A stretch of DNA of 64,000 bases from Nocardia sp. BSTN01 (GTDB taxonomy: Bacteria; Actinomycetota; Actinomycetes; Mycobacteriales; Mycobacteriaceae). This document shows, one piece after another, positions 1 to 64,000 of this stretch. The notes beneath the pieces were generated by a model that did no database searches, had not been told where the DNA came from, and worked only from the letters and a program-made list of their open reading frames with translations. Each line of letters opens with the position of its first letter. Within the stretch, counting starts at the first letter, position 1. Location of the stretch: contig NZ_JADKYP010000024.1 in assembly GCF_015354405.1 (NCBI RefSeq), positions 28,611-92,610 of the forward strand, in the 5' to 3' direction. A program made the position numbers and the translations under genes.

Positions 1-2
1 AC

Positions 3-308
3 CTGGCGTGCGTTGTCGGTGAGATGGACCGCGTGCGCGCGCCGGTCGGCCGGATGTGGCCGGCGGGTCACCAGTGCGCGTTCTTCCAGCTCGTCGACCA
101 GTCCGACCATCGCGTTGCGGTGGACTCGCAGCAGATCCGCGAGTTCCTGCTGACTGCGGCCGTCCGCGACGGCCAGCTGGGTGAGGACCGCGAAGTGGGC
201 CGGGTCCAGATCCAATCGCGCCAGCTGCTCGGTGAGCTGGTACGACACGTGGAAACCGATCTGCGACAACAGGAATGCCGCGCGTGAGTCCAGCGGCCGG
301 TTCGTCAT
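3..308 (-). CDS. MarR family transcriptional regulator (partial, runs off left edge)
   Basis: The reverse strand from the ATG at 308 reads 102 codons without a stop to the window edge, so the C-terminus is missing. The visible part has the MarR layout: an N-terminal helix (MTNRPLDSRAAFLLSQIG), then a winged helix with the recognition helix around SQQELADLLRVHRNAMVGLV and a wing ending RRPHPADRRAHAVHLTD, the DxR signature of the family. It is divergent from the monooxygenase at 388. The 79-nt gap between them holds inverted repeats that overlap the promoter of that gene, so it probably represses the monooxygenase and itself. The ligand is unknown. Confidence 0.85.
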   Translation of the reverse strand, partial: MTNRPLDSRAAFLLSQIGFHVSYQLTEQLARLDLDPAHFAVLTQLAVADGRSQQELADLLRVHRNAMVGLVDELEERALVTRRPHPADRRAHAVHLTDNARQ

Positions 309-321
309 GACCTCCACACTA

Positions 322-387
322 GCAATCCAACATGATTGCCACCTAAGAGTATTGACATAAATTGTGATTGTCACTTAGCGTGACAAT
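322..387. promoter_or_regulatory. Divergent promoter with MarR-type inverted repeats; leaderless start
   Basis: A -35 TTGACA lies at 352-357. A perfect inverted repeat (arms ATTGTCAC at 367-374 and GTGACAAT at 380-387, 5-nt spacer) ends directly before the ATG at 388. A second weaker repeat (GCAAT 322-326, ATTGC 335-339) lies near the MarR start, and the two sites share GATTGYCACYTA. No Shine-Dalgarno sequence precedes 388, so a -10 near 375-380 would give a leaderless mRNA whose start is covered by the operator. The layout is seen; the regulator assignment is inferred from position. Confidence 0.6.
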
Positions 388-750
388 ATGACGAATTCCA
401 GCATCCCCTCCGTTCCTGACACCGACGCGCCGGTGACAGTGATCAACACGATGTCGGTACCCGTGGCCCAGCAGGACCTGTTCCTGCAGCGCTGGCGTGA
501 CAGCGCCCAGTACATGGCGGCCGCCGCCGGTTTCCGCCGAACCCGGATGTTCCAGGCGGCCGGTGAGGCGGCCGAGGCGGTCTTCGTCAACGTGGGGGAT
601 TGGGACAGCGGCGCCGCCCTCCGTAACGCGCTCGGCACGGCGGAATGGCGGGAATTGACGCTGCGGATGCAGAACGATCTCGACCTCACCGCCCGGCCGA
701 TGATCTTCCATCCCACGCTCGAACTGGGCCCCGGCGACATGTTGTCCTAG
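388..750 (+). CDS. Antibiotic biosynthesis monooxygenase (ABM/Dabb-like) domain protein
   Basis: 120 aa. After about 17 disordered residues the protein has the short ferredoxin-like ABM pattern: a first strand VTVINTMSV, a helix with W36 (FLQRWRDSAQY), a central strand with FRRTRMF, and a second half VFVNVGDWDSGAALRNALG. Such small dimeric proteins act as cofactor-free oxygenases or as quinone/haem-handling enzymes. The substrate cannot be told from sequence. It is probably under control of the divergent MarR gene and begins a three-gene + strand run with two small membrane proteins. The ATG at 388 has no ribosome site and directly abuts the operator, which suggests leaderless translation. 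Confidence 0.75.
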   Translation: MTNSSIPSVPDTDAPVTVINTMSVPVAQQDLFLQRWRDSAQYMAAAAGFRRTRMFQAAGEAAEAVFVNVGDWDSGAALRNALGTAEWRELTLRMQNDLDLTARPMIFHPTLELGPGDMLS

Positions 751-808
751 CGGGCCGGATGCCTTGTGGGGCAACAGTTCACGGTCTGAACGTCACAGGA
801 GAACAACC

Positions 809-1243
809 ATGTCACGCCGCAACCTCGACACCGTCCTGGCGGCCGCTGTCGTTCTGTTCACTTTCTACCTCGGGATTTCTTTCGTTCTGACTCCCGAGAC
901 CGCCGCCCAGGGCTTCGGCCTGCCGAACGTGCCCGCCCGCGGCGGCTTCCTCATCGTGAAAGGCTGCCGTGAACTCGCGATGGGTCTGGGCACGGGCATC
1001 CTGCTGGTGACGGGCCGGCGCCGCGCCCTGGGGTGGATTTTGCTGACGACGGCCGTCGCGCCGCTCGGCGACATGATCAACGTCCTGGCGCATCACGGCT
1101 CCGCGGCTACCGCGTTCGGTGTCCACGGATCGACCTCCGCGCTGATCGCGCTCACGGGCCTGCTGATCCTCGGCGAAACCGACAAGGCACCCGAGGCTGA
1201 GCGGGCCGACGCCCCAGCGCGCACCGCACAGCTCTCGGCCTGA
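809..1243 (+). CDS. DUF4267-type small membrane protein
   Basis: 144 aa. The ATG at 809 has an AGGAG at 797-801, so it is preferred over the upstream in-frame ATG at 764. Four hydrophobic segments are visible (about 10-28, 55-71, 76-95 and 104-122) with the conserved-looking stretch VKGCRELAMGLGTGILL. This pattern matches the DUF4267 family of small integral membrane proteins of unknown function. The tail (DKAPEAERADAPARTAQLSA) is hydrophilic. It sits 58 nt after the ABM gene and 44 nt before the next small membrane protein, so the three are probably co-transcribed under the MarR promoter. Confidence 0.7.
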   Translation: MSRRNLDTVLAAAVVLFTFYLGISFVLTPETAAQGFGLPNVPARGGFLIVKGCRELAMGLGTGILLVTGRRRALGWILLTTAVAPLGDMINVLAHHGSAATAFGVHGSTSALIALTGLLILGETDKAPEAERADAPARTAQLSA

Positions 1244-1287
1244 GCTCTATACCCGAACGACCGCATCATCATTCGAACGAGGACTCG

Positions 1288-1713
1288 ATGAAACAGCTCT
1301 ACTGGGCCGCCGTCGGCTATACCGCACTGGGACTGCCGTCGGGCCTGGTCTACCGCGAACTCACCAAGGCCCATGAGTTCACCGGCAAGACCGAACTCGC
1401 CGTGGTCCACACTCACCTGCTGGCGTTGGGAACACTGTTCTTCCTGATCGTCCTGGTGCTCGAACACCAACTCGCCCTGTCGAACACCCGCGCCTATCGC
1501 TGGTTCTTCACCGTCTACAACATCGCTGTCCTCTGGACGGTGGCCTGCATGACGATCATCGGCACCCGGACCGTCCTCGGGTACGGCGAATCCACGCCAC
1601 TGGCGGAGCTGGCCGGCATCGGTCACGTCCTGCTGACCATCGGATTCGTGCTGTTCTTCCGCGCCGTGCACCAGGCCATCGCGGCCCGCCGCGAGGAAGT
1701 GGTTCCCGCCTGA
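1288..1713 (+). CDS. DUF2871-type membrane protein
   Basis: 141 aa. Four transmembrane helices are clear (about 4-20, 38-60, 70-92, 103-128). The conserved histidines and tyrosines, for example VVHTHLLALGTLFFL and GLVYRELTKAHEF, fit DUF2871, a four-helix family of unknown function that resembles a haem-copper oxidase fragment. A weak ribosome site (GAACGAGGA) precedes the ATG. It is last in the run behind the MarR promoter and is followed by a strong hairpin terminator. Confidence 0.7.
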   Translation: MKQLYWAAVGYTALGLPSGLVYRELTKAHEFTGKTELAVVHTHLLALGTLFFLIVLVLEHQLALSNTRAYRWFFTVYNIAVLWTVACMTIIGTRTVLGYGESTPLAELAGIGHVLLTIGFVLFFRAVHQAIAARREEVVPA

Positions 1714-1766
1714 TCCGGCCGAATCGGTGACGGCCGACCCATGCTCGGGGCCGTTCCGCGCGGACG

Positions 1767-1797
1767 CCAACGGCCCGAGATGGTCTCGGGCCGTTGG
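1767..1797. terminator. Hairpin terminator between convergent genes
   Basis: A perfect 14-bp stem (CCAACGGCCCGAGA at 1767-1780 and its complement at 1784-1797) with a 3-nt loop lies between the ends of two convergent genes. It can serve both directions. No strong U tract follows, as is common in high-GC actinomycetes. Confidence 0.8.
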
Positions 1798-1836
1798 TCT
1801 TCGGACTGTCGTATCCGCCGCCATACGAAGACGCCG

Positions 1837-2235
1837 CTACCTGATCGAGCTGGCCAGCCGGTCGGCGTAAGGGGCGATGAACTTTCCGACGATCGGGAGC
1901 GCCGCGCGGACACCGCCGGTGTTGTTCGCCTGGACCATGGCCATGATCCAGACGACGACCGTGAAGACCGCGACGACGAGCCCGGCGAGGCTGAAGACGA
2001 TGCCCAGGGCTCCGAGGAGCGAGCCGAGGATGCTCAGCACGATATTCAGCACCGAAACCGCCCCGAAGAAGATGATCGATTGCGAGGCATGGAATTTCAC
2101 ATCGGGATCGTTGCGTCCGATGAAGAGGAAGATGATTCCGGTGAGCCAGCCCAGCGCGTACGACAGGATCGCGCTGGTCTTCTTGTCCAAGCCGGCGGAC
2201 TGCGGTTGGTTCGCGGGAGGTTGAGAAAATGTCAT
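1837..2235 (-). CDS. DUF4870 domain-containing membrane protein
   Basis: 132 aa. A polar N-terminus (FSQPPANQPQSAGLDKKTSA) is followed by the DUF4870 core: a first helix AILSYALGWLTGIIFLFI, the hallmark loop KFHASQSIIFF, then two more transmembrane helices and a short amphipathic tail. The family (Tic20/YtjA-like) has no firm function in bacteria. The gene stands alone, convergent with the DUF2871 gene, and shares the terminator at 1767-1797. Confidence 0.8.
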   Translation of the reverse strand: MTFSQPPANQPQSAGLDKKTSAILSYALGWLTGIIFLFIGRNDPDVKFHASQSIIFFGAVSVLNIVLSILGSLLGALGIVFSLAGLVVAVFTVVVWIMAMVQANNTGGVRAALPIVGKFIAPYADRLASSIR

Positions 2236-2349
2236 GAGGTGAGTAGACGCCGCGCGGGCCCCCTACCGATCCCAACTTTCCCCCGCAAACCCTAGAGGGC
2301 TTCAGCTCGATCCGTTGTCGGCGAAGGCATCACGAGCTATCACCATGAC

Positions 2350-2395
2350 GTCAACTAATAGTTGACGCGTGCACGATCGTCAACCTATGTTTGAC
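2350..2395. promoter_or_regulatory. Two tandem palindromic operator-like sites
   Basis: GTCAAC at 2350-2355 and GTTGAC at 2361-2366 form a palindrome with a 5-nt spacer. A second looser copy (GTCAAC 2379-2384, TTGAC 2391-2395) lies 29 bp downstream, directly before the swivel-domain gene. The paired arrangement suggests two bound regulator dimers, plausibly the winged-helix protein encoded at 2818. Confidence 0.55.
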
Positions 2396-2426
2396 GAGCC
2401 GATCGCGGCGGACAGGAGGAACCAAG

Positions 2427-2771
2427 ATGCCGGATGCGCCCATCGTCACCGGCGCTGCGGCCAGCCGTGGTGTTGTCGCCGGTCCGGTTCGGCTGGTGCA
2501 CAGTGTCGACGACTTCGACGCGGTTCGGCCGGGCGATGTGATCGTCTGTCGCACGACCGATCCGTCGTGGACAGCGCTTTTCGGTGTCGCCGCCGCGGTG
2601 GTGACCGAAACCGGGGGAATACTGTCCCATGCGGCAATCGTCGCCCGCGAGTTCGGGATTCCAGCCGTGGTGGCGGCCGAGGGGGCGATGCAGACCCTGG
2701 CGAATCATCGGATCATCTCGGTCGATGGAACCAAGGGACACGTTCATGCCGTTTGCTCGCCCCGCCGTTGA
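2427..2771 (+). CDS. Stand-alone PEP-utilising enzyme mobile (phosphohistidine swivel) domain
   Basis: 114 aa. The whole protein is one domain of the PEP-utilisers family: the phosphohistidine swivel domain of pyruvate phosphate dikinase, PEP synthase and rifampin phosphotransferase. The active-site block is TETGGILSHAAIVAREFGIP with the catalytic His67, preceded by the DVIVCRTTDPSW strand that is typical of the fold. The ATP-grasp and PEP-binding domains that normally flank it are absent here. The ATG at 2427 has AGGAGG at 2414-2419. It lies 46 nt upstream of a winged-helix regulator. A partner kinase half may be encoded elsewhere, or the domain may signal to its neighbour; both are inference. 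Confidence 0.8.
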   Translation: MPDAPIVTGAAASRGVVAGPVRLVHSVDDFDAVRPGDVIVCRTTDPSWTALFGVAAAVVTETGGILSHAAIVAREFGIPAVVAAEGAMQTLANHRIISVDGTKGHVHAVCSPRR

Positions 2772-2817
2772 CGTCGCTGCACCAGGCATGGCTGCTCGAT
2801 ACGAAGGAAAGTCCGCG

Positions 2818-3450
2818 ATGACGCACGTTTCACGCAGTTCGCTGCTCGCGTTGCACGCAATTCGCCTGGGCGGGTTCGTTGATACGCACGCGGCGGCAGG
2901 CAGATACCGAATGCCTGTCGACCTCACCGAGTCGCACGTGCGGGACTTCCGGGAGTGGGGTTGGATCAGCCGCTACCGTTTCGGGACGGACGCAGGGTGG
3001 TCGCTTACCGAGAGCGGACGTGCGCAGAACGAGCGGCAGCTCGCCGACGAGCTGTCCGAGTGTGGGGCGAAAGCGTTGGTGGAAGACGTCTATCGCAAGT
3101 TTCTGCCGCTCAACGCCCGGTTGGTGCAGGCGTGCACCGCCTGGCAACTGACCATCCTTCCCGATGGCAGCATGCAGGACAATGACCACCGGGACGCGCA
3201 GCGGGACCGGCCGATCCTGGCCGAACTGGAAAGCCTCGCACGGGAATTGGTTCCACTGACGAACACTTTCACCGAACGGCTCGCCCGGTTCGCAGGTTAC
3301 GACACCCGCTTCGCCGCGGCCCTCTCCCTGGCCGTCGATAATCCCGAGATGGTCACCGGAACCGAACACGACTCGGCCCACCGAGTGTGGTTCGAACTGC
3401 ACGAAGATCTGATCGCCACCCTCGGTATCGACAGGGCGCAGCTCTCCTGA
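2818..3450 (+). CDS. Winged-helix regulator-like protein next to swivel domain
   Basis: 210 aa, started at the ATG 2818 with GAAGGA just upstream. Residues about 5-75 look like a winged helix: SSLLALHAIRLGGFVDTHA, then helices, then YRFGTDAGWSLTESGRAQNERQL, which has the wing-plus-SGR pattern seen in MarR/PadR-like proteins. The C-terminal 120 residues are helical and rich in Leu and Glu with no family I can name. It is probably co-transcribed with the swivel-domain gene and may bind the paired palindromes at 2350-2395. Function is unproven. Confidence 0.55.
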   Translation: MTHVSRSSLLALHAIRLGGFVDTHAAAGRYRMPVDLTESHVRDFREWGWISRYRFGTDAGWSLTESGRAQNERQLADELSECGAKALVEDVYRKFLPLNARLVQACTAWQLTILPDGSMQDNDHRDAQRDRPILAELESLARELVPLTNTFTERLARFAGYDTRFAAALSLAVDNPEMVTGTEHDSAHRVWFELHEDLIATLGIDRAQLS

Positions 3451-3548
3451 CGAGTACTTCCGAAGCCTCCATCGGTGGTCGAACGCGATGACGGAGCGGG
3501 TGCCCGGTTGTCCTGTGCTCGGTGTGCGACTGCTCGAACTCCACGCTG

Positions 3549-3665
3549 CTACGCCGGTCGCTGGAACTTCCCGTCCTGTAGGCCGGTGGTGAAGGAGTCC
3601 CGTTCGGCGGGGGAGAAGATGAGTGCTGGGCCGGTGGAGTTTTTGGAGTCGTGCACTCCAACAGC
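3549..3665 (-). pseudogene. C-terminal half of an interrupted DUF397 gene
   Basis: Reading down the minus strand, 38 codons plus a stop encode AVGVHDSKNSTGPALIF followed by SPAERDSFTTGLQDG and KFQRPA. This matches the C-terminal half of the intact DUF397 genes at 6752 and 7017. The N-terminal half of the same gene lies at 6398-6493. Joined at a shared GAA codon, the two halves give a continuous 70-codon DUF397 frame. The 2.7 kb between them is an inserted element. Confidence 0.85.
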
Positions 3666-3746
3666 TTCTCTGCACCAGCGTCGGCGACACGCTGAGGTCG
3701 CCGAAATTCGGAGGATTATCCTGGGCGGATCTGCTTCGGTGTCGAG

Positions 3747-4388
3747 GTGATCAAGATGCAGGCCGTCATCGAGGTTCCGGCCTTCGATACCGTGTCGCCG
3801 CTGCCATGGCTCGTCACGTCGGTAGCCGCGGGGTCGTGGTTGGCACTCGACGCTGGCTGTAGTGATGAGGAAGTTGGGCTGTTTGTAGGCGCTTTGGCTC
3901 ATCGCCTGGACGTCGAGTCTCCGGGTGGGCGCGATGAGGTCGTGGCCACACTGCTCGCTGAGGAGATCCTCATCGTGGCTGGTGGTCTGCGATTGCTCGA
4001 TACGGTCACCGGGATGGTGGTGGTGCCAGGCTGCTGTGCCGGACTCGAGGATTGGCGCGATTGGGGGCAGGTGCTCACAGGGGGTTCGCCGTGGCTGGGC
4101 CATGACCCGGGCCCGGAGGTCGAGATCGGCGTCGACGGTGGTCTGCGCGTGTGGCAGGACGGCGGCCCGAACCGTCACCACGGCCAGTGGGCGGGGACAA
4201 GCGTCGTGCTGCCCCGGCTCGTGCTGGCCGGCCTGCTGAGGAACGTGCGGGAGGACTTGGTCGGCTTCCTGGCTCTGGTGGAGGCGTGGACGGCGCGCAA
4301 CGGGTTGGGCGAGAACGGAACCGCTCTTGTGGAGGCGATCGACCGGAACTTCACCATTACGGCTCCGTTGGATCTGCCAAGCGATTGA
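3747..4388 (+). CDS. Hypothetical protein carried by the inserted element
   Basis: 213 aa from GTG 3747 (ATG 3756 is possible). I do not recognise a family. The sequence is acidic and Trp-rich, with a middle part WLGHDPGPEVEIGVDGGLRVW and a C-terminal helix ending FLALVEAWTARNGLGENG. No transmembrane segment or signal peptide is seen. Its third codon positions are less GC-rich than those of neighbours, which fits its place inside the element. It reads opposite to the recombinases, so it is best viewed as cargo. A role in immunity or regulation is possible but not supported by any motif. Confidence 0.6.
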   Translation: MIKMQAVIEVPAFDTVSPLPWLVTSVAAGSWLALDAGCSDEEVGLFVGALAHRLDVESPGGRDEVVATLLAEEILIVAGGLRLLDTVTGMVVVPGCCAGLEDWRDWGQVLTGGSPWLGHDPGPEVEIGVDGGLRVWQDGGPNRHHGQWAGTSVVLPRLVLAGLLRNVREDLVGFLALVEAWTARNGLGENGTALVEAIDRNFTITAPLDLPSD

Positions 4389-4492
4389 ACAGCGGTAGGT
4401 TTCGGCCCGGACGGCTATTCGGTCGAGGATCTGTGTGGTGACCTGGACCTGTTCATGTTCGTGCTCAGGGGCAACGGCGGCGGTGGTGTTCA

Positions 4493-5139
4493 TTAGAGGA
4501 CAGGGCCGCCTCCCGGGTCTCGGTCGTAGTGCAGGAATGCTTCCGGAGTGAGGTCGGCGAACGCGATGCCCTGGGTGGTCAGCGCGCACGCGACATCGAA
4601 CAGGGCCCGGCGCTTGAAGTGCTTGGTCGAATCAGCCGACTCGATCGCGGTGAAGAACCGATCGAGCGGGGGTCGTTGTGCGCTTGGCGAAAGGCTCCCG
4701 CGTAGTCGCGAAACATGGTGGACCGGAACGCTTCCAGCGTCGGCCGGATGATCCGCAGCGCGAAGAATGCTTCCAATGCCTGTGTCGGTGCGGTCCCGAT
4801 GTGGGATGAGCTGCCCAGGGCCCGAACCGGATTGCCCCGCAAGTGGAGTCCACTGGCGTCCGAGCGTTCCTGCCAGGTGGCGCCGGGCAACTGGGCCAAG
4901 TGCTCGCCCAGCTGCTGAAGACCGCGGTCTCGGCTGTGTCTGCGGCTTCGGGGCTCGGGCCAGACGTCGGCCGCGACGGTTCGAATGAGGTCGATCGGTG
5001 CGGCATCGAGCGTCCCGTGCGGGCGCGGCGGAACCGCTGGTGGCGGTGCCGGAGCGGCGATCACGGCCTGGCGCACGAATTTCGTCGGCGGGACCTCCCG
5101 CCGGACGGCTTGCCTGCGACGTCTCAGAGTGTCAGGCAC
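4493..5139 (-). pseudogene. Truncated, frameshifted second recombinase-like gene (tnpB-like)
   Basis: The ATG at 5139 overlaps the stop of the recombinase by 8 nt. The frame is open through MPDTLRRRRQAVRREVPPTK to FRQAHNDP, then loses register at a G5 run (4668-4672). One base inserted there would restore LDRFFTAIESADSTKHFKRR and continue to a stop at 4493-4495. The rebuilt product is only about 215 aa, whereas partners of this kind in Tn554-type elements are roughly 600-700 aa with a C-terminal catalytic domain, which is absent. It therefore looks doubly broken. Confidence 0.65.
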
Positions 5140-6271
5140 CGAACACCGCCTCGATGTCCTCGGCCGCGTAGCCGGGGGCGAACCGGCGTTCCTCCCGAGG
5201 TCGGGCGAAGTGTTCGGCCAGCTTGTCGTGCAGTTCCTCGATACGCGGCTGCAAGTAGATCTCGGTGGTCGACAGGTGTTTGTGCCGCAGAACGGCCTGA
5301 ACTTCCGGCAGCGTCAGCGCCGGATCGGCAGCCATGCGCGCGGCCGCGGTGTGGCGCAGATCGTGTAGCGACCAGTTCGTGCCCAGCACATGGTTCGCGC
5401 GCTGCAGGACACATCGCATCGCCCAGTACGTCAGCTGCCGCGGCTCGCCCCGCAACGTGCGCCAGACCGGCTCCCTCGCCGCAGGGGTTCCGTGCTCGTC
5501 GAAATACATGGCAAGGTGGCAGAACGCCTCCGGTGACCCCGGAACCGCCATCAACGCGCGAGACCCCTTGGACACCAGCCCGATTCGCTTACCCGACCAA
5601 TCGACCTGCTCGCCCAGAAGTCCGAGCAGCTCCGAGGCGCGCGCACCGGAGGAGACGTAGAACGCCAGCAATGCCCGATCCCGGTGGCTGCCCATCTCAG
5701 CGAACAGCTCGTCCCACAACCTGTCCGGAATCGACCGCGGGGCCCGACTGCCTTGCTTCTGCCGCAGCGGAGCTCGTCCGTGCTGCGGTTGAACGTCGAT
5801 CGGGCTGCGGTGACCGAGCAGGCGCCTCCGCTCGGAGGCGAGAGGAACCGGGTTGACCGCCGGGCCACGACCGAAATGCAGGTGGAAATCGTAGAACCCC
5901 GACAACACCGACAACGCATGGTTGATCGTCGATGCGGCGTAACCGGCCTCGAGCGAGGGTTTGCCGGTCCGCAGGTTCACCGAGCCCGGCGGCATTGCAC
6001 TCGAAGCCGACCGGGCCCGCTGCGGATTGCGCGCTGTGCGCAGCCATCCGACCAGCAACTCGACCTCACCGCGGCCGGCACGGTCCCATGCCACGTCGAC
6101 CACCACGAGCAACCGCCACCAACGCAGTAGGTCGTGCGCGTACGATCGCACCGTCAACGGGCTCGCGTCGGTCAGCAACAGGTCCCGCAAAAACGTTGTG
6201 AACGGCTCGATTTCAACACCGTTTCCGTCGATCACGACATACGCGACGACGCCCGGACCGGACCGCTGCAC
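5132..6271 (-). CDS. Tyrosine recombinase/integrase (tnpA-like)
   Basis: 379 aa. Residues 24-130 form an SAM-like core-binding domain (PLTVRSYAHDLLRWW). Residues 180-350 form the catalytic domain with all expected residues: R211 (SSGARASELLGL), K235 (VSKGSR), H303 and R306 (LHDLRHTAAARM), H330 and the nucleophile Y339 (STTEIYLQ). It would cut and rejoin DNA through a 3'-phosphotyrosine. The first GTG codons near residues 8-9 are alternative starts. It lies inside the element that splits the DUF397 gene and overlaps the next recombinase-like gene, the coupling seen in Tn554-type modules. It appears intact, so the element may still be mobile if its partner is dispensable. Confidence 0.88.
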   Translation of the reverse strand: MQRSGPGVVAYVVIDGNGVEIEPFTTFLRDLLLTDASPLTVRSYAHDLLRWWRLLVVVDVAWDRAGRGEVELLVGWLRTARNPQRARSASSAMPPGSVNLRTGKPSLEAGYAASTINHALSVLSGFYDFHLHFGRGPAVNPVPLASERRRLLGHRSPIDVQPQHGRAPLRQKQGSRAPRSIPDRLWDELFAEMGSHRDRALLAFYVSSGARASELLGLLGEQVDWSGKRIGLVSKGSRALMAVPGSPEAFCHLAMYFDEHGTPAAREPVWRTLRGEPRQLTYWAMRCVLQRANHVLGTNWSLHDLRHTAAARMAADPALTLPEVQAVLRHKHLSTTEIYLQPRIEELHDKLAEHFARPREERRFAPGYAAEDIEAVFGA

Positions 6272-6397
6272 GACCGCACCGGCGCGCGGAATCTCAGCTC
6301 AGCCCTCGAAGATCCGCTGACGCAACGCGTCTACCAACAACATCACCACCATCACTCGGTGCCCCATGCGCGGGGCGTGTGATGGTGCAGTTAACGG

Positions 6398-6493
6398 TTC
6401 GCCATCGCTGAGGTGCGCAACCTCAACGCATGTATCTTTGCCGTGGCTTCGCTGGCTCGTGTACCACCGGGCAGTGAACAGGTCGACGTTCCT
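6398..6493 (-). pseudogene. N-terminal half of an interrupted DUF397 gene
   Basis: 32 codons read RNVDLFTARWYTSQRS then HGKDTCVEVAHLSDGE, the N-terminal half of a DUF397 protein. Aligned with the next gene upstream, the start codon position is AGG (6491-6493) instead of ATG, so this copy was dead or badly started even apart from the insertion. The GAA at 6398-6400 is where the inserted element begins; the reading continues in frame at 3665. Confidence 0.8.
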
Positions 6494-6752
6494 GTCGTCT
6501 ACTCCTCTGGCTCCGGATTGCTGGCCCCGGCCACTCCGGCTGCTGTGCGGGGGCTTCGAATCGGCCGTCCTGTACGACAGTGGTGAAAGCATCCCATTCT
6601 GCGGGCGTGAAGACTAGTGCTGGGCCGGTGGGGTTTTTGGAGTCGCGAACTCCGACCGCGCCGGTGGTGAGGTGTGCTACCTCCACGTAGTCCCCGGTGG
6701 CGTGGCTCCGGCTGCTCTTGAACCACTTGGCAGTGGGTAGGTCAACACTCAT
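6423..6752 (-). CDS. DUF397 domain-containing protein with read-through tail
   Basis: 109 aa. Residues 1-68 are a full DUF397 domain (AKWFKSSRSHATGDYVEVAHL, GAVGVRDSKNPTGPALVF, TPAEWDAFTTVVQDGRF). DUF397 proteins are small partners of XRE/DUF5753 regulators in actinomycetes, and the BldB protein of Streptomyces belongs to the same wider group. The tail of about 40 residues is abnormal: the expected stop (TTGA in the upstream copy) is TCGA here, so the frame runs into the next, broken DUF397 copy. The start ATG has AGGAG and overlaps the previous gene by 11 nt. Confidence 0.8.
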   Translation of the reverse strand: MSVDLPTAKWFKSSRSHATGDYVEVAHLTTGAVGVRDSKNPTGPALVFTPAEWDAFTTVVQDGRFEAPAQQPEWPGPAIRSQRSRRQERRPVHCPVVHEPAKPRQRYMR

Positions 6753-7017
6753 GCTGCGTTCTCCTCTGGCTCCGGTTCGCTGGCGCTTGGCGCTTGGATC
6801 GCTGTGCGTATGCGGAGGCTTTGAATCGGCCGTTCTGAATGCCGGTGGTGAAGGCGTCCCATTCGGCGGGGGTGAAGGTGAGAGCCGGGCCGGTGGGGTT
6901 TTTGGAGTCGCGAACTCCGACCGCGCCGTTGGTGAGGTGCGCTACCTCGACGCACTCTCCGCCGTCCCGGCTTCGGCTGCTCTTGAACCACTTCGCGGCT
7001 GACGTTTCGGTACTCAC
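6742..7017 (-). CDS. DUF397 domain-containing protein
   Basis: 91 aa from a GTG at 7017 that overlaps the TGA of the XRE gene (GTGA), so the two are translationally coupled. The DUF397 core is intact: AAKWFKSSRSRDGGECVEVAH, then GAVGVRDSKNPTGPALTFTP and AEWDAFTTGIQNGRF. In the family this small domain works with the DUF5753 regulator, as an antitoxin-like or co-regulatory partner. It is the first of three tandem copies that seem to have arisen by duplication, since the nucleotide sequence around each start is nearly the same. Confidence 0.85.
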   Translation of the reverse strand: MSTETSAAKWFKSSRSRDGGECVEVAHLTNGAVGVRDSKNPTGPALTFTPAEWDAFTTGIQNGRFKASAYAQRSKRQAPANRSQRRTQHEC

Positions 7018-7919
7018 GCTCTGTACTCCTGTTCGATCTTCTCCAGCAGAGCCCTTGACTCCGCTTCGTTCAGCGCCACAGCGGCGATGTCGGACAGCGC
7101 CTGTCGGTACACCTCGATCTCAGTTGGCTTGTCCAGGTACAAGGTTCCGGCGTAGCCCTCGATGTATACCACCGGAGGTTGTGTCAGCGCCGGGTTCAAG
7201 TGTTGCGGAAATTCGAACAACACGAACGAGTCGGTTTCCAGTCCGATATGACCGTCACTGGTGAACGGTATGACGCGAATCGACATATTCGCCAGCAGGC
7301 TCAGTTCATGGAGATGGCGGATTTGGTCGGCCATTACTGCGTTGCCCCCGATCCGATATCGTAGCGCTGCCTCGCCCAGTAAGACTTGCATGGTCAGCGG
7401 GTTACTCGAATCAGCAAGGCGTGCTTGTCGTTTGGAAAGTAGCTCGAAACTTCTCTGCTCGTTGTATTGAATGTGTTGATCGACAAGGCGGGATCTGCGC
7501 AATTCTGGCTTGTAGTACCGGGCTTTTGCCCGGCGGTAGTCGGCCGTCTGAGTGAGTCCGGGCAATAGTGTCAGTTGAAAGGAATCGACGCGAGTTGCAG
7601 CCTGTTCCAGGCTGAGGAACAGATCGGCGTACACAATCGCGTCGCTGTAGGACTGCCACCACTCCTCTTTGCGGCACTCGTCCGCAAGCCACAAAAGCCC
7701 ATTCTGATCCTCTTCGTTGACCTCGTACACGCGGCACAGTGCTCGGATGATCGGCCTCTTCACTTCCGAAGTCCGCCCGTTCTCCAAGCGCCACAAGGTT
7801 TGTCGGCCGATCTCGGCGAGTTTCGCCGCCTCGTCGCTCTTGAGGTTTGCGGCCTCACGCAACTCGATCAACCGTCGGCCCAGCAGCCTGCGTGGAAGTG
7901 TCGTCGATTCGATCTGCAT
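7014..7919 (-). CDS. XRE family regulator with DUF5753 (Scr1/WhiJ type)
   Basis: 301 aa. Residues 10-65 form an XRE helix-turn-helix (LGRRLIELREAANLKSDEAAK, IGRQTLWRLENGRTSEV). Residues 95-290 are DUF5753 (LLPGLTQTADYRRAKARYY, FVLFEFPQHLNPALTQPPVVY). Such proteins, for example WhiJ, act with a DUF397 partner in developmental control of actinomycetes. It heads an operon with the DUF397 copies and is divergent from the gene at 8114. Codon third positions are less GC-rich than usual for the window, which hints at lateral acquisition of the module. Confidence 0.85.
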   Translation of the reverse strand: MQIESTTLPRRLLGRRLIELREAANLKSDEAAKLAEIGRQTLWRLENGRTSEVKRPIIRALCRVYEVNEEDQNGLLWLADECRKEEWWQSYSDAIVYADLFLSLEQAATRVDSFQLTLLPGLTQTADYRRAKARYYKPELRRSRLVDQHIQYNEQRSFELLSKRQARLADSSNPLTMQVLLGEAALRYRIGGNAVMADQIRHLHELSLLANMSIRVIPFTSDGHIGLETDSFVLFEFPQHLNPALTQPPVVYIEGYAGTLYLDKPTEIEVYRQALSDIAAVALNEAESRALLEKIEQEYRA

Positions 7920-8113
7920 CTGGCCCCCTGCCAGTCGTTAGCTTCGCTAGTGAATTCAGATTGTTTGGAACGTTTTTATCTTGGCCCGAAACGCTTTGAA
8001 ACCGTTCCGTTCTCGCGGCAATCGGTGTGTACTCGACGTGTGCGAGCGGCGGGGCGGCCGACCCGGCAATCCGCAAGCACCTCCACTACATCCCCGTCTT
8101 CGGAAGCCCGAAC

Positions 8114-8776
8114 ATGTCGAAATTTCCCATGCTCGAACCGCTGGACACGCAACCCGACACCGATGGAAGCCGACGAAATGATAAGCGCCCCAGAGCTATC
8201 GGGCTTGTTCGTCCCGGCGTGTCCGGTGCGGACGCGTCGCGGCACGCGCTCGCGATCGAACGCCATGCCGCGCGGCTGGGTTATCACTACGTCTACACCG
8301 TGCGGCCACCCGAGGATCGGCCGGATCCCGTCGGTTACGGTCTGGCGATCGCCCTCGGTATCGACGCTGCGGCGGTCGTGGTCTACGACTTGACCACCGT
8401 CGATCACAGTCCGGCGCGGGTGTGCGATTGGTGTGATCTGGAAACGGTGTGCCCGCCGGAGACGTGGGCGCGCAGCCCGATCGCACCGGAGCATGCCGGT
8501 CCGCCGCATCCGCTCACGGAAGGGCTCGCGCGGCGAATCATGCAGCAGCACAAGGGGTGTCGCGCCCATCGGTGTCCCCGCAAAGCCGCCGCGTTCGGGT
8601 TCCTCGTGCAGGCTGGGAAGATCGTTCCCCCGGTGCACACGCTGCGCGAGCGTGCCGCGGCGCGCGGTATCCGGCTCGACCCGATCGGCAGCGAACTGCC
8701 GGTGACGACGGGCGCGGACCTCGGCACGCTCCTGAGCGTGCTGGACGGGCTGGTCGCCGACATGCGGGACAGGTAG
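8114..8776 (+). CDS. Unknown protein with degenerate resolvase-like N-terminal motif
   Basis: 220 aa from ATG 8114 (an earlier in-frame start at 8027 would add 29 residues of unlikely composition). Residues 25-90 read RPRAIGLVRPGVSGADASRH and later YGLAIALGIDAAAVVVYDL. This resembles the first strand and the second strand region of serine resolvases (AIGYARVS, LDRLAR...), but the rest of the catalytic arginine set is missing. A second part has CDWCDLETVC and a Cys/His cluster GCRAHRCPRKAAAFGFL that could bind metal. It is divergent from the XRE/DUF397 operon. I do not know its function. Confidence 0.55.
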   Translation: MSKFPMLEPLDTQPDTDGSRRNDKRPRAIGLVRPGVSGADASRHALAIERHAARLGYHYVYTVRPPEDRPDPVGYGLAIALGIDAAAVVVYDLTTVDHSPARVCDWCDLETVCPPETWARSPIAPEHAGPPHPLTEGLARRIMQQHKGCRAHRCPRKAAAFGFLVQAGKIVPPVHTLRERAAARGIRLDPIGSELPVTTGADLGTLLSVLDGLVADMRDR

Positions 8777-8782
8777 CCGGCG

Positions 8783-9055
8783 ATGGACGATAGGACCAGA
8801 TGCACCGAGGCGAACGGCCTGGAAGCGGTGTGGACGATGCAGAACTATCGTCATATCGAGATCAGGCAGGCGCGCGACACGGGCACCGGCGAGGTGATCG
8901 AGTTCGCGCCGGGCACCGATCTCGCGGCGGCACGGGAACAGACATCGCGCCACTGGGCCGCCGTCTGGGATCGTGTCGCCCACGAGATGTGGGCCGAATG
9001 GATACCGGGCCACCACAATTCGGAGTCTGCGCCCATGACGCGGTTCCTCGGATGA
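8783..9055 (+). CDS. Small hypothetical protein
   Basis: 90 aa. No family is recognised. The body is IEIRQARDTGTGEVIEFAPG followed by a Trp-rich helix (RHWAAVWDRVAHEMWAEW). It starts 6 nt after the stop of the previous gene, and its stop overlaps the next start as ATGA (9052-9055), so the three genes from 8114 form one coupled operon. An internal ATG at 8837 is an alternative start. Confidence 0.55.
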   Translation: MDDRTRCTEANGLEAVWTMQNYRHIEIRQARDTGTGEVIEFAPGTDLAAAREQTSRHWAAVWDRVAHEMWAEWIPGHHNSESAPMTRFLG

Positions 9056-9372
9056 GCGCGGAGCCGGACAAGTCGAAGTGGCCCAAGGCAATCGGGTACG
9101 TTCGCTCCGATGTGGCGGGCGATCGGCGAACCGAGATCGACGCCGCGATTCGCCGCCGCGCGGCCGGGGCGGGATATCGGCTGATGGGCATCGTCGCCGA
9201 CGTGCCGGTGCCTGATCTGCTACCCGCGTTGCGCCGGGTCGACGCGATCGCGGTGATTACCCACGACCTCGAGCATGTCGGCGGCAGCCCGAAATCGGTG
9301 TGCGGATTCGCCGCGCTGGTAACGGTCGAGCCCGCAGACATGTGGTGCTGGGGTTACCAGCCGGACTGGTAG
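9052..9372 (+). CDS. Small resolvase-like protein of unknown function
   Basis: 106 aa. The start AIGYVRSDVAGDRRTEIDAA imitates the first strand of the serine-recombinase fold, and LLPALRRVDAIAVITHDLEH imitates the region after it, but there is no catalytic serine in the usual place (RSDVAG instead of RVST) and no DNA-binding domain. It is a shorter relative of the product at 8114. Its ATG overlaps the upstream stop. The pair may use a resolvase-like fold for a non-recombinase task; this is inference. Confidence 0.5.
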   Translation: MSAEPDKSKWPKAIGYVRSDVAGDRRTEIDAAIRRRAAGAGYRLMGIVADVPVPDLLPALRRVDAIAVITHDLEHVGGSPKSVCGFAALVTVEPADMWCWGYQPDW

Positions 9373-9439
9373 CCGGAGTGCCTGCGGTGCGACGTCGGTG
9401 ATTGCCGGGCCCACGAGTCCCGACGCCCCGAATTTTTCG

Positions 9440-9491
9440 TGCAAACCTCCACGGAAATGCGCGAAAACCGCGAAAAACGGCGAGGTTTGCA
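9440..9491. repeat. Long inverted repeat around AT-rich core
   Basis: TGCAAACCTC (9440-9449) and GAGGTTTGCA (9482-9491) are perfect 10-nt arms around a 32-nt centre that itself contains AAACCGCGAAAAACGG. It lies in the gap after the resolvase-like operon. It could be a terminator, an operator or a recombination site; there is no decisive evidence. Confidence 0.4.
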
Positions 9492-9566
9492 GGATTAGTT
9501 CATCGTCACGGGCGCGGTCCGGCCGAGCGCAGCTACCCGGCGACGTGCGAGGAGGACGGGCGTGAT

Positions 9567-9872
9567 GTGCTGGGCGATCTGCTGACCACCTGCACCGCTC
9601 GCGGATGGACGATCGATTCGACGGCGGTGCCGGGTCGGCGGGCCGATGCGGTGGCGACCGAATCCCCGGCCGATCGGCTCGTCACGGTGGGGCTGCGGCT
9701 CAGTAAGCCCGGGACCGTGGATACGGCCACGATCCTCGGGGTTATCGCGGCGTGGTGCGGGTCGATGTCGCCGAGAACGAGGACGACCGAGCCGGATTCG
9801 GTTCAGCCCGATCCGGATCCGCGACGTGCACGACGGGCGTTGTTAACGTCGCCCTCATGGATTTGCAGCTGA
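9567..9872 (+). CDS. Possible small or decayed gene before the SDR
   Basis: A GTG at 9567 with GGAGGA at 9551-9556 opens a 101-codon frame. The first 65 codons look coding (LTTCTARGWTIDSTAVPGRR, VGLRLSKPGTVDTATIL) with high third-position GC. The last 35 are low-complexity and overlap the SDR start, while a shift near 9750 gives VVRVDVAENEDDRAGFG instead. It may be a decayed paralogue of the small proteins upstream. No function can be given. Confidence 0.3.
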   Translation: MLGDLLTTCTARGWTIDSTAVPGRRADAVATESPADRLVTVGLRLSKPGTVDTATILGVIAAWCGSMSPRTRTTEPDSVQPDPDPRRARRALLTSPSWICS

Positions 9873-10654
9873 GCGGTAAGCGGGCCATCGTCACCGGCGG
9901 TAGTAAGGGAATCGGCCTGGCCGTCGCGCGCGGACTCGCGGCCGAGGGCGTGGACGTGGTGCTCGCCGCCCGATCCGCCGAACCGCTCGCGGCAGCGGCG
10001 CAGGCACTCGCCCAGGAGAGCGGGCGGCGGATCGTCGCGGTGCCCACCGACACCGGCGACGACGAACAGGTGCGGGCACTGGTCGAGCGCACCGTGGCCG
10101 AGCTGGGTGGGGTCGACATCCTGGTCAATGCCGCGGCCACGCCGTGGAGTGCCGGCGCGCCCGCGGATCTGAACGCGACCAGTGATGACATCGTGCGCCG
10201 CGAGGTCGAGATCAAGGTGCTCGGATATCTGCGCACCGCCCGCGCGGTCGCGCCGCATCTGATCGCGCAGGGCTGGGGGCGGATCGTCAACATCAGCGGA
10301 CTCGGTGCACGGCAAGCGAATTCGATCGCGCAGACGGTACGCAACGTCGGCGTCTCGGCCCTGACCAAGAATCTCGCGGACGAACTCGGCCCGCATGGGA
10401 TCAACGTCACGGTCGTGCACCCGGGCCTTACCCGGACCGAGCGGCTCACCGGACGGCTGGCCGCCCAGGCCGCCGAATCCGGCGCCACCGTCGAGGAATT
10501 GGAGGCCGGCCTGGTCGCCAACTCGATCCGCCGGGTGATCGATGCGAGCGAGGTAGCCGACGTGGTCACCTTCCTGGCCTCGCCGCGCAGCATCGCGATC
10601 ACGGGCGATGCGGTCGCGGTCGGCGGCGGAGTGCCGGGGCCCGTCTACTACTGA
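9857..10654 (+). CDS. SDR-fold protein lacking the catalytic YxxxK
   Basis: 265 aa. The Rossmann start IVTGGSKGIGLAVARGLAAE and the NAAATPW motif are those of classical short-chain dehydrogenases, and the C-terminal part HPGLTRTERLTGRLAAQAAE and GDAVAVGGG is typical too. At the place of YxxxK, however, the sequence is QTVRN (159-163). Such an SDR-like subgroup (BKR-like, cd05344 type) is known to lack the catalytic tetrad. It may be a ligand-binding or non-redox member. The ATG at 9857 is chosen because it starts just before the first beta strand; no good ribosome site is seen. Confidence 0.75.
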   Translation: MDLQLSGKRAIVTGGSKGIGLAVARGLAAEGVDVVLAARSAEPLAAAAQALAQESGRRIVAVPTDTGDDEQVRALVERTVAELGGVDILVNAAATPWSAGAPADLNATSDDIVRREVEIKVLGYLRTARAVAPHLIAQGWGRIVNISGLGARQANSIAQTVRNVGVSALTKNLADELGPHGINVTVVHPGLTRTERLTGRLAAQAAESGATVEELEAGLVANSIRRVIDASEVADVVTFLASPRSIAITGDAVAVGGGVPGPVYY

Positions 10655-10703
10655 CGCGAAACCGCCGCGCGCGCCAGGTGCGCCGAACGGGCAGGCGAGG
10701 AAT

Positions 10704-10726
10704 CGGGTCGCGGCCAATGCGACCCG
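10704..10726. terminator. Hairpin between convergent SDR and TetR genes
   Basis: CGGGTCGC (10704-10711) and GCGACCCG (10719-10726) form a perfect 8-bp stem with a 7-nt loop between two convergent stops. It is probably a shared terminator. Confidence 0.5.
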
Positions 10727-10739
10727 CGCGCTACCTCTT

Positions 10740-11348
10740 TCAGCGTCCGCGCTCGCAGGCGGCGAGGAAGTCGTCGACGATGCGGGTGCAGTCGTCGCGC
10801 CCGGCGCGGCCGATGCCGGTGAGCCGCACGAAGACGATCGGCCCGACGAGCTGCGCCAGCACCGCGGTGAGATCCCGATCGCCGAGCAGTGCATGCGCCC
10901 GCGGGTCGTCGAACAATTCGTCGAACGGGCGGCGATAGGTGTCGATCAGATGGGCGCGCAGCGTTCCGGCCCGTGCGCCGTCGCCGTGCGCTTGCGCGTC
11001 GCCGGTCGCCAGCCACGCCAGCGTGGTCAGATGCAGCGGCACGTCGTTGATCGCCGCGGCCTGCCGGGTGAGCAGTTCGATCAGTCGCTCCCGCAGCGGG
11101 CCCGCGTCCGGTATCTCGACCACCGGCGGCATCAGCTCTTCGAGGGTCTCGGCACGCAGCCGCGCCACGGTGTCGAAATGCCGGTACAGCGTGGTGCGCG
11201 CGACGCCCGAGCGGCGCGTCACCGCATCGATGGTGACCGCGTCCAATCCGCCGTCGCGCAACAATTCGGCCGCGGCGGCCAGCAGGCGGCGACGTGAGCG
11301 CGCCTTGCGCGGGTCGTCCTCGGATTCGATCGCGGCACTCGAAGTCAT
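10740..11348 (-). CDS. TetR family transcriptional regulator
   Basis: 202 aa. Residues 15-62 form the TetR HTH (RRRLLAAAAELLRDGGLDAV, TIDAVTRRSGVARTTLYRHF), followed by a helical ligand-binding domain. It is divergent from the DHA2 efflux pump at 11451. The shared gap holds a perfect inverted repeat, so it most likely represses the pump until a drug or metabolite binds. The ATG at 11348 is preferred over a much longer frame on this strand, which is only the shadow of the pump gene. Confidence 0.9.
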   Translation of the reverse strand: MTSSAAIESEDDPRKARSRRRLLAAAAELLRDGGLDAVTIDAVTRRSGVARTTLYRHFDTVARLRAETLEELMPPVVEIPDAGPLRERLIELLTRQAAAINDVPLHLTTLAWLATGDAQAHGDGARAGTLRAHLIDTYRRPFDELFDDPRAHALLGDRDLTAVLAQLVGPIVFVRLTGIGRAGRDDCTRIVDDFLAACERGR

Positions 11349-11392
11349 GGTCTCAGGATTCCTCCTCGGCAAGATCAGCGGCCGCACGGGAT

Positions 11393-11439
11393 AGAAACGA
11401 TACTTCGAGTAGCATAGCGAAACTGTAAGTATCGTTTCT
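11393..11439. promoter_or_regulatory. TetR operator between regulator and efflux pump
   Basis: Two 12-nt arms, AGAAACGATACT (11393-11404) and AGTATCGTTTCT (11428-11439), are perfectly complementary with a 23-nt spacer that holds AT-rich promoter-like sequence. The right arm ends 11 nt before the pump ATG. Two tandem half-operators for TetR dimers are the likely reading. Confidence 0.75.
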
Positions 11440-11450
11440 CGGGAGGCGCG

Positions 11451-13187
11451 ATGAACGCAACCATGACCGAGCCCGTACCCGTGCGCACCCGATGGGTGAT
11501 CGTGGTGTCCTGCCTGGCCGTCGCGCTGGTCGTCGCGTCGATGGCGGCGCTCTACACCGCCCTGCCGCAGATCGCCTCGGCCACCGGCGCCACGCAGTCC
11601 CAATTGACCTGGATCATCGACGGTTACACGCTCGCGCTGGCCTGTCTGGTACTGCCGGCCGGCGCCCTGGGCGACCGCTACGGCCGCCGCATCGTCATGA
11701 TCATCGGACTGGCGGTGTTCGCGATCGCGTCGGCGATCCCGCTGGCGGTCGCCGGACCGGAATGGCTGATCGCCACCCGCGCGATGGCCGGAGTCGGTGC
11801 GGCACTGGTGATGCCGTCGACGCTCTCGTTGCTCACCGCCGGGGTGGAACCGGATCGCCGCAATGTCGCGGTCGGTATCTGGGCGGGCACGGTCGGCGGC
11901 GGCGCGGTCATCGGCATCCTGGGTTCCGGAGTGCTGCTGTGGCGCTGGTCGTGGCTGTCGATCACGCTCGCGATGGCGATCTCGGGTGCGATTCTGGCGG
12001 TCGCGGCGTGCACGGTCCCCGAATCGCAGGACGGCGAGCGGGCACGGTTCGATCCGTGGGGTGCGGTGAGCGGCGCGGCCGCGGTCGGATTGATCGTGAT
12101 CGCGGCACTCGAGGCCCCGCAGCGCGGCTGGACCGATCCGATGGTGCTGGGCGCGGTGGTCGCCGGGCTCGCGGTCGGCGTCGCCTTCGCCGTGATCGAA
12201 CTGCGCGCCGAGCATCCGCTGCTGGATGTGCGGCTGTTCGCCGGGCGCGGCTTCGGCACCGGAACACTGTCGGTGGCGGTGCAGTTCCTCGTCTCGTTCG
12301 GGTTGTTCATGGTGATCGTGCAGTTCTTCCAATTGATCATGGGCTATTCGCCGCTGCTCTCGGCGGTCGCGATGGCGCCGATGATCGTGCCGATGGTGGG
12401 ACTATCGGTGATCGCGCCGTGGCTGGCGCAGCGGTTCGGGCTGCGGCTGCCCACCACGGTCGGGCTGGTCGTCGTCGGGATCGGGCTGCTGTGCCTGTCG
12501 CGGCTGACGTCTGTGAGCACCTTCGTCGATGTGCTGTGGCCGCTGCTGATCATGAGCACCGGCCTCGGCTTGGCCGCGGCGCCGGCGACCGCGGCGATCG
12601 TGGACGGCGCGCCGGCCGACAAACAGGGTGTGGCGGCCGCGGTGAACGACGCCGCTCGCGAGATGGGTGCCGCGCTGGGGATCGCACTCGCCGGCAGTGT
12701 GCTGGCGGCCGGCTACAGCCACCGCATGGCCGAGATCGCCGACCGGATTCCCGAACCGATCCGCGGGCCCGTCACCGGCTCGCTCGCGGGTGCGCTGGCC
12801 GTCACCGAGCGCATCGGCCCGCAGGCGAAACCGCTTGCGGACCAAGCGAAATCGGCCTTCGCGCATGGCCTGCACCAGGCCACCCTCGTGCTCGGGGTGG
12901 TGACTCTGGTGGTCGCCGCGATCCTCGGAGTGTGGGCGCCCTCCCGGGCGCGATCCGGCGCCGAATTGCCCGGGGCCGAATCTGCCGGTGCCGACTCGGC
13001 GGGGAAGGGATCTGTCGATGCCGGATCGGCCGGGGCCGAGTCTGCGGGGAAGGGACCTGTCGATGCCGGATCTGTCAGGTCCAACTCTGCCAGTGTGGGA
13101 TCTGCTGGTGCCGGATTTGCGGGATCCGACTCTGCCGGGGCGCGATCTGCCGGGGCTGCAACTACTAGGTCCAGCTCGGCAGAGTAG
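11451..13187 (+). CDS. MFS drug efflux transporter (DHA2/14-TMS) with repetitive tail
   Basis: 578 aa. Residues 10-490 are a DHA2-type major facilitator with 14 predicted helices; the antiporter motifs WIIDGYTLALACLVLPAGAL and GDRYGRRIVM are clear. It would expel drugs or other amphiphiles by proton exchange. The last 75 or so residues are a cytoplasmic low-complexity tail built from five-residue units such as GAESA and GADSA, unlike normal family members. The RBS GGGAGG precedes ATG 11451. The divergent TetR gene and operator suggest inducible expression. Confidence 0.88.
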   Translation: MNATMTEPVPVRTRWVIVVSCLAVALVVASMAALYTALPQIASATGATQSQLTWIIDGYTLALACLVLPAGALGDRYGRRIVMIIGLAVFAIASAIPLAVAGPEWLIATRAMAGVGAALVMPSTLSLLTAGVEPDRRNVAVGIWAGTVGGGAVIGILGSGVLLWRWSWLSITLAMAISGAILAVAACTVPESQDGERARFDPWGAVSGAAAVGLIVIAALEAPQRGWTDPMVLGAVVAGLAVGVAFAVIELRAEHPLLDVRLFAGRGFGTGTLSVAVQFLVSFGLFMVIVQFFQLIMGYSPLLSAVAMAPMIVPMVGLSVIAPWLAQRFGLRLPTTVGLVVVGIGLLCLSRLTSVSTFVDVLWPLLIMSTGLGLAAAPATAAIVDGAPADKQGVAAAVNDAAREMGAALGIALAGSVLAAGYSHRMAEIADRIPEPIRGPVTGSLAGALAVTERIGPQAKPLADQAKSAFAHGLHQATLVLGVVTLVVAAILGVWAPSRARSGAELPGAESAGADSAGKGSVDAGSAGAESAGKGPVDAGSVRSNSASVGSAGAGFAGSDSAGARSAGAATTRSSSAE

Positions 13188-13324
13188 GAATCGCGGTTCC
13201 GGGTCTGCGGGCCCGACTCTGCCGGTTTGGGCTTTGCGGGGTCGGGTTGGTCGGTGCCGAATCCGCCGACTTCGACTCCGCCGAGTCCGCCGACTCCGAA
13301 TCGGCTGCCGGAGCCGGGAAGCGG
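12955..13324 (+). repeat. Degenerate short tandem repeats spanning the MFS stop
   Basis: From 12955 the DNA is built of about 15-nt units resembling GCCGGGGCCGAATCT. They encode the GAxSA tail of the MFS pump up to the stop at 13185-13187, then go on for about 135 nt as non-coding repeats (CCGACTTCGACTCCGCCGAG). The array therefore crosses the stop codon, so the tail length has probably varied by repeat expansion and a stop mutation. Confidence 0.65.
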
Positions 13325-13454
13325 TGATCGGAGTGTCGGGGCCGTCGTCCCCGCGCCGAAGTGCGCGGCCGTGTTGTGATGGTCGCGGGCCGGGCACCGG
13401 CCACTCGCGGGTGTGATGGTCGGCCCGCGCGTGCGGTCGAATCGAGGAGTGGCG

Positions 13455-14480
13455 ATGGCGCAGGTGAATGTTGCGGTGATCGGATACGGGTTGTCCGGGG
13501 CGGTGTTCCACGCCCCGCTGATCGCCGCCGACCCCCGGCTCCGCCTGGCCGCGGTGGTGACCTCCTCGCCGGAGCGGGCCGACCAGGCGCGCGAGGAACA
13601 TCCCGGCGCGCGGGTATTCGCCACGGCCGACGAACTATTCGGCGCCGCAACGGATATCGATCTGGTGGTGATCGCGAGCCCGAATCGCACCCACAGCTCC
13701 CTGACGCTGCGCGCGGTGGCGGCGGGGCTGCCGGTGGTGGTCGACAAACCCTTCGCCCTGACCGCCGCCGAGGGTGAGGCGATGATCGAGGCCGCCTGGC
13801 GGGCCGGCACCATGCTGACGGTATTTCAGAATCGGCGCTGGGACAGCGACTTTCGCACGGTGCGCCGACTGATTACCGACGGCGCCCTGGGGCAGGTGCG
13901 CCGTTTCGAATCCCGCTTCGAGCGCTGGCGGCCGGAGATCAAGGGCGGGTGGCGAGAGGTCGGTGGCGCCGACGAAGGCGCCGGCATCCTCTACGACCTG
14001 GGCAGTCATCTGATCGACCAGGCGCTCGTCCTGTTCGGCCCGGTCGAGGACGTCTACAGCGAACTCGACGCCCGCCGCCCCGGCGTGCGGGCCGACGACG
14101 ATGTCTTCGTGGCGCTCACCCATGCCTCGGGCGTGCGGTCGCATCTCTGGATGAGCGCCGTTGCGCCCCAGCTGGGTCCGCGCTTCCGGGTGCTCGGCTC
14201 CGAGGCCGGTTACGTCTGTTACGGGCTGGACCCGCAGGAGGCGGCACTGCGGGCCGGTCGTCGTCCCGGCGACGGGCAGCCGTGGGGGAGTGTCGATCCC
14301 GTCGACTGGGGTCAGCTCGGCGCCGAGGGCGAGCTGCGCCCGACCCCCAGCGAACCCGGCGCCTATCCGGACTTCTACTCCGGGGTTGCCGCCGCCCTGC
14401 TCGACGGCGCCGAACCGCCGGTGGACCCCGCCGATGCCGTTGCGGCCCTGCGCATCATCGAGCAGGCGGCAGCTGGATGA
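13455..14480 (+). CDS. Gfo/Idh/MocA family oxidoreductase
   Basis: 341 aa from ATG 13455 with GAGGAG at 13444-13449. Residues 1-120 are the NAD(P)-binding Rossmann domain (NVAVIGYGLSGAVFHAPLI) with the cofactor motif VVVDKPFALTAAEGEAM. The C-terminal domain has GGGx-like DEGAGILYDLGSHLIDQAL with the active-site His. The family oxidises or reduces sugars, inositols and related compounds; the substrate here is unknown. Homologues are often called YdgJ/YhhX-like. It stands alone and is convergent with the next gene (7 nt gap). Confidence 0.85.
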   Translation: MAQVNVAVIGYGLSGAVFHAPLIAADPRLRLAAVVTSSPERADQAREEHPGARVFATADELFGAATDIDLVVIASPNRTHSSLTLRAVAAGLPVVVDKPFALTAAEGEAMIEAAWRAGTMLTVFQNRRWDSDFRTVRRLITDGALGQVRRFESRFERWRPEIKGGWREVGGADEGAGILYDLGSHLIDQALVLFGPVEDVYSELDARRPGVRADDDVFVALTHASGVRSHLWMSAVAPQLGPRFRVLGSEAGYVCYGLDPQEAALRAGRRPGDGQPWGSVDPVDWGQLGAEGELRPTPSEPGAYPDFYSGVAAALLDGAEPPVDPADAVAALRIIEQAAAG

Positions 14481-14487
14481 GCGGCTG

Positions 14488-15285
14488 TCAGGGTTTGCGG
14501 GCGACGCCGCCGTAGGCCGCGATCTCGGCGGTGCGGCCGACCTCGCGCGAGTCGGGCAGCCACTGCGTGATGCAGGTGAAGCCGGGCTCGACGAGCTCGA
14601 GTCCGTCGAAGGCGGCGGCGATCTCGGCGCGGGTGCGCGGATAGTACGGCGTGCCACCGGTTTTCGCGTATTCCGCGCACAGGTCGACATAGGGCTGACT
14701 GTCGTCGGTGCCGTCCCAGAGCACCAGGTAGCTGCCGGAGGAGACCGCCGCCAGCACCGTGCGCACGATGCGCAGCATGTCTTCGTAGCTGCGGGCGTGG
14801 CCGAGGACGCCCATGAACATGACGGCCACCGGCTCCTGCAGATCCAGGATGGCCTCCGCCTCGGCGATGATCTTCTCCGGCTCGTGGAAATCGGCGTTGA
14901 CGTAGGTGGTCACGCCCTCCGGAGTGGTGCTGGTGAGCAGCGCGCGGGCGTGCGCGAGGACCAGCGGGTCGTGGTCGACGTAGACGACCTTGGCGTCGGG
15001 AGCGACACTCTGCGCCACCTCGTGGGTGTTCTGCATCGTCGGCAAACCGGTTCCTATATCGAGGAATTGCCGGATTCCGGCCTCGCCGGCCAGATGGCGC
15101 ACCGCCCGGATCAGGAATTGCCGCGACTGCACCGCCATGGTCGCGATATCGGGATCGATCTGCAGACTCGCCTCACCGACGGCGCGGTCGACCTCGTAAT
15201 TGTCCTTGCCGCCCATCCAGAAATTCCAGATGCGCGCCGAGTGCGGGATATCGGTGCGGATCTGCGCCGGATCGTCGATAGCCAT
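14488..15285 (-). CDS. SAM-dependent methyltransferase, DUF574 type
   Basis: 265 aa from ATG 15285. The N-terminus RTDIPHSARIWNFWMGGKDN is the family signature. The SAM-binding loop is FLDIGTGLPTMQNTHEVAQ, then VVYVDHDPLVLAHARALL. The tail (GTPYYPRTRAEIAAAFDGLE) is also typical. These orphan methyltransferases are numerous in Streptomyces and Nocardia, and no substrate is established. A second member lies at 58775. It is transcribed away from the flavin monooxygenase, with a 490-nt gap at its promoter. Confidence 0.85.
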   Translation of the reverse strand: MAIDDPAQIRTDIPHSARIWNFWMGGKDNYEVDRAVGEASLQIDPDIATMAVQSRQFLIRAVRHLAGEAGIRQFLDIGTGLPTMQNTHEVAQSVAPDAKVVYVDHDPLVLAHARALLTSTTPEGVTTYVNADFHEPEKIIAEAEAILDLQEPVAVMFMGVLGHARSYEDMLRIVRTVLAAVSSGSYLVLWDGTDDSQPYVDLCAEYAKTGGTPYYPRTRAEIAAAFDGLELVEPGFTCITQWLPDSREVGRTAEIAAYGGVARKP

Positions 15286-15775
15286 AAGTGCTGAGCTCCC
15301 CGTAGGTGTGGGCGCCGCCGAACCGCGCGGCATCTCGTCGGTGCGAACTACGCGAGTATAGACCTCCCTGCGGCGGTGGTGCGGAACATGTTGCAGGGCC
15401 GAAATATTCGGAACCGGCCCGCGGGTACGAGTGTGCGGCTCGAGCGGATATGTCCGGTGGCTGGTGTGCGGCAAAGGTATTCGGGGAGGTCTCGCGGTCC
15501 CACAGGGGGGACAGCGCCGCTCGTGTAAGTTAGCTGAAAATGTGCTAAATCAGCTCTTGTGGCGGGTCGACCGTCGGGTGGCGTTCGCTCTCGCTCTCGC
15601 TTTCGATGGCGGAAGCCTGGTGTCCCTCAATACTAATCAAGCGTCCAATCTGGAATGTTGTCCAAATAGGCGCGTCGAATCGACGCGTCCCATTCGGTCT
15701 GCGCTGGCGTGGTTTTACGATTTCCTTGCCTCAGGACGTAAGGTTGCCGATCGGTTACTGGATATCTCTTCTCAC
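15286..15775. other. 490-nt divergent intergenic region
   Basis: No convincing gene is seen; an open frame from 15431 into the next gene has unlikely composition. The region is less GC-rich than its surroundings and should hold the promoters of the methyltransferase and the flavin monooxygenase. A palindrome (AGCTGA 15532-15537, TCAGCT 15550-15555) is the only operator-like site noticed. Confidence 0.5.
15532..15555. promoter_or_regulatory. Palindromic operator candidate
   Basis: AGCTGA and TCAGCT arms flank an AT-rich 12-nt centre (AAATGTGCTAAA) in the divergent gap. The site lies about 240 nt before the monooxygenase start. The binder is unknown. Confidence 0.3.
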
Positions 15776-17272
15776 ATGGAGGTGGTAGAGGGCTTGCACA
15801 GCACAGTGGTCGTCGTCGGTTCCGGATTCGGGGGGATCGGCATGGGAGCGGCGCTGCGGCGCGCGGGAATGGATGATTTCGTCATCCTGGAGGAGTCGTC
15901 CGAATTGGGTGGCGTGTGGCGAGACAACACGTACCCGGGGTGCAACTGTGACGTACCGGCGCACATGTATTCATTCTCGTTCGCGCCGTATCGCGATACG
16001 GCCGTCCGTTTTCCGGGCCGCCGCCGGACCTTGGAATATCTACGGTCCGTCGCCGCCGCCGAGGGCCTACCCGCCCACCTGCGCACCGGCACCGCCGTCA
16101 CCGAGGCGACATACTCGGAACCGGAGGCGCGCTGGGAACTACGGACCGCGAACGGGATTCGGCTCACCGCCGATATCGTGATCTTCGCCGTCGGCCAATT
16201 GCATCGGCCGAATATTCCGGAGATCCCGGGCCGCGACGAATTCGGCGGCGCGTCGTTCCACACCGCCGACTGGGACCACGCCGCGGCTCTGCGCGGCCGG
16301 CGGATCGCCCTGATCGGCACCGGATCCAGTGCGGCGCAATGTCTGCCGACGCTCGCCGACACCGCCGCATCCGTACGGATATTCCAGCGCACGCCGCAGT
16401 GGATCCTGCCCAAACCGGCTCCCGAATTCGGCCCGGCGACCCGTGCGGCACTCCGGCTGCCCGGGGCGCAGCGCGCCTACCGCTGGGGTTTGCACCAGGC
16501 CGCCGACTCACTGCTGGCGCCGATGATGCACCGCCGATGGCCCGCCCGGCCCGCGGAATGGGCAGCGCGGCAGTACCTTCGACGGAGCATCGCCGATCCG
16601 GTGCTGCGCGGCCGCCTCACCCCGGACTATCCGATCGGCGCCAAGCGGATCGTGTTCGACAGTCACTTCTATCGCACGTTGCGCCGCGACAACGTGGACC
16701 TGGCCACCGCCGCGATCGCTCGCATCACCCCCGACGGCATCCTGACCGCCGACGGCGGACGCTACGATGCCGACGTCATCGTCTACGCGACGGGTTTCCG
16801 CGCCTCCGAATTCCTCGCCCCGATCACCGTGCGCGGCCGCGGCGGCCGGTCCCTGCGGGATCGATGGCGTTCGGGACCGGATGCCTTCATGGGCCTGGCC
16901 GTGCCGGGATTTCCCAACGCCTTCCTCATCGCCGGACCCAACTCGTTCACCCCGGCGGGCAGCAATCCCACGATGAAGGAGCATCAGATCTCCTACATCA
17001 TGCGCTGCCTGCGCTGGCGCGACGAGATCGGCGCGGCGGCGATCGAGGTGCGCGCCGACGCGATGGCGGCGCATCGGGAATGGCTGGCCGACGCGCTCGC
17101 GACCACGGTGTGGTCGACGGATGTGCCGAGCTGGTACACCCACGACAGCGGTGCGATCACCAATCCCTGGCCCGCCTCCGTGCGCACCTATGCCCGGATG
17201 CTGCGTCGCCCGCCTGCGCTGAGCTTCGCGCCGGTGCACCACACCGCCACCGCCGAAGTGGTCGGCGCCTGA
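15776..17272 (+). CDS. Flavin-containing monooxygenase (Baeyer-Villiger/FMO type)
   Basis: 498 aa. The FAD motif is VVVVGSGFGGIGMGAALRRA and the ELGGVWRDNTYPGCNCDVPA block is the usual second FAD motif. The NADPH motif is RIALIGTGSSAAQ, and FHTADWDH is close to the FxGxxxHxxxW fingerprint. The C-terminal ATG motif is DVIVYATGF. It would oxygenate ketones or soft heteroatoms with NADPH and O2. ATG 15776 has no ribosome site; TTG 15794 has GGAGG at 15779-15783 and may be the true start. A good terminator follows. Confidence 0.85.
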   Translation: MEVVEGLHSTVVVVGSGFGGIGMGAALRRAGMDDFVILEESSELGGVWRDNTYPGCNCDVPAHMYSFSFAPYRDTAVRFPGRRRTLEYLRSVAAAEGLPAHLRTGTAVTEATYSEPEARWELRTANGIRLTADIVIFAVGQLHRPNIPEIPGRDEFGGASFHTADWDHAAALRGRRIALIGTGSSAAQCLPTLADTAASVRIFQRTPQWILPKPAPEFGPATRAALRLPGAQRAYRWGLHQAADSLLAPMMHRRWPARPAEWAARQYLRRSIADPVLRGRLTPDYPIGAKRIVFDSHFYRTLRRDNVDLATAAIARITPDGILTADGGRYDADVIVYATGFRASEFLAPITVRGRGGRSLRDRWRSGPDAFMGLAVPGFPNAFLIAGPNSFTPAGSNPTMKEHQISYIMRCLRWRDEIGAAAIEVRADAMAAHREWLADALATTVWSTDVPSWYTHDSGAITNPWPASVRTYARMLRRPPALSFAPVHHTATAEVVGA

Positions 17273-17284
17273 TCCGGCCCGCGT

Positions 17285-17329
17285 GAAAGGACCGCCCGGC
17301 GCGAAAGCCTCTGCGCTGGGCGGTCTTTC
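17285..17329. terminator. Terminator between monooxygenase and ohr
   Basis: An interrupted stem pairs GAAAG/CTTTC, ACCGCCC/GGGCGGT and GCGC/GCGC, with one bulged base and a 10-nt loop, in the gap between convergent stops. The outer part ends in CTTTC, a short U-rich run on the + strand. Confidence 0.75.
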
Positions 17330-17331
17330 GG

Positions 17332-17763
17332 TCATGCCACGGTGGCGTCGAGTTCGACCTCGATATTGCCGCGAGTGGTCTTGGAATACGGGCAGATCAG
17401 ATGAGCGCCCGCGACGAGCTCGTCCGCGGTCTGCTGATCGATCCCGGACGCTTCCAGATGCAATGCGGCGCTGAGCCGGAACTCGTCGCGCTCGGTGTCG
17501 TGGTGCAGGGTCACCTCGGCGACCACGGCCAGATCCTTCGGCGTCACCTTCTTCGCCGCTGCCACCCGCCGGACCGCGCCGACGAAGCATGAGGCCCAGC
17601 CCGCGGCGAACAGCTGCTCGGGATTGCTGCCACCGCCCGCGCCGCCGAGCGCCTTCGGGACGGCCAGGGTGATGTCCAATGCGCCGTCGTCGGAGGTGGC
17701 GCGACCGCCGTTGCGGCCCTCGGCGGTGGAGGTCGCGACTGCGGTGTAGGTGATGTCGGCCAT
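17332..17763 (-). CDS. ohr: Organic hydroperoxide resistance protein (Ohr/OsmC family)
   Basis: 143 aa from ATG 17763 with AAGGAT upstream. The Ohr-type start YTAVATSTAEGRNGGRATSD, the SNPEQLFAAGWASCF block with the reactive Cys59 and the LICPYSKTTRGN block with the resolving Cys124 are all present. Ohr reduces organic hydroperoxides in the cytoplasm with lipoyl or thiol donors. The usual OhrR regulator gene is not adjacent. Length matches the family. Confidence 0.92.
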   Translation of the reverse strand: MADITYTAVATSTAEGRNGGRATSDDGALDITLAVPKALGGAGGGSNPEQLFAAGWASCFVGAVRRVAAAKKVTPKDLAVVAEVTLHHDTERDEFRLSAALHLEASGIDQQTADELVAGAHLICPYSKTTRGNIEVELDATVA

Positions 17764-17929
17764 GGCAAGATCCTTTCGGTAGCGAGTCACGACCACTCAT
17801 CGGCAGCGGAAAGCCCTGTGCTGCTGCCGGTTTCGCGAGAGGTCGAACGTCGTACCGAGACGGTAGGTCGCCGGGTCGCGCCGTCGCGCCCGTCGGGTGA
17901 CGCAATCGGTGTACGTCACCCGGTCGCGG

Positions 17930-18541
17930 TCAGTCCTCGTCGTGCGCCAGATGTTGCTTGGCCTGGTCGTAGTCGCCCTCGAGGTGGCGCCCGGGCCCGT
18001 AGACGAGGTGGACGACGCCGGTGCGGAAGGTGCTCGAGCGCAGCAGAGTGAGGGGGAGGGTGGCGTCGGCGTCGTCGAACAGGCGCATGCCGGACCGTAC
18101 CGCGATCGGATGCACCAGCAGATGCAGTTCGTCGAGCAGGCCCGCGCCGAGCAGTGCCCGCACCACCGATACCGAGCCGGACATGGCGATATCGCCGCCG
18201 GGTTCCCGCTTCAACGCCGTCACCCCGGCGATCAGATCACCCTGCAGCACTTCGGAATTGCGCCAGGTGAAGGTGTGGTCGCTGCGCGACACCACGATTT
18301 TGCGGGCATCGCCCAGCTTGCGGCCGAAATCGGCGTCCGGCCCGCCCGCGGCCTCGCGTTCCGGCCAGGCGCCGGCGAAGCTGTCGTAGGTCGTGCGCCC
18401 CAGCAGCAGGGTGTCGGCGGCGCCGAGCTGGGCATCGACCGCCGCGCCCATCTCGTCGTTGTAGTACGGAAAGTGCCAGTCCTGCGGGTTCTCGACGACG
18501 CCGTCGAGAGCGATGAACAAGCCGGCCGTGATGGTGCGCAT
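17930..18541 (-). CDS. Dihydrofolate reductase family protein (RibD C-terminal-like)
   Basis: 203 aa from ATG 18541 (AGGAG-like GGAGACATC upstream). The start MRTITAGLFIALDGVVENPQ and the strand LLLGRTTYDSF are the marks of the YyaP/YwjB-type group of the DHFR/RibD fold; the C-terminal LLDELHLLVHPIAVRSGMRL is also typical. Such proteins bind NADPH, but the substrate is usually unknown. Residues 70-130 hold the cofactor loop (KIVVSRSDHTFTW, GDIAMSGSVSVV). It lies next to ohr but 166 nt away, so it need not be co-transcribed. Confidence 0.85.
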   Translation of the reverse strand: MRTITAGLFIALDGVVENPQDWHFPYYNDEMGAAVDAQLGAADTLLLGRTTYDSFAGAWPEREAAGGPDADFGRKLGDARKIVVSRSDHTFTWRNSEVLQGDLIAGVTALKREPGGDIAMSGSVSVVRALLGAGLLDELHLLVHPIAVRSGMRLFDDADATLPLTLLRSSTFRTGVVHLVYGPGRHLEGDYDQAKQHLAHDED

Positions 18542-18911
18542 GATGTCTCCTGGATCCGAAAGTCCCTGTTGCACAATCCGACGGCGCGAGCGCGCCGAAC
18601 TCATCGCTGCCGGAGAAAGCGCCGCGGAGGCGGACGCGGCGGCGGGAACGGAGCAAAAAGTGAGCGGTTCCCCATATTTTGTCGGTAAATATCCCGTTCG
18701 TCCCATGCTGTCGCCTATTCGACCAGGTCAGACGCCATGCCGTGCGGTATCGAATATGTCCAAAACGGAGTAGAAGGTGAGCGGAGGCTCGCATTACCGT
18801 TCCATCAGGTAACACATACGGCCGGTGATCGGGCGGTGTCGATATCGCCCGATCACCGATCCGGCAGATCTCGCGAAGGCTGCGAATCCGGTCCGTGACA
18901 AGGAGGTCAAA
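18542..18911. other. 370-nt divergent intergenic region
   Basis: No gene is supported here. The region carries promoters for the DHFR-like gene (left) and the PucR-type regulator (right), and a strong inverted repeat at 18823-18858. An in-frame extension of the regulator to 18825 crosses this repeat and is not favoured. Confidence 0.5.
18823..18858 (+). promoter_or_regulatory. 13-bp perfect inverted repeat in the leader of the PucR-type gene
   Basis: CGGTGATCGGGCG (18823-18835) and CGCCCGATCACCG (18846-18858) are perfect complements with a 10-nt loop, 54 nt before the GTG start. It may be an operator for autoregulation or an RNA hairpin in the 5' leader. Confidence 0.55.
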
Positions 18912-20159
18912 GTGACTACAGCAAGCACAGTCGGTGCTGAGCGCGCAGGCCGCGCCACCTCGCTGTCCATGCGGGATGCGCAGGCCATGTCCCGGGAACT
19001 GGTCCTACACCTCGGCGGATCCGTGGCGCCGTTCACCACCCTGCCCGCCGACGTGATGTCCGGTGACGTGTCGGCGGTCGCGCGGATCTGTGTGGAATGG
19101 TCGATCCGCCGGGTCAACGGCGGGGATCTTCCCGAACGCACCGATCGCCTGCGGGCCGCGGCCGCGCGCTGGTGCCGCGCCGGCATCCCGATCGACGTGG
19201 TCGTGCACGCGGTCCACGAAGGATTCAAGGCCGGACTGGACCTGCTGTTCGCCCGTGCCCAGGCCGGCGATGCCGAACTCGTCGTCAAGGGCACCGCCAC
19301 GGCGCTGGAACTGCTGGATCTCATCACCGCGACGGTCAGCAAGGCCTATGTCCAGGAGCGCCGGGCCGACGCCGTGGAGCATCACACCGCCGTGCACACG
19401 CTCACCTCGGCGCTGCTCGGCGGGCACGCCACCACGAAGATGGCGCGCGAATGCGGGATCCGGATCGCCGAGCGGTATCACGTTCTCGCGCTGTGGATTC
19501 CGCCGCACCCCGACGAGACGCATCCGCGGCTGGACCGGAACGTGGTCGCGCGCCGCAAGCTGCGGCGGGTGCAGGCCGCGCTGGCGAAACTGCTGCGCAA
19601 CCAGCCGCTCGCCATGCTGTCGGTCGACGGCGGCACCGTGCTGGTCCCCGAAACGGCTTGCACCGAAACGGAATTGGACGACCTCGTAGCCCAGCTGTCG
19701 GAGCTGGCCGGGGTGCCGCTGACCGCCGCGGTGGTGGGCGCCGCCGCGGCCGAGGTCCCGGCCGCGGCGCAACAGGCCCACGATCTGCTCGACACGGTGC
19801 GCCGCCTCGGACGCGGGCCCGGTGTCCATCGCTTCGCCGAACTCGCGCTGCACTATCAGCTCACCCGGCCCGGGATCGGCCGCGACATTCTCGATGCCCG
19901 CCTCGCGCCGCTGGACGACCACCCCGAACTGCTGGAAACGCTGCACGTGTTCTTCAACACCGACCTCAACCGGCAACGCGCCGCGCGGCAGTTGTGTATC
20001 CATCCGAACACCATCGACTACCGGCTGCGCCGCATCGGCCAGCTGACCGGGTTCGACCCGTCGCGCACCACCGGATTGTGGTATCTGCGTTCGGCATTGA
20101 TCGCGCGGCTCAGCATCGCCGACCGCGAGGCGTCGACGCCGGCGCGCCGGCCCGCCTGA
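18912..20159 (+). CDS. PucR/CdaR family helix-turn-helix regulator
   Basis: 415 aa from GTG 18912 with a full AAGGAGGT at 18900-18907. Residues 15-170 are an all-helical sensor region of the RsbT/GGDEF-like kind common in actinomycete PucR proteins. Residues 175-320 are a middle domain. Residues 345-400 are the HTH_30 (LETLHVFFNTDLNRQRAARQ, LCIHPNTIDYRLRRIGQLTG). Such regulators control purine, sugar-acid or unknown catabolic genes. No target is evident; the gene is convergent with the transporter (4-nt gap). Confidence 0.82.
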   Translation: MTTASTVGAERAGRATSLSMRDAQAMSRELVLHLGGSVAPFTTLPADVMSGDVSAVARICVEWSIRRVNGGDLPERTDRLRAAAARWCRAGIPIDVVVHAVHEGFKAGLDLLFARAQAGDAELVVKGTATALELLDLITATVSKAYVQERRADAVEHHTAVHTLTSALLGGHATTKMARECGIRIAERYHVLALWIPPHPDETHPRLDRNVVARRKLRRVQAALAKLLRNQPLAMLSVDGGTVLVPETACTETELDDLVAQLSELAGVPLTAAVVGAAAAEVPAAAQQAHDLLDTVRRLGRGPGVHRFAELALHYQLTRPGIGRDILDARLAPLDDHPELLETLHVFFNTDLNRQRAARQLCIHPNTIDYRLRRIGQLTGFDPSRTTGLWYLRSALIARLSIADREASTPARRPA

Positions 20160-20163
20160 CCCG

Positions 20164-21351
20164 TCACGCGTCGGGGCCGGTCGGTGGCCGGTCGGTGGTG
20201 CCGTCCAGGTGCGGGTACACCACCTCCTGCACGATCAGCAGGACCGCGGCGGCGCACGGTATCGCCAGCAGCGCGCCGAGGATGCCGAGCAGCGCGCCGC
20301 CCAGAATGATCGCCACCACCGTGACCACCGCCGGCACTCGGACGGTGCGATCCATGATGCGCGGCACGAGCAGATAGTCCTCCAGCAGCCGCATCGCGAG
20401 GAAGAATCCCGCCGTGGCGATGCTGACCGGCAGCGAAACGGTCAGCGCGACGGCGGTGATGATCAGCCCGGCGACCGTCGAGCCGACCAGCGGAACCAGG
20501 TCCAGCAGGGCCACCAGCACCGAGAGGATCAGCGGGTACGGCACCGAGAACACCGTCAGCCAGACGAAGGTGGCGATCGCGGTGATCAGCGAGATCACCA
20601 GGTTGCCCAGGACGTATCCGCCGACCTTGGCGAAGATGGCGTCGCCGAGCAGGATGGCGCGGGGCCGGCGCGACTGCGGGAAGAACCGGTACAGGCTGTG
20701 TCGTATCCGCGGGAAATTCGCCGAGAAGTAGATGGTCAGCACCGCGACGATCAACGCGCTGGCCAACGCGCCGAAGACCCGCTCACCGGCGCCGAGCAGG
20801 CCGTGCCGCAGCGAGGGGTTGTCGGTGAGCCCGTGTTGAAGTTCCTGATCCAGGTGCAATCGCTGCGACCACGATCGGATCAGCGGGTACTGGTTCTCCA
20901 AATCGTGCAGCTGGTCGGTGGCGTGGTCGACCAGATCGCCGCCCTGGATGATCAGCGGTGTGATGGCCGCGGCCAGGAATCCGGCGACGAGCAGTGTGGC
21001 ACAACCGAATACGACGGCCACCGCCGCCCAGCGCGGCAGCCGGTGCCGATGCAGCCACGCGACCACGGGCTCGATGCCGATCGCCAGGAACAGCGCGACG
21101 CCCACCAGGACGAGGGCCTGTCGTGCGGTCGCCAGCATCTGCACGATGCCGATCGCGAGGAGTACGCCGAGGCCGCCGGTCACGCCGATCACGAACGGAG
21201 AATTCCGGTCGAACCGCGGGCCCGGCCGCCCGTGGGGATGCCGCGCACCGGCCGACTCGGAGGCCGCGCGTTCGGCTGCCGCGATCGGCTCCGGGACCGA
21301 CGGTTCGCCCTGCGGGCCGCGCTCGGCGTCCGAATCGGCGGAACTGCCCAT
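20164..21351 (-). CDS. AI-2E family transporter (PerM-like permease)
   Basis: 395 aa. After a polar N-terminus of about 50 residues, seven to eight hydrophobic helices follow. The family pattern is visible in IGIVQMLATARQALVLVGVA, in YFSANFPRIRHSLYRFFP and in the ending LLEDYLLVPRIMDRTVRVPAV. The superfamily includes PerM, the TqsA exporter and Na+/H+ antiporter-like members; the substrate cannot be told. It lies downstream of nothing obvious, so it is probably monocistronic. Confidence 0.85.
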   Translation of the reverse strand: MGSSADSDAERGPQGEPSVPEPIAAAERAASESAGARHPHGRPGPRFDRNSPFVIGVTGGLGVLLAIGIVQMLATARQALVLVGVALFLAIGIEPVVAWLHRHRLPRWAAVAVVFGCATLLVAGFLAAAITPLIIQGGDLVDHATDQLHDLENQYPLIRSWSQRLHLDQELQHGLTDNPSLRHGLLGAGERVFGALASALIVAVLTIYFSANFPRIRHSLYRFFPQSRRPRAILLGDAIFAKVGGYVLGNLVISLITAIATFVWLTVFSVPYPLILSVLVALLDLVPLVGSTVAGLIITAVALTVSLPVSIATAGFFLAMRLLEDYLLVPRIMDRTVRVPAVVTVVAIILGGALLGILGALLAIPCAAAVLLIVQEVVYPHLDGTTDRPPTGPDA

Positions 21352-21426
21352 TCTTGGCAGCGTAGTGCCCGCGCGCCCTGCTCGGGCCGGACCAGCTGAG
21401 TGCGACCGTACCGAAACCGGGTCGGC

Positions 21427-22524
21427 TCACACTCCCAGTGCCTGCGCGAATACCGGCCAGCTCCGGTGCAGGTCCTCCTGCCAGTAGCCCCACGAATGGG
21501 TGCCGGTGGGACGCATGTCGAGGGTGGCGGGGATGGCGAGCTCGGTGAGTCGGGTGCGCAGTTCGCGGGTGCAGCGGACCGCGCCGGTTTCCAGTGCGCC
21601 GCCGACGAGGATCTGATCGGCCAATTTCGCCGGGCTGGAACGGATTCCGGGACCGTCCAGGGTGTCGAGTGGTCCCGGGATTCCGGTGCCGGTGGAGACG
21701 TAGATCGCGGTGCCGCGCAAGCGATCCGCGTGCAGGTAGGGGTCGTTGGCCGCCCACGCCGGATCCGTCGGCGGCCCCCACATGTTCACCGTATTGCCCC
21801 TACCGCCGCCCACGACCGCGTCGACGATGAGCTGACCGGCCGGATCGCTGGTGCGTGCGCAGCCCGAGTACGACCCGATCGCCCGGTACAAGCCCGGGGC
21901 GGCCAGTGCCAGCTGAAAGACCGAGGTCCCGGCCATGGATATGCCGATGATCGCGTTCGTGCCGTTCCCGCCGAAACCGGAATCGATGATCGGCGGCAGT
22001 TCCCCGGTCAGGAACGTCGTCCACCGCTGCCGGCCCAGGACCGGGTCGTCGGCGCGCCAGTCGGTGAAGTAACTGCTGGCCCCGCCGAACGGCACCACGA
22101 CGTTCACCTGTTTGTCGGCGAAGAACTGCGCGGTATCGGTCCGGTTGATCCAGTTGCCGTCGGCGCCGCCGTCGATACCGTTCAGCAGATACATCGTGGG
22201 GGCCGGGCGCGAAGGGTCGGGCGCCGGAAGGACCTCCAGGCGGATTGGACTGTTCATCGCCGCGGAGTGGACGGTGACCGTGAGGGCTCGCGGCGAACCG
22301 GATGCCGCGGTCGTGAGGGCGGAACCGTCGGGGGAGGGGCGGGCATCGGTGATGGCTTGTGTGGCCGAAACCGAGGCGGCGGCAGGCGAATTCGGTGCGG
22401 CGGCAGGAGGCCGGACGGCAGGTGGTTGGGCGGCGGCCGAACCGCACGCGAGCCCGGCCGTCATCGACAGCGCTGCGGCCAGTCGAGCCGAGGTTCGGAA
22501 GCTCTGTGAGACAGTAGAATTCAC
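21427..22524 (-). CDS. Secreted mycolyltransferase-like esterase (antigen 85 family)
   Basis: 365 aa from GTG 22524 with GAAAGG upstream. A signal peptide (about residues 1-32, LAAALSMTAGLACGSAAAQ) precedes a Pro/Ala-rich stretch and the esterase domain. The nucleophile Ser is in GISMAGTSVFQL and the catalytic His in THSWGYWQEDL; both fit antigen 85/FbpA-type proteins that move mycolic acids between trehalose and arabinogalactan. It is divergent from a close paralogue at 22764, with which it shares long identical stretches, so the two probably arose by inverted duplication. A third copy is at 36494. Confidence 0.85.
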   Translation of the reverse strand: MNSTVSQSFRTSARLAAALSMTAGLACGSAAAQPPAVRPPAAAPNSPAAASVSATQAITDARPSPDGSALTTAASGSPRALTVTVHSAAMNSPIRLEVLPAPDPSRPAPTMYLLNGIDGGADGNWINRTDTAQFFADKQVNVVVPFGGASSYFTDWRADDPVLGRQRWTTFLTGELPPIIDSGFGGNGTNAIIGISMAGTSVFQLALAAPGLYRAIGSYSGCARTSDPAGQLIVDAVVGGGRGNTVNMWGPPTDPAWAANDPYLHADRLRGTAIYVSTGTGIPGPLDTLDGPGIRSSPAKLADQILVGGALETGAVRCTRELRTRLTELAIPATLDMRPTGTHSWGYWQEDLHRSWPVFAQALGV

Positions 22525-22763
22525 GCGCCGCCTTTCCTGGGTACGAAACCGCGGAACCGCTGACACCGACGATAGGCCGGTACCGTATTGCGCGACAATC
22601 ACATCGCGTCGGCTTTGGCCCGTATGCCAGCGCGGGCGCGGCCGATCTGGTAATGACCACAAATTCCGTGCTATCGGCTACCGGGGCGGGGGCCGGCGTC
22701 GTTGACTGTGGTCGGCCGTCGGGGAGTCGTGCCGCGAACACCTGTCGAGATCGGAGTGCAAGG

Positions 22764-23804
22764 ATGGTCAGCCGTCCGCCGAGAATGCGCATCGCCCGTG
22801 CCGTCGCCTTCCTGTCGGCCGTGATCACCATCGCGGCAGCGATCACCGCCACGAGCGATCGCGCGGGTGCCGATCCCGACGATCCGGCGACCGTCACCGC
22901 GCCCGACGGTTCGCACATCAGCGATATCCATCGGCGCGACGACCGGATCCTCGATATCGGCGTGTACTCGGCGGCGATGCGCACTGTGACTCGCGTACAA
23001 CTGATTCGGGCCGCCGACCCGGACCGGCCGGCGCCGACGCTGTATCTGCTCAACGGCGCCAACGGCGGTATCAGCGACGGCAGTTGGTCCGATCGCACCG
23101 ATATAGCCGGATTCTTCGCCGACAAGCAGGTCAATGTGGTGGTGCCGTTCGGTGGAGCCAGCAGCTACTTCACCGACTGGCGCGCCGACGACCCGGTGCT
23201 GGGCCGGCAGCGGTGGCGCACCTTCCTGACCAAGGAATTGCCGCCGATCATCGATTCCGGTTTCAGCGGTACGGGGGTGAACGCGATCGCGGGAATTTCG
23301 ATGGCGGGGACCTCGGTCTTCCAGCTGGCGCTGGCCGCTCCGGGTTTGTACAAGGCGGTCGGCTCGTACTCCGGATGTGTGCGCACCAGCGATCCGCAGG
23401 GCCAGTTGATCGTCGACGCCGTGGTCGGAAATCGGATGGGCAATACGGTGAACATGTGGGGGCCGCCGACGGATCCGGCGTGGGCGGCCAACGATCCCTA
23501 CCTGCACGCGGATCGCTTGCGCGGCACCGCGATCTACGTCTCCACCGGCACCGGAATCCCGGGACCACTCGACACCTTCCAGGGCGCGCACGGCGACGCG
23601 ACACAACTCGCGTATCAACTGGTCTTCGGCGCGGCCCTCGAAGGGGTGACCAATATCTGCACCCACCAGTTGCACGACCGCCTGCAGCAACTCGGCGTGC
23701 CCGCGACCTTCGATTTCCGGGCGACCGGCACCCATTCCTGGGGCTACTGGCAGGACGACCTGCACACTTCCTGGCCGCTGTTCGCCGACGCCCTCGGCGG
23801 GTGA
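22764..23804 (+). CDS. Secreted mycolyltransferase-like esterase (antigen 85 family), paralogue
   Basis: 346 aa from ATG 22764. A signal peptide ends near ATSDRAGA (residue 36). The catalytic domain has the PAPTLYLLNGANGG strand, GISMAGTSVFQL with the Ser nucleophile and THSWGYWQDDL with the His. The middle part FADKQVNVVVPFGGASSYF and ADDPVLGRQRW is identical to the divergent copy at 21427. It is expected to act outside the membrane on mycolate esters. Low-strength ribosome site (GCAAGG). Confidence 0.85.
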   Translation: MVSRPPRMRIARAVAFLSAVITIAAAITATSDRAGADPDDPATVTAPDGSHISDIHRRDDRILDIGVYSAAMRTVTRVQLIRAADPDRPAPTLYLLNGANGGISDGSWSDRTDIAGFFADKQVNVVVPFGGASSYFTDWRADDPVLGRQRWRTFLTKELPPIIDSGFSGTGVNAIAGISMAGTSVFQLALAAPGLYKAVGSYSGCVRTSDPQGQLIVDAVVGNRMGNTVNMWGPPTDPAWAANDPYLHADRLRGTAIYVSTGTGIPGPLDTFQGAHGDATQLAYQLVFGAALEGVTNICTHQLHDRLQQLGVPATFDFRATGTHSWGYWQDDLHTSWPLFADALGG

Positions 23805-23817
23805 AGGCGCGACCCGG

Positions 23818-24411
23818 TCAGCGCACGCGGTCGTAGACGACGGCCAGCTCGCCCAGCTCACCCGTTTCCTGATGGGAGAGCGACCAATTCGACGCCGGCA
23901 GACCGTCGTCGAACAGACGGGGTCCGCCACCGGCGATCTCGGGGCAGACGATGAGGTAGAGCCGGTCGAGCAGGTCGGCGGCGAGCAGATCCTTGATGAC
24001 GCTCGCGCTGCTGTTGACCAGGATGTCGCCGCTGCCGGTGCGGCGCAGGTCGGCGATCACGTCGGCGGCCGGGGCGTTCACGATGCGAGTGCGGTCCCAG
24101 GGTGCGTCGGTCAGTGTCCGGGACAGCACCACCTTCTTCGTATCGACCAGCCACTTCGCATATCCGCGGTCGCGCGGGTCGGCGGAGTCGTCGGCCGCGA
24201 CCGTGGGCCAGAAGCCCAGGAAACCCTGCGCGTTGAGCCGGCCGAGTACCGCCGTCGTGGCGTTCTCCCGCATCCGGGTCATCTGGTCGCGCGCGACCTC
24301 GGTGGTCGCGTAGCGCACGATCGGGCCCATATCGCCCGGACCGGCGGGGCCGTGATACCGGCCGTCGAGGGTGATGCTGAGGTTGGCGGTCACTCTGCGG
24401 GTGTCGCTCAT
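23818..24411 (-). CDS. Dihydrofolate reductase family protein
   Basis: 197 aa. The DHFR/RibD fold is indicated by NLSITLDGRYHGPAGPGDMG, AVLGRLNAQGFLGFW, KVVLSRTLTDAPWDRTRI and the ending RLYLIVCPEIAGGGPRLFDD. It starts 28 nt after the stop of the ArsR-SRPBCC gene on the same strand, so the two form an operon. Together with the Ohr-side DHFR-like gene, it is the second of this kind in the window. Confidence 0.85.
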   Translation of the reverse strand: MSDTRRVTANLSITLDGRYHGPAGPGDMGPIVRYATTEVARDQMTRMRENATTAVLGRLNAQGFLGFWPTVAADDSADPRDRGYAKWLVDTKKVVLSRTLTDAPWDRTRIVNAPAADVIADLRRTGSGDILVNSSASVIKDLLAADLLDRLYLIVCPEIAGGGPRLFDDGLPASNWSLSHQETGELGELAVVYDRVR

Positions 24412-24439
24412 CGTGGGGCTCCTTCGTTGTTTCGTCTTG

Positions 24440-25249
24440 TTATTCGGTGGACGTGGATGCGCCGACGGCGTCGGCGAGGTTGTCGAGGACTGCGGCCCAA
24501 CCGGTTTCGATTCCGGCGATGAACGCGACCGCGTCGACGGTGGTGTCGGTGATGGTCAAGGCCACGTGCAGCCGGGTTCCCTCGGCGGTCTCGGTGAGAG
24601 TGAGGGTGTAGCGGCCGGTGAAGGCCACCGCGCCCGCGGCATCCAGGACGGACAGATCGAAGACCAGGTGCTCGTTCTTCTCCGCTGCCAGCACCCGCCC
24701 CTGCGAGCGATACCGCTGCCCCTCGGGATCGCGATAGTCCAGCGCCACCCGCCCGCCGGGTGTGGGCTCGAGTAGGCATTCGGTGATGCGCATCGGCGCC
24801 GGCGCCCACCAGGCCGCCAGCAGATCCGGATCGACCCAGTGCCGCCACACGGCGTCACGCGGCGCGGACACCAGGCGCTCGAAGCTGAACGTCCGCCCGT
24901 CCGCCCATCGATCCTGCTGCGCCGCAGCGGTTTCCGCGTCGATCGCCGCGCGATACCGGGCAACCACATCCCGCTCACCGGCATGCGCCTCGACGGTCTC
25001 CGCCACCTCACACAGCCGCCGCCCCAGCTCACGCAACGGTCCCACCTCGAGGGCGTACACCCGCCGCTGCCCCAACGGGAAGACGGTGACCACCCCCGCC
25101 CGCGCCAACGTCTGCAGATGTTTGGTCGTCTGCGGCTGCCGCAACCCGGTCGCCTCCGCCAACTCCCCCACCGAGCGAGGCCGCTCGGCCAGCAGCTCGA
25201 CGATCCGCCACCGCGAACCGTCGCCCAAGGCGGAGAAGATCTGATCCAT
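24440..25249 (-). CDS. ArsR-type HTH fused to SRPBCC (AHSA1) domain
   Basis: 269 aa. Residues 1-85 are an ArsR winged helix (MDQIFSALGDGSRWRIVELL, LRQPQTTKHLQTLARAGVV). Residues 110-265 are an Activator of Hsp90 ATPase-like SRPBCC domain (VSAPRDAVWRHWVDPDLLAA, LTLTETAEGTRLHVALTI). This fusion is a known actinobacterial design in which the SRPBCC cup may sense a hydrophobic ligand. The ArsR lacks obvious metal Cys motifs. It is followed by the DHFR-like gene and likely represses its own operon through the palindrome upstream. Confidence 0.88.
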   Translation of the reverse strand: MDQIFSALGDGSRWRIVELLAERPRSVGELAEATGLRQPQTTKHLQTLARAGVVTVFPLGQRRVYALEVGPLRELGRRLCEVAETVEAHAGERDVVARYRAAIDAETAAAQQDRWADGRTFSFERLVSAPRDAVWRHWVDPDLLAAWWAPAPMRITECLLEPTPGGRVALDYRDPEGQRYRSQGRVLAAEKNEHLVFDLSVLDAAGAVAFTGRYTLTLTETAEGTRLHVALTITDTTVDAVAFIAGIETGWAAVLDNLADAVGASTSTE

Positions 25250-25270
25250 GAGCTAAGTATTCATCTAAGA

Positions 25271-25294
25271 GAATATTCCTGTCAAGGAATATCT
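25271..25294. promoter_or_regulatory. ArsR operator candidate
   Basis: ATATTCCT (25273-25280) and AGGAATAT (25285-25292) form a perfect palindrome around GTCA, 22 nt upstream of the ArsR-SRPBCC start. The imperfect AT-rich palindrome is typical of ArsR sites. Confidence 0.6.
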
Positions 25295-25422
25295 TGGTCG
25301 TCGCGGTGCCGACCTGCCCCGAACGTGCGAAAGATGCGCCGATGACCGTGCGTGCGAGGCCCATCGTTCGGCCGGCTGTCTTGTAGCGTTGCCCGCTGAC
25401 GGTGAAGGAACGGGGAGTTGTC

Positions 25423-26619
25423 ATGAAACGCAGAGGTTTACGACAGCAGTTCGCAGCCGTCGCGGCCGCGACGATGGCCTCCACCGTGCCTGTCGGCGCA
25501 GCGCAAGCAGCCCCTTCGGAGCGCCCTGTGGTGGTCACGCTGCCGGCTCCGACGGGCAATTATCCGGTCGGCGTGAGTGATTGGTATCTGGACGATGCCG
25601 ACCGCGCGGATCCGTGGACGTCGGGCCGCCGTGAACTGATGGTGCAAATCTGGTATCCGGCCGCTGACGGGTCGACGGGACCGACCGCGGAATGGATGCC
25701 CCCCGGCGGCCGAGAAGAACAAGCCGAGTACCTCACTGAACTCGGAGTCCCCTCCGGCAGTTGGACTCTCGCGCACAGTCACAGCCTGCGGGACGCGCCG
25801 GCCCGCGCTGACGGAAAGCCGTTTCCGGTGCTTCTGAATTCACCCGGTATGGACGATACGACCGGATGGAGCACCGCTCAGGCCGAAGACCTCGCCAGCC
25901 ACGGCTACATCGTGGTCGCGATCAACCACACCCACGAAGCGTTCGCGGTTCAGTTTCCCGATGGACGCACCGAACATACTCGGGTGCCGCTGGATTCCCC
26001 GCAACACATCCTCCCCGACGTGCTCCTGCCGACCAGAGTCGCCGATACGCGATTCGTCCTCGACCGGCTGGCCGCGGTCGCCCGGCAGCCCGGTCACACT
26101 GAACTTCCCCAGCATCTGGCCGAGGATCTCGACCTGTCGAAGGTGGGGATGTTCGGTCACTCACTGGGCGGGTCGACGACCGCGCAGGCCATGCACGACG
26201 ACACCCGTATCCGTGCCGGTGTCGATCTGGATGGGCCGATTCTGGGCTCGGTCGCCGCTGACGGACTCGACCGGCCGCTGCTGATGCTGGCCAGCGACAC
26301 CTCACCCTGGTTCGGGAATCCGGGCTGGGAGCCGCGCTGGGAAACCAACACCGGGATGAAGATTCCGCTGCGCATCGCAGGAACCCGACACATGTCGCTG
26401 TGCGACCAGCAGATCATCCTGCCGCAACTGTCCGCGCCCGGCCTGCTCGAGCCCGCCGAGAAGGCCCGAGCGGTCGGCACGATAGACGCAAGTCGTTCCC
26501 TCGACCTGCAACGGGCAACCCTGCTCGCCTACTTCGACATCAACTTCAGCCGTGCCGGCGCCGACGTCCCCCGAATGCTCGCCAGACTTGCTCAGCCGGA
26601 AATTCTCCCTCACCCGTGA
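25423..26619 (+). CDS. Secreted alpha/beta hydrolase (PAF acetylhydrolase-like)
   Basis: 398 aa from ATG 25423 with GGGGAG upstream. A signal peptide (residues 1-30, VAAATMASTVPVGAAQAA) is followed by the platelet-activating-factor acetylhydrolase layout: ELMVQIWYPAADGS, KPFPVLLNSPGMDDTTGW, SHGYIVVAINHTHE and the nucleophile elbow MFGHSLGGSTTAQA (Ser247). His in GTRHMSLCD completes the triad. It is expected to cleave short ester bonds in secreted or surface lipids. Confidence 0.82.
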   Translation: MKRRGLRQQFAAVAAATMASTVPVGAAQAAPSERPVVVTLPAPTGNYPVGVSDWYLDDADRADPWTSGRRELMVQIWYPAADGSTGPTAEWMPPGGREEQAEYLTELGVPSGSWTLAHSHSLRDAPARADGKPFPVLLNSPGMDDTTGWSTAQAEDLASHGYIVVAINHTHEAFAVQFPDGRTEHTRVPLDSPQHILPDVLLPTRVADTRFVLDRLAAVARQPGHTELPQHLAEDLDLSKVGMFGHSLGGSTTAQAMHDDTRIRAGVDLDGPILGSVAADGLDRPLLMLASDTSPWFGNPGWEPRWETNTGMKIPLRIAGTRHMSLCDQQIILPQLSAPGLLEPAEKARAVGTIDASRSLDLQRATLLAYFDINFSRAGADVPRMLARLAQPEILPHP

Positions 26620-26717
26620 AAACGGCCGATAGGGTTGGCGCCCAGGAAAGTTCTGTCGGACCTCTCTCGTATGTTCGCTTCGGAACCGGCATGGTGTCGG
26701 GCGCGTGAAGGAGTGAT

Positions 26718-27080
26718 ATGGACGGCGGCTGTCTCTGCGGCAATATCCGGTTCTCCGCGTCCGGCGACCCGGATTTTCCACACCTGTGCTCGTGCGAGCA
26801 CTGTCAGCGGCTCTCGGGTGCGCCGGTGATGTCGTGGGTGTCCTTCCCGGAGAACGGTTTCGAGTGGATCGGTCCGGGTGGTGAGCCGACCTGGTTCGAG
26901 ACGTTCCCGCGGATCTGCCGCGGGTTCTGTCCGAAGTGCGGTTCCTCGATCGCGTCCAAGGGCGATGAAGCCGGCCTGGTGGGCGTCACGATCACGGCGT
27001 TGGACGATCACTCCGGGCTGATTCCGGTCAAGCAGAGCTTTGCGCACAACGCCGTTCCGTGGTTGGCGCCGTTGAGTTGA
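26718..27080 (+). CDS. GFA family zinc protein (Gfa/centromere protein V-like)
   Basis: 120 aa from ATG 26718 with AAGGAG at 26707-26712. The zinc-binding pattern is complete: C5 and C7 (GGCLCGNIRF), C24, C26 and C29 (CSCEHCQRLSG), C71 and C74 (GFCPKCGSS). The family was named after a glutathione-dependent formaldehyde-activating enzyme, but most members have no proved activity. It follows the secreted hydrolase by 98 nt. Confidence 0.88.
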   Translation: MDGGCLCGNIRFSASGDPDFPHLCSCEHCQRLSGAPVMSWVSFPENGFEWIGPGGEPTWFETFPRICRGFCPKCGSSIASKGDEAGLVGVTITALDDHSGLIPVKQSFAHNAVPWLAPLS

Positions 27081-27171
27081 GACCGGTCTTGCGGGGCAGG
27101 CCCTGCGAACTGTCCCGCAGAGTCTTTCTCAGCCGCCGCTGCGGGTCGATGCGCGAAACAGTTGGTCGGCT

Positions 27172-27771
27172 TCAGTTTTGGGCAGCGTGGTCGAAAGCTC
27201 GGGCGTAGATTTCATCGATGATCGGGTTCTTGGCCAGGTTGTAGTCGGCCGGGGTGTCTGCGGTCTTCGCGGCGAGGTCGCGCTTGGCGGTTCCATAGAG
27301 GTCCCGGTCGCCGGGGTGGGTGCGAAGCCAGTCCCGGAAGACCAGATGCCGGATGTGCTCGGGCGCGTTCGGGCCGAAGACGTGGAGATTCACTGCCGGG
27401 GCGGTGCGGGTGAGCATGCGGTGCTGATGCCAGAACGGCTCCCGCAGAACCAGGCGGAATCCGGCGCGTTCGAGGTGGGGAACATAGGTGGCCTCGTCGG
27501 CGGAGTCGGCCACGATGAGGTCGATGTCGATGATCGGTTTGGCGGCCAGGCCGGGGACTGCGGTACTGCCGACATGCTCGATGGTGATCCGTTGACCGGC
27601 AAGAACTTCCCGGATCGCGTCCGCTTGCTCGTCGAACATTCGCGGCCAGCGCGGGTCGTATGGGACGAGAACGACAGGTTCGATCGCCGGGGGAGTCCCA
27701 GCGACCCACGCGGTGGCCATCTGTTCCGGGGTACTGCACAGCCGTTGAGTTACCTCGGGCGGAAACGGCAC
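27172..27771 (-). CDS. GrpB family nucleotidyltransferase-like protein
   Basis: 199 aa from GTG 27771 (AGGAGG at 27783-27788); GTG 27780 is too close to that site. The GrpB/DUF2 pattern is clear: VLVPYDPRWPRMFDEQADAI, ITIEHVGSTAVPGLAAKPII with the GS...D motif of the nucleotidyltransferase fold, then LHVFGPNAPEHIRHLVFRDW. The family adopts a minimal nucleotidyltransferase fold; its role is not known. Confidence 0.85.
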   Translation of the reverse strand: MPFPPEVTQRLCSTPEQMATAWVAGTPPAIEPVVLVPYDPRWPRMFDEQADAIREVLAGQRITIEHVGSTAVPGLAAKPIIDIDLIVADSADEATYVPHLERAGFRLVLREPFWHQHRMLTRTAPAVNLHVFGPNAPEHIRHLVFRDWLRTHPGDRDLYGTAKRDLAAKTADTPADYNLAKNPIIDEIYARAFDHAAQN

Positions 27772-27889
27772 GGTAGACACACCTCCTGGTACCGGACAAC
27801 AAGTTCTCGAACGTACCTTGCCGCGGACGGTGTGGTGCGATGCGCTGCGCCGGGTTCGGCGGCAGCGCTCGCCGCGAACGGTTTTCGAA

Positions 27890-28756
27890 TCACCGGTGGG
27901 TGTCGAGTACCTCTCGCAACCGCTGTGCGAATGGCTCCGGCTGCCCCGCGTAGCCGACGTCACCGCCGACGAAACCGCTGTGATGGCTGGGGAATACGGT
28001 CGGTTGCTGTCCGAGGAGGGTGGCTGTGGCTGCTGCGGTGCGGCCGGTGAGGACGTTGCCCGTCTCCTCGCCGACGGCGATGAGGATGTGGGTGGGGGCC
28101 GCCGTCAATGCGGGGGCGTCGGGGACGTAACCGCTGACCGCCCAGGATCGGTCCGAGACCAGCGGGTCGTCGCGGGAACCGTCGTCCTCGGTGGGCATTC
28201 CGAACTGTGCCGGGTCGGGGGTGGGGAGGGCGAAGAAGTCCTCGGTGAATTCGCCCTGCCACGATGCCATCGCGATGAATGCCGCCATACCGGCGCCGAA
28301 TCCCTTGGCCTCGTATACATCTCGCACGCCGATCTGTGCGCGGCGGACCGCTTCCGCATCGGGCAGCACCGGCAGGATCGGCGGTTCGTGCGCGACGAGG
28401 GTGGTCACGTCGCCGGGGTGGGCGGCGACCAGGGCCAGGGCGGTCACGGCTCCGCCGCTGCTGGCGAAGATCTCCACGGGGCCGCCGATGCGCTCGATGA
28501 GCGCGTGCAGATCCCCGGCCTGCACGACGGGCGAATTGTCGGTCCGCCCGTCCTTGCGCACGCTGCGCCCCAGCCCGCGTGGGTCGTAGGTGATCACGGT
28601 GCGGTCGGGGAAGTAGGAGGCCAGGGTGGCGAAACCGTCGGCCGTCATCGGCTGGCCGACCATGAGCAGTGGTGCCCGGCCGTCGGCGGTGGGCAGCGGA
28701 CCGCGGACGTCGTAGGTGAGATCGGCCTCGGGGGTGCTGAGGATTTCTGTCTGCAT
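27890..28756 (-). CDS. Alpha/beta fold hydrolase
   Basis: 288 aa from ATG 28756. Layout: LMVGQPMTADGFATLASYFP, TVITYDPRGLGRSVRKDGRT, the nucleophile elbow EIFASSGGAVTAL (Ser100) and a C-terminal His in PSHHSGFVGGD. It is a standard esterase or lactonase-like member of unknown substrate. It starts 4 nt after the stop of the dienelactone-hydrolase gene, so the two are co-transcribed and probably answer to the WYL regulator at 29724. Confidence 0.83.
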   Translation of the reverse strand: MQTEILSTPEADLTYDVRGPLPTADGRAPLLMVGQPMTADGFATLASYFPDRTVITYDPRGLGRSVRKDGRTDNSPVVQAGDLHALIERIGGPVEIFASSGGAVTALALVAAHPGDVTTLVAHEPPILPVLPDAEAVRRAQIGVRDVYEAKGFGAGMAAFIAMASWQGEFTEDFFALPTPDPAQFGMPTEDDGSRDDPLVSDRSWAVSGYVPDAPALTAAPTHILIAVGEETGNVLTGRTAAATATLLGQQPTVFPSHHSGFVGGDVGYAGQPEPFAQRLREVLDTHR

Positions 28757-28760
28757 GCTT

Positions 28761-29567
28761 CTAGGACGAGGCGGGTGCCGGAAATTCATCGGGCACCGAT
28801 CCCAATTTCGCGGCGAACAGTGCGGTCACGCGCTGCCAGGAATCGGCCGCGGCCGCCGCGTCGTGCACGGGACGTCCGGGGAAGAAGTAGGCGTGCTGCG
28901 CACCGGGGTAGACGACCAGTTCGTAATCCGCCCCCGACTGCGCGAGGGCGGCGTCGATAGCGGCGCGCTGTTCGGCGTCGATCACATGGTCGCGCTCGGC
29001 GAGCAGGAGCAGCAGCCGGGTACCGCGTTCGACGATCGACGAGGTGTGGGCGAGCAGCGGATCCGGGATGCTCAACGCGGTACCGGCGAGCGGCAACCAG
29101 CCGGGGTAGAAGATCGCCGCGGCGTCCAGGTCCAGTCTGGTCGCGGCGAAGTAGGTGATGTGCCCGCCGAGGCTGAAACCCAGCGCGCCGGTGGTGTCGC
29201 CGCCCTCACCCTGTGCGCGCGCGAAGGCCACGGCCGCGCGCAGATCCGCCTCCACGCCGTCGCGGGTGAGCGTGCCGAGCAGTTCGAAGGCCCGCGCCCG
29301 GTTCTCGTCGGATTCGGCCAGTCCGGCAGCGGTCTCCGGTCCGCACCGGTGATACAGATTCGCGACCACCGCCACATATCCCAGCGCGGCCACCCGGTCG
29401 GCCACCGCCCGCACTTCGGCTGTCAGACCCCACAGTTCGGCGCCGACCAGCACCACCGGCAACCGGCCGCCGCGCGCCGGTCGTGCCAGATAGACGGCCA
29501 TCGGTGAACCGTCGACTTCGACCTCGGCATGCCGGCCCACGATTTCCTCGGTCAATTCAGCCTCCAC
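28761..29567 (-). CDS. Dienelactone hydrolase family protein
   Basis: 268 aa. The domain is complete: LPVVLVGAELWGLTAEVRAV, the elbow GALGFSLGGHITYF (nucleophile Ser132 where classical dienelactone hydrolase has Cys), D193 in AERDHVID and H225 in PGAQHAYFF. It acts on ester or lactone bonds of small substrates. It is first in a two-gene operon with the hydrolase at 27890, divergent from a WYL-domain regulator. Confidence 0.85.
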   Translation of the reverse strand: MEAELTEEIVGRHAEVEVDGSPMAVYLARPARGGRLPVVLVGAELWGLTAEVRAVADRVAALGYVAVVANLYHRCGPETAAGLAESDENRARAFELLGTLTRDGVEADLRAAVAFARAQGEGGDTTGALGFSLGGHITYFAATRLDLDAAAIFYPGWLPLAGTALSIPDPLLAHTSSIVERGTRLLLLLAERDHVIDAEQRAAIDAALAQSGADYELVVYPGAQHAYFFPGRPVHDAAAAADSWQRVTALFAAKLGSVPDEFPAPASS

Positions 29568-29723
29568 TGTGCCGCGACCTGCCGATCAGGTTGCGCCCCA
29601 GGCATTCTGCCGCAGTCCGGCCGCTGTCCCCAGTGATGAATCGGCGACGTGGCGGACCACGCGCTCGGCGAGCGGTGCGTATAACGGTCGGAAACTGTCC
29701 TAGTTCTGCGGGAGAATGGACCG

Positions 29724-30704
29724 GTGACCGATACGACGCAGCGCCTGCTCACCCTCCTGTCGCTGCTGCAGACACCGCGCGAATGGTCGGGGAGTGAGCT
29801 CTCGCAGCGACTGGGCGTCAGCCCCCGGACCGTGCGCCGCGATATCGATCGGCTGCGCGAACTCGACTATCCGGTGCAGGCGACGATGGGTGTGTACGGC
29901 GGATATCGGCTGGCGGCGGGGACGGCGATGCCGCCGCTGCTGCTCGACGACCACGAGGCGGTGTCCACCGCGATCGGGCTGCGGACGGTCGCCGCGCATG
30001 CGTTGCCCGGTGCGGACGAGGCGGCGGTGCGAGCGCTGGCCAAACTCGAACAGGTGCTCCCCGCCCGGCTGCGGGCCCGCGTGCGCTCGGTGAGCGCGGC
30101 CACCGAAACCCTTGCCGCCGAATCGGATTCGCCGGTCGACACCGCCGTGTTGACGGTGCTGGCGGCCGCCATCGGCGGTAGGGAACAACTGCGCTTCGGT
30201 TACGTCTCGAACTCCGGTGCGCGGACCCGGCGACTGGTCGACCCGCATCGCCTGGTCGCCGCGGGACAGCGCTGGTATCTGGTCGCCTTCGATCGCGAGC
30301 GCGACGATTGGCGGATCTTCCGGATCGATCGCATCGAGAATCCGCAGCCGATCGGCTTGCGCACCGAAGCACGGGAATTGCCCGCCGAGGACGCGGCCAC
30401 CTACGTACGCGATTCGTTGTATTCGATGGCGCCGGTGTACCGCGCGGAGGTGACCGTGTTCGCCGCGGCGGCCACCGTCCGCGCCACCGCGAGTGCGCTC
30501 GGCGAGATCGAGGACGTCGACGAGCACACCTGCCGACTGCGCACCGAGGCTGACACCGTGCAATGGCTCGTCGTGCGACTGCTGCGGCTCGGCCACGACT
30601 TCCGCGTCGACTCCCCGCCCGAGCTCGCCGATCATGTCCGCGAACTCGGCGGCCGTTTGCAGCGCGCCGCACCCGCGCGTTCGGGGGCGAAAAAGCTACG
30701 GTGA
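29724..30704 (+). CDS. YafY-type HTH regulator with WYL domain
   Basis: 326 aa from GTG 29724 with GGGAG at 29710-29714. Residues 5-60 are an HTH_11 (TTQRLLTLLSLLQTPREW, LGVSPRTVRRDIDRLRELDY). Residues 140-300 are the WYL domain (LRFGYVSNSGARTRRLVDPH, RLVAAGQRWYLVAFDRERDD). WYL proteins bind nucleotides or small ligands and control nearby genes. The divergent hydrolase operon is the likely target. Confidence 0.88.
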   Translation: MTDTTQRLLTLLSLLQTPREWSGSELSQRLGVSPRTVRRDIDRLRELDYPVQATMGVYGGYRLAAGTAMPPLLLDDHEAVSTAIGLRTVAAHALPGADEAAVRALAKLEQVLPARLRARVRSVSAATETLAAESDSPVDTAVLTVLAAAIGGREQLRFGYVSNSGARTRRLVDPHRLVAAGQRWYLVAFDRERDDWRIFRIDRIENPQPIGLRTEARELPAEDAATYVRDSLYSMAPVYRAEVTVFAAAATVRATASALGEIEDVDEHTCRLRTEADTVQWLVVRLLRLGHDFRVDSPPELADHVRELGGRLQRAAPARSGAKKLR

Positions 30705-30760
30705 CCGGATATACGCAATTTCTCAGCAAGCTGTACCGGAATACTCGAGGAGAACTGGTT

Positions 30761-31387
30761 ATGCGTCGACTGAGTGTCACCCGTCGTCTCACCGCGGCAG
30801 CGGCGGCAGCCGCGGCGGCGTCCGTGGTCTTCGCCGGTCCCGTCGCGGCGGAACCTACCGCCGTGGACTGGTCCGCGGCGACCACGCATCTGCGTGCGGC
30901 GGTGGCCGGGAATCCGGCGGCCGAACAGGCCATCGACCGGCTGCTCGCCGCCGGTCCGGCCGTCGAGCAGGCGGCTCTGCCCGCCCAGCCGTTCCAGATT
31001 CCCGCCCAATCCGACATCGGACGCGGCACCGGCCCCGGCGTCTACGGGTCCGGAATCGCGTTGAACTACGACGGTTTCCGCCTCGGCTTCTTCGGTGGCC
31101 CGGGCACCATCGCCCCGAACCAGGCCGGGGCGAATCTGCAGGTCGTCTGGTACAACATGTCGAACGGGCGCAGCGGCACCCAAACCCTGCTCGAACACAA
31201 CGACGTGCCGGTGGACACCACCATCCGCACGCCGGTCTTCGATCCGGGGGCGGGCATGGTCGTGGCCGCGGTGTACGGGACGCTCTGGCACCGGTGGCCG
31301 GTCCCGGTTTCCGATGCCAACCCGGACGGTTTCCAGTACCAGCTGGGCACCATCTCCGTCCCGTCGTTCGGCGCCTTCTACAACTGA
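30761..31387 (+). CDS. Secreted hypothetical protein
   Basis: 208 aa from ATG 30761 with GAGGAGAAC upstream. A signal peptide (RLTAAAAAAAAASVVFAGPVAA, cleaved near AEP) is followed by a helical, Ala-rich section and a C-terminal beta-rich part (YGSGIALNYDGFRLGFFG, VVWYNMSNGRSGTQTLLEHN). I do not recognise the family. It resembles small exported Nocardia/Rhodococcus proteins with no known role. A shared hairpin separates it from the M56 gene. Confidence 0.7.
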   Translation: MRRLSVTRRLTAAAAAAAAASVVFAGPVAAEPTAVDWSAATTHLRAAVAGNPAAEQAIDRLLAAGPAVEQAALPAQPFQIPAQSDIGRGTGPGVYGSGIALNYDGFRLGFFGGPGTIAPNQAGANLQVVWYNMSNGRSGTQTLLEHNDVPVDTTIRTPVFDPGAGMVVAAVYGTLWHRWPVPVSDANPDGFQYQLGTISVPSFGAFYN

Positions 31388-31405
31388 GCGGACGACAGTG
31401 CGCGG

Positions 31406-31428
31406 GACCGGTTCGCAGCGAACCGGTC
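31406..31428. terminator. Terminator between convergent genes
   Basis: GACCGGTTCGC (31406-31416) and GCGAACCGGTC (31418-31428) form an 11-bp palindromic stem between the stop of the secreted protein and the stop of the M56 gene. Confidence 0.75.
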
Positions 31429-31439
31429 TCGTCGCTGTT

Positions 31440-32435
31440 TCAGTGGATGAACGGCAGACAGCTTGCCATCCCGAAGTGCACCAGCAGATATCCGGACGCC
31501 GGTACCGCGGCGACGAGAGCCGCGAACAGCGCGAGCGAAATCCCGCGCCCGGCCTGCCGCGTACGCGAGTCGGCGCGCACCAGCCGGTGCACCCGGTCGG
31601 CGACGGCGAGTGTGCTGGTGCCCAGCGCGGTATCCGGTAGCAGCGAGCGGATCTCGGCATCGCCGGTCGCTCCCGACAGCGTGAGCAGCGCGGTGAGTAC
31701 GGCCGTGCGACTGTGGCGCCCGGCGGCGCGGTCGTCGGCGCACATTTCCAGCAGCTGGGCGATGCGGTCGTCGGCCGCCGCGAACAGCGGAATGCGCGGC
31801 AGCGTTGTGGTCAGTGCCCGGGTCGAGGCCCGGATCAGATGATGCCGCCCGGCCAGGTGCGCGTCCTCGTGGGCGAGCACCGCCGCCAGCTGCGGCCGAT
31901 CCAGCGCGGCCACCGCGGCGCTGGTCACCACGACCGTCCCCGGTCGCCCCGCCACACAGTAGGCCGCCCGTTGCGGCGCATCGATGACCACCGCCGCGGC
32001 CGCACCGGACTCGTCGTCGAGTCGCCGCCCGACGAGCGATGCCGATCGGGCGTGCCGGGCGCTGCTGCGCCCCGCGCGCACCACCGCACCGATCACCCGG
32101 ACGCCCCGCACCGCGACGAATCCGGTCAGCGCGAGCGCCGAGATCAGCGCCGCGAACTGCGCGACCGGACCGTGGCTGCCGTCGGCGGTCGCGTGCACGG
32201 CCACCACACAGTCGTCGAACAGGTGGGCCATCGGCAGATCCCAGGTGTGGGCGACCTGCACGGCCAGAGCCACCGCGGCGGCCGCCCACGCGCCGAGGAC
32301 GGCGGCGATCGCGGTCAGCCAGGCCAGCACCCCGAGCGCCGGGACACTGCCGTGTGCGGTGAGCCGGGTCAGGATCGGCGGCCCAAGAACGCAGACCAGT
32401 GCCGAATAACCCAGCAGGCACAGCGCGAGGGTCAC
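31440..32435 (-). CDS. M56 family metallopeptidase (BlaR1-like membrane protease)
   Basis: 331 aa from GTG 32435, which overlaps the stop of the BlaI gene (GTGA). Three N-terminal transmembrane helices and one C-terminal helix flank a cytoplasmic zinc-protease part with HEDAH (189-193) in LAAVLAHEDAHLAGRHHL. There is no extracellular penicillin-binding sensor domain. By analogy with BlaR1/MecR1 it would cut the partner BlaI repressor. The signal is unknown. Confidence 0.85.
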   Translation of the reverse strand: MTLALCLLGYSALVCVLGPPILTRLTAHGSVPALGVLAWLTAIAAVLGAWAAAAVALAVQVAHTWDLPMAHLFDDCVVAVHATADGSHGPVAQFAALISALALTGFVAVRGVRVIGAVVRAGRSSARHARSASLVGRRLDDESGAAAAVVIDAPQRAAYCVAGRPGTVVVTSAAVAALDRPQLAAVLAHEDAHLAGRHHLIRASTRALTTTLPRIPLFAAADDRIAQLLEMCADDRAAGRHSRTAVLTALLTLSGATGDAEIRSLLPDTALGTSTLAVADRVHRLVRADSRTRQAGRGISLALFAALVAAVPASGYLLVHFGMASCLPFIH

Positions 32436-32830
32436 TCGGCGACCTCGCTGCCCGGCTGCTCGGTGTGGGCGTTGCGGGATTTCGCGCGGCGCAGCACCTT
32501 GCGCAGTGCGGCCGTGTCGTCGTCGGAGATCTGCTCGACGAAATGGGCCAGAACCAGATCGGAGCGGCCGCCGCCGAGTGCCTCGCGCATCAGCTGGGCG
32601 CTGTACTGTTCGCGGCTCAGGCGCGCTCGATAGCGATAGGCCTTGCCGTCGCGTTCGCGTTCCAGCCAGCCCTTGCGGTGCAGATTGTCCATGGTGGTCA
32701 TGACCGTGGTGTAGGCGATTTCCCGGCTGCGCAGCAGATCCTCGAACACGGTCCGCACGGTGATGGTGTCGGGAGCGGACCAGATGCGGTCCATCACCAC
32801 CGCCTCCAGATCCCCGAAACGATGTGCCAT
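32432..32830 (-). CDS. BlaI/MecI/CopY family repressor
   Basis: 132 aa. The winged helix is typical: FGDLEAVVMDRIWSAPDTIT, AYTTVMTTMDNLHRKGWLER and the ERDGKAYRYRARLSREQYSA wing. It is translationally coupled with the M56 protease. Regulated genes are probably this operon and perhaps envelope or respiration genes elsewhere, as for BlaI of mycobacteria. Confidence 0.88.
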   Translation of the reverse strand: MAHRFGDLEAVVMDRIWSAPDTITVRTVFEDLLRSREIAYTTVMTTMDNLHRKGWLERERDGKAYRYRARLSREQYSAQLMREALGGGRSDLVLAHFVEQISDDDTAALRKVLRRAKSRNAHTEQPGSEVAE

Positions 32831-32849
32831 CGCACCTCTCCACCATCGA

Positions 32850-32870
32850 CTACGTACCGGGATAGTACCC
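32850..32870 (-). promoter_or_regulatory. Promoter/operator candidate of the blaI-M56 operon
   Basis: On the minus strand TACTAT (32862-32867) fits a -10 box about 32 nt before the BlaI ATG. It is embedded in a partial dyad (ACTA...TAGT and GTAC...GTAC) on which BlaI could sit. The -35 is weak. Confidence 0.35.
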
Positions 32871-32891
32871 ATTCCCAGCCCTCGGGAACGG

Positions 32892-32922
32892 CTGTGGCCC
32901 CGTCGCAACGACGGGGCCACAG
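32892..32922. terminator. Terminator of the secreted protein gene at 32938
   Basis: CTGTGGCCCCGTCG (32892-32905) and CGACGGGGCCACAG (32909-32922) form a perfect 14-bp stem with a CAA loop, 15 nt after the stop of the minus-strand gene. Confidence 0.8.
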
Positions 32923-32937
32923 GGAGGAGAGCCGATT

Positions 32938-33684
32938 TCAGGAAGCGGCCGGAGCAGGTGCGTTGAGGGTGTTGTACATCTGCACCGCGCTGGCGATACC
33001 GACCGGGACGCCGAGGATGGCGGCGCCGATCAGCGGTCCGACGGTGGCGCCGAGTCCGGCCCCGACCAGGCAGCCGGCCGCGCCGCTGCCGAGGAAGAAC
33101 TCCGGCACCAGGGCGAAGCCGATCGTCGCGCCGAGCACACAACCGGTGATGCCGCCCACCGCGCCGCCGGCGAGGCTGCCGATACCGGTCGCGAGCCCGA
33201 ACTGGGTGGCGGCCACGCTCAGGGCGGAGTTGAACTCGTCCTGGGTGTAGATCGGCTGGGCGGAGGTGACCGGCTGTTCGACGGCGGCCGGCTGGGGAGC
33301 CGGCTGCTGAGCGGCCGCCTGCTGGGTCTCCGGCAGCGAGGCGGGTGCGGTGGCGGCCTGTTCGGCCTTGGGCGAGGTGGCCAGGGCGGTACCGGCGACG
33401 AGGGCGCCGTTGCCGTCCTTGACCTGGAACTGGGTGCCCACCGTGGTGAGCGAGCCCAGTCCGGTCTGAATGTTGACCGAGCCGTCCTGCGTATTGCTGG
33501 TGTAGCGCACGCCCGGAAGGATTTCGGTGGTCAGTGTGAACGGGTCGGCGGCGATCGGTGCGCCGGCGGCGGGGGCCGCGGGCGTGCCGGTGGCGGCGTT
33601 CGCAGTGGTGGCGGTGGTGGCTACGGCACCGGTCACCATCAGAGCTATGGTCGCGCCGGAGACCAAACGGGTGGTCTTGTTCAT
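32938..33684 (-). CDS. Secreted hypothetical protein with glycine-rich hydrophobic C-terminus
   Basis: 248 aa. A signal peptide (LVSGATIALMVTGAVATTAT, cut near ANA) leads to a beta-rich part (FTLTTEILPGVRYTSNTQDG), a Gln/Pro/Ala-rich linker (AAAQQPAPQPAAVEQPV) and a C-terminal section with glycine-zipper-like helices and two Cys (GGITGCVLGATIGFALVPEF, AAGCLVGAGLGATVGPLIGA). The design is known from exported Nocardia proteins without assigned function; membrane insertion of the C-terminal part is plausible. Confidence 0.75.
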   Translation of the reverse strand: MNKTTRLVSGATIALMVTGAVATTATTANAATGTPAAPAAGAPIAADPFTLTTEILPGVRYTSNTQDGSVNIQTGLGSLTTVGTQFQVKDGNGALVAGTALATSPKAEQAATAPASLPETQQAAAQQPAPQPAAVEQPVTSAQPIYTQDEFNSALSVAATQFGLATGIGSLAGGAVGGITGCVLGATIGFALVPEFFLGSGAAGCLVGAGLGATVGPLIGAAILGVPVGIASAVQMYNTLNAPAPAAS

Positions 33685-34083
33685 CGGATCCTCATCGTGG
33701 TCGATCGGATAAGGCGGCGAGCGATCGGGAATTCCAGAGGGAGAATTGCCGAATTATCCGCTGCCGGTGCGAGATCCGGATTATCCGGACCGCGCGAACC
33801 GAGATTAACGAGTACCGAACCCGCGCAAAGGTACGACGCGAAAACGTTTACGGTTGAGAAATGTTGCTAACCAATCGGATACAGCTGCGTAATAAGCCTT
33901 TAACGTGAGAACCGGATGGGTTGAGCGGATTCCGGACATCGTCGCGGCCATTCGACTATGTACGTACGCATTTAGTAGAGAATAGTACGTATCCGTCGGC
34001 GGCAGTAGCAATCTCCGAGCGATCAGAAAAATCACAGGGGCGAGACCGCAGCGGTCTCGCCCCTGTGACAGCCGAAACGTCGT
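33685..34083. other. 399-nt intergenic region, AT-rich
   Basis: No gene is supported. It contains the promoter region of the secreted protein at 32938 (right of 33684) and at its far end the terminator of the beta-propeller gene. The stretch 33880-33990 is clearly AT-richer than the rest of the window. Confidence 0.5.
34033..34067 (-). terminator. Strong intrinsic terminator of the beta-propeller gene
   Basis: CACAGGGGCGAGACCGC (34033-34049) pairs with its complement at 34051-34067. On the minus strand the stem is followed by GATTTTTCTGATCG, a true U tract. It lies 16 nt after the stop at 34084. Confidence 0.88.
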
Positions 34084-35538
34084 TCAGCTCGGTGTGATCC
34101 GGAACAGTCCGGTCGTCGTGCCCTGGTACTGCACGCGGCCCGGCGCGATCGTGCCGACCATCTGCAGGGTGTCGTGCACGGTGCTGGTGCCGATCAATCG
34201 GCTGGAATTCTCCGTGCCGGTTTCGGCGTCGATCACGACGAGGTGATAGGTGTCGATCACCGCTCCGGCGCTGCCGGTATCGATGCCGGCGATCTGATTC
34301 TTGCGGGCGACCGTGTAGATCTTGCCGTCCGCCAAGGAAAGCCGGGGGACCGCAGCGGATTTCACATCGCTGGTCCATTTCCGGGTGCACCCGTTACCGT
34401 CGGCATTCACATCGATCCGGACCATGCCGCCGGTGAAGTCGGCTTTGTCCGGCTCGCTCGGACCGGCGTTGTCCGGCAGCGCCGGATACGGATAGCCGTA
34501 GGTGCTCGCCACGAAGACGCTGTTTCCCGAGCCGATCGGCGAGTTCTCGGTGCCGTCCACCGCGGGCACCGAGCAGACCGGGCGGCCGGTGCGGGTGTCG
34601 TAGACGAGCAGATTCTCCTGCGGCACCGCATTGTCGGTGATCGCCAGATAATCGGTGCCGTCGCGCGGGCCGAAGAACGTCGGACTGGCCCCGCTGCCCC
34701 AGCTGAGCTGCCCGGGTTTGCGTGCCGGGCCGCGATCGTAGGGCTGGCGCCACACCTGGTGCGGAGCGCCCGAGCCGTCCGCGGTGAACAGGTAGGTGGC
34801 GTGATCGGTGGTGACCGCGGTGCCCTCCGGGGCGGTCGAGATGCTGTTGTCGACATGTTCCCCGGGCAGCGTGATCGACTGCGCGGTACCGGTTTTCGGA
34901 TCGACCGCACCCACCGCGCCGTTGGCGGTGGCGAACCACACCCGGCCGTCGCGATCGGGCATCAGCGAGGCGACGCTGTCGCAGCCGTTCCCGCCGCAGT
35001 GGCCGGTCACCGCGGCGCCGAGGGGAGTCGAGGAGGCGATGGCCAGCTTCCAGCCGTTGCCCTCCTTCGTATGCGCGACCCGCACCAGATTGTCGTCACC
35101 GTCGACCATGACCATGTGATCGGCATTGTCCAGATAGGCGTAGACCCCGCCGAGCAGACCACCTTTGGGTAGTGACAGCGAGGTGAGCGGCTGACCGCTG
35201 TTCGGATCGAGCAGGAATATCTTGGGCGAACGGTCGGTGACGGTGGTGCACAACGCCTGCGGCATGCCGTCGGAGCCCTGCAGAATGGTCGGGCACGCGG
35301 CGGCCAGTTCGCGGAACTGCGCGTTCACCGCGCCGGTACCGACGCCCGGCAGTGGCGTGCTGTCGGAGGATTCCGCGTCGCCGTGCATGGTGGCGGTGCC
35401 GACCGGCCCGAGATACGGATCGACCGGAGGGGGTGGGCCGAACGCGGCGCTCGCGGTTCCCACGCCGATGGTCAGTATCGCGGCCGCGGCGGCAGCGATC
35501 GAGGTGATCGCGCCCTCGGTAAAGCCCTTACGTCGCAC
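34084..35538 (-). CDS. Secreted beta-propeller-like protein
   Basis: 484 aa from GTG 35538 (GAGGAG with 5-nt spacing; GTG 35544 overlaps that site). A signal or anchor helix (AITSIAAAAAAILTIGVGTA) precedes repeated propeller-like blades such as PKIFLLDPNSGQPLTSLSLP, GRVWFATANGAVGAVDPKTG and NLLVYDTRTGRPVCSVPAVD. This suggests a PQQ/YVTN-like beta-propeller outside the membrane. Three Cys pairs (for example GHCGGNGC) could form disulfides. It is divergent from an IclR regulator. Confidence 0.75.
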   Translation of the reverse strand: MRRKGFTEGAITSIAAAAAAILTIGVGTASAAFGPPPPVDPYLGPVGTATMHGDAESSDSTPLPGVGTGAVNAQFRELAAACPTILQGSDGMPQALCTTVTDRSPKIFLLDPNSGQPLTSLSLPKGGLLGGVYAYLDNADHMVMVDGDDNLVRVAHTKEGNGWKLAIASSTPLGAAVTGHCGGNGCDSVASLMPDRDGRVWFATANGAVGAVDPKTGTAQSITLPGEHVDNSISTAPEGTAVTTDHATYLFTADGSGAPHQVWRQPYDRGPARKPGQLSWGSGASPTFFGPRDGTDYLAITDNAVPQENLLVYDTRTGRPVCSVPAVDGTENSPIGSGNSVFVASTYGYPYPALPDNAGPSEPDKADFTGGMVRIDVNADGNGCTRKWTSDVKSAAVPRLSLADGKIYTVARKNQIAGIDTGSAGAVIDTYHLVVIDAETGTENSSRLIGTSTVHDTLQMVGTIAPGRVQYQGTTTGLFRITPS

Positions 35539-35555
35539 AAGCACTCCTCGATATG

Positions 35556-35590
35556 ATTATTCGTATCGAATGATTCAATTATTCGTATCG
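35556..35590. promoter_or_regulatory. IclR operator candidate: direct repeats
   Basis: ATTATTCGTATCG occurs at 35556-35568 and again at 35578-35590, two helical turns apart. The first copy sits in the small palindrome TTCGTATCGAA (35560-35570). The sites are between the divergent beta-propeller and IclR genes. Confidence 0.65.
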
Positions 35591-35609
35591 CGACAGGTTA
35601 GGAGACCCC

Positions 35610-36497
35610 GTGCCGACAGGCAACACCGGACGGGCCGAAAGCTCGCCCCCGACCCGGCGGGTGGTGTCGGTGGTGGAACTGCTCGCCGCGCACGACGGTG
35701 CGCTGACCTCGGCGGAGATCGCCGACACGCTGGGATTGAGTCGCTCCACCATGGGTGCGATCCTGGGCGCCCTGGAGGAAACCGGTTGGGTGCGACGGCT
35801 TCCCGACCTCGGCTACGAACCCGGCCCCGCGTTGCTCGTGCTGGGCGGAAGGTTACGGGATCGCCTGCGTGATCACGACCGGGTGGAGGCCGAACTGCGC
35901 CGGCTGGCCGAACGGGTGGGCTGCGGGGCCGCCCTCACTTCCATCGCGGGCAGCGAAGCGATCTTCGTCGCCGTGGCCGGCGGGCCCGGGCTGATCCCGG
36001 CGGGAATCGCGGCCGGCACCCGGATACCGTTGCGCCCACCGGCGGGTGCGGCCGTCCTGGCCCACGCCGGCCTGCCCGCACAGCGGGCGTGGTTGCAGCA
36101 GGCGCCGCCCGAGCGCCGGGCCGAATTCGAACACGTGCTGGAAACCGTTCGCGCCCTGGGGTATTGCGCGTGGGGCCTGGACGCGGCCAGCTTGCCGACG
36201 CTGCGGGTGCTGGCCGAGGTGGTCGATCATCTGTCCGACCGACCCGCCGACAAGGCGTTGCGGGAGCGGGTCCTGGCGCTACTGGCCACGATCGGCGGCA
36301 CGGCGCACAGCCGGGCCGATCTCGACAGCGATCGCGCACTGCCGATCAGCTATCTCGCGGTCCCGGTGCTCGACGGTGAGCGGGTGGCGATGGAGGTCCA
36401 GATCGGCCCGCTCAGTGCCGCCGTCGGCGCGGCCGAGCGCGCCGAGTACGTGCGCGAAACCGTTTCCGCCGCACGGAGAATCGCGGCGGCGGGTTAG
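35610..36497 (+). CDS. IclR family transcriptional regulator
   Basis: 295 aa from GTG 35610. Residues 12-70 are the IclR HTH (RRVVSVVELLAAHDGALTSA, LGLSRSTMGAILGALEETGW), followed by the effector domain (RLAERVGCGAALTSIAGSEA, GTRIPLRPPAGAAVLAHAGL). It is divergent from the secreted beta-propeller gene and likely controls it and itself through the direct repeats at 35556-35590. Its stop overlaps the stop of the convergent mycolyltransferase gene. Confidence 0.85.
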   Translation: MPTGNTGRAESSPPTRRVVSVVELLAAHDGALTSAEIADTLGLSRSTMGAILGALEETGWVRRLPDLGYEPGPALLVLGGRLRDRLRDHDRVEAELRRLAERVGCGAALTSIAGSEAIFVAVAGGPGLIPAGIAAGTRIPLRPPAGAAVLAHAGLPAQRAWLQQAPPERRAEFEHVLETVRALGYCAWGLDAASLPTLRVLAEVVDHLSDRPADKALRERVLALLATIGGTAHSRADLDSDRALPISYLAVPVLDGERVAMEVQIGPLSAAVGAAERAEYVRETVSAARRIAAAG

Positions 36498-37540
36498 CGG
36501 TTCAGCGCCTGTTCGAACATCGGCCAGGAGCGGTGCAGATCATCCTGCCAGTAGCCCCAGGAGTGGGTGCCGTTCGCGCGCAGGTCGAAGGTCGCGGGAA
36601 TGTTCAACTGCGCCAGCCGATCCCGCAGCGCGGTCGAGCAATTGTGGGTGGCGGCCTCGAGCACACCGCCGTAGACCAACTGCTCGATGAGTTTTCGGGT
36701 GTTGCCGTGAATCCCGGGCCCGTCCGGATTGTCGAAGGGGCCGGGTATTCCGTTGCCGGTCGAGACGTAGATCGCCAGCCCGCGCAACCTGTCCGCGTTG
36801 ACGTAGGGATCGTGGGCCGCCCACAGCGGATCGTCGGGCGCACCCCACAGATTCAGCGGATCACCGTGCCACCGCAGCACCACACCGTCGACGAACGCCT
36901 GCCCCAGCGGATCGCTGGTGCGCGCGCAGCCGCTGTAGGAGCCGACCGCCCGGTACAGCCGGGGCGCGGCCAGGGCCAGCTGGAACACGGAGGTGCCGGC
37001 CATGGAGATGCCGGCCACCGCGTTCGCACCGGAGCCGTGAAAGGCCGAATCGATGATCGGCGGCAGCTCCGCGGTGAGGAAACTCGACCACTTCTGCCGG
37101 CCGAGCACCGGATCGTCGGCGCGCCAATCGGCGAAATAGCTGCCGTTGCCGCCCATCGGCGTCACGACCGTGACCTGTTTGCCGCGGAAGAAGTCGACGA
37201 TATCGGTCTGTTCGGGCCAGCTGCTGGCCTCCGAACCGCCGCTGGCGCCGTTGAGCAGATACAGCACCGGCGCCGGGGCCGAACCGTCCGGCGCCCGAAG
37301 GACTTTCACCTCGATCTCGCGATTCATCGCCGCGGAGTGCACGCGTAGATCCAGCATGCCGTCGGATTCCTGCTCGACCCCGACCACATGCGCGCCGTCG
37401 GCGGCGGGGTCGGCGGCCGCGGTGAGCGCGGCGACGCTCACCGGGGTGGGCGGCGGGTCGTCGGCCACCGCGGGTGTCGCGCACAGCGCCGCGGTCAGCA
37501 CCGACGCCAGCAGGGCGGTGGGCAGTGAGCGGCGAATCAT
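36494..37540 (-). CDS. Secreted mycolyltransferase-like esterase (antigen 85 family), third copy
   Basis: 348 aa from ATG 37540 with GAGAGG upstream. A signal peptide (ALLASVLTAALCATPAVA) precedes the antigen 85-like domain: PAPVLYLLNGASGGSEASSW, the nucleophile in AGISMAGTSVFQLAL and the His in THSWGYWQDDLHRSW. It is more distant from the pair at 21.4-23.8 kb than those are from each other. It should transfer or release mycolic acids in the cell wall. The stop codon overlaps the convergent IclR stop by 3 nt. Confidence 0.85.
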   Translation of the reverse strand: MIRRSLPTALLASVLTAALCATPAVADDPPPTPVSVAALTAAADPAADGAHVVGVEQESDGMLDLRVHSAAMNREIEVKVLRAPDGSAPAPVLYLLNGASGGSEASSWPEQTDIVDFFRGKQVTVVTPMGGNGSYFADWRADDPVLGRQKWSSFLTAELPPIIDSAFHGSGANAVAGISMAGTSVFQLALAAPRLYRAVGSYSGCARTSDPLGQAFVDGVVLRWHGDPLNLWGAPDDPLWAAHDPYVNADRLRGLAIYVSTGNGIPGPFDNPDGPGIHGNTRKLIEQLVYGGVLEAATHNCSTALRDRLAQLNIPATFDLRANGTHSWGYWQDDLHRSWPMFEQALNR

Positions 37541-37789
37541 CCGCCTACCTCTCTCGTTCCGGCCGGGCTGGACGGCGGTCAACGTAGGCCCGCGAAGGTC
37601 ACGGCCGCAAGGTGTTCCGCCGACTGTTGGGACCGGCGGCCTATCGGACTCGACCGGATCTGGGGAAGGTCACAAACTTCCACGGCGACGGTTGGCGGAT
37701 GGGCGCGGGTGCCGTTGACTCGGTCCGCGTGATTCGGCGGCGCGGCCGGCGCCGGCGGGTCGTCACATCTGGACGAAACGAGGGTTTCC

Positions 37790-39214
37790 ATGGTCGGTTT
37801 CGGCTTCTTCGACGATTGGCATCCGCAGCCCGGCAGACTCATCGCCTGGGCACCCACTGCGCAGTCGCGTGCGGCGGTCCTGGCCGCCCCGGAGCATCCG
37901 GTCGGCCCGTCCTACCAGCAGCGTGAATATCTGCGCGCGGCATATCGCCAGCGCGACAGCGGATCTCGCGCGTCCCGGCTGTGCATGATCGCCTTCGACT
38001 TTCCCAGCCCCTTGGACCGCGATGCCATGACCCGGACGATCACCGCGTTCGCCCGCCGCCACGACACGTTCTGGAGCTGGTTCTCCTGCGAACCCGGCGA
38101 GCGGATCGCGCGCCACGTCGCCGACCCGGGCGATATCGACTTCGAGCCCCGCGACTACGGCGAGATCACCGACAGCGACGCCGTCCGCGACCATGTGCAG
38201 CGGCACGCGCGCGACGTCTTCGATTGGGACTGTTTCGGTTTCGGCGTCATCGACCGCGGCGACTCGTTCACCGTCTACGCGGCCGTGGACCACCTGCACA
38301 CCGACGGTGTGGGTCAGGCGCTGTCGTGTGTGGATCTGCTGCTGCTCTACGGCAACGAACTGTCCGGCGGCCAGGTCCCCATCGAACCGGTCGACGGTCA
38401 TCTCGCCTATTGCGAACGGGAACTGAGCTACAACGCCGAGCTCACCACCGACTCCGCGCCGGTGCAGCGCTGGCTGGAGTTGCTGATCCGCCACGACGGC
38501 GCGGTGCCGTCGTTCCCGATGGACCTCGGCGTGGCGCCGGGCGCGAGCGGATTCACCCGCGGCGCGCAGATCACAGTGCCGCTGTTCGAAGAGGCGGAGG
38601 CGCTGCGATTCGAGCAGGTGTGCCAGGACTTCGGCGGGAAGTTCCTCGGCGGTGTGTTCGCCGCGATCGCGCTGACCGAACACGAATTGACCGGCAGGGA
38701 TAAATATTTCGTGTTCACGCCGGTCAACACTCGCGCGACCCCGGGGGAGCAGGGTGCGATCGGCTGGTACACCAGTCTGGTGCCGGTCGCGGTGGCGGTG
38801 CGGCCGGACGAGACGTTCACCTCGCTGGTGGGTCGCGCCCAGGCCCAGGCCGATGCGGCGAAGGAGCTGGCGCAGGTGTGCGTGCACCGGGTGCTGGAAT
38901 TGGCCGCCGACGATCCGCGCATCCGCACCCGGCTCGGGTTCTCGGCGCCGATGGTCTCCTACGTCGATGTGCGGCGGATGGCGGGCGCGGAGATGTTCGA
39001 CCGCATCAACGGCGGACTGTACGGCAACCGGGCCAGTTCCAGCGAGGTCTACCTGTGGATCAACCGCTTCCCCGACATCACCCAGCTCAGCATGGTGTTC
39101 CCGGATACCCCACGCGCGCACGAGGCGGTCGCGCACTATCTGTCGACGCTGACGAAACTGTGCCGCGACATCGCGCTGACCGGCACCGAACGGGTCGATG
39201 CCGCAGTACTGTGA
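37790..39214 (+). CDS. Condensation-domain/PapA-like acyltransferase
   Basis: 474 aa. The HxxxDG motif is present as HLHTDG (168-173) in TVYAAVDHLHTDGVGQALS. The C-terminal half has the floor-loop style FVFTPVNTRATPGEQGAIGW and VSYVDVRRMAGAEMFDRING. Stand-alone members of this CoA-dependent acyltransferase fold, such as PapA-type proteins, attach acyl groups to glycolipids or polyketides. No carrier domain is present. It lies 356 nt upstream of the GT39-gpgS pair, which suggests a role in acylating a glycolipid or polysaccharide. Confidence 0.78.
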   Translation: MVGFGFFDDWHPQPGRLIAWAPTAQSRAAVLAAPEHPVGPSYQQREYLRAAYRQRDSGSRASRLCMIAFDFPSPLDRDAMTRTITAFARRHDTFWSWFSCEPGERIARHVADPGDIDFEPRDYGEITDSDAVRDHVQRHARDVFDWDCFGFGVIDRGDSFTVYAAVDHLHTDGVGQALSCVDLLLLYGNELSGGQVPIEPVDGHLAYCERELSYNAELTTDSAPVQRWLELLIRHDGAVPSFPMDLGVAPGASGFTRGAQITVPLFEEAEALRFEQVCQDFGGKFLGGVFAAIALTEHELTGRDKYFVFTPVNTRATPGEQGAIGWYTSLVPVAVAVRPDETFTSLVGRAQAQADAAKELAQVCVHRVLELAADDPRIRTRLGFSAPMVSYVDVRRMAGAEMFDRINGGLYGNRASSSEVYLWINRFPDITQLSMVFPDTPRAHEAVAHYLSTLTKLCRDIALTGTERVDAAVL

Positions 39215-39570
39215 CGCGGCAAATCCCGTCGAGTCACCGACCGGCGAGGTGCGGGTGAGCCGAATGTCAGGGCGCGGCAGGTGGAAGTCACGGTCGGCGG
39301 ACGCCCGGCAGGCTGCGAGCACGGACCGGGAACGCCGGGATCCGGTCCGCGCGGCTACGGCTGAAACCATCTCGGCCGGCGAGCGTTTCGGCGACGACGC
39401 CGCGACACCGGCCTCGGGTCCACCGGCACAGCAGGACCGGCAATTCACCGCGGATCTCCGGGAGTCCTCCGCGATGGCCGCGAGCGCACCTCCGTGCTCG
39501 GTCCCCAGGGAGCTGTTCACCCTCGTCGGCATCGGCTTCGAACGGATCGCGAGCCGCGCTGAAAGACCCT
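39215..39570. other. 356-nt intergenic region without a supported gene
   Basis: Open frames on both strands here have unlikely composition. A hairpin (39322-39349) may end the acyltransferase transcript. The promoter of the GT39-gpgS pair should lie in the right half. Confidence 0.45.
39322..39349 (+). terminator. Possible terminator after the PapA-like gene
   Basis: CGGACCGG (39322-39329) and CCGGTCCG (39342-39349) form a perfect 8-bp stem with a 12-nt loop, about 110 nt after the stop. No U tract is present. Confidence 0.4.
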
Positions 39571-41076
39571 GTGTCGCAGGATATCTCATGCAGGCCGGCG
39601 GTCTGGGTCGGCATGGTCGCGGTGCTCACCGCGGCTGTCCTCGTGGCCCGGGCCGCGCGGTACGACTGGTTCGGCGACGAGTTGTACTTCGTCGCCGCCG
39701 GATATCACCCCGCCGCCGGATACGTCGATCAGGGACCGCTGGTTCCGCTGCTCGCCCGCGCCGCGCGCGCTGTCGCGCCCGACTCCCTGACCGCCCTGCG
39801 GCTGCCGGCCATTCTGGCCGGGGTGGCGGCGATCGTCGTCACCGCGACGTTGGCACGAGAGTTCGGCGGCGGGCGCGCCGCGCGGATCCTGGCCGCGGTC
39901 GGCTATGCCTGCTGCCCCTATATGGTCACCCAGACCGCCTCACTGTCGACCTTCGCCCTCGACAGTACGGCCGTCGCCGTCCTGGCTTGGTTGTCGGCAC
40001 GCTGGGTGCGGACCCGCGCGGACCGGTTGCTGTTGATCGCGGGAGTGGTCGCGGCGATCGATCTGCAGGTGAAACTGCTGTTGCCCGTCGTCGTGGCCGC
40101 GTTCGCCCTCGGCATCGCCTGCTGCGGACCGCGTGCCCTCGTGCGCCGGCCCGCGCTGTGGGCCGCCGCGGCCATCGCGGCCGTGTCAGCGGCGCCCGCG
40201 CTGCTGTGGCAAGCACGCCACGGCTGGCCGCAGCTGGCCATGGGCGCGGTGATCCGCGACGAGCAGCGTGCCGCGACGGGCGGTACGGCCGGCTTGCCGG
40301 TGCAGCTGGTGACCATGGCCGGAGTGCTGGGTGTGGTGCTGATCTGCTGTGCCGCTTACGGTTTCGCGAGTCGCCGGTTGCGTGATCACCGCTTCCTGGC
40401 CGTCGCCGCCTGCGTCATGGTGGTGTTCGTGGCCGTCACCGGCGGGCGCCCCTACTACCTTGCCGGGCTGCTGCCGGTGCTGTTCGCGGCGGGCGCCTGC
40501 GTGCTGGTCGAGCGGCTTCCGGTGCGATGGTCGCGAGTCACGGCGTTCACCGCCGCGACGGTGTCGATCGTCATCGCGCTCGCGGTGGTGCTGCTGTTGC
40601 CGTCCGGCAGCCCGCCGCGACCGGTCGGCACGCGGGCCGAATTGTCCACGCGCATGCGGATTTCGGGCACCACCGGCTGGGACGCGCTCGTCGCCGGGGC
40701 GTCGCGCGCCGCCGAACGAGCAGGACCGGATCACCTGCGCACCGCGATACTGACCCGCACCTACTGGCAGGCCGCGGCGCTGGCTCGTTTCGGGCCCCCG
40801 GAACTGCCGCCGGTCTACAGTCCCGATCGCGGTTTCGCGGAGTTCGGCCGGCCCTCGCCCGGCACCACCACGATCATCTACGTCGACACCGACACTGCCG
40901 AAACACGGTTGCGCCGCACGTTTTCCATCGTCGAACCCCTCGTCCGGCTCGACGATCCGCGTGGGTTCCCCGGTATCGACGCCCGTGTGACCATCTGGCG
41001 GTGCGCCGGGCCACGCGACACCTGGGCCCGGCTGTGGCCGGAGCTGACGACCGACATTCTGGATCCGGGTATCTGA
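39571..41076 (+). CDS. GT39/PMT-type polyprenol-dependent glycosyltransferase
   Basis: 501 aa from GTG 39571. Residues 10-360 hold about ten transmembrane helices. The first loop carries the acidic motif RAARYDWFGDELYFVAAGYH, in which the D/E pair is the usual catalytic feature of ArnT/PMT proteins (DE). The C-terminal 130 residues are extracytoplasmic. It should move a sugar from a polyprenyl phosphate to a lipid or protein outside. Its stop is 10 nt before the gpgS-like gene, so they are one operon. Confidence 0.8.
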   Translation: MSQDISCRPAVWVGMVAVLTAAVLVARAARYDWFGDELYFVAAGYHPAAGYVDQGPLVPLLARAARAVAPDSLTALRLPAILAGVAAIVVTATLAREFGGGRAARILAAVGYACCPYMVTQTASLSTFALDSTAVAVLAWLSARWVRTRADRLLLIAGVVAAIDLQVKLLLPVVVAAFALGIACCGPRALVRRPALWAAAAIAAVSAAPALLWQARHGWPQLAMGAVIRDEQRAATGGTAGLPVQLVTMAGVLGVVLICCAAYGFASRRLRDHRFLAVAACVMVVFVAVTGGRPYYLAGLLPVLFAAGACVLVERLPVRWSRVTAFTAATVSIVIALAVVLLLPSGSPPRPVGTRAELSTRMRISGTTGWDALVAGASRAAERAGPDHLRTAILTRTYWQAAALARFGPPELPPVYSPDRGFAEFGRPSPGTTTIIYVDTDTAETRLRRTFSIVEPLVRLDDPRGFPGIDARVTIWRCAGPRDTWARLWPELTTDILDPGI

Positions 41077-41086
41077 GGAGATATCG

Positions 41087-42064
41087 ATGACGTATGCCGT
41101 GCCCGCCGAATCGGCCTGTCCCACACTCGATGTCGCCACGACCGACCTGATCCGGGCCAAAGGCGACCGGACCGTCTCGGTCGTCATCCCGGCCCTGAAC
41201 GAACGCGACACCATCGCGGGCGTGATCGGCTCGATCCGGGATCTGGTCGGCGGACTCGTCGACGAACTGGTCGTCGCCGACTCCGGCTCGACCGACGACA
41301 CCGTCGCCCGCGCCCGCGCCGCCGGTGCGAGCGCGGTGTACACCCGCGAGCAGGCGCTGCCCGGAGTACCGGTGCGGGCGGGCAAGGGTGAGGTGCTGTG
41401 GCGGTCGCTGGCGGTGACGACCGGCGAGATCGTCGTGTTCATCGATTCCGACCTGCACGATCCGGACCCGGGCTTCGTGCCCGCGCTGGTGGCGCCGTTG
41501 CTGCGGGACCCGGGCATTCAGCTGGTGAAAGGGTTCTACCGGCGTCCGCTCGGCGACGATCCGCACGGCGACAGCGACGGCGGCGGGCGGGTGACCCAGC
41601 TGGTGGCCCGGCCGCTGCTGACCGCGCTCGCCCCCGAGCTGGCCGATGTGCGCCAGCCGCTCGGCGGTGAATACGCCGCCACCCGCGCTCTGCTGACCGA
41701 GATTCCGTTCGCGCCCGGTTACGGCGTCGAGATCGGCATCCTGCTCGACGCCCTGCACCGCTACGGCCGCGCCGCGATCGGCGAGGTCGACCTGGGCGTC
41801 CGCGTCCACCGCAATCGGCCGACCCATGAACTGGCCGTGATGAGCCGTCAGATCATCGCGACACTGCTCGCGCGCCTCGACATCCCCGATTCGGGGGTGG
41901 GGCTGACCCAGTTCCGGCCCGGCGCGACAGGGTGGCGGCGGGTGACAACTCCGGTGTCGTCGGCCGAGCGTCCGCCACTGGCGTCGCTGTTCACCACCAA
42001 CCCAGCAGCGGGCTCAGCTGCCGACCGAGTTCGGGGGCCAGCGAACGCGCGTAGCTCGCGGTGA
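41087..42064 (+). CDS. gpgS: Glucosyl-3-phosphoglycerate synthase (GT81)
   Basis: 325 aa, the usual length. Motifs of GpgS are well kept: VVIPALNERDTIAGVIGSI, LVVADSGSTDDTVARARAAG, GKGEVLWRSLAVTTGEIVVF, the DSD metal site (120-122), LVKGFYRRPLGDD, QPLGGEYAATRALL, FAPGYGVEIGILLDAL and RVHRNRP. The enzyme makes glucosyl-3-phosphoglycerate from UDP-glucose and 3-phosphoglycerate, the first step of methylglucose lipopolysaccharide. Neighbours are a GT39 and acyltransferases rather than the folP setting known in mycobacteria, so it may be a second copy. The last 74 nt overlap the convergent acyltransferase gene. Confidence 0.88.
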   Translation: MTYAVPAESACPTLDVATTDLIRAKGDRTVSVVIPALNERDTIAGVIGSIRDLVGGLVDELVVADSGSTDDTVARARAAGASAVYTREQALPGVPVRAGKGEVLWRSLAVTTGEIVVFIDSDLHDPDPGFVPALVAPLLRDPGIQLVKGFYRRPLGDDPHGDSDGGGRVTQLVARPLLTALAPELADVRQPLGGEYAATRALLTEIPFAPGYGVEIGILLDALHRYGRAAIGEVDLGVRVHRNRPTHELAVMSRQIIATLLARLDIPDSGVGLTQFRPGATGWRRVTTPVSSAERPPLASLFTTNPAAGSAADRVRGPANARSSR

Positions 42065-44105
42065 AGTGGTGTTCGTCGTGATAGACGAGGATGTTGCCGA
42101 CCTCCACCGGGCAGACATCGCGTTCGCACACGGCGTCGGTGAGGTCGATCGGAAAGACGTTCGGGAAGGCGGCGGACGCGTCCAGGGCCGGGTTGACCGG
42201 TGAGAGCGCATCGGCGCGGTGCATGCCGCAGCTGATCCGGTCGCCGTGGCGGGCCAGGCAGTCGATCGCGCGATAGCGCACACCGTCGCGGCGCAGCCAC
42301 GGGGTGTCGCGGACCGCGATCACCCGGATGCCCTTGTCGGACAGGGCTTTCCACACATCCTGGTAGTCGGCCGGGGTTTCGTCGCCGCCCGCGTCGACCG
42401 GACGGGTGCCGGTGGTGAACACCCATTCGGGCCGCTCGTTGCCCAGCAGATCGATCACCTCGTGCGACCAGTCGCGGCAATCGGGATTCGGTTCGCCCTT
42501 GTACATCGCGTTCTGATCGAGGGTGAGCGGACAGCCCATCTTCAGATGCACCAGGATCTTGAAATTGTGCTGCGCCGCCAGTCGCTGCAGCGCCGGCATC
42601 CAGTGCTCGGCATGGGAGTTGCCGACCACCGCGAGGGTGTGCGGGGCGTCGGCGGCCCCGTAGGTGCAGGTGACGACCTCGCGGTGATCCCAGTCGGCGA
42701 TACATCCGTCGACGGTCGGGCTGGGCAGTTCGGCCGGCGCCTCGTACAGCGTGGGCCGCATCCGCGCCTGCGGCACCGACGCGCCGCCGGCCAGTGCCTC
42801 GGCGCCGGGATACTGCACCGGGTCGAGGGCGCCCACCGCCCGCGGCGGATGAGTCTGCACGACCGCGCTCCAGGTGACCGCCGCGGAGGCGACCACCGCC
42901 GCGGTCACCGACAGCGCGACCCCGGCGGTGCGGCGATACCGCGGTCCGAACATCGGTGCGTCCGTCTCCCGGCGCAGGCGCAGCGGCTGCTCGATGTAGC
43001 GATGGGTGAGGTAGGCCAGCACCAGGGAGACGGCGATCACCGCCGCGCCGCCGGTCACCCCGGCGCGGGAGCCGCCGCGTTCGGCGAGCAGGAAGATCAG
43101 CAACGGCCAATGCCACAGATACAGCGAGTAGGCCAGATCGCCGAGCCGGACCAGCGGCGGTGAGGCCAGCAGCCGGGTGAGCCGGGGCTGGTGCTCGGCA
43201 CCGACCCCGGCACCGGCGAGGATCAACGCCACGGCCGCACCGACCGGCAGCAAGGCGGGCGGTCCCGGGAACTGATTGGCGCCGTCGGTGATCCAGCCAC
43301 CCACCGCGACCACCAGCAGGCCCGCGGCCGCCAGCACCGCCCGCACGACCCGCGGGACGCGCAGCGAGGCGGCGGCCAGTGCCAGTCCGGCGCCGACCAG
43401 CAGTTCCCACGCCCGGGCCGCGCTGTCGTAGTAGTTCCAGCCCTGATGGGTCGCCGAACCCTGCGCGGCGTAGAGGAACGAGGCGAGCATGGCGACCACG
43501 ATCACCGCCGCCAGCGCCGGCCGCATCGCGCGCTCGCGGCCGAACCGCCGGCACACCCAGACCGTGGCGGCCACCACGAGCAGGGCCGCGAGGTAGTACT
43601 GCCCCTGCACCGACATCGACCACAGATGTTGCAGCGGGCTCACCGAGGGATCAGCGGCCAGATAGTCCGACCACGTCGTCGCCAGCCGCCAGTTCTGGTA
43701 GTACAGCAGCGAGGCCAGGCTCTGGCCGGCCAGATCGCCCCACTGTGTGTACGGCCGCAGCGTGACGGTCGCCACCACCACGGCGCCGAGCACCACGACG
43801 AGCGCGGGCAGCAGCCGGCGGGCGGTACGCCGCAGGGTGAGGCCGATGCCGACGTCCCCGGTTTCGGCCCGGCGCAGCAGCGATCCGGTGAAGAAATAGC
43901 CCGACAGCACCAGGAAGATGTCCACCCCACCGGACACCCGGCCGAACCAGATGTGGAACACCACCACCAGCGCGATGGCCAGTCCGCGCAATCCGTCCAG
44001 GTCCCGGCGGTAGCCGACCGCTCGCACGCGACCGATGGCCGTCTCCGTCACCGTCGCGGGCATGGCGTCGCGGCGGTATAGGCGGGATGAACGGAAGGGG
44101 TGCAT
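41991..44105 (-). CDS. Membrane acyltransferase with SGNH domain (OafA/YrhL-like)
   Basis: 704 aa from ATG 44105 (ATG 44063 possible). Residues 18-370 are an acyltransferase-3 domain with about ten helices: GYRRDLDGLRGLAIALVVVF, the SGGVDIFLVLSGYFFTGSLL motif and the LWHWPLLIF segment. Residues 430-700 are an extracytoplasmic SGNH hydrolase-like domain with VVGNSHAEHWMPAL and the closing YHDEHHFTASY (D-x-x-H). Such proteins O-acetylate cell-surface glycans. It ends inside the 3' end of gpgS on the other strand. Confidence 0.88.
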   Translation of the reverse strand: MHPFRSSRLYRRDAMPATVTETAIGRVRAVGYRRDLDGLRGLAIALVVVFHIWFGRVSGGVDIFLVLSGYFFTGSLLRRAETGDVGIGLTLRRTARRLLPALVVVLGAVVVATVTLRPYTQWGDLAGQSLASLLYYQNWRLATTWSDYLAADPSVSPLQHLWSMSVQGQYYLAALLVVAATVWVCRRFGRERAMRPALAAVIVVAMLASFLYAAQGSATHQGWNYYDSAARAWELLVGAGLALAAASLRVPRVVRAVLAAAGLLVVAVGGWITDGANQFPGPPALLPVGAAVALILAGAGVGAEHQPRLTRLLASPPLVRLGDLAYSLYLWHWPLLIFLLAERGGSRAGVTGGAAVIAVSLVLAYLTHRYIEQPLRLRRETDAPMFGPRYRRTAGVALSVTAAVVASAAVTWSAVVQTHPPRAVGALDPVQYPGAEALAGGASVPQARMRPTLYEAPAELPSPTVDGCIADWDHREVVTCTYGAADAPHTLAVVGNSHAEHWMPALQRLAAQHNFKILVHLKMGCPLTLDQNAMYKGEPNPDCRDWSHEVIDLLGNERPEWVFTTGTRPVDAGGDETPADYQDVWKALSDKGIRVIAVRDTPWLRRDGVRYRAIDCLARHGDRISCGMHRADALSPVNPALDASAAFPNVFPIDLTDAVCERDVCPVEVGNILVYHDEHHFTASYARSLAPELGRQLSPLLGWW

Positions 44106-44251
44106 GACACGACAATTCCCTATCACACCGTCCTTATCCGGGACCAACTCCGCGAGCGTGGCGTGCGGCAAGTCGACGGCCTCTTGTGACCTCGGATAAT
44201 GCCGCGCTACAGTTTGGTCATTTGCCCAAGGCGAACGTCCAAGGAGGTGCG

Positions 44252-44851
44252 ATGGTCACCGCGGAAGAACAGGGCCGCGAGACGCGGGCCCGGCTGATGG
44301 ACGCTGCGACGGAGCTGATCGCCGAGCGCGGCTGGGGTTCGGTGACGACTAGGCTCGTCGCCGAACGGGCCGGGGTGCGGGCCGGGCTGGTGCACTATCA
44401 CTTCCGCTCGGTGGACGATCTGCTGATCGACGCGGCGCTGCGCATGATGCGGCGGCTGGTCGACGGCGTGCCCCGAGACCTGCTCGGTGATACCGCGACC
44501 GGCATCACCGCCCTGCTGTCGTTGATCGGCGGTTACGACGAGTCGAGCGCCGACACCCGGGTGTTCAGCGAAATGCTGCTCGCCGCCACGCGGCACGATC
44601 GGCTGCGCGACGGCCTGGCCGCCGTCCTCGCCGAATTCCGCGCCACGATCGCCGCCCGGCTGCGCGCCGACGGGTGCGTCCCCGATCCGGAGGCGACCGC
44701 GGTCGTGCTGGTGGCCGCGCTGGACGGCCTGGTGCTGCATCGGCTCATCGATCCGGGACTGCGCGAGCTGGACCTCGCAACGCCGCTGCTACGCATCGCG
44801 GGCGTCCGGGCCGGTCCCGCGGACGAGCGGCCCCGACCCGGCTTCGACTAA
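44252..44851 (+). CDS. TetR family transcriptional regulator
   Basis: 199 aa from ATG 44252 with a perfect AAGGAGGT at 44241-44248. The HTH is RLMDAATELIAERGWGSVTT and LVAERAGVRAGLVHYHFRSV; the rest is helical. It is the first gene of a + strand run with the Ddn-like reductase (12-nt gap), and probably regulates it. Confidence 0.88.
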   Translation: MVTAEEQGRETRARLMDAATELIAERGWGSVTTRLVAERAGVRAGLVHYHFRSVDDLLIDAALRMMRRLVDGVPRDLLGDTATGITALLSLIGGYDESSADTRVFSEMLLAATRHDRLRDGLAAVLAEFRATIAARLRADGCVPDPEATAVVLVAALDGLVLHRLIDPGLRELDLATPLLRIAGVRAGPADERPRPGFD

Positions 44852-44863
44852 GAGGAGACCACC

Positions 44864-45328
44864 ATGACATTCGCCGAATTCGCCGCCGGACTGGGTGCGC
44901 GGGCGCTGCACACCCGGGCACTGGTCCGGGCGCCCATCGGGCTGTACCGCGCGGGTCTCGGATTCGTCTTCGGACAACGGCTGCTGATGATGGAACACAT
45001 CGGCCGCACGAGCGGCGCGCAGCGGCACGTCGTGCTGGAGGTGGTCGACCACCCGGGCCCGCGCGAGTACGTCATCGTGTCCGGCTTCGGCACGCGTGCC
45101 CAGTGGTACCGCAACATTCAGGCCGACTCGAAGGTCCGCCTGTGGGTCGGCACCCGCCGCGCGGTGCCGGCGACGGCGACGGCGATGACCGAGGCCGAAT
45201 CGGCGGCGGCGCTCGCGCACTACATTCGCGAGCACCCGAAGGCCTGGCAGAACCTGCGCGCGGTGATCGAACGAGCGACCGGCGCGCCGGTCGACACGCT
45301 GCCGATGGTCCGGTTGCGGCTGCGCTAG
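44864..45328 (+). CDS. F420-dependent nitroreductase-like protein (Ddn family)
   Basis: 154 aa. The Ddn/FGD-type split barrel is indicated by LLMMEHIGRTSGAQRHVVLE, YVIVSGFGTRAQWYRNIQAD and VRLWVGTRR. Members bind deazaflavin F420 and reduce quinones or nitro compounds; Ddn of M. tuberculosis activates pretomanid. GGAG lies upstream of the ATG. The gene follows a TetR gene closely. Confidence 0.88.
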   Translation: MTFAEFAAGLGARALHTRALVRAPIGLYRAGLGFVFGQRLLMMEHIGRTSGAQRHVVLEVVDHPGPREYVIVSGFGTRAQWYRNIQADSKVRLWVGTRRAVPATATAMTEAESAAALAHYIREHPKAWQNLRAVIERATGAPVDTLPMVRLRLR

Positions 45329-45418
45329 CCCCGACGCGCGGCGGCCGATACGGTGCCGACCCGCCGATATCCCGTAGCGTCGAGGCCGATGCGCAGTCGA
45401 GACGAAACGGGGCACCCG

Positions 45419-47812
45419 ATGGACGACCGGATCGAGCAGCTGGCAACACAATTGGATCCGGCGGCCGAACTACGACTCATCTCCGGCGCCGGAATGTTCC
45501 GCATGGCCGGGGATTCCGCGATCGGCCTCGCCGAGATGCCGGTCTCGGACGGGCCCTCGGGTGTGCGCGGCGAGAACTGGGACGAACGCGATCCCTCGAT
45601 CAGCCTGCCGTCCGGAACCGCGCTGGCCGCCACCTGGGACCGCGACCTGCTCACCGAGATCGGGGCATTGATCGCGGCGCAGGCCCGGCAGAAGAACGTC
45701 TACGCCGTCCTCGGGCCCACCGTGAATCTGCATCGATCACCGCTCGGCGGAAGGCATTTCGAATGCTTCTCCGAGGATCCGATGCTCACCGCGGAGATCG
45801 CGGCCGCGTATGTGCGTGCGGTGCAGGCACACGGCGTCGCCGCCTGCCCGAAACACTTCGTGGCCAACGATTCCGAGACCGACCGCTTCACCGTCGACGT
45901 CCGCGTCGCCGCGCGCGCCTTGCACGAGCTGTACCTGTATCCGTTCGAACGCGCGGTGCAGGCCGGCGCGTGGATGGTGATGGCCGCCTACAACAGCGTC
46001 GACGGCATCACCATGACCGAATCGCCGCTGCTGGACGAACCCCTCAAGGGCAGTTGGGGATTCGACGGCGTGGTCGTCTCGGACTGGACCGCCGTGCGCA
46101 CTACCGAAGGCGCCGCCCACGGCACCGACCTGGCCATGCCGGGCCCGTCGCCGCTGTGGGGTTCGGCCCTCGCCGACGCGCTCGCGGCCGGCGCCGTGCC
46201 GAAGTCCGCGATCGCGGACAAGGTCCGGCGCATCCTGCGTTTCGCCGATCGCGTCGGCGGGCTGGCCCCGCACGACCCCCGGCCGGTGCCGGACTTCACC
46301 GCCGAACAGGCCCATGATCTGGTACGCCGCGCCGCCGCGGCCGCGATGGTGCTGGTACACAACGACGGTGTGCTGCCGCTGCCGCCGCAGACCTCGGTGG
46401 CGCTGCTCGGGCCCGCCGCCGCGCAGCCACGGTACATGGGCGGCGGCAGTGCGACCGTGATCCCCGACCACACCGTCACGCCGGTCGAGGGCCTGTCGGC
46501 GGTGCTGCCGGTCACCCACACGCCGGGGGTGCGGACCGGCGACGACCTGATCCCCGTGCCGCTGGAGCTGGTCACCGACCCTGCCACCGAGACGCCGGGA
46601 CTGTGCCTGCGCTACCTCGACGGCGACCGCGTCCTCGACACCCAGCACCGCACGGCGGGCCGGCTGGTGCTGTTCGGTGATCCGCACGCGGCCGCCGCGT
46701 CGGCGATCGAACTGCGCGCGCGGCTTCGCGCCGATGTGGCGGGTGAGTGGCGGCTCGGCGTCGCGGCACTCGGTCACTGCGTGGTGGAACTCGACGGCGC
46801 GACGGCGATCGACACCGAGATCGCCTTCGAGGGCTCGGATCCCGTTGCCGCACTGCTGGATCCGCCGCAACGCTGCGTCGAGCGCGAACTCGCCGCCGGT
46901 CAGGAGGTCGACGTCCGGATCACGATCGGTTCGGGCGAGTCGGCGGCCGCGGGGCTGGGCATGATTCTCGGCGTCGGCCTGGTCGTGGCCCGGCCGGAAC
47001 GCGCACCCGAGGAGGAATTCGCGGCGGCGGTCGAGGCCGCGCGCCGGGCCGAGGTGGCCGTGGTGGTCGTCGGCACCACCGAACAGCTGGAGAGCGAGGG
47101 CCGCGACCGGACCACGCTGGCGCTGCCGGGCCGCCAGAACGACCTGGTCGCCGCGGTCGCCGCCGTCAATCCGCGCACCGTGGTGGTCGTGAATTCCGGT
47201 GCGCCCGTGGAGATGCCGTGGCGCGACGAGGTGGCGGCGGTGCTGCTGTCCTGGTTCCCCGGTCAGGAATTCGGCGCCGCGCTGGCCGATGTGCTGACCG
47301 GTGCGGCCGAACCCGGCGGCCGGCTGCCGACCACCTGGCCGAAGGAACTCGCCGACGTGCCGGTCCGCGACACCACCCCGGCCGCCGACGGCACCCTGAC
47401 CTACGACGAGGGCGTGCACATCGGCTACCGCGCCTGGCTGCGTGCCGGTGTGCAGCCGGCGTACCCGTTCGGTCACGGACTCGGCTACACCGTGTGGGAA
47501 CTGAGCGATCTGGCGGTGGACGGCCACGACGTCGAAGTGACCGTGGCCAATATCGGTGAGCGGGCCGGTAAGCAGGTCGTGCAGGTCTATCTGTCCCGTG
47601 AGGACAGTGCGATCGAGCGGCCGGTGCGGTGGCTGGCGGCCTTCGCCAGCGTCACCGCCGAACCGGGTGGGGTGCGCCGCGTGCGAATTCCGCTGCCGCA
47701 GCGGGTGTTCCAGCACTGGACGGATGCGGGCTGGGATACCGAACCCGGTGGCTTCACCGTGCACGTCGGCACCTCGGTGATCGCCCTGCCGCTGACCGCG
47801 CCCATCGAGTAG
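45419..47812 (+). CDS. Glycoside hydrolase family 3 (beta-glucosidase type)
   Basis: 797 aa from ATG 45419 (ATG 45389 also possible). Residues 15-270 are the GH3 N-terminal barrel (MPVSDGPSGVRGENWDERDP, LHRSPLGGRHFECFSEDP, CPKHFVANDSE) with the nucleophile Asp222 in GVVVSDWTAV. Then come the C-terminal sandwich, interrupted by a PA14-like insert (about 385-520), and a fibronectin-III-like domain at the end (TVANIGERAGKQVVQVYLS). No signal peptide is visible, so it is probably cytoplasmic. It would release glucose or related sugars from beta-glycosides. Confidence 0.9.
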   Translation: MDDRIEQLATQLDPAAELRLISGAGMFRMAGDSAIGLAEMPVSDGPSGVRGENWDERDPSISLPSGTALAATWDRDLLTEIGALIAAQARQKNVYAVLGPTVNLHRSPLGGRHFECFSEDPMLTAEIAAAYVRAVQAHGVAACPKHFVANDSETDRFTVDVRVAARALHELYLYPFERAVQAGAWMVMAAYNSVDGITMTESPLLDEPLKGSWGFDGVVVSDWTAVRTTEGAAHGTDLAMPGPSPLWGSALADALAAGAVPKSAIADKVRRILRFADRVGGLAPHDPRPVPDFTAEQAHDLVRRAAAAAMVLVHNDGVLPLPPQTSVALLGPAAAQPRYMGGGSATVIPDHTVTPVEGLSAVLPVTHTPGVRTGDDLIPVPLELVTDPATETPGLCLRYLDGDRVLDTQHRTAGRLVLFGDPHAAAASAIELRARLRADVAGEWRLGVAALGHCVVELDGATAIDTEIAFEGSDPVAALLDPPQRCVERELAAGQEVDVRITIGSGESAAAGLGMILGVGLVVARPERAPEEEFAAAVEAARRAEVAVVVVGTTEQLESEGRDRTTLALPGRQNDLVAAVAAVNPRTVVVVNSGAPVEMPWRDEVAAVLLSWFPGQEFGAALADVLTGAAEPGGRLPTTWPKELADVPVRDTTPAADGTLTYDEGVHIGYRAWLRAGVQPAYPFGHGLGYTVWELSDLAVDGHDVEVTVANIGERAGKQVVQVYLSREDSAIERPVRWLAAFASVTAEPGGVRRVRIPLPQRVFQHWTDAGWDTEPGGFTVHVGTSVIALPLTAPIE

Positions 47813-47928
47813 CCCGGACTCTGCCACGAAATCGGGGGTAGCGTACTGGACGAGTGACCAGTAATCTCCGGTGCACACGGTTGGAGGAGGCGGTCGCGGC
47901 GCGGCGGCCGGAATCGAAGGAGCGATCA

Positions 47929-49992
47929 GTGACGTTTACCCGGCGATCGATGCTGGCCGGCACCGTGACCGCGGCCGTGGCCGCGGGTGTGGGGGCCACC
48001 GCTTCCGTGGGGGCGGCACCGATCCGGGTCACCGGCGACGAGGCGGGATATCTGGTCGGCGCGGGCATCGCCGATGTCACCGGCGCGGTCGCCGGGCAGG
48101 GCATGATGGGCTACTCCGAACTCGACCAGGTCGCGACCGGGCTGCTCATGCGCACCTGGGCGCGCGCCTACATCGTGGTCGACCGGGCGAGCGGTGAGCG
48201 GGTGGCCTTCGTCAACGCGGATATCGCCTGCCTGTTCCAGTCGGTGCATCTGGCCGTGATGCAGCGGCTGGCACAGCGGTTCGGCGCGCTGTACACCGAA
48301 CGCAACGTCAACCTCAACGCCACGCACAATCACAACTCCTGCGGCGGCACCGCGCGCGAATACGCGTACTCCCTTGCCGCGTACGGCTTTCAGAACAACT
48401 CCCACCAGGCCGAAGTGGACGGCATCGTCGCGGCGCTGGTCGCGGCGCACGAGAATCTGGCGCCGGGCACACTGTCGCTGGGGCACGGTGAACTGCACGA
48501 CGCCTCGGCCAACCGCTCCCGGGTGGCCTTCGACCTCAACCCGCCGGACGACAAGGCCGCCTTCCCGAACGCGATAGATCCGCAGGTGACGGTGCTGCGA
48601 TTGCGGCAGGGCGGCAACGACATCGGCGCGATCACCTGGTTCGCGACGCACGGAACCTCGCTCACCGACGCCAATACGCTCATCTCGGCCGACAACAAGG
48701 GCTATGCCAGCTATCGCTGGGAACACGACGAGATGGGGGTACGGCCGGGCGCCGGGAAACCCGGTTTCGTGGCGGCGTTCGCGCAGACCAACGCCGGTGA
48801 CATGACGCCGAACATCGGACTCACGCCGTGGCATCCGTCCGGGCCCACCGAGGACAACCGGCTCAACTGCTCTCTCATCGGTGAACGCCAATATCGCGCG
48901 GGCCGTGCGGCTTTCGACGCGGCGCGGCCGATGCGCAGCGGGGGAGTGGACGCGGCCCTGCGCTATCTGAACATGGCCGATATCGCCATCGACGGGTCCT
49001 ACACTCCCGACGGCAAACCGGCGCGCACCGCGCCCGCCATGATGGGCGCCGCGGCCGCCGCGACCAGTTCGGAGGACAACTGGAAGACCCAGCTGTCGTT
49101 TCTGCAGGAAGGCAATGCGGATCCGGTCGTCGCGGCGCTCGGCGGACTGGACGGCCCCATCGAGCAGTGGGTACGGGATGTGCAGGCGCCCAAACTGATC
49201 GTGGCGCCGCTGGGTGTGCTGCCGCCGCGCCCGTGGGTCCCGCTGACGGTGCCGATCCAGATTCTGCGGATCGGCGATCTGGTGCTGGCCTCGGGGCCGG
49301 CGGAATATACGGTGGTCTCGGGGTTGCGCATCCGGCGGGTGGTGGCGCACGCATTGTCCGTGCCACTGGAAAATGTGCTGCTGCAAGGCTATTCGAATGG
49401 CTACTGCGGCTACGTGACCACGCCGGAGGAATACGCCTCCCAGCAGTACGAGGGCGGGGAGACGCTGTACGGCCGCTGGACGCTGCCCGCGTATGTGCAG
49501 GAATTCGATCGACTGGCCCGCGCGGTCGCCGCGCGCGTCGACCTGGGCCGCGGCCCGGCCCCGCTGGACTGGACGGCGGGCCTACAGCCGAATCTGCTGC
49601 CGCCGGTACCGGCCGATGCGCCGATGACCGGGCGCGCGTTCGGTGAAGTGATCACCGCGCCGAAGCCCGGCTACGGACACGGCGATACGGTGACGGTCGA
49701 ATTCTGCGGCGCCCACCCCGCCAACGATTTCCACACCGGCGGAAGCTATTTCGAGGTGCAGCGCGCCGAGGGTGAACAATGGCGGGCGGTCTTCGACGAC
49801 AACGACTGGTGCACCGAACTGCACTGGTCGCGCCCGCCCGGCCAGCCCGAGGCCTCGCGCGTCGCCATCCACTGGACCGTACCCGCCGATGCGGAAGCGG
49901 GGCGCTATCGCATCGAATACCGCGGTGACCGCCGCGACGGCGCCGCGACCGTCCCGTTCACCGGCACCACGGCCGAATTCGCCGTGGGCTGA
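47929..49992 (+). CDS. Secreted neutral ceramidase
   Basis: 687 aa from GTG 47929 with GAAGGAG at 47916-47922. A Tat-like signal (TFTRRSMLAGTVTAAVAAGV) is followed by the neutral/alkaline ceramidase domain: VGAGIADVTGAVAGQGMMGY, zinc ligands His133 and His135 in NATHNHNSCGGT, His241 in WFATHGTSL, LISADNKGYASYRWE and the C-terminal immunoglobulin-like domain. At the active site the sequence is NAGDMTPN: Thr293 stands where characterised enzymes have the catalytic Ser (GDxSPN). It would split ceramide or related amide lipids outside the cell if active. Confidence 0.88.
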   Translation: MTFTRRSMLAGTVTAAVAAGVGATASVGAAPIRVTGDEAGYLVGAGIADVTGAVAGQGMMGYSELDQVATGLLMRTWARAYIVVDRASGERVAFVNADIACLFQSVHLAVMQRLAQRFGALYTERNVNLNATHNHNSCGGTAREYAYSLAAYGFQNNSHQAEVDGIVAALVAAHENLAPGTLSLGHGELHDASANRSRVAFDLNPPDDKAAFPNAIDPQVTVLRLRQGGNDIGAITWFATHGTSLTDANTLISADNKGYASYRWEHDEMGVRPGAGKPGFVAAFAQTNAGDMTPNIGLTPWHPSGPTEDNRLNCSLIGERQYRAGRAAFDAARPMRSGGVDAALRYLNMADIAIDGSYTPDGKPARTAPAMMGAAAAATSSEDNWKTQLSFLQEGNADPVVAALGGLDGPIEQWVRDVQAPKLIVAPLGVLPPRPWVPLTVPIQILRIGDLVLASGPAEYTVVSGLRIRRVVAHALSVPLENVLLQGYSNGYCGYVTTPEEYASQQYEGGETLYGRWTLPAYVQEFDRLARAVAARVDLGRGPAPLDWTAGLQPNLLPPVPADAPMTGRAFGEVITAPKPGYGHGDTVTVEFCGAHPANDFHTGGSYFEVQRAEGEQWRAVFDDNDWCTELHWSRPPGQPEASRVAIHWTVPADAEAGRYRIEYRGDRRDGAATVPFTGTTAEFAVG

Positions 49993-50001
49993 GCGCCTGT
50001 G

Positions 50002-50616
50002 TCATTCCTCGGAAATCGGTGCCGGGGAGTGGGTTTCGGTGAGCGTGTCGAGATAGGCGGCCATCGCTTGCCCGGCCGATTCGATCGGTCCGGTCGAGCG
50101 CAGGGTGCGGCTGAGAATGAACGCACCTTCCAGGGCGCCCAGAACCGCGATCACGAAGGTGTGCGCCGCCGGTGCGGGCAGCCCGCGGGCCCGGAAGTAC
50201 GCACTGCCCTGGTCGATCCAGGACTGCATCACCTCGGCGGTCACCTCTCGCAATGCCGGTTCGCTGTCGGCGATCTCGCCCGCGACCGTGCCGACCGGGC
50301 ACATGTTCATCCAGCCGGACTGCTCGATCTGTTCCGCGGCGGCGGTGAACGCGGCCACCACCGCCACCCGCAGGTCCGGATACGGATCCATCAGCAGCGG
50401 TAGCAATTGGATGTAGGCGGCGCCGCTGGTGCGCAGCGCGGCGGCCGCGATCTGCTGTTTGCCCCGCGGGAAATGGTGATACAGCGACCCGATCGGGGCC
50501 CGCGCGGCGGCGGTGATCTGTTTGACGCTGGTGGCGCCGTAGCCCTGGCGGCGCATCAGTTCCGCCGTCGCGGTGACGATGCGCTCGGCGGTCGGGGTTG
50601 ACACGGTCTCGGACAT
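50002..50616 (-). CDS. TetR family transcriptional regulator
   Basis: 204 aa. The HTH is TAELMRRQGYGATSVKQITA and APIGSLYHHFPRGKQQIAA, of the YcdC/LmrA-like kind, followed by a helical domain with MNMCPVGTVAGE and a C-terminal domain of the TetR_C_33 style. It is divergent from the alpha/beta hydrolase at 50717; both promoters flank a clear nested palindrome at 50626-50657. Confidence 0.88.
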   Translation of the reverse strand: MSETVSTPTAERIVTATAELMRRQGYGATSVKQITAAARAPIGSLYHHFPRGKQQIAAAALRTSGAAYIQLLPLLMDPYPDLRVAVVAAFTAAAEQIEQSGWMNMCPVGTVAGEIADSEPALREVTAEVMQSWIDQGSAYFRARGLPAPAAHTFVIAVLGALEGAFILSRTLRSTGPIESAGQAMAAYLDTLTETHSPAPISEE

Positions 50617-50625
50617 GCTCCCATA

Positions 50626-50657
50626 CTAGAACACACGCTCTAGAGCGAATGTTCTAG
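50626..50657. promoter_or_regulatory. TetR operator: nested palindrome
   Basis: CTAGAACA (50626-50633) and TGTTCTAG (50650-50657) enclose the perfect palindrome CGCTCTAGAGCG (50636-50647). The whole site is symmetric about 50641/50642 and lies 10 nt before the TetR start and 60 nt before the hydrolase start. Confidence 0.8.
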
Positions 50658-50716
50658 CAGGTGGACGCGTCTTTTCGGACGTGGCCGCACATTGTGCGAT
50701 GCGGAGGTGGCAGCGT

Positions 50717-51550
50717 ATGCCGGTCGTCGAGGTTCCCGCCGGGCCGATCCACTACGTCGAAGAGGGACAGGGTCCGCCGGTCGTGCTGCTGCACGGACTG
50801 CTCATCGACCACACGGTGTGGGATCGTGTGATGCCGTTGCTGCCCAGCGGTTTTCGCTATGTGCGGCCGGTGCTGCCGCTCGGCGCGCATCCGGAACCGA
50901 TGCGGCCGGATGCCGACCTGAGTATGCGCGGCCAGAACGTGGTGCTCGCGGACTTCCTCGACGCGCTGGATCTTCGCGATGTCACCCTGGTGCATTCGGA
51001 CTGGGGCGGCGGGCTGTTCCTCACCGCCTACGGCCTGGACAAGCGGGTCGCCCAGCTGGTCGTGCTCCCGTGCGAGGCCTTCGACAACTTCCCGCCCGGA
51101 CTGCCCGGAAAGCTGGCCGTGCTCGCGCTGCGCGTCCCGGGTGCGCTACCGATCGTGCTGCGCCAGCTGCGGATCGGGCTGTTGCGTCGCTCGTCGCTGA
51201 TCTACGGGCAGATGGCGCGCTATCCGGTACCCGACGATCTGATGCGCGGGTGGACCGAACCGGCCCTGCGCAATCCGGACATCGGCCGCGACGTGCGCAA
51301 ATACGGCCGGATGCTGCCACCGGCCGCGCAACTGATCGCCGATACCGAAGCGCTGCGGAACTTTCCCGGCCGCGCCCTCGTGCTGTGGTCCCCGGCGGCG
51401 GCGCCGATGCCGCGCGACCACGGGCGCCGCCTCGCTGAACTCCTGCCCGCGGGCCGGCTGGTGGAAATCGAGGACGCCTACGTCCTGTCGATGCTCGATC
51501 AACCCGAGGCCGTGGCGGCGGAAATGACGGCGTTTCTCACCGGCGCCTGA
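50717..51550 (+). CDS. Alpha/beta hydrolase of dehalogenase/epoxide-hydrolase type
   Basis: 277 aa from ATG 50717 with GGAGG at 50703-50707. The oxyanion region is PPVVLLHGLLIDHTVWDRVM; the nucleophile elbow is TLVHSDWGGGLFLT with Asp95, like haloalkane dehalogenases and epoxide hydrolases. The C-terminal block VEIEDAYVLSMLDQPEAV has no His where the catalytic His is expected (DAYVLS). It may use another residue or be inactive. The divergent TetR probably represses it. Confidence 0.8.
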   Translation: MPVVEVPAGPIHYVEEGQGPPVVLLHGLLIDHTVWDRVMPLLPSGFRYVRPVLPLGAHPEPMRPDADLSMRGQNVVLADFLDALDLRDVTLVHSDWGGGLFLTAYGLDKRVAQLVVLPCEAFDNFPPGLPGKLAVLALRVPGALPIVLRQLRIGLLRRSSLIYGQMARYPVPDDLMRGWTEPALRNPDIGRDVRKYGRMLPPAAQLIADTEALRNFPGRALVLWSPAAAPMPRDHGRRLAELLPAGRLVEIEDAYVLSMLDQPEAVAAEMTAFLTGA

Positions 51551-51566
51551 TCCGGCGCCGGTGAGA
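51535..51566. terminator. Terminator overlapping the hydrolase stop
   Basis: TCTCACCGGCGCC (51535-51547) and GGCGCCGGTGAGA (51554-51566) form a perfect 13-bp stem whose loop contains the TGA of the hydrolase (51548-51550). It lies between convergent genes. Confidence 0.8.
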
Positions 51567-51575
51567 AGACCTGTG

Positions 51576-52655
51576 TCACTTTCCGTTTCGAGCTTCGGCC
51601 AGACGCTCGCGGGCGGTGTCCGCGGCCTTCTCCGCACGCTCGCGCGCGGCCTCGGCCGCCTTCTCGGCGCGCTTGCGGGCCTGGCGCGCGAAGATCGACC
51701 CGCGCTGCTTGGCCACCTCGGCCCAGTCGCCACCGTGTTCGCGGGCGGCCTCGGCCCACTCGGTGCCGCGGTGCTTCGCGAGCTCGGCCCAGTCGCCCCG
51801 GTGATCACCCGCGGTGTCGGCGAGTTCGGCGCTCTTGCGCTTGGCCAGCTCGGCCCATTCACCGCCGTGTTCGCGGGCGGCTTCGGCCAGATCCGCGCCG
51901 CGCCGCTTGGCCACCTCGGCCCACTCGCCGCGATGGTCGAGTGCGGTGCCGGCCAATTCGGCCCCGCGGCTGCGCGCCAGTTCCGCCCATTCGGTGCCGT
52001 GCTCGCGAGCCGCCTCGGCGAGTTCACCGCCGCGAGACTGGGCCACCGAGGCCAGCTCGGCACCACGCGACTGCGCCACCGAGGCCAGGTCGGCGCCCTT
52101 GTCGGCGGCCACCGAGGCCAGTTCCCGGCCGCGGACGGCCTGCTGCTGCAGGCGATCCCGCACCGTGTCGGCGGTGGTGGCGGTGAACGGGAGGGCGGCG
52201 GCGGCCTTGCGCGCGGCCCGGCGACCCCGCCAGCCCAGCGAGGGCTTGCCCTCGGTATCGGCGGCGGCGATGAGCAGGCCGCCGAGCAGGCCGACGTCCT
52301 TGAGGAAGGCCGTGCGCTTGGCGGCGCGCTGCTGCGCATCCGATTCGTTCCAGAAATCCTGCTCGGTCACAGTGGCCGGGATGACGGTCACCGCCAGCGC
52401 CAGCGACGAGAGCCGGGGCGCGCGGTTCAGCGCGAGCAGGGTTCCGGCACCGACTCGGACGATGGCATTGATCCGCACTACTTTCGCCGGATCGGAGGGC
52501 AGCTTGGCCGATACCGAATCCGGCAGACGCTGTTCCCCATGGGATACCAGGGTGGTGGCGGCCTGCGCCCGTGGCTCGGGATGCATCAGAGTGTCGACTC
52601 CGTCGACGACGAACACCGATGCCAGCAGCGGCCGGGCAAGGCGGCGAATCAACAT
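51576..52655 (-). CDS. DoxX-like membrane protein with long 11-residue-repeat tail
   Basis: 359 aa from ATG 52655 (AAAGGG upstream). Residues 1-135 are DoxX-like with three to four helices (LIRRLARPLLASVFVVDGVD, PRLSSLALAVTVIPATVTEQ, AFLKDVGLLGGLLIAAADTE). Residues 175-355 are about sixteen consecutive 11-residue units of the kind RGAELASVAQS or HGGEWAELAKR, then Lys/Glu/Arg/Ala helices. Hendecads like these form long amphipathic helices, as in LEA or apolipoprotein-like proteins, and would lie on the cytoplasmic face. It follows the universal stress protein gene by 84 nt. A stress or membrane-surface role is inferred. Confidence 0.8.
   Translation of the reverse strand: MLIRRLARPLLASVFVVDGVDTLMHPEPRAQAATTLVSHGEQRLPDSVSAKLPSDPAKVVRINAIVRVGAGTLLALNRAPRLSSLALAVTVIPATVTEQDFWNESDAQQRAAKRTAFLKDVGLLGGLLIAAADTEGKPSLGWRGRRAARKAAAALPFTATTADTVRDRLQQQAVRGRELASVAADKGADLASVAQSRGAELASVAQSRGGELAEAAREHGTEWAELARSRGAELAGTALDHRGEWAEVAKRRGADLAEAAREHGGEWAELAKRKSAELADTAGDHRGDWAELAKHRGTEWAEAAREHGGDWAEVAKQRGSIFARQARKRAEKAAEAARERAEKAADTARERLAEARNGK
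51590..52133 (-). repeat. 33-nt coding repeats (hendecads) with 132-nt super-repeat
   Basis: About sixteen 33-nt units encode the tail of the DoxX-like protein. Four units together make a 44-residue block that occurs twice (AREHGTEWAELARS... and AREHGGEWAELAKR...), which points to growth by tandem duplication of the larger block. Confidence 0.75.
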
Positions 52656-52739
52656 AGTGAAAACCCTTTCCTCAACGGTCTCGTTCCGGCGGGTTCCCCC
52701 GATGCCGCGTCCCAATCACACTCGGGACGCCGACGGAGC

Positions 52740-53225
52740 TCAGGGCACGACAGTAACCGGCCAGCGCCCGGCTTTCACCAGACGCACCGCGACCGAGCCG
52801 ATAATTCGATGCCCGGCCTTCTCGGACGCGCCGACCACGACGCCGTCGGCCTTCAATTCGTCGGCGGCCTGGGCCAGCACGGTGAACGGATCGCCGCGGC
52901 GGGTGATGAACTTCCAGCGGGTGCGGTAGACGTCTTTGACCTTCTCCGCGTGTTCACGCACCTCCCGGGCCAGATCCTCGGCCATCTCGGCGGTCGCGCC
53001 CTGGACGTCGACGCCGTAGGCGCCGGCCATGGCCATCCAGGGCTGGACGTAAACCATTGCCAGCAGGGAGTTCTGGCGCCGGGCCAGACCCGCGGCATAG
53101 GCGGTCGCGCGCCAGGAGGCATCGGATCCGTCGATGCCGACCATGATCACCCGGGGGCCGTCGGTGCCCAGTTCGAAACCCGACGACAGGCCGGGCGCCC
53201 ACTCCGGTGTTGTCTCTTCGGCCAC
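52740..53225 (-). CDS. Universal stress protein (UspA family)
   Basis: 161 aa. The single Usp domain starts with VIMVGIDGSDASWRATAYAA and ends with the ATP-binding block VVVGASEKAGHRIIGSVAVR LV followed by AGRWPVTVVP. ATP-binding type members respond to hypoxia or stasis in mycobacteria. The start is 9 nt after the stop of the MarR gene, so the genes share one transcript. Confidence 0.88.
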   Translation of the reverse strand: MAEETTPEWAPGLSSGFELGTDGPRVIMVGIDGSDASWRATAYAAGLARRQNSLLAMVYVQPWMAMAGAYGVDVQGATAEMAEDLAREVREHAEKVKDVYRTRWKFITRRGDPFTVLAQAADELKADGVVVGASEKAGHRIIGSVAVRLVKAGRWPVTVVP

Positions 53226-53234
53226 GATTCGAGC

Positions 53235-53654
53235 CTAGAGCAGGCGCAACAGATCGTGCAGCGTGCGCAACTGCTCGGCCGACAGCGCGGTGAGGGCGGG
53301 CGGCGGCGGATCGGGAGTGGCCATCGCCTGTGCGAGCACCTCCCGCCCGGCATCGGTGATCGTCACCAGCTTGCGCCGCCGATCGTCGGCAGCGGTGTCA
53401 CGCGAGACCAGACCGCGGGCCTCGAGATCGTTGACCACCACGGTCGTGGCCGGCGCGTCCATGGTGGCCACCCGGGCGAGTTCCTTGAGCGGCAGCGGGC
53501 CGGGCGCCAGCCGCCGCAGTACTCGAAACCTGCTGAACGGCATGCCCGTTCGATCGACCACCGCGCGCTTCCAGGTGTCGCGGGTGTCCTTGACCACGTC
53601 GGTCAGTACGCGCCACACGTCGTCCGGGCTCGGGGCGAGCGGGCCGTCAGACAT
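53235..53654 (-). CDS. MarR family transcriptional regulator
   Basis: 139 aa from ATG 53654, which overlaps the end of the MFS gene by 8 nt; AAGGAG is inside that gene. The winged helix is FSRFRVLRRLAPGPLPLKEL, TMDAPATTVVVNDLEARGLV and the DDRRRKLVTITDAGREVLAQ wing. It likely represses the operon it lies in by binding the palindromes at 55021-55074. Confidence 0.88.
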   Translation of the reverse strand: MSDGPLAPSPDDVWRVLTDVVKDTRDTWKRAVVDRTGMPFSRFRVLRRLAPGPLPLKELARVATMDAPATTVVVNDLEARGLVSRDTAADDRRRKLVTITDAGREVLAQAMATPDPPPPALTALSAEQLRTLHDLLRLL

Positions 53655-55020
53655 GAGCCGGCTCCTTGTGCTCGAGCAGGGGAGCGATCCGGTCGCGCGA
53701 GCGCAGTGCCCATCCGGTGTTGGCGGCGATGCCCAGCACCACCACGCCCGCCGCGAGGGCGGCCACCACCCACCACAATCCCGCCCCGGCCAGCAACCCG
53801 CACAGGGCGACACCGACGCTGACGCCGATCTGGCGGCTGGTCGAGGCGACCGCGGAGGCCGCGCCCGCCCGATCCATCGGCATCCCGCTGACCGCCGCCG
53901 TGGTGATCGGCGGGTTCACCGCGCCGAAACCGGCGCCGAAGATCGCGAACATCACCACGAGCTGCCAGATCGGGGTATCGGGCCGCAGCGTGGTCAGCAG
54001 CGCCGCGGCTGTCGTCATCAGAATTCCGGCGGCGACCAGCGAGGGCCGGGTGCCGAAGCGGCCGACCAGCCGGCCCGACAGTGGCGAGCAGATCAGCATC
54101 CCCAGCGCCATCGGCAGGTAGAGAAGTCCCGTGTGCACAGCCGAATAATGCCGTACGCCTTGCAGATACAGCGAAGCGCTGAAGAGGAAGGCGCCCAGTC
54201 CGGCGAACGCGCAGATCGCGGTGACGGTGGCCGCGGCGAACGGCACGCTGCGGAAGAACCGCAGATCGATGAACGGCGAGCGATGCCGTCGTTCGGCGTA
54301 GAGGAATCCCGCCAGTGCCACGGCCGTGATGGCGAAGATCTCCGGGCGATGTTCGATCAGCCCGAAGACCAGCGTGAACATCACCACGACCGCCAGCACC
54401 TGGCCGAGCGGATCGATACCGCGCGCCGTCCGCGACTTCGATTCCGGGACGTAGACGGTGGTCAGCACCAGCGCGACGGCGCAGATCGGCAAGTTGATCC
54501 AGAACACCGACTGCCAGCCCAGCGCGTCGATCAGTACGCCGCCGACCATCGGCCCGATCGCGGTGGAGATGCCGACCACCGCGCCCCAGACACCTACCGC
54601 GCGAGCCCGTTCGATGCGGCCGGTGAAGACCGTGGTGATGATCGACATCGCGATGGGATTGAGCATCGAACCGCCGATGGCTTGGATGAAACGTGCCCCG
54701 ATCAGCGTGTCGATATCGGGCGCGAGGCTGCACAGCAGGGAGCCGAGCGCGAAGATGCTCAGCCCGATCCGGAACATGCGCTTGCGCCCGAAGCGGTCGG
54801 CGGTCGCGCCGGACAGCATCAGCAGGCTCGCCAGGGTGAGGGTGTAGACGTCGACGATCCACTGCAGCCGCGACAGCGGGGCGTCCATATCGCTGCGGAT
54901 GGTCGGAATCGCGACATTGACGATGGTCGCGTCCATCGACGAGATCAGCAGGCTCAGACAGCAGGTGACCAGCACGATCGTCTTGTGGCGCGGCGTCAGC
55001 CCGGAAACAGTTGTAGGCAC
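53647..55020 (-). CDS. MFS transporter (DHA2, EmrB/QacA-like)
   Basis: 457 aa from GTG 55020. Fourteen-helix DHA2 pattern: ISSMDATIVNVAIPTIRSDM, LQWIVDVYTLTLASLLMLSG, ATADRFGRKRMFRIGLSIFA and the antiporter motif VGVWGAVVGISTAIGPMVGG. It would export drugs or toxic metabolites. It is the first gene of the MFS-marR-usp-doxX unit. No ribosome site is seen before GTG 55020, and the operator lies immediately upstream, so a leaderless start is possible. Confidence 0.85.
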   Translation of the reverse strand: MPTTVSGLTPRHKTIVLVTCCLSLLISSMDATIVNVAIPTIRSDMDAPLSRLQWIVDVYTLTLASLLMLSGATADRFGRKRMFRIGLSIFALGSLLCSLAPDIDTLIGARFIQAIGGSMLNPIAMSIITTVFTGRIERARAVGVWGAVVGISTAIGPMVGGVLIDALGWQSVFWINLPICAVALVLTTVYVPESKSRTARGIDPLGQVLAVVVMFTLVFGLIEHRPEIFAITAVALAGFLYAERRHRSPFIDLRFFRSVPFAAATVTAICAFAGLGAFLFSASLYLQGVRHYSAVHTGLLYLPMALGMLICSPLSGRLVGRFGTRPSLVAAGILMTTAAALLTTLRPDTPIWQLVVMFAIFGAGFGAVNPPITTAAVSGMPMDRAGAASAVASTSRQIGVSVGVALCGLLAGAGLWWVVAALAAGVVVLGIAANTGWALRSRDRIAPLLEHKEPAHV

Positions 55021-55074
55021 ACAATGATTGTGCGCTCACAACTATTTGGTGACAAGGACTGTGAACTAGTTCAC
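55021..55074. promoter_or_regulatory. MarR operators upstream of the MFS-marR operon
   Basis: Three dyads lie in the divergent gap: ACAATGATTGT (55021-55031), TTGTG/CACAA (55028-55041) and the perfect 14-nt palindrome GTGAACTAGTTCAC (55061-55074). The first two overlap the start of the MFS gene. Confidence 0.6.
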
Positions 55075-55126
55075 TGGACGGTTGCACCGGTCGCGCACCG
55101 GCCCCGACCCGGTACGGTGCTGCGAT

Positions 55127-56545
55127 ATGACGACCGACCGGAAACCCGAGGAGCCGGGCGCGCCCGCCCTCGCATCCGCGGGTGAAGAGGGCTACCAGCG
55201 CGGCCTCAACCCCCGAACCATCCAGATGATCGCCATCGGCGGGGCGATCGGCACGGGACTGTTCTACGGATCCGGGGGGGCCATCGAACAGGCCGGACCG
55301 GCGCTGATCCTGTGCTACCTCGCCGCCGGCCTGGCGATCTTCGTGATCATGCGCGCGCTGGGGGAGCTGCTCACCTACCGGCCGGTGTCGGGCAGTTTCG
55401 GTGAATACGCGCACGAATTCCTCGGACGCTTCGCCGGCTTCGTCACCGGCTGGACCTACTGGGCCGTGTGGGTGGCGACCTGCATGGCCGAGATCACCGT
55501 CGCCGGTAAATACATCAAGTACTGGTTCGCGGTCCCGGAGTGGATGACCGCGCTCGTCGTGCTCGGCGTGCTGTTCGCCGCGAACCTGATCTCGGTGAAG
55601 CTGTTCGGCGAGGGCGAGTTCTGGTTCTCCACCATCAAGGTGACCGCGATCGTCGCGATGATCGCCATCGGTATCGGCGTGCTGATCTTCGGCTTCGGCC
55701 ACGCGCCCGATCCGACGGTGACCAACCTGTGGGCCGACGGCGGTGTCTTCCCCAACGGATTCGGCCAGGCGCTGCTGGCGTTGCAGATCGTGCTCTTCGC
55801 CTATGTGGGCGTCGAACTCGTCGGTGTGACGGCGGGGGAGGCCGCCGATCCGCGCCGCACCCTGCGCCGGGCGATCAATTCGCTGCCGCTGCGGATCGGG
55901 CTGTTCTACGTGGGCGCCCTGATCGTGATCATGTCGGTGTCGAGCTGGCGGGTCTTCCACGCCGGGCGCAGCCCGTTCGTCGAGGTGTTCGAGCAGATCG
56001 GCATTCCGGGGGCGGCGGGGATCATCAACTTCGTGCTGCTGACCGCGGCGCTGTCGTCGTGCAACTCCGGCATCTACTCCACCGGGCGCATGGTGCGCAG
56101 TCTCTCGCTGCGTGGCGAGGCCCCGGCCGCGCTGGGTGGTCTCAGCAACCGCCGGGTGCCGTTCGCTGGCATCGTGCTCTCGGCGGCGATGATGGTGATC
56201 GGTGTGATCGTCAACCTCGTCTCACCGGACAAGGCGTTCAACTACATCACCTCGGTGTCGACCATCGGCATCATCTTCGTCTGGGGCATGATCCTGATCT
56301 GCCACCTGATCTACCGCGTCCGCGTGCGGCGCGGCGAGCTGCCCGCCAGCGACTACCGCCTGCCCGGGGCGCCCGTCAGTTCGGTGTTGGCACTGGCCTT
56401 CCTCGGATTGGTCGTGGTCCTGCTGTTCTGGACCGACAGCGGCCGCACCGCGCTCGTGGTCGGCCTGGTGTGGGCGGTCCTGGTGTGCGCCGGATACCCG
56501 GTGGTGAACCGGCTGGCGCGTCGCCGGGCATCCGTGGCGAGCTGA
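55127..56545 (+). CDS. Amino acid permease (APC superfamily, AAT type)
   Basis: 472 aa from ATG 55127. The AAT signature is plain: RGLNPRTIQMIAIGGAIGTG, LFYGSGGAIEQAGPALILCY, YRPVSGSFGEYAHEF, then twelve helices in all with FAYVGVELVGVTAGEAADP. Relatives include GabP, AnsP, CycA and AroP; the substrate cannot be chosen. A -10-like TACGGT lies about 13 nt before the ATG and there is no ribosome site, so the mRNA may be leaderless. Confidence 0.88.
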   Translation: MTTDRKPEEPGAPALASAGEEGYQRGLNPRTIQMIAIGGAIGTGLFYGSGGAIEQAGPALILCYLAAGLAIFVIMRALGELLTYRPVSGSFGEYAHEFLGRFAGFVTGWTYWAVWVATCMAEITVAGKYIKYWFAVPEWMTALVVLGVLFAANLISVKLFGEGEFWFSTIKVTAIVAMIAIGIGVLIFGFGHAPDPTVTNLWADGGVFPNGFGQALLALQIVLFAYVGVELVGVTAGEAADPRRTLRRAINSLPLRIGLFYVGALIVIMSVSSWRVFHAGRSPFVEVFEQIGIPGAAGIINFVLLTAALSSCNSGIYSTGRMVRSLSLRGEAPAALGGLSNRRVPFAGIVLSAAMMVIGVIVNLVSPDKAFNYITSVSTIGIIFVWGMILICHLIYRVRVRRGELPASDYRLPGAPVSSVLALAFLGLVVVLLFWTDSGRTALVVGLVWAVLVCAGYPVVNRLARRRASVAS

Positions 56546-56546
56546 C

Positions 56547-57200
56547 CTATTTTCCGCTCGGATGTCCGACCGCGGCCAACGCGGTGGTCCAGTCGCCCGC
56601 GATGGCGTTCTGCGCGTCCGTCAGGCCGACCGCGCCGGAGCAGATCAGCGAATGCAGTTTGTTCTCCACCGAATCCTTGGGATTGTTCGGCCCGGACCCG
56701 GCCTTGTGGTCGGGCGAGGGCGGTTCGACCCAGAGATTGCGCGGATCGTTCGGGTCGCCGCCGAGTTCCAATGAGATCAGGTGGTCGTATTCGGCATCGT
56801 GCAGATTGCCGGTGTAGCCGTAGGATTCGGCGTTCGCCTTCTTCTCCCGGTCGGTGATGGTGGCCGGCGGACGGATGGACTGGGTGTATCCGCCCACGCA
56901 GATCGTCGACTCGACGGTGTCGGGCGTGACCTTCGGATTGGTCGCGCCCGGCGTGCAGTGCGGATCCGGAAGTGGCTGTCCGTCAGCGGTTTTGCCGAAA
57001 TGGCAGGTGCCCGGTGCCGGTTGCGCGCCGACGGTGTAGGTACCGGAGGGGCCGGGACCGACCGCGGGTGCGCCCTGATGGGCGATGGAAACCGGATGTG
57101 CCGCCTGGCTCACCGGCGACGAATTCTGGTGGGAGCACCCACACAGCAGGAGCGGCGCCGCGAATGTCGCAGCCGCCAGGAGGGTTACGCGTGTATTCAT
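56547..57200 (-). CDS. Lipoprotein with HNH-like motif
   Basis: 217 aa. A signal peptide with a lipobox (LLAAATFAAPLLLCGCSHQN) is followed by a disordered stretch and a conserved end domain: CHFGKTADGQPLPDPHCTPG, then ICVGGYTQSIRPPATITDRE, then the motif DAEYDHLISLELGGDPNDPR followed by NLWVEP. D-H-L-I-x-L-x-L-G-G...N-L-W is the core of many HNH-like exported proteins. It may be a surface nuclease or a related fold without nuclease activity. Four Cys pairs may form disulfides. The gene stands alone. Confidence 0.78.
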   Translation of the reverse strand: MNTRVTLLAAATFAAPLLLCGCSHQNSSPVSQAAHPVSIAHQGAPAVGPGPSGTYTVGAQPAPGTCHFGKTADGQPLPDPHCTPGATNPKVTPDTVESTICVGGYTQSIRPPATITDREKKANAESYGYTGNLHDAEYDHLISLELGGDPNDPRNLWVEPPSPDHKAGSGPNNPKDSVENKLHSLICSGAVGLTDAQNAIAGDWTTALAAVGHPSGK

Positions 57201-57230
57201 GATGTCCTCGGGCCGGCCTTCATCAGGCTC

Positions 57231-57788
57231 TCATTGTGCCCGTTCGTAGATGGCCAGCGCGATATCCTCTGCCGCCCGGCGACATTGCTCGTCGGTCAGG
57301 TCGACGTCGCCCATCATCCCGATACTCCACGAGATGGCCAGCAGAGCTTGGCGGGCATGGAAAACCGCCAGGGGATCATGGCCGGGTGCGGTCATCGCGT
57401 CCGCGACCGCGCGGAACTGGTAGCGCAGCACCGATCCCACGCCGAGCCGGCGGAACGCGGGCTGGTTCTCGTACATGAACCGCGTCATCTCCCGGCCGGT
57501 GTGGTGCAGCACGGCGCCGTAGCGGCGCAGGATTTCGCGGCCGGTCTCCGGTCCGGGCGGTTGGCCCTCGGCCCAGGCCAGGAGATCGTCGATACCCGTG
57601 CGCAGATCGTCGGCGAGGCTGACGACGATGTCTTCCTTGGATCGGAAGTGGTAGTAGACCGCGGCTTTGGTGATGGCGAGCCGCTCCGCGATTTCCCGGA
57701 CCGAGGTGTGTTCGTAGCCGTGCGCGGAGAACAGCTCCATCGCGACCGACCGGATGCGGTCCCGGGTGTCGGTCCGCCTGCCGGCCAC
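57231..57788 (-). CDS. TetR family transcriptional regulator
   Basis: 185 aa from GTG 57788 with GGGAGG upstream (the GTG at 57821 lacks a site). HTH: TRDRIRSVAMELFSAHGYEH, RLAITKAAVYYHFRSKEDIV. The C-terminal part (FRRLGVGSVLRYQFRAVADA) is TetR_C-like. The target is not evident; it may act on the lipoprotein downstream (30 nt apart). Confidence 0.85.
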   Translation of the reverse strand: MAGRRTDTRDRIRSVAMELFSAHGYEHTSVREIAERLAITKAAVYYHFRSKEDIVVSLADDLRTGIDDLLAWAEGQPPGPETGREILRRYGAVLHHTGREMTRFMYENQPAFRRLGVGSVLRYQFRAVADAMTAPGHDPLAVFHARQALLAISWSIGMMGDVDLTDEQCRRAAEDIALAIYERAQ

Positions 57789-57919
57789 GGGCCCTCCCTT
57801 TTCTCGACCGAGGGACGGCACCGGATCCGCCGGTGGTCCGCGTTCACCCTACTGGGACGGTGCGCGGAAACGAGTCCGGACCGTGCCGTTTCCGGGTGAA
57901 TCGTCCGGAATGTCGGGAA

Positions 57920-58201
57920 CTACTGCGTCAGAATCGAATTCATCAGAGTTCCGGCGCTGGTCGCGACCAGGCCACCGACGAGGGCGCCGGCCACCATTTT
58001 CGGCGACTGCAGCGGGCCGCCGTTCCACTTCTCCCAGGCGAACCGGCCGCCCGCGAAGATGATCGCGCTGGTCCCGGACAGCAGCATGAACCAGGTGAAG
58101 TAACGCACCAGCTTCAGGAGTTTATCCGCCGCCGGAGGTGTCTCGGGCGTCGGATTGCCGACCTGGGCCACTATGACGTCGTGCATCGCGAGAAGGATCA
58201 T
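57920..58201 (-). CDS. Small two-helix membrane protein (TrbC/VirB2-like layout)
   Basis: 93 aa from ATG 58201 with GAGGGC upstream. The layout is a short polar start, then VRYFTWFMLLSGTSAIIFAG, a charged loop (GRFAWEKWNGGPLQSPK) and a second helix MVAGALVGGLVATSAGTLMN. Two helices split by a short loop resemble TrbC/VirB2 pilins, but no secretion genes are near, so the resemblance may be only architectural. Confidence 0.55.
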   Translation of the reverse strand: MILLAMHDVIVAQVGNPTPETPPAADKLLKLVRYFTWFMLLSGTSAIIFAGGRFAWEKWNGGPLQSPKMVAGALVGGLVATSAGTLMNSILTQ

Positions 58202-58367
58202 GATGCCCTCGTTCCACAAGATGGTGTGGTGCGGGTACCACCATCGTAGGGCGCGTATTCGTCCTGATGACAAGCGAATGCGTGCCGGGGTGCGGAATCG
58301 CGGTGTCGGGGACCGGTTTCGAGGCGTTCAGCCGCCTTGACGGGGTCCCCGCCGAGCGTGGAACGAA

Positions 58368-58583
58368 CTACTCGTCGTCGAGGCCGGCGGACAGATACGC
58401 CGCGGCGGCGATCCACTGCCGGCACGACAGGTGCCGATCGTGCGCGTAGAGAATCGCGCGAGCGCGGGGGTAGGTGAGTTCTCGGGGTTCGGTGGCGCAG
58501 TCACCGACCTGATCGGCACCGGGCATGCGGTGCTCGGATAGGCCGTGATCGCATGTACCGGAATGCTGGAGCAGCTGGTTCAT
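58368..58583 (-). CDS. Small unknown protein of the XRE/DUF397-type locus
   Basis: 71 aa from ATG 58583 with GAGG upstream. The conserved-looking part is ATEPRELTYPRARAILYAHD then RHLSCRQWIAAAAYLSAG, with Cys11, Cys29 and a third Cys in RHLSCRQW. I recognise the pattern as recurring in Nocardia next to DUF397/XRE genes, but no function is known. A -35 TTGCAT and -10 TAAACT (18 nt apart) lie upstream, within and next to the conserved 20-bp site at 58714-58733. Confidence 0.6.
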   Translation of the reverse strand: MNQLLQHSGTCDHGLSEHRMPGADQVGDCATEPRELTYPRARAILYAHDRHLSCRQWIAAAAYLSAGLDDE

Positions 58584-58713
58584 GAAATGCCCTCGACCGT
58601 TGGCGAAAGATTGCGGAAGCGAACGTTTCGGCACGGCCTCCCGCTGCTTCCGGCCTGCCTGCTCCGGCGTGGTCCGGCCATGTCGTGCGGTCGAGTTTAC
58701 GGCGCTGCAAGGA

Positions 58714-58733
58714 GCAAATGCAAGTACATCTGC
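58714..58733 (-). promoter_or_regulatory. Conserved 20-bp element, copy 1
   Basis: The sequence fits the consensus KCAWATGCAAGYACATYTGC found three times in this locus. Outer arms GCAAATG and CATCTGC are almost complementary. On the minus strand it contains TTGCAT as the -35, with TAAACT 18 nt further as -10, pointing to the gene at 58368-58583. Confidence 0.7.
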
Positions 58734-58774
58734 ACACTCGTCGGCGATCGGAAGTGTTGTGCCGCAACGGGTGA

Positions 58775-59575
58775 TCACGGTTTGCGCGCCACCGCGCCGT
58801 AGCCCGACACCGGCACGGTCGGCACCGGTTCGCCGGCCGGCCGGCGCCATCGGGTCAAGGGGACGAAGCCGGGTTTCAGCAACTCCAGCTCCGCGAAGAT
58901 GGAGCGCAGCTCGCAATGGTCGCGCGGGAAATACGGTACGGCCGTGACGTTTTCGTACGTCGCGCACATCCGGACGAAATCGGCGCTGTCGGTGGTGCCG
59001 TCCCAGTAGGCGAGGTAGCTGCCCCGGCAGACCCGCGCCATCGAATCCGCGACGACTCCGCGGAGTTCGCCGATGCGCTCGCAGTGTCCCAGCACGCCCA
59101 TGAACATGACCGCGACCGGCTCGTCGAGATCGAGAATGTCTGCGGCACGGGCGAACAGGAGATCCGGTTCGCGTAGATCCGCGTCCAGATAGACGGCCCG
59201 CGGGTCGGTCAGCTGCGTCCGGCCGTGGGTCAGCACCAGGGGGTCGTTGTCCACATAGACGACCCGCGCCGCCGGATTGAGCCCGCATGCGACCTCGTGA
59301 GTGTTGTCTGTGGCGAGCAGGCCGGCGCCGATGTCGAGAAATTGCCTGATTCCGAGGTCTCCGGCCAGATGGCCGACCGCGCGCCGGAGAAAGCGGCGGC
59401 TCTCGGCCGCCAGGGCGGTGATACCGGGATCGAGTTCTGTTGCCGCGCTTCCTACCCGGCGGTCCACCTCGTAATTCTGCCGTCCCCCCATCCAGTAGTT
59501 CCAGATCCGCGCGGTATGCGGGATATCGGTTCGAATCTCACGCTGCCGGCTCGGCTGCTGCTGTCTTGGCGGCAC
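58775..59575 (-). CDS. SAM-dependent methyltransferase, DUF574 type (second copy)
   Basis: 266 aa from GTG 59575, preceded by AGGAGG with a 6-nt spacing. Family marks: REIRTDIPHTARIWNYWMGG, FLDIGAGLLATDNTHEVACG, VVYVDNDPLVLTHGRTQL and the ending YGAVARKP, much like the protein at 14488 (YGGVARKP). The substrate is unknown. It is placed between the small protein at 58368 and the divergent DUF397/XRE pair, with a conserved element at its own promoter side. Confidence 0.85.
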   Translation of the reverse strand: MPPRQQQPSRQREIRTDIPHTARIWNYWMGGRQNYEVDRRVGSAATELDPGITALAAESRRFLRRAVGHLAGDLGIRQFLDIGAGLLATDNTHEVACGLNPAARVVYVDNDPLVLTHGRTQLTDPRAVYLDADLREPDLLFARAADILDLDEPVAVMFMGVLGHCERIGELRGVVADSMARVCRGSYLAYWDGTTDSADFVRMCATYENVTAVPYFPRDHCELRSIFAELELLKPGFVPLTRWRRPAGEPVPTVPVSGYGAVARKP

Positions 59576-59995
59576 CGATTCCCTCCTGCTCCCGGTTCCG
59601 ACGCTCGAGTCCCGTCCGGCGGTTGCCGATGGCGGGTCGGCGAGACGGTAACCGAAACGTTCGCATCCGGTGGGCCGATCCGCGCGGAACGTGCCATCCG
59701 CCCCGGTCAGGGCCTGAAACCGACCGGTCGGACACCGTTTTCGGGCGTTCGGGGGCCGGTTCGAAAGATGACGAGTCAATGGAAAAGGCCTTGTCGCCCT
59801 TGGTTTTTTGCGATTTTCCGCAGGGCTCGATCCGAGCCAACCCCCGTGCTATCGTTCAAAGCGTCGGTTTCAAATGCAAGTACATTTGCTCGAACATATG
59901 CAAGAGCTGAAGATAGGCATCAGCTCCTTCCATCCGGATCGCCGAGTGTGGGCCTCTGCTGCCGAGCTCGGCCACCACGAACCCTGGAGACAGTC
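59576..59995. other. 420-nt divergent intergenic region of the locus
   Basis: No gene is supported. It separates the methyltransferase from the DUF397 gene and holds the second copy of the conserved 20-bp element (59870-59889) and a partial additional half-site (ATATGCAAGAGCTG, starting at about 59896). Confidence 0.55.
59870..59889. promoter_or_regulatory. Conserved 20-bp element, copy 2
   Basis: TCAAATGCAAGTACATTTGC differs from copy 1 at two positions; the inner arms CAAATG and CATTTG are perfectly complementary here. It lies 107 nt upstream of the DUF397 ATG and about 295 nt upstream of the methyltransferase GTG, so it may serve either. Confidence 0.7.
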
Positions 59996-60226
59996 ATGAC
60001 CGATTCCACTGCCACCACAGCCGGCCGCCTGTCCGAAGCCGCGTGGCGCAAGAGCACGTTCAGCAATCCGAGCGGGAACTGTGTCGAATTGGCCGATTTG
60101 TCCAATGGCCTGGTTGCCGTGCGCAACTCGCGTGACCCCGAGGGGGCGGTGCTCGTCTACACCCGCCCCGAAATCGATGCGTTCCTGCGCGGCGCCAAGA
60201 GTGGAGAGTTCGACGATCTGGCCTGA
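59996..60226 (+). CDS. DUF397 domain-containing protein
   Basis: 76 aa from ATG 59996 with GGAGA upstream. The DUF397 core is SEAAWRKSTFSNPSGNCVEL, ADLSNGLVAVRNSRDPEGAV and LVYTRPEIDAFLRGAKSGEF. It lies 127 nt before the XRE/DUF5753 gene on the same strand, in the usual partner order of these modules (here the small partner comes first). It belongs to a different lineage from the three copies at 3.5-7.0 kb. Confidence 0.85.
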   Translation: MTDSTATTAGRLSEAAWRKSTFSNPSGNCVELADLSNGLVAVRNSRDPEGAVLVYTRPEIDAFLRGAKSGEFDDLA

Positions 60227-60353
60227 TCGGCGGTAGCATGGCAGTCGGCGCGGTGTCGGTACGCGACGAGGCAGAGATTCCTGATGTTCGACCAGCTGCT
60301 CTCGATGGTTGTACCCTCATTGCCGGTGATCGTCGAGCATCGGAGTAGACCTC

Positions 60354-61253
60354 ATGATGGCAGAGCCCGTCCGGATCGGCCGTGTGGATTCGCTTGTGGC
60401 CGAACGCGGTCCGACAGCGCTTCGGATCGCGGTCGGCGGACAGCTCCGCAAACTGCGGGAAGGTGCCGGCATCACGCGTGAGGCGGCCGGCGAGCACATC
60501 CGTGGTTCACACGCGAAGATCAGCCGACTCGAATTGGGCCGCACCGGTTTCAAGGAGCGCGACGTTCGCGATCTGCTGACGCTCTACGGCGTCGAGAACG
60601 CCGAAGAGCGTGAGATGTTCCTGGATCTGGTGAGCCGCGCGAACCAGCCGGGCTGGTGGCACAGCTACAACGATCTGCTGCCCCAATGGTTCGAGACCTA
60701 TCTGGGTCTGGAACACGCGTCGAAGTCGATTCGTACCTTCGAAGGCCAGCTCGTTCCCGGTCTGCTGCAGACCGAGGAGTACACCCGCTCGGTGGTGGCG
60801 CTCGGGCACGAGAACGCCGAGGCCGCTCGCCGAGTGGAACTGCGCAAGAAGCGCCAGGAAATCCTCGACCGCCCCGGAGCGCCGACGCTGTGGGCCGTCC
60901 TCGACGAAGCGGTGCTGCACCGGCCGATCGGCGGTGAGCAGGTGCTGCGCGCACAGCTCGATCATTTGGTCGCGGTCTCGATGAAGCCGAACGTGACCAT
61001 CCAGGTGCTGCCGTACGCGGCCGGCGGTCACGCGGCGGCGGGCAGTTCGTTCACCATGCTGCGCTTCGCCGAACCGGAACTGCCCGACATCGTGTATCTC
61101 GAACAGCTGACCAGCGCACTGTATCTGGATCGTCAGCAGGATCTGGAGCTCTACCGCCAGGTCATGGATCGGCTCAGTGTGCAGGCGGAACCGCCGGAGC
61201 GCTCGCGAGAGATGATGAAGAAGGCCGCGGCCGACCTGACCGACCCGGCCTAG
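60354..61253 (+). CDS. XRE family regulator with DUF5753
   Basis: 299 aa from ATG 60354 (60357 also possible). Residues 24-80 are the XRE HTH (VGGQLRKLREGAGITREAAG, GSHAKISRLELGRTGFKERD). Residues 110-290 are DUF5753 (FEGQLVPGLLQTEEYTRSVV, APTLWAVLDEAVLHRPIGG, YLEQLTSALYLDRQQD). It is the only DNA-binding protein in the 58.3-61.7 kb locus and therefore the first candidate for the conserved 20-bp element. Partner: DUF397 protein at 59996. Confidence 0.88.
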   Translation: MMAEPVRIGRVDSLVAERGPTALRIAVGGQLRKLREGAGITREAAGEHIRGSHAKISRLELGRTGFKERDVRDLLTLYGVENAEEREMFLDLVSRANQPGWWHSYNDLLPQWFETYLGLEHASKSIRTFEGQLVPGLLQTEEYTRSVVALGHENAEAARRVELRKKRQEILDRPGAPTLWAVLDEAVLHRPIGGEQVLRAQLDHLVAVSMKPNVTIQVLPYAAGGHAAAGSSFTMLRFAEPELPDIVYLEQLTSALYLDRQQDLELYRQVMDRLSVQAEPPERSREMMKKAAADLTDPA

Positions 61254-61302
61254 GCACCGCCCGAGTGATTCGGGTTCCTGAGGACAGCAGCCGTAAGACA
61301 GC

Positions 61303-61334
61303 AGTAGCCGCCGACCCGAAGGCCGGCGGCTACT
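61303..61334. terminator. Terminator between XRE gene and small gene
   Basis: AGTAGCCGCCG (61303-61313) and CGGCGGCTACT (61324-61334) form an 11-bp stem with a 10-nt loop between convergent stops. Confidence 0.75.
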
Positions 61335-61348
61335 ACTTCCGTCCCGAT

Positions 61349-61600
61349 CTATTGCTTGATGAAGCTGGATGCGATGCGCCAGAAAGCTTCCGGTTGCATC
61401 GCGTCGAAATCCCAATCGTTCACCAACGCGTGCGCGGTGGTGACGATGCGATCGATATCGAAATCATCGCGTGTGGCCGCGCCGGTGGACTCGACCGCAC
61501 TGATGACGAAAGATGTTGCGGTTTCCCGCGAATAGATGTGATGCCCGGTTCGGTTCCTGTCCATCACTCCGAGCCGACCGAGACCCATTGGCTGGTTCAT
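61349..61600 (-). CDS. Small unknown protein of the locus
   Basis: 83 aa from ATG 61600 with AGGGG upstream. No family is recognised. The middle is YSRETATSFVISAVESTGAA and the end HALVNDWDFDAMQPEAFWRI. No membrane segment. The promoter has -35 TTGCAT inside the third conserved element and -10 TAGACT (61705-61710), 18 nt apart, the same layout as for the gene at 58368. Confidence 0.55.
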   Translation of the reverse strand: MNQPMGLGRLGVMDRNRTGHHIYSRETATSFVISAVESTGAATRDDFDIDRIVTTAHALVNDWDFDAMQPEAFWRIASSFIKQ

Positions 61601-62172
61601 ACGAACGCCCCTGACGCCAGGCCGCATGATTTCCTTCGGCGAAAATTGGCTTCCGGTTCACCCTGCGGCTCACGGGTAGTCCCCTGCATTGCCTTGCAAG
61701 CCCGAGTCTAGGGTGGCCGCGAGATCATATGCAAGCACATCTGCAACATCGAATCCCCGGTCAGAGCGTGGTTTTCGGCTGCTGACGGGTTGCTGTGAAC
61801 CGTCCCCGGGGCTCTCCATACGGGCGGGATTCCGGCGCCGATACCGATAGCGGGGGAGATATACCGACCGGCACGGCGGCCCGGGCGGGTGGGTGGCTTG
61901 CTGCACTGTTTCCACACGGACCGGACGGCTGGTTCTCTCGCCGAAAAAATGTGGTATTGCCGCCGGAAATCGACACGCCGACCATGATCGAACACGCTGC
62001 CGAGCGTGTCGCAGGTGTCCCGCGCAGCGGCCCCGACGTGGAACCGGTTCTCGTCGCCGTGCTATATCTGCCTGGACCAGCAAGATCAGTCGCCGACGGC
62101 GAACGCGCGCTGTCGCCGACGGCGGCCCGTGCGGTACTCGCGGGCGGCGACCCGAGGAGACAGGCACGCGCA
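61601..62172. other. 572-nt intergenic region
   Basis: It holds the promoter of the small gene at 61349 with the third conserved element (61725-61744). From 61745 to 62172 open frames on both strands have unlikely composition; an upstream extension of the thioesterase gene to 61795 is not favoured. Confidence 0.5.
61725..61744 (-). promoter_or_regulatory. Conserved 20-bp element, copy 3
   Basis: TCATATGCAAGCACATCTGC fits the consensus KCAWATGCAAGYACATYTGC. It carries the minus-strand -35 TTGCAT; the -10 TAGACT is at 61705-61710. The spacing to the -10 is the same (18 nt) as in copy 1. Confidence 0.7.
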
Positions 62173-63015
62173 GTGGACACCTCGCACGGATATTTCGCGG
62201 TGGACGGCCGGGGCTTCACCCCGAACCGGATGGCGGCCAGTCAGTGGTCGGCCGATCAGGTGGTGGGGCCGGCGCTGTGCGGGCTACTGGCGCGCGCCCT
62301 CGACAACGAGCACGCCACCGACGGGTTCGTGCCGGTGCGGCTCACCGTGGACCTGTTCAAACCGGCGCGCATGCACGAGCTGTCGGTCGCCACGACCCGC
62401 GTGCGCAACGGCAAGCGCATCCGACTCGCCGACGCGGTCGTCACCCAGGACGGCGAACCCGCGGCGCGCGCCTCGGTGGTCTTCCTGCAGCCGTCCGAGC
62501 AACCGCCGGGCGAAATCTGGACCCGGGACCAGCAGCCGATGCCGCCGTCGCTCGAGGTGGCGCCGCCCTCCGATCTGCCGACTGCGCCGCTGTGGCACAG
62601 CGACGATTCCGCACACTGGTCGCGGGTGCCCTCCGAACACGAGAACGGCAGCCGCAAACGCAGCTGGCAGCATCCGGTGAACGTGGTCGCCGGGGAGCGG
62701 CCCTCGCCGTTCGTCGTGGCCGCGATGGCCGCCGAGCAGACCAGTATGGTGACCAACTGGTCCAGTGCGGGAGTGGGTTTCATCAACACCGATCTGACAC
62801 TGGCCCTGGTGCGGATGCCCGACGGGGCCGACATCGGAGTCGAGGCCGATAATCACTTGAGCCGCAACGGAATCGCCGCCGGCACCGCGACCCTGTTCGA
62901 TCGGCACGGCGCCTTCGGCAGCGCGATGATCACCGCGGTCTCCAACGCCGCCCGCCAGATCACCGCGAGTCACCTCGACGGTGTGATCGCCTCGGCCAAC
63001 GGCGCCCGCCGCTAG
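62173..63015 (+). CDS. Acyl-CoA thioesterase-like (TesB/4HBT_3) protein
   Basis: 280 aa from GTG 62173 with GAGGAGA at 62154-62160. The double hot-dog layout is visible: HGYFAVDGRGFTPNRMAASQ, VPVRLTVDLFKPARMHELSV, VRNGKRIRLADAVVTQDGEP in the first half and AMAAEQTSMVTNWSSAGVGF, LTLALVRMPDGADIGVEADN in the second. It would hydrolyse acyl-CoA esters or bind them. It is separate from the small-gene locus. Confidence 0.8.
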   Translation: MDTSHGYFAVDGRGFTPNRMAASQWSADQVVGPALCGLLARALDNEHATDGFVPVRLTVDLFKPARMHELSVATTRVRNGKRIRLADAVVTQDGEPAARASVVFLQPSEQPPGEIWTRDQQPMPPSLEVAPPSDLPTAPLWHSDDSAHWSRVPSEHENGSRKRSWQHPVNVVAGERPSPFVVAAMAAEQTSMVTNWSSAGVGFINTDLTLALVRMPDGADIGVEADNHLSRNGIAAGTATLFDRHGAFGSAMITAVSNAARQITASHLDGVIASANGARR

Positions 63016-63033
63016 TCCGGACGTCCGTGCCGC

Positions 63034-63858
63034 TCACCCGACGCGGTGGGCGGCCCACCGGCGGGCGGCATCGCGCAAGCCGTGGGTCCACACATTGGGG
63101 CTGCGGTTGGCCGTCGCGGTCCATTCCGCGGCCAGTGCGGTGGAGAAGATGCGCAGGTCGCGCTCGGATGCGGAGTGCCAGGCCGGAACCAGCGCCGCCC
63201 ACGACTCGGCGGCGGCCGGATCGTGACCGGCGAAGATGAGCCACACGATCCAGCATCCGGGGTCGATCCACGCCGCACCCCGGGTCGCCCACGGCCAGTC
63301 CACCAGCCGGGCCCGGTCGTGATCGATGATCACGTTGCTGTAGTTCCAGTCGGTGTGCAGCAGGGCGTCACCGGCGAATACCGCGATATCGGCGTCGTCG
63401 TCGAGATAGGCGCCCCAGCGGACCTCGGCATCCTTGAGTTCCACCTCGGCGGGCGGGTGCAGCCGGCTCAGTGCGGACATCGCGATCGCGGTGGCGGCGA
63501 GGTCGGAGTCGACGCGATAGTCCGCGAAATGTCCTGCGATGAACTCGAATCCGAGCAGATCCCATCCGCCGGCCGCGATCTGCCACCGTAACCGCGGGCC
63601 CACCGGGGTCACGTGACGGGCCAGAGCGGCCTCGCGGTGCTGGGTCCACACCTCCGGATCTCGTTGCGGCACACCTTTGATGAAGGTCCGGCCATCGGCC
63701 GTCTCGATCACCGTCGCGAGTTGACTGCTGAAGCCGGCGATCACCGAATCGGCCCGCGCGACCCGGCCCGTCACCGCTTCGACCGCTGCCCGGGTCGCCG
63801 CGGGTAGTTGTTCCCAGTTGCGCCGGCGCGAGGAGGTCTGCGCCCGATCGACTGTCAC
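63034..63858 (-). CDS. Aminoglycoside phosphotransferase-like kinase (APH family)
   Basis: 274 aa from GTG 63858. Marks of the family: SQLATVIETADGRTFIKGVP in the N-lobe with the ATP lysine, the catalytic loop LLHTDWNYSNVIIDHDRARL with H168, D170 and N175, and VDWPWATRGAAWIDPG with D187. It is a small-molecule kinase; the substrate is probably not an aminoglycoside. Confidence 0.8.
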   Translation of the reverse strand: MTVDRAQTSSRRRNWEQLPAATRAAVEAVTGRVARADSVIAGFSSQLATVIETADGRTFIKGVPQRDPEVWTQHREAALARHVTPVGPRLRWQIAAGGWDLLGFEFIAGHFADYRVDSDLAATAIAMSALSRLHPPAEVELKDAEVRWGAYLDDDADIAVFAGDALLHTDWNYSNVIIDHDRARLVDWPWATRGAAWIDPGCWIVWLIFAGHDPAAAESWAALVPAWHSASERDLRIFSTALAAEWTATANRSPNVWTHGLRDAARRWAAHRVG

Positions 63859-63936
63859 CCTCGAAGAATTACCCCCGATGCCGTGCTCTTGCAAGGGAAC
63901 TCGGTCATTCCGCAGCCACCTACGGCAGCGTTCTTT

Positions 63937-63954
63937 CACCTGTGTTTTCAGGTG
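63937..63954. other. Small hairpin near right edge
   Basis: CACCTG (63937-63942) and CAGGTG (63949-63954) flank TGTTTT. The last 60 nt of the window show no gene; this may be a terminator of a gene outside. Confidence 0.3.
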
Positions 63955-64000
63955 CGGTTTTCATGCGGTGGTGTAGGTGCGGGCGACGAGTGCTGAGCGG

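Follow-up and report, generated by a model that had tools for sequence, protein, structure and literature searches.

Gene content and conservation of the locus

Within the window, i.e., the whole 64,000-nt stretch of Nocardia DNA that was analysed, we described a locus whose gene content (a 71-aa protein, a PF04672 methyltransferase, a DUF397 protein, an XRE/DUF5753 regulator, and an 83-aa protein) was as given in the initial annotation. Its features, from left to right, were as follows.

58368..58583, minus strand: small gene A, 71 aa, matching no Pfam or NCBIfam family above cut-off
58694..58699, minus strand: -10 of the A promoter, TAAACT; TANNNT at 18-nt spacing in 97/100 loci
58714..58733, no strand: operator S1, a pair of CANNTGC units with 12-bp spacing, its dyad centred at about -36.5 of the A promoter
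58775..59572, minus strand: SAM methyltransferase PF04672/DUF574, E 9e-73; start uncertain, with the ORF open to 59779
59847..59855, plus strand: extended -10 TGCTATCGT of the DUF397-XRE operon; TGNTANNNT here in 100/100 loci
59870..59901, no strand: operator S2, CANNTGC units at 59871, 59883, and 59895; lying behind the predicted start site
59996..60226, plus strand: DUF397 (BldB-like) protein, 76 aa, PF04149, E 2e-20
60354..61253, plus strand: XRE/DUF5753 regulator, 299 aa, NCBIfam NF058600 (Sco1979 family)
61349..61600, minus strand: small gene B, 83 aa; alternative in-frame ATG at 61627; modelled as three helices
61705..61710, minus strand: -10 of the B promoter, TAGACT; TANNNT at 18-nt spacing in 96/96 loci having the site
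61725..61744, no strand: operator S3, a pair of CANNTGC units with 12-bp spacing that covers the -35 of the B promoter

The regulator scored 398.2 bits against NF058600 (curated cut-off of 350) and, with the adjacent DUF397 gene, forms an XRE/DUF397 (WhiJ/BldB) pair, with PF13560, PF19054, and PF04149 all above their gathering scores. A Pfam search of the five locus genes and three neighbours found no adjacent HATPase_c anti-sigma gene of the AbaA-like type present in WhiJ clusters, and no solved structure related to the XRE protein by sequence was found.

Among the small proteins, A exhibited invariant Cys29, His48, His51, and Cys54 residues in 40 aligned sequences. The best structure models reached a pLDDT of 66 for A and 75.7 for B (58-61 for the other four B models); a PDB search with the models returned no match better than E 3, so no function was drawn from the folds. 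Homology between A and B was rejected (hhalign probability of 0.6%).

Matches to A (E ≤ 0.001), B (E ≤ 0.001), and the XRE protein (E ≤ 1e-60) were each found in 148 out of the 149 Nocardia genomes, and B was nearly confined to Nocardia within the taxonomic family (1 out of 230 other genomes). We fetched 99 loci from the 148 XRE-positive genomes, including all 8 genomes without the exact operator core. Together with the window, these exhibited the order A, methyltransferase (matched in 51/100 loci, partially in three of them), DUF397, XRE, and B. Gene B was missing or cut off in 3 of the 100 loci (in L086, the contig ends before B) and decayed in one; the XRE reading frame was disturbed in L137 and L122, and the XRE match started late in L116. 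Co-occurrence of all five families, put forward as a check at the outset, was thus seen genus-wide for A, B, and DUF397-XRE, which are tied by one operator, but not for the methyltransferase, given its presence in 51/100 loci.

The operator and its promoters

The element KCAWATGCAAGYACATYTGC was present at 58714-58733, 59870-59889, and 61725-61744, on the plus strand and with 0 mismatches in all three cases, as first reported. At ≤ 3 mismatches, these three copies (versus 0.02 expected from 100 shuffles) were the only ones found in the window, in agreement with the earlier impression by eye. In the 7.79-Mb host genome, exact 20-bp matches were restricted to the locus; at 3 mismatches there were six additional places, versus 4 for the reversed-pattern control. 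The exact 16-bp core occurred at four sites, three of them at the locus, so that the genome-wide search suggested at the outset did not hit many unrelated promoters. The core was found in 141 of the 149 Nocardia genomes (host included), versus 3 out of 230 other genomes of the family.

The element itself consists of CANNTGC units spaced 12 bp from each other and joined by AAGNA linkers: two units precede A, two precede B, and three precede DUF397, the middle one often being degenerate. In S2, the third unit (CATATGC, 59895-59901) follows the 20-bp middle copy. The three sites kept their order and orientation in the 99 fetched loci and the window. With ≤ 2 mismatches, S1 was present in 100/100 loci and S3 in 96/97; S2 was the weakest site, passing this limit in 79 of the 96 loci where it was assigned correctly, and 52 of 90 loci kept its middle unit. 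L092, L099, L102, and L142, in which an S1 copy had been taken for S2, are not among the 96. Where B is missing or decayed within the contig, as in three loci (L138, L139, and L151), site 3 was lost in every case.

Two kinds of promoter arrangement were observed. At copies 1 and 3, the geometry noted initially was verified: TTGCAT on the minus strand is spaced 18 nt from TAAACT and TAGACT, respectively (the -35 consensus being TTGACA), and at the A and B promoters the S1 and S3 dyads reach from about -46 to about -27. An operator over the -35 is equally compatible with a repressor site. The middle copy does lie between the methyltransferase and the DUF397/XRE pair; to that description we add its third unit and the upstream extended -10 TGCTATCGT, which points into DUF397-XRE and whose last base is followed 15 nt later by the start of S2. 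TGNTANNNT was found ahead of S2 in 100/100 loci, versus 0.003 in shuffled sequences, and at S1 and S3 in 0/100 and 0/96 loci, respectively; conversely, none of the 90 rows holding a true S2 exhibited an 18-nt-spaced -10 there.

Sites were also observed outside the locus (L177, L013, L222, L234, L219, L220, L221, L223, L224, L225, and L235). These 11 all lacked a -10 with 18-nt spacing as well as any TGNTANNNT in the 45 nt upstream, and they were therefore not counted as regulon members.

Operator and recognition helix in other genera

Related DUF397-XRE loci in other genera of the order likewise have CANNTGC units with 12-bp spacing in front of DUF397, although in all except two the linker is ACGTG instead of AAGNA. 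An AAGNA operator accompanied an H-A recognition helix in 98/98 readable Nocardia loci, and the operator type across Nocardia was AAGNA in 87 loci, a tie in 13, and ACGTG in 0. The same combination was found in two loci of two other genera (2/2), whereas the 60 other loci (1 AAGNA, 13 ties, and 46 ACGTG) exhibited helices other than H-A, mostly E-S. Both operator types were present in one genome, G579 (loci L240 and L348). In a tree of 51 of the available XRE proteins, the changes in operator and helix co-occurred on one branch. This change corresponds to a single event, and adjoining DNA shares its history in any case.

Among the matches listed, exact ACGTG sites were concentrated at XRE/DUF397 loci (14 of 17 different places); at ≤ 1 mismatch, the pattern was no commoner than its reversed control in 32 other-genus genomes. 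Among 62 DUF397 loci of other genera, five of them without an operator of ≤ 2 mismatches, TGNTANNNT started 8-40 nt before the operator in 25 of the 57 operator loci, versus 1% of shuffled flanks. The extended -10 was found before the operator in 0/21 loci of genus g45, so this feature is not general outside Nocardia. In the sister genus (locus L345), a site behind XRE was kept, with a -10 at 18 nt.

The 66 fetched loci of other genera contained no match to A or B (E ≤ 0.01), and the methyltransferase was present in 39 of them. Judged by this distribution, the methyltransferase is an older and optional neighbour of the locus.

The recognition helix was also examined in 20 Nocardia XRE paralogs (L137 excluded): 17 carried GSHAKISR, as in the local XRE, and three GSYAKISR. 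No core site (≤ 1 mismatch), DUF397, A, or B was found in the 7 kb fetched around them. Since 17 paralogs share the helix and none has the site, the helix by itself does not predict the site, and this comparison neither proves nor excludes XRE as the binder.

A predicted XRE-DUF397 switch and its alternatives

Conservation, architecture, promoter geometry, and the joint change of operator and helix are all observed; inferred are the binding by XRE, whether each site acts positively or negatively, what DUF397 does, and what A and B are for. The operator tying A, B, and DUF397-XRE is likely to be bound by the local XRE, based on genus-wide co-occurrence, the loss of site 3 in three loci with B missing or decayed, and the operator-helix co-change. 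The proposal that one XRE controls a five-gene module is thus retained as regards the single operator and its likely binder, but not as regards the optional methyltransferase.

The locus is probably a dedicated XRE-DUF397 switch of the Nocardia core. An XRE protein of the Sco1979 family would bind the CANNTGC arrays with the AAGNA linker at S1, S2, and S3. At S1 and S3, which overlie the -35 region and keep a constant phase relative to the -10, bound XRE would most likely activate A and B from a class-II-like position; at S2, where the array lies directly behind the predicted start site, it would repress its own DUF397-XRE operon. DUF397 would most likely counteract XRE, since BldB loss in Streptomyces leads to WhiJ9-dependent activation, and A and B would be the outputs.

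This proposal can be compared with WhiJ9-BldB9-iosA of S. venezuelae which, according to PMC10294661, also associates an XRE/DUF397 pair with a neighbouring target gene for a small uncharacterised protein. There, WhiJ9 binds three direct repeats, is required for iosA activation, and has a site behind its own promoter that accompanies a mild, 2-fold autorepression. The WhiJ9 repeats read CGXXCTCAAC and are placed 113 bp ahead of the iosA start, unlike the Nocardia CANNTGC/AAGNA arrays, which at A and B overlap the -35; moreover, DUF397 comes first here. A second relative is SCO1979/SCO1978 of S. coelicolor, whose XRE belongs to the same family NF058600, the Nocardia XRE scoring above its cut-off. 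PMC12565409 names SCO1979 as autoregulatory and binding upstream of its own gene; its neighbour is an AbaA-like anti-sigma gene according to PMC4255298, whereas the Nocardia XRE has A and B as neighbours. A literature text search with four operator strings gave no paper on these regulators among the matches listed. The initial idea of a toxin-antitoxin-like system is not supported; PMC10364602 reports no such behaviour for 14 overexpressed XRE/DUF397 pairs of S. coelicolor.

Alternatively, XRE could bind all three sites and repress A, B, and its own operon, with DUF397 or a DUF5753 ligand relieving all of them together. Binding at about -46 to -27, over TTGCAT as a possible -35, would block RNA polymerase, and the fixed 18-nt spacing is also demanded by -35/-10 spacing alone; however, TTGCAT is weak as a -35, sharing only TTG with the consensus, and WhiJ9, the best-studied relative, is needed to activate its neighbour iosA (PMC10294661). 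We consider this reading unlikely, though the strongest of the competitors to an activating switch. It is quite improbable that another regulator, or XRE paralogs, bind the three sites, with the local XRE a passenger under its control. Genome G134, which lacks both XRE (E ≤ 1e-60) and A, retains only two sites at ≤ 1 mismatch, both of off-locus types, which speaks for the switch in that no locus-type site is left and for this rival in that off-locus sites persist without the XRE; paralogs with the same recognition helix occur in many Nocardia, and the host genome has 44 loose first-look candidates for the XRE protein. Against this stand the co-change of operator type with the local XRE helix across genera and the concentration of exact sites at the locus, both in the host (3/4) and among the matches listed for other genera (14/17). 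Finally, a coding origin of the element, suggested by its 12-bp period (four codons), the common direction of the copies, and a frame reading CK[YHN]IC that is open over 42 nt in 95/100 loci at S1 and 86/96 at S3 (which alone would not decide), was rejected as highly improbable, because at S2 just 47/83 loci keep that Cys frame open over 42 nt and 69/83 the ATG frame (a few rows being S1 copies), and the Cys frame of off-locus copy L013 is interrupted by a stop; in addition, palindromic co-variation is seen at some outer positions of the S1 arms, and promoters lie at fixed distance.

Beyond the activating switch at this locus, a family-wide code can be tentatively proposed, for which we see almost even chances. 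Sco1979-type XRE/DUF5753 regulators would recognise CANNTGC half-sites repeated in tandem every 12 bp, two helix residues (HA or mostly ES) reading the linker AAGNA or ACGTG and the partner gene DUF397 being the constant target across genera; in Nocardia, two new small-protein families would have come under this code through sites in an activator position, giving a genus-core output switch. One of these, with its invariant Cys/His/His/Cys, could bind metal.

Many actinobacteria carry XRE/DUF397 pairs in numerous copies, with a median of 19 BldB paralogs per genome having any, according to PMC10294661. For this poorly understood regulator family, the locus allows the operator to be predicted precisely, along with the sign of regulation, and points to two output genes. 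The pairing of helix and linker can be compared between natural proteins of two genera, and two small new protein families, A and B, are placed under a predicted switch.

Genes of the locus and their distribution

The locus occupies positions 58368-61744, with three operator copies lying before A, DUF397 and B, respectively.

Genes and operator copies of the locus, each set in order
Small gene A (71 aa, family unassigned), minus strand
PF04672 methyltransferase, minus strand
DUF397 gene (BldB-like partner), plus strand
XRE/DUF5753 regulator gene (XRE), plus strand
Small gene B (83 aa, family unassigned), minus strand
58714-58733, S1, operator copy before A
59870-59901, S2, operator copy before DUF397
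61725-61744, S3, operator copy before B

XRE matched NCBIfam NF058600 (Sco1979 family) with 398 bits (cut-off 350), and A and B matched no Pfam or NCBIfam family above cut-off. When compared with each other, A and B proved unrelated. Cys29, His48, His51, and Cys54 of A were invariant in 40 sequences and could be metal ligands. The structure model of A was weak (pLDDT 66), that of B consisted of three helices (best pLDDT 76), and no solved folds resembling either model were found.

XRE (E ≤ 1e-60), A, and B each had a match in 148 of the 149 Nocardia genomes, counted as genomes with any match, since paralogs exist; genome G134 lacked XRE and A and contained weaker B relatives. Ninety-nine Nocardia loci were fetched, among them those of each of the 8 genomes lacking an exact core motif, giving 100 with the window. 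The order A-[methyltransferase]-DUF397-XRE-B and the orientation were constant in these loci, except that B was absent from two (L139 and L151), decayed in one (L138), and cut off in one (L086). The locus is thus core to the genus Nocardia. The co-occurrence of five families, as proposed in the initial annotation, held nearly throughout for A, DUF397, XRE, and B, but not for the methyltransferase, which was matched in 51 of the 100 loci (3 of them partially). Within the taxonomic family, B is almost restricted to Nocardia, with matches in 1 of 230 genomes outside the genus. B also places the window in a Nocardia genome: the best 80 of 126 B relatives from named genomes were all labelled Nocardia, identity reaching 100% for N. 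mikamii, N. aobensis, and N. kruczakiae. Paralogs of B were observed at other Nocardia places (L206, L210-L216), making B a small family of paralogs, and the fetched stretches of these contained no core motif at ≤2 mismatches.

An order-level search provided 66 loci from other genera (40 fetched, L240-L264, and L345), 62 of which contained DUF397. A PF04672 methyltransferase was observed near XRE in 39 of the 66 (L240-L264, L348-L387 range), from which it follows that the methyltransferase-regulator association predates the Nocardia arrangement; it lay upstream of XRE on the minus strand in 27 loci.

Operator sites and promoter geometry

The 20-bp consensus described in the initial annotation was indeed present three times in the window, at the positions given there (0.02 expected at ≤3 mismatches), and a genome-wide search returned exactly three exact copies. 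Its 16-bp core, ATGCAAGNACATNTGC, was found in 141 of 149 Nocardia genomes (own included), usually in two copies, versus two occurrences in total for the reversed pattern. Among sampled genomes of the taxonomic family, 18 of 21 from Nocardia contained it, versus 3 of 230 others.

All operator copies share one direction. S1 and S3 are composed of two CANNTGC units with 12 bp spacing, with no third unit at either. S2 shows degeneracy, with 79 of 96 loci matching the core at ≤2 mismatches. Its outer units are 24 bp apart in all 90 correctly assigned rows, 52 of which also have the middle unit; the unit score (≥4 of 5 bases) was attained by 1.9% of background positions. S1 is partly an extended dyad as well: pairing exceeded all 300 shuffles at outer arm positions 9, 10, and 13 and 296 of 300 at position 12, the shuffles ignoring kinship, with no excess at the remaining outer arm positions.

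A minus-strand TANNNT was located exactly 18 nt from the TTGCAT of the motif at S1 (97/100) and S3 (96/96), and at none of 90 true S2 rows, four S1 copies mis-assigned to S2 having been excluded. An extended −10 directed into DUF397-XRE, TGNTANNNT, lay 20-28 nt before the TGCAAG-type core of S2 in 100 of 100 loci (0.3% in shuffled regions), and was found at neither S1 (0/100) nor S3 (0/96). Its −10 hexamer was TATCGT in 80 loci, TAATGT in 6, and other in the rest, with TANNNT always kept. These placements therefore position S1 and S3 over the −35 region (dyad centre at about −36.5) and S2 behind the predicted start site.

One frame of the motif translates as CK[YHN]IC and its period equals four codons, so a coding origin was also tested. 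The Cys frame was open at S1 (95/100) and S3 (86/96); at S2 it was open in 47 of 83 loci, versus 69 of 83 for the ATG frame, and an off-locus copy contained a stop in the Cys frame, so that this reading was rejected.

Some copies occurred elsewhere in Nocardia genomes. A conserved core copy, ATGCAAGCACATTTGC (L177 ~6005, G000:C77; also L013, L222, and L234), had no −10 at 18 nt, was kept in G134 despite the missing XRE locus, and was flanked, by eye, by adenylation enzyme and metallophosphoesterase lookalikes. A second element, ATGCAATTACATTTGC, was observed in L225 (~3061, G000:C177) and L235, and G134 also has one. A core site with additional CANNTGC-like repeats was present in L221 (~3025), upstream of genes resembling, by eye, a conflict-system component and a repeat protein. 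None of the 11 off-locus sites read exhibited either promoter geometry.

Pairing of operator and XRE recognition helix

S3 was lost in all three loci in which B was gone or decayed inside the contig, which argues for the local XRE as the binder. Against this, or neutral, are the degeneracy of S2, the single change of helix and operator and the ACGTG counts in other genera (both below), the off-locus sites, 20 Nocardia XRE paralogs, with the same helix in 17 and Y for H in 3, and the persistence in G134, without XRE, of the conserved off-locus core site and another related element. Within 7 kb of these paralogs, no A, B, DUF397, or core at ≤1 mismatch was found; one had a 2-mismatch site.

In other genera, an operator of CANNTGC units was mostly present upstream of DUF397, and its linker tracked the recognition helix of the adjoining XRE, which also speaks for the local XRE as the binder. 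The variable residues (HA, or others, mostly ES) probably occupy positions with which related HTH repressors contact bases. HA was found in all 98 readable Nocardia loci. The AAGNA linker pattern scored better in 87 of 100 Nocardia loci (13 ties, none worse) and in both HA loci outside Nocardia; with non-HA helices (n = 60 loci), ACGTG scored better in 46, with 13 ties and 1 worse. Genome G579 carried both operator/helix kinds, at L240 and L348, and a separate DUF397 accompanies each. Since the HA helix forms a single clade of the XRE tree (support 100/97), helix and operator changed once.

TGNTANNNT started 8-40 nt before the operator in 25 of 57 operator-bearing other-genus loci, two of them HA loci (1% of shuffled flanks), and in none of 21 loci of one genus (g45). 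In the sister genus (G162, L345), one site preceded DUF397 and a second, with a −10 at 18 nt, lay behind XRE. When ≤1 mismatch was allowed, the ACGTG pattern showed no excess over its reversed control across 32 genomes of other genera; exact matches were concentrated, 14 of the 17 places among the matches listed being the XRE/DUF397 locus itself. Six other-genus DUF397 promoters (L350, L353, L359, L367, L378, and L385) exhibited two operators about 50-55 bp apart, flanking the extended −10 in five; such pairs could allow looping or cooperative binding.

Relation to known XRE/DUF397 systems

XRE/DUF397 pairs, one of which was named on a N. farcinica plasmid, were once proposed as toxin-antitoxin systems (PMC2701414). 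The toxin-antitoxin-like role initially suggested for this locus is disfavoured by 14 S. coelicolor pairs, for which another study describes no such behaviour (PMC10364602). Among the matches listed in a literature search with the operator strings, all titles concerned other subjects.

By gene content, the locus is of the Sco1979 family and XRE/DUF397 kind. It differs from WhiJ9/BldB in its operator sequence, in its sites overlapping the −35, and in its two target families, A and B; an AbaA-like gene is absent at the Nocardia locus. WhiJ9 is reported to bind three direct repeats, to be required for iosA activation, and to repress itself about 2-fold, with a binding site downstream of the promoter of its own gene (PMC10294661). 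Leaning on this precedent, XRE at S1 and S3 would activate A and B from the −35 region, and XRE at S2, behind the predicted start, would repress its own DUF397-XRE operon; we infer that the locus works like WhiJ9/BldB.
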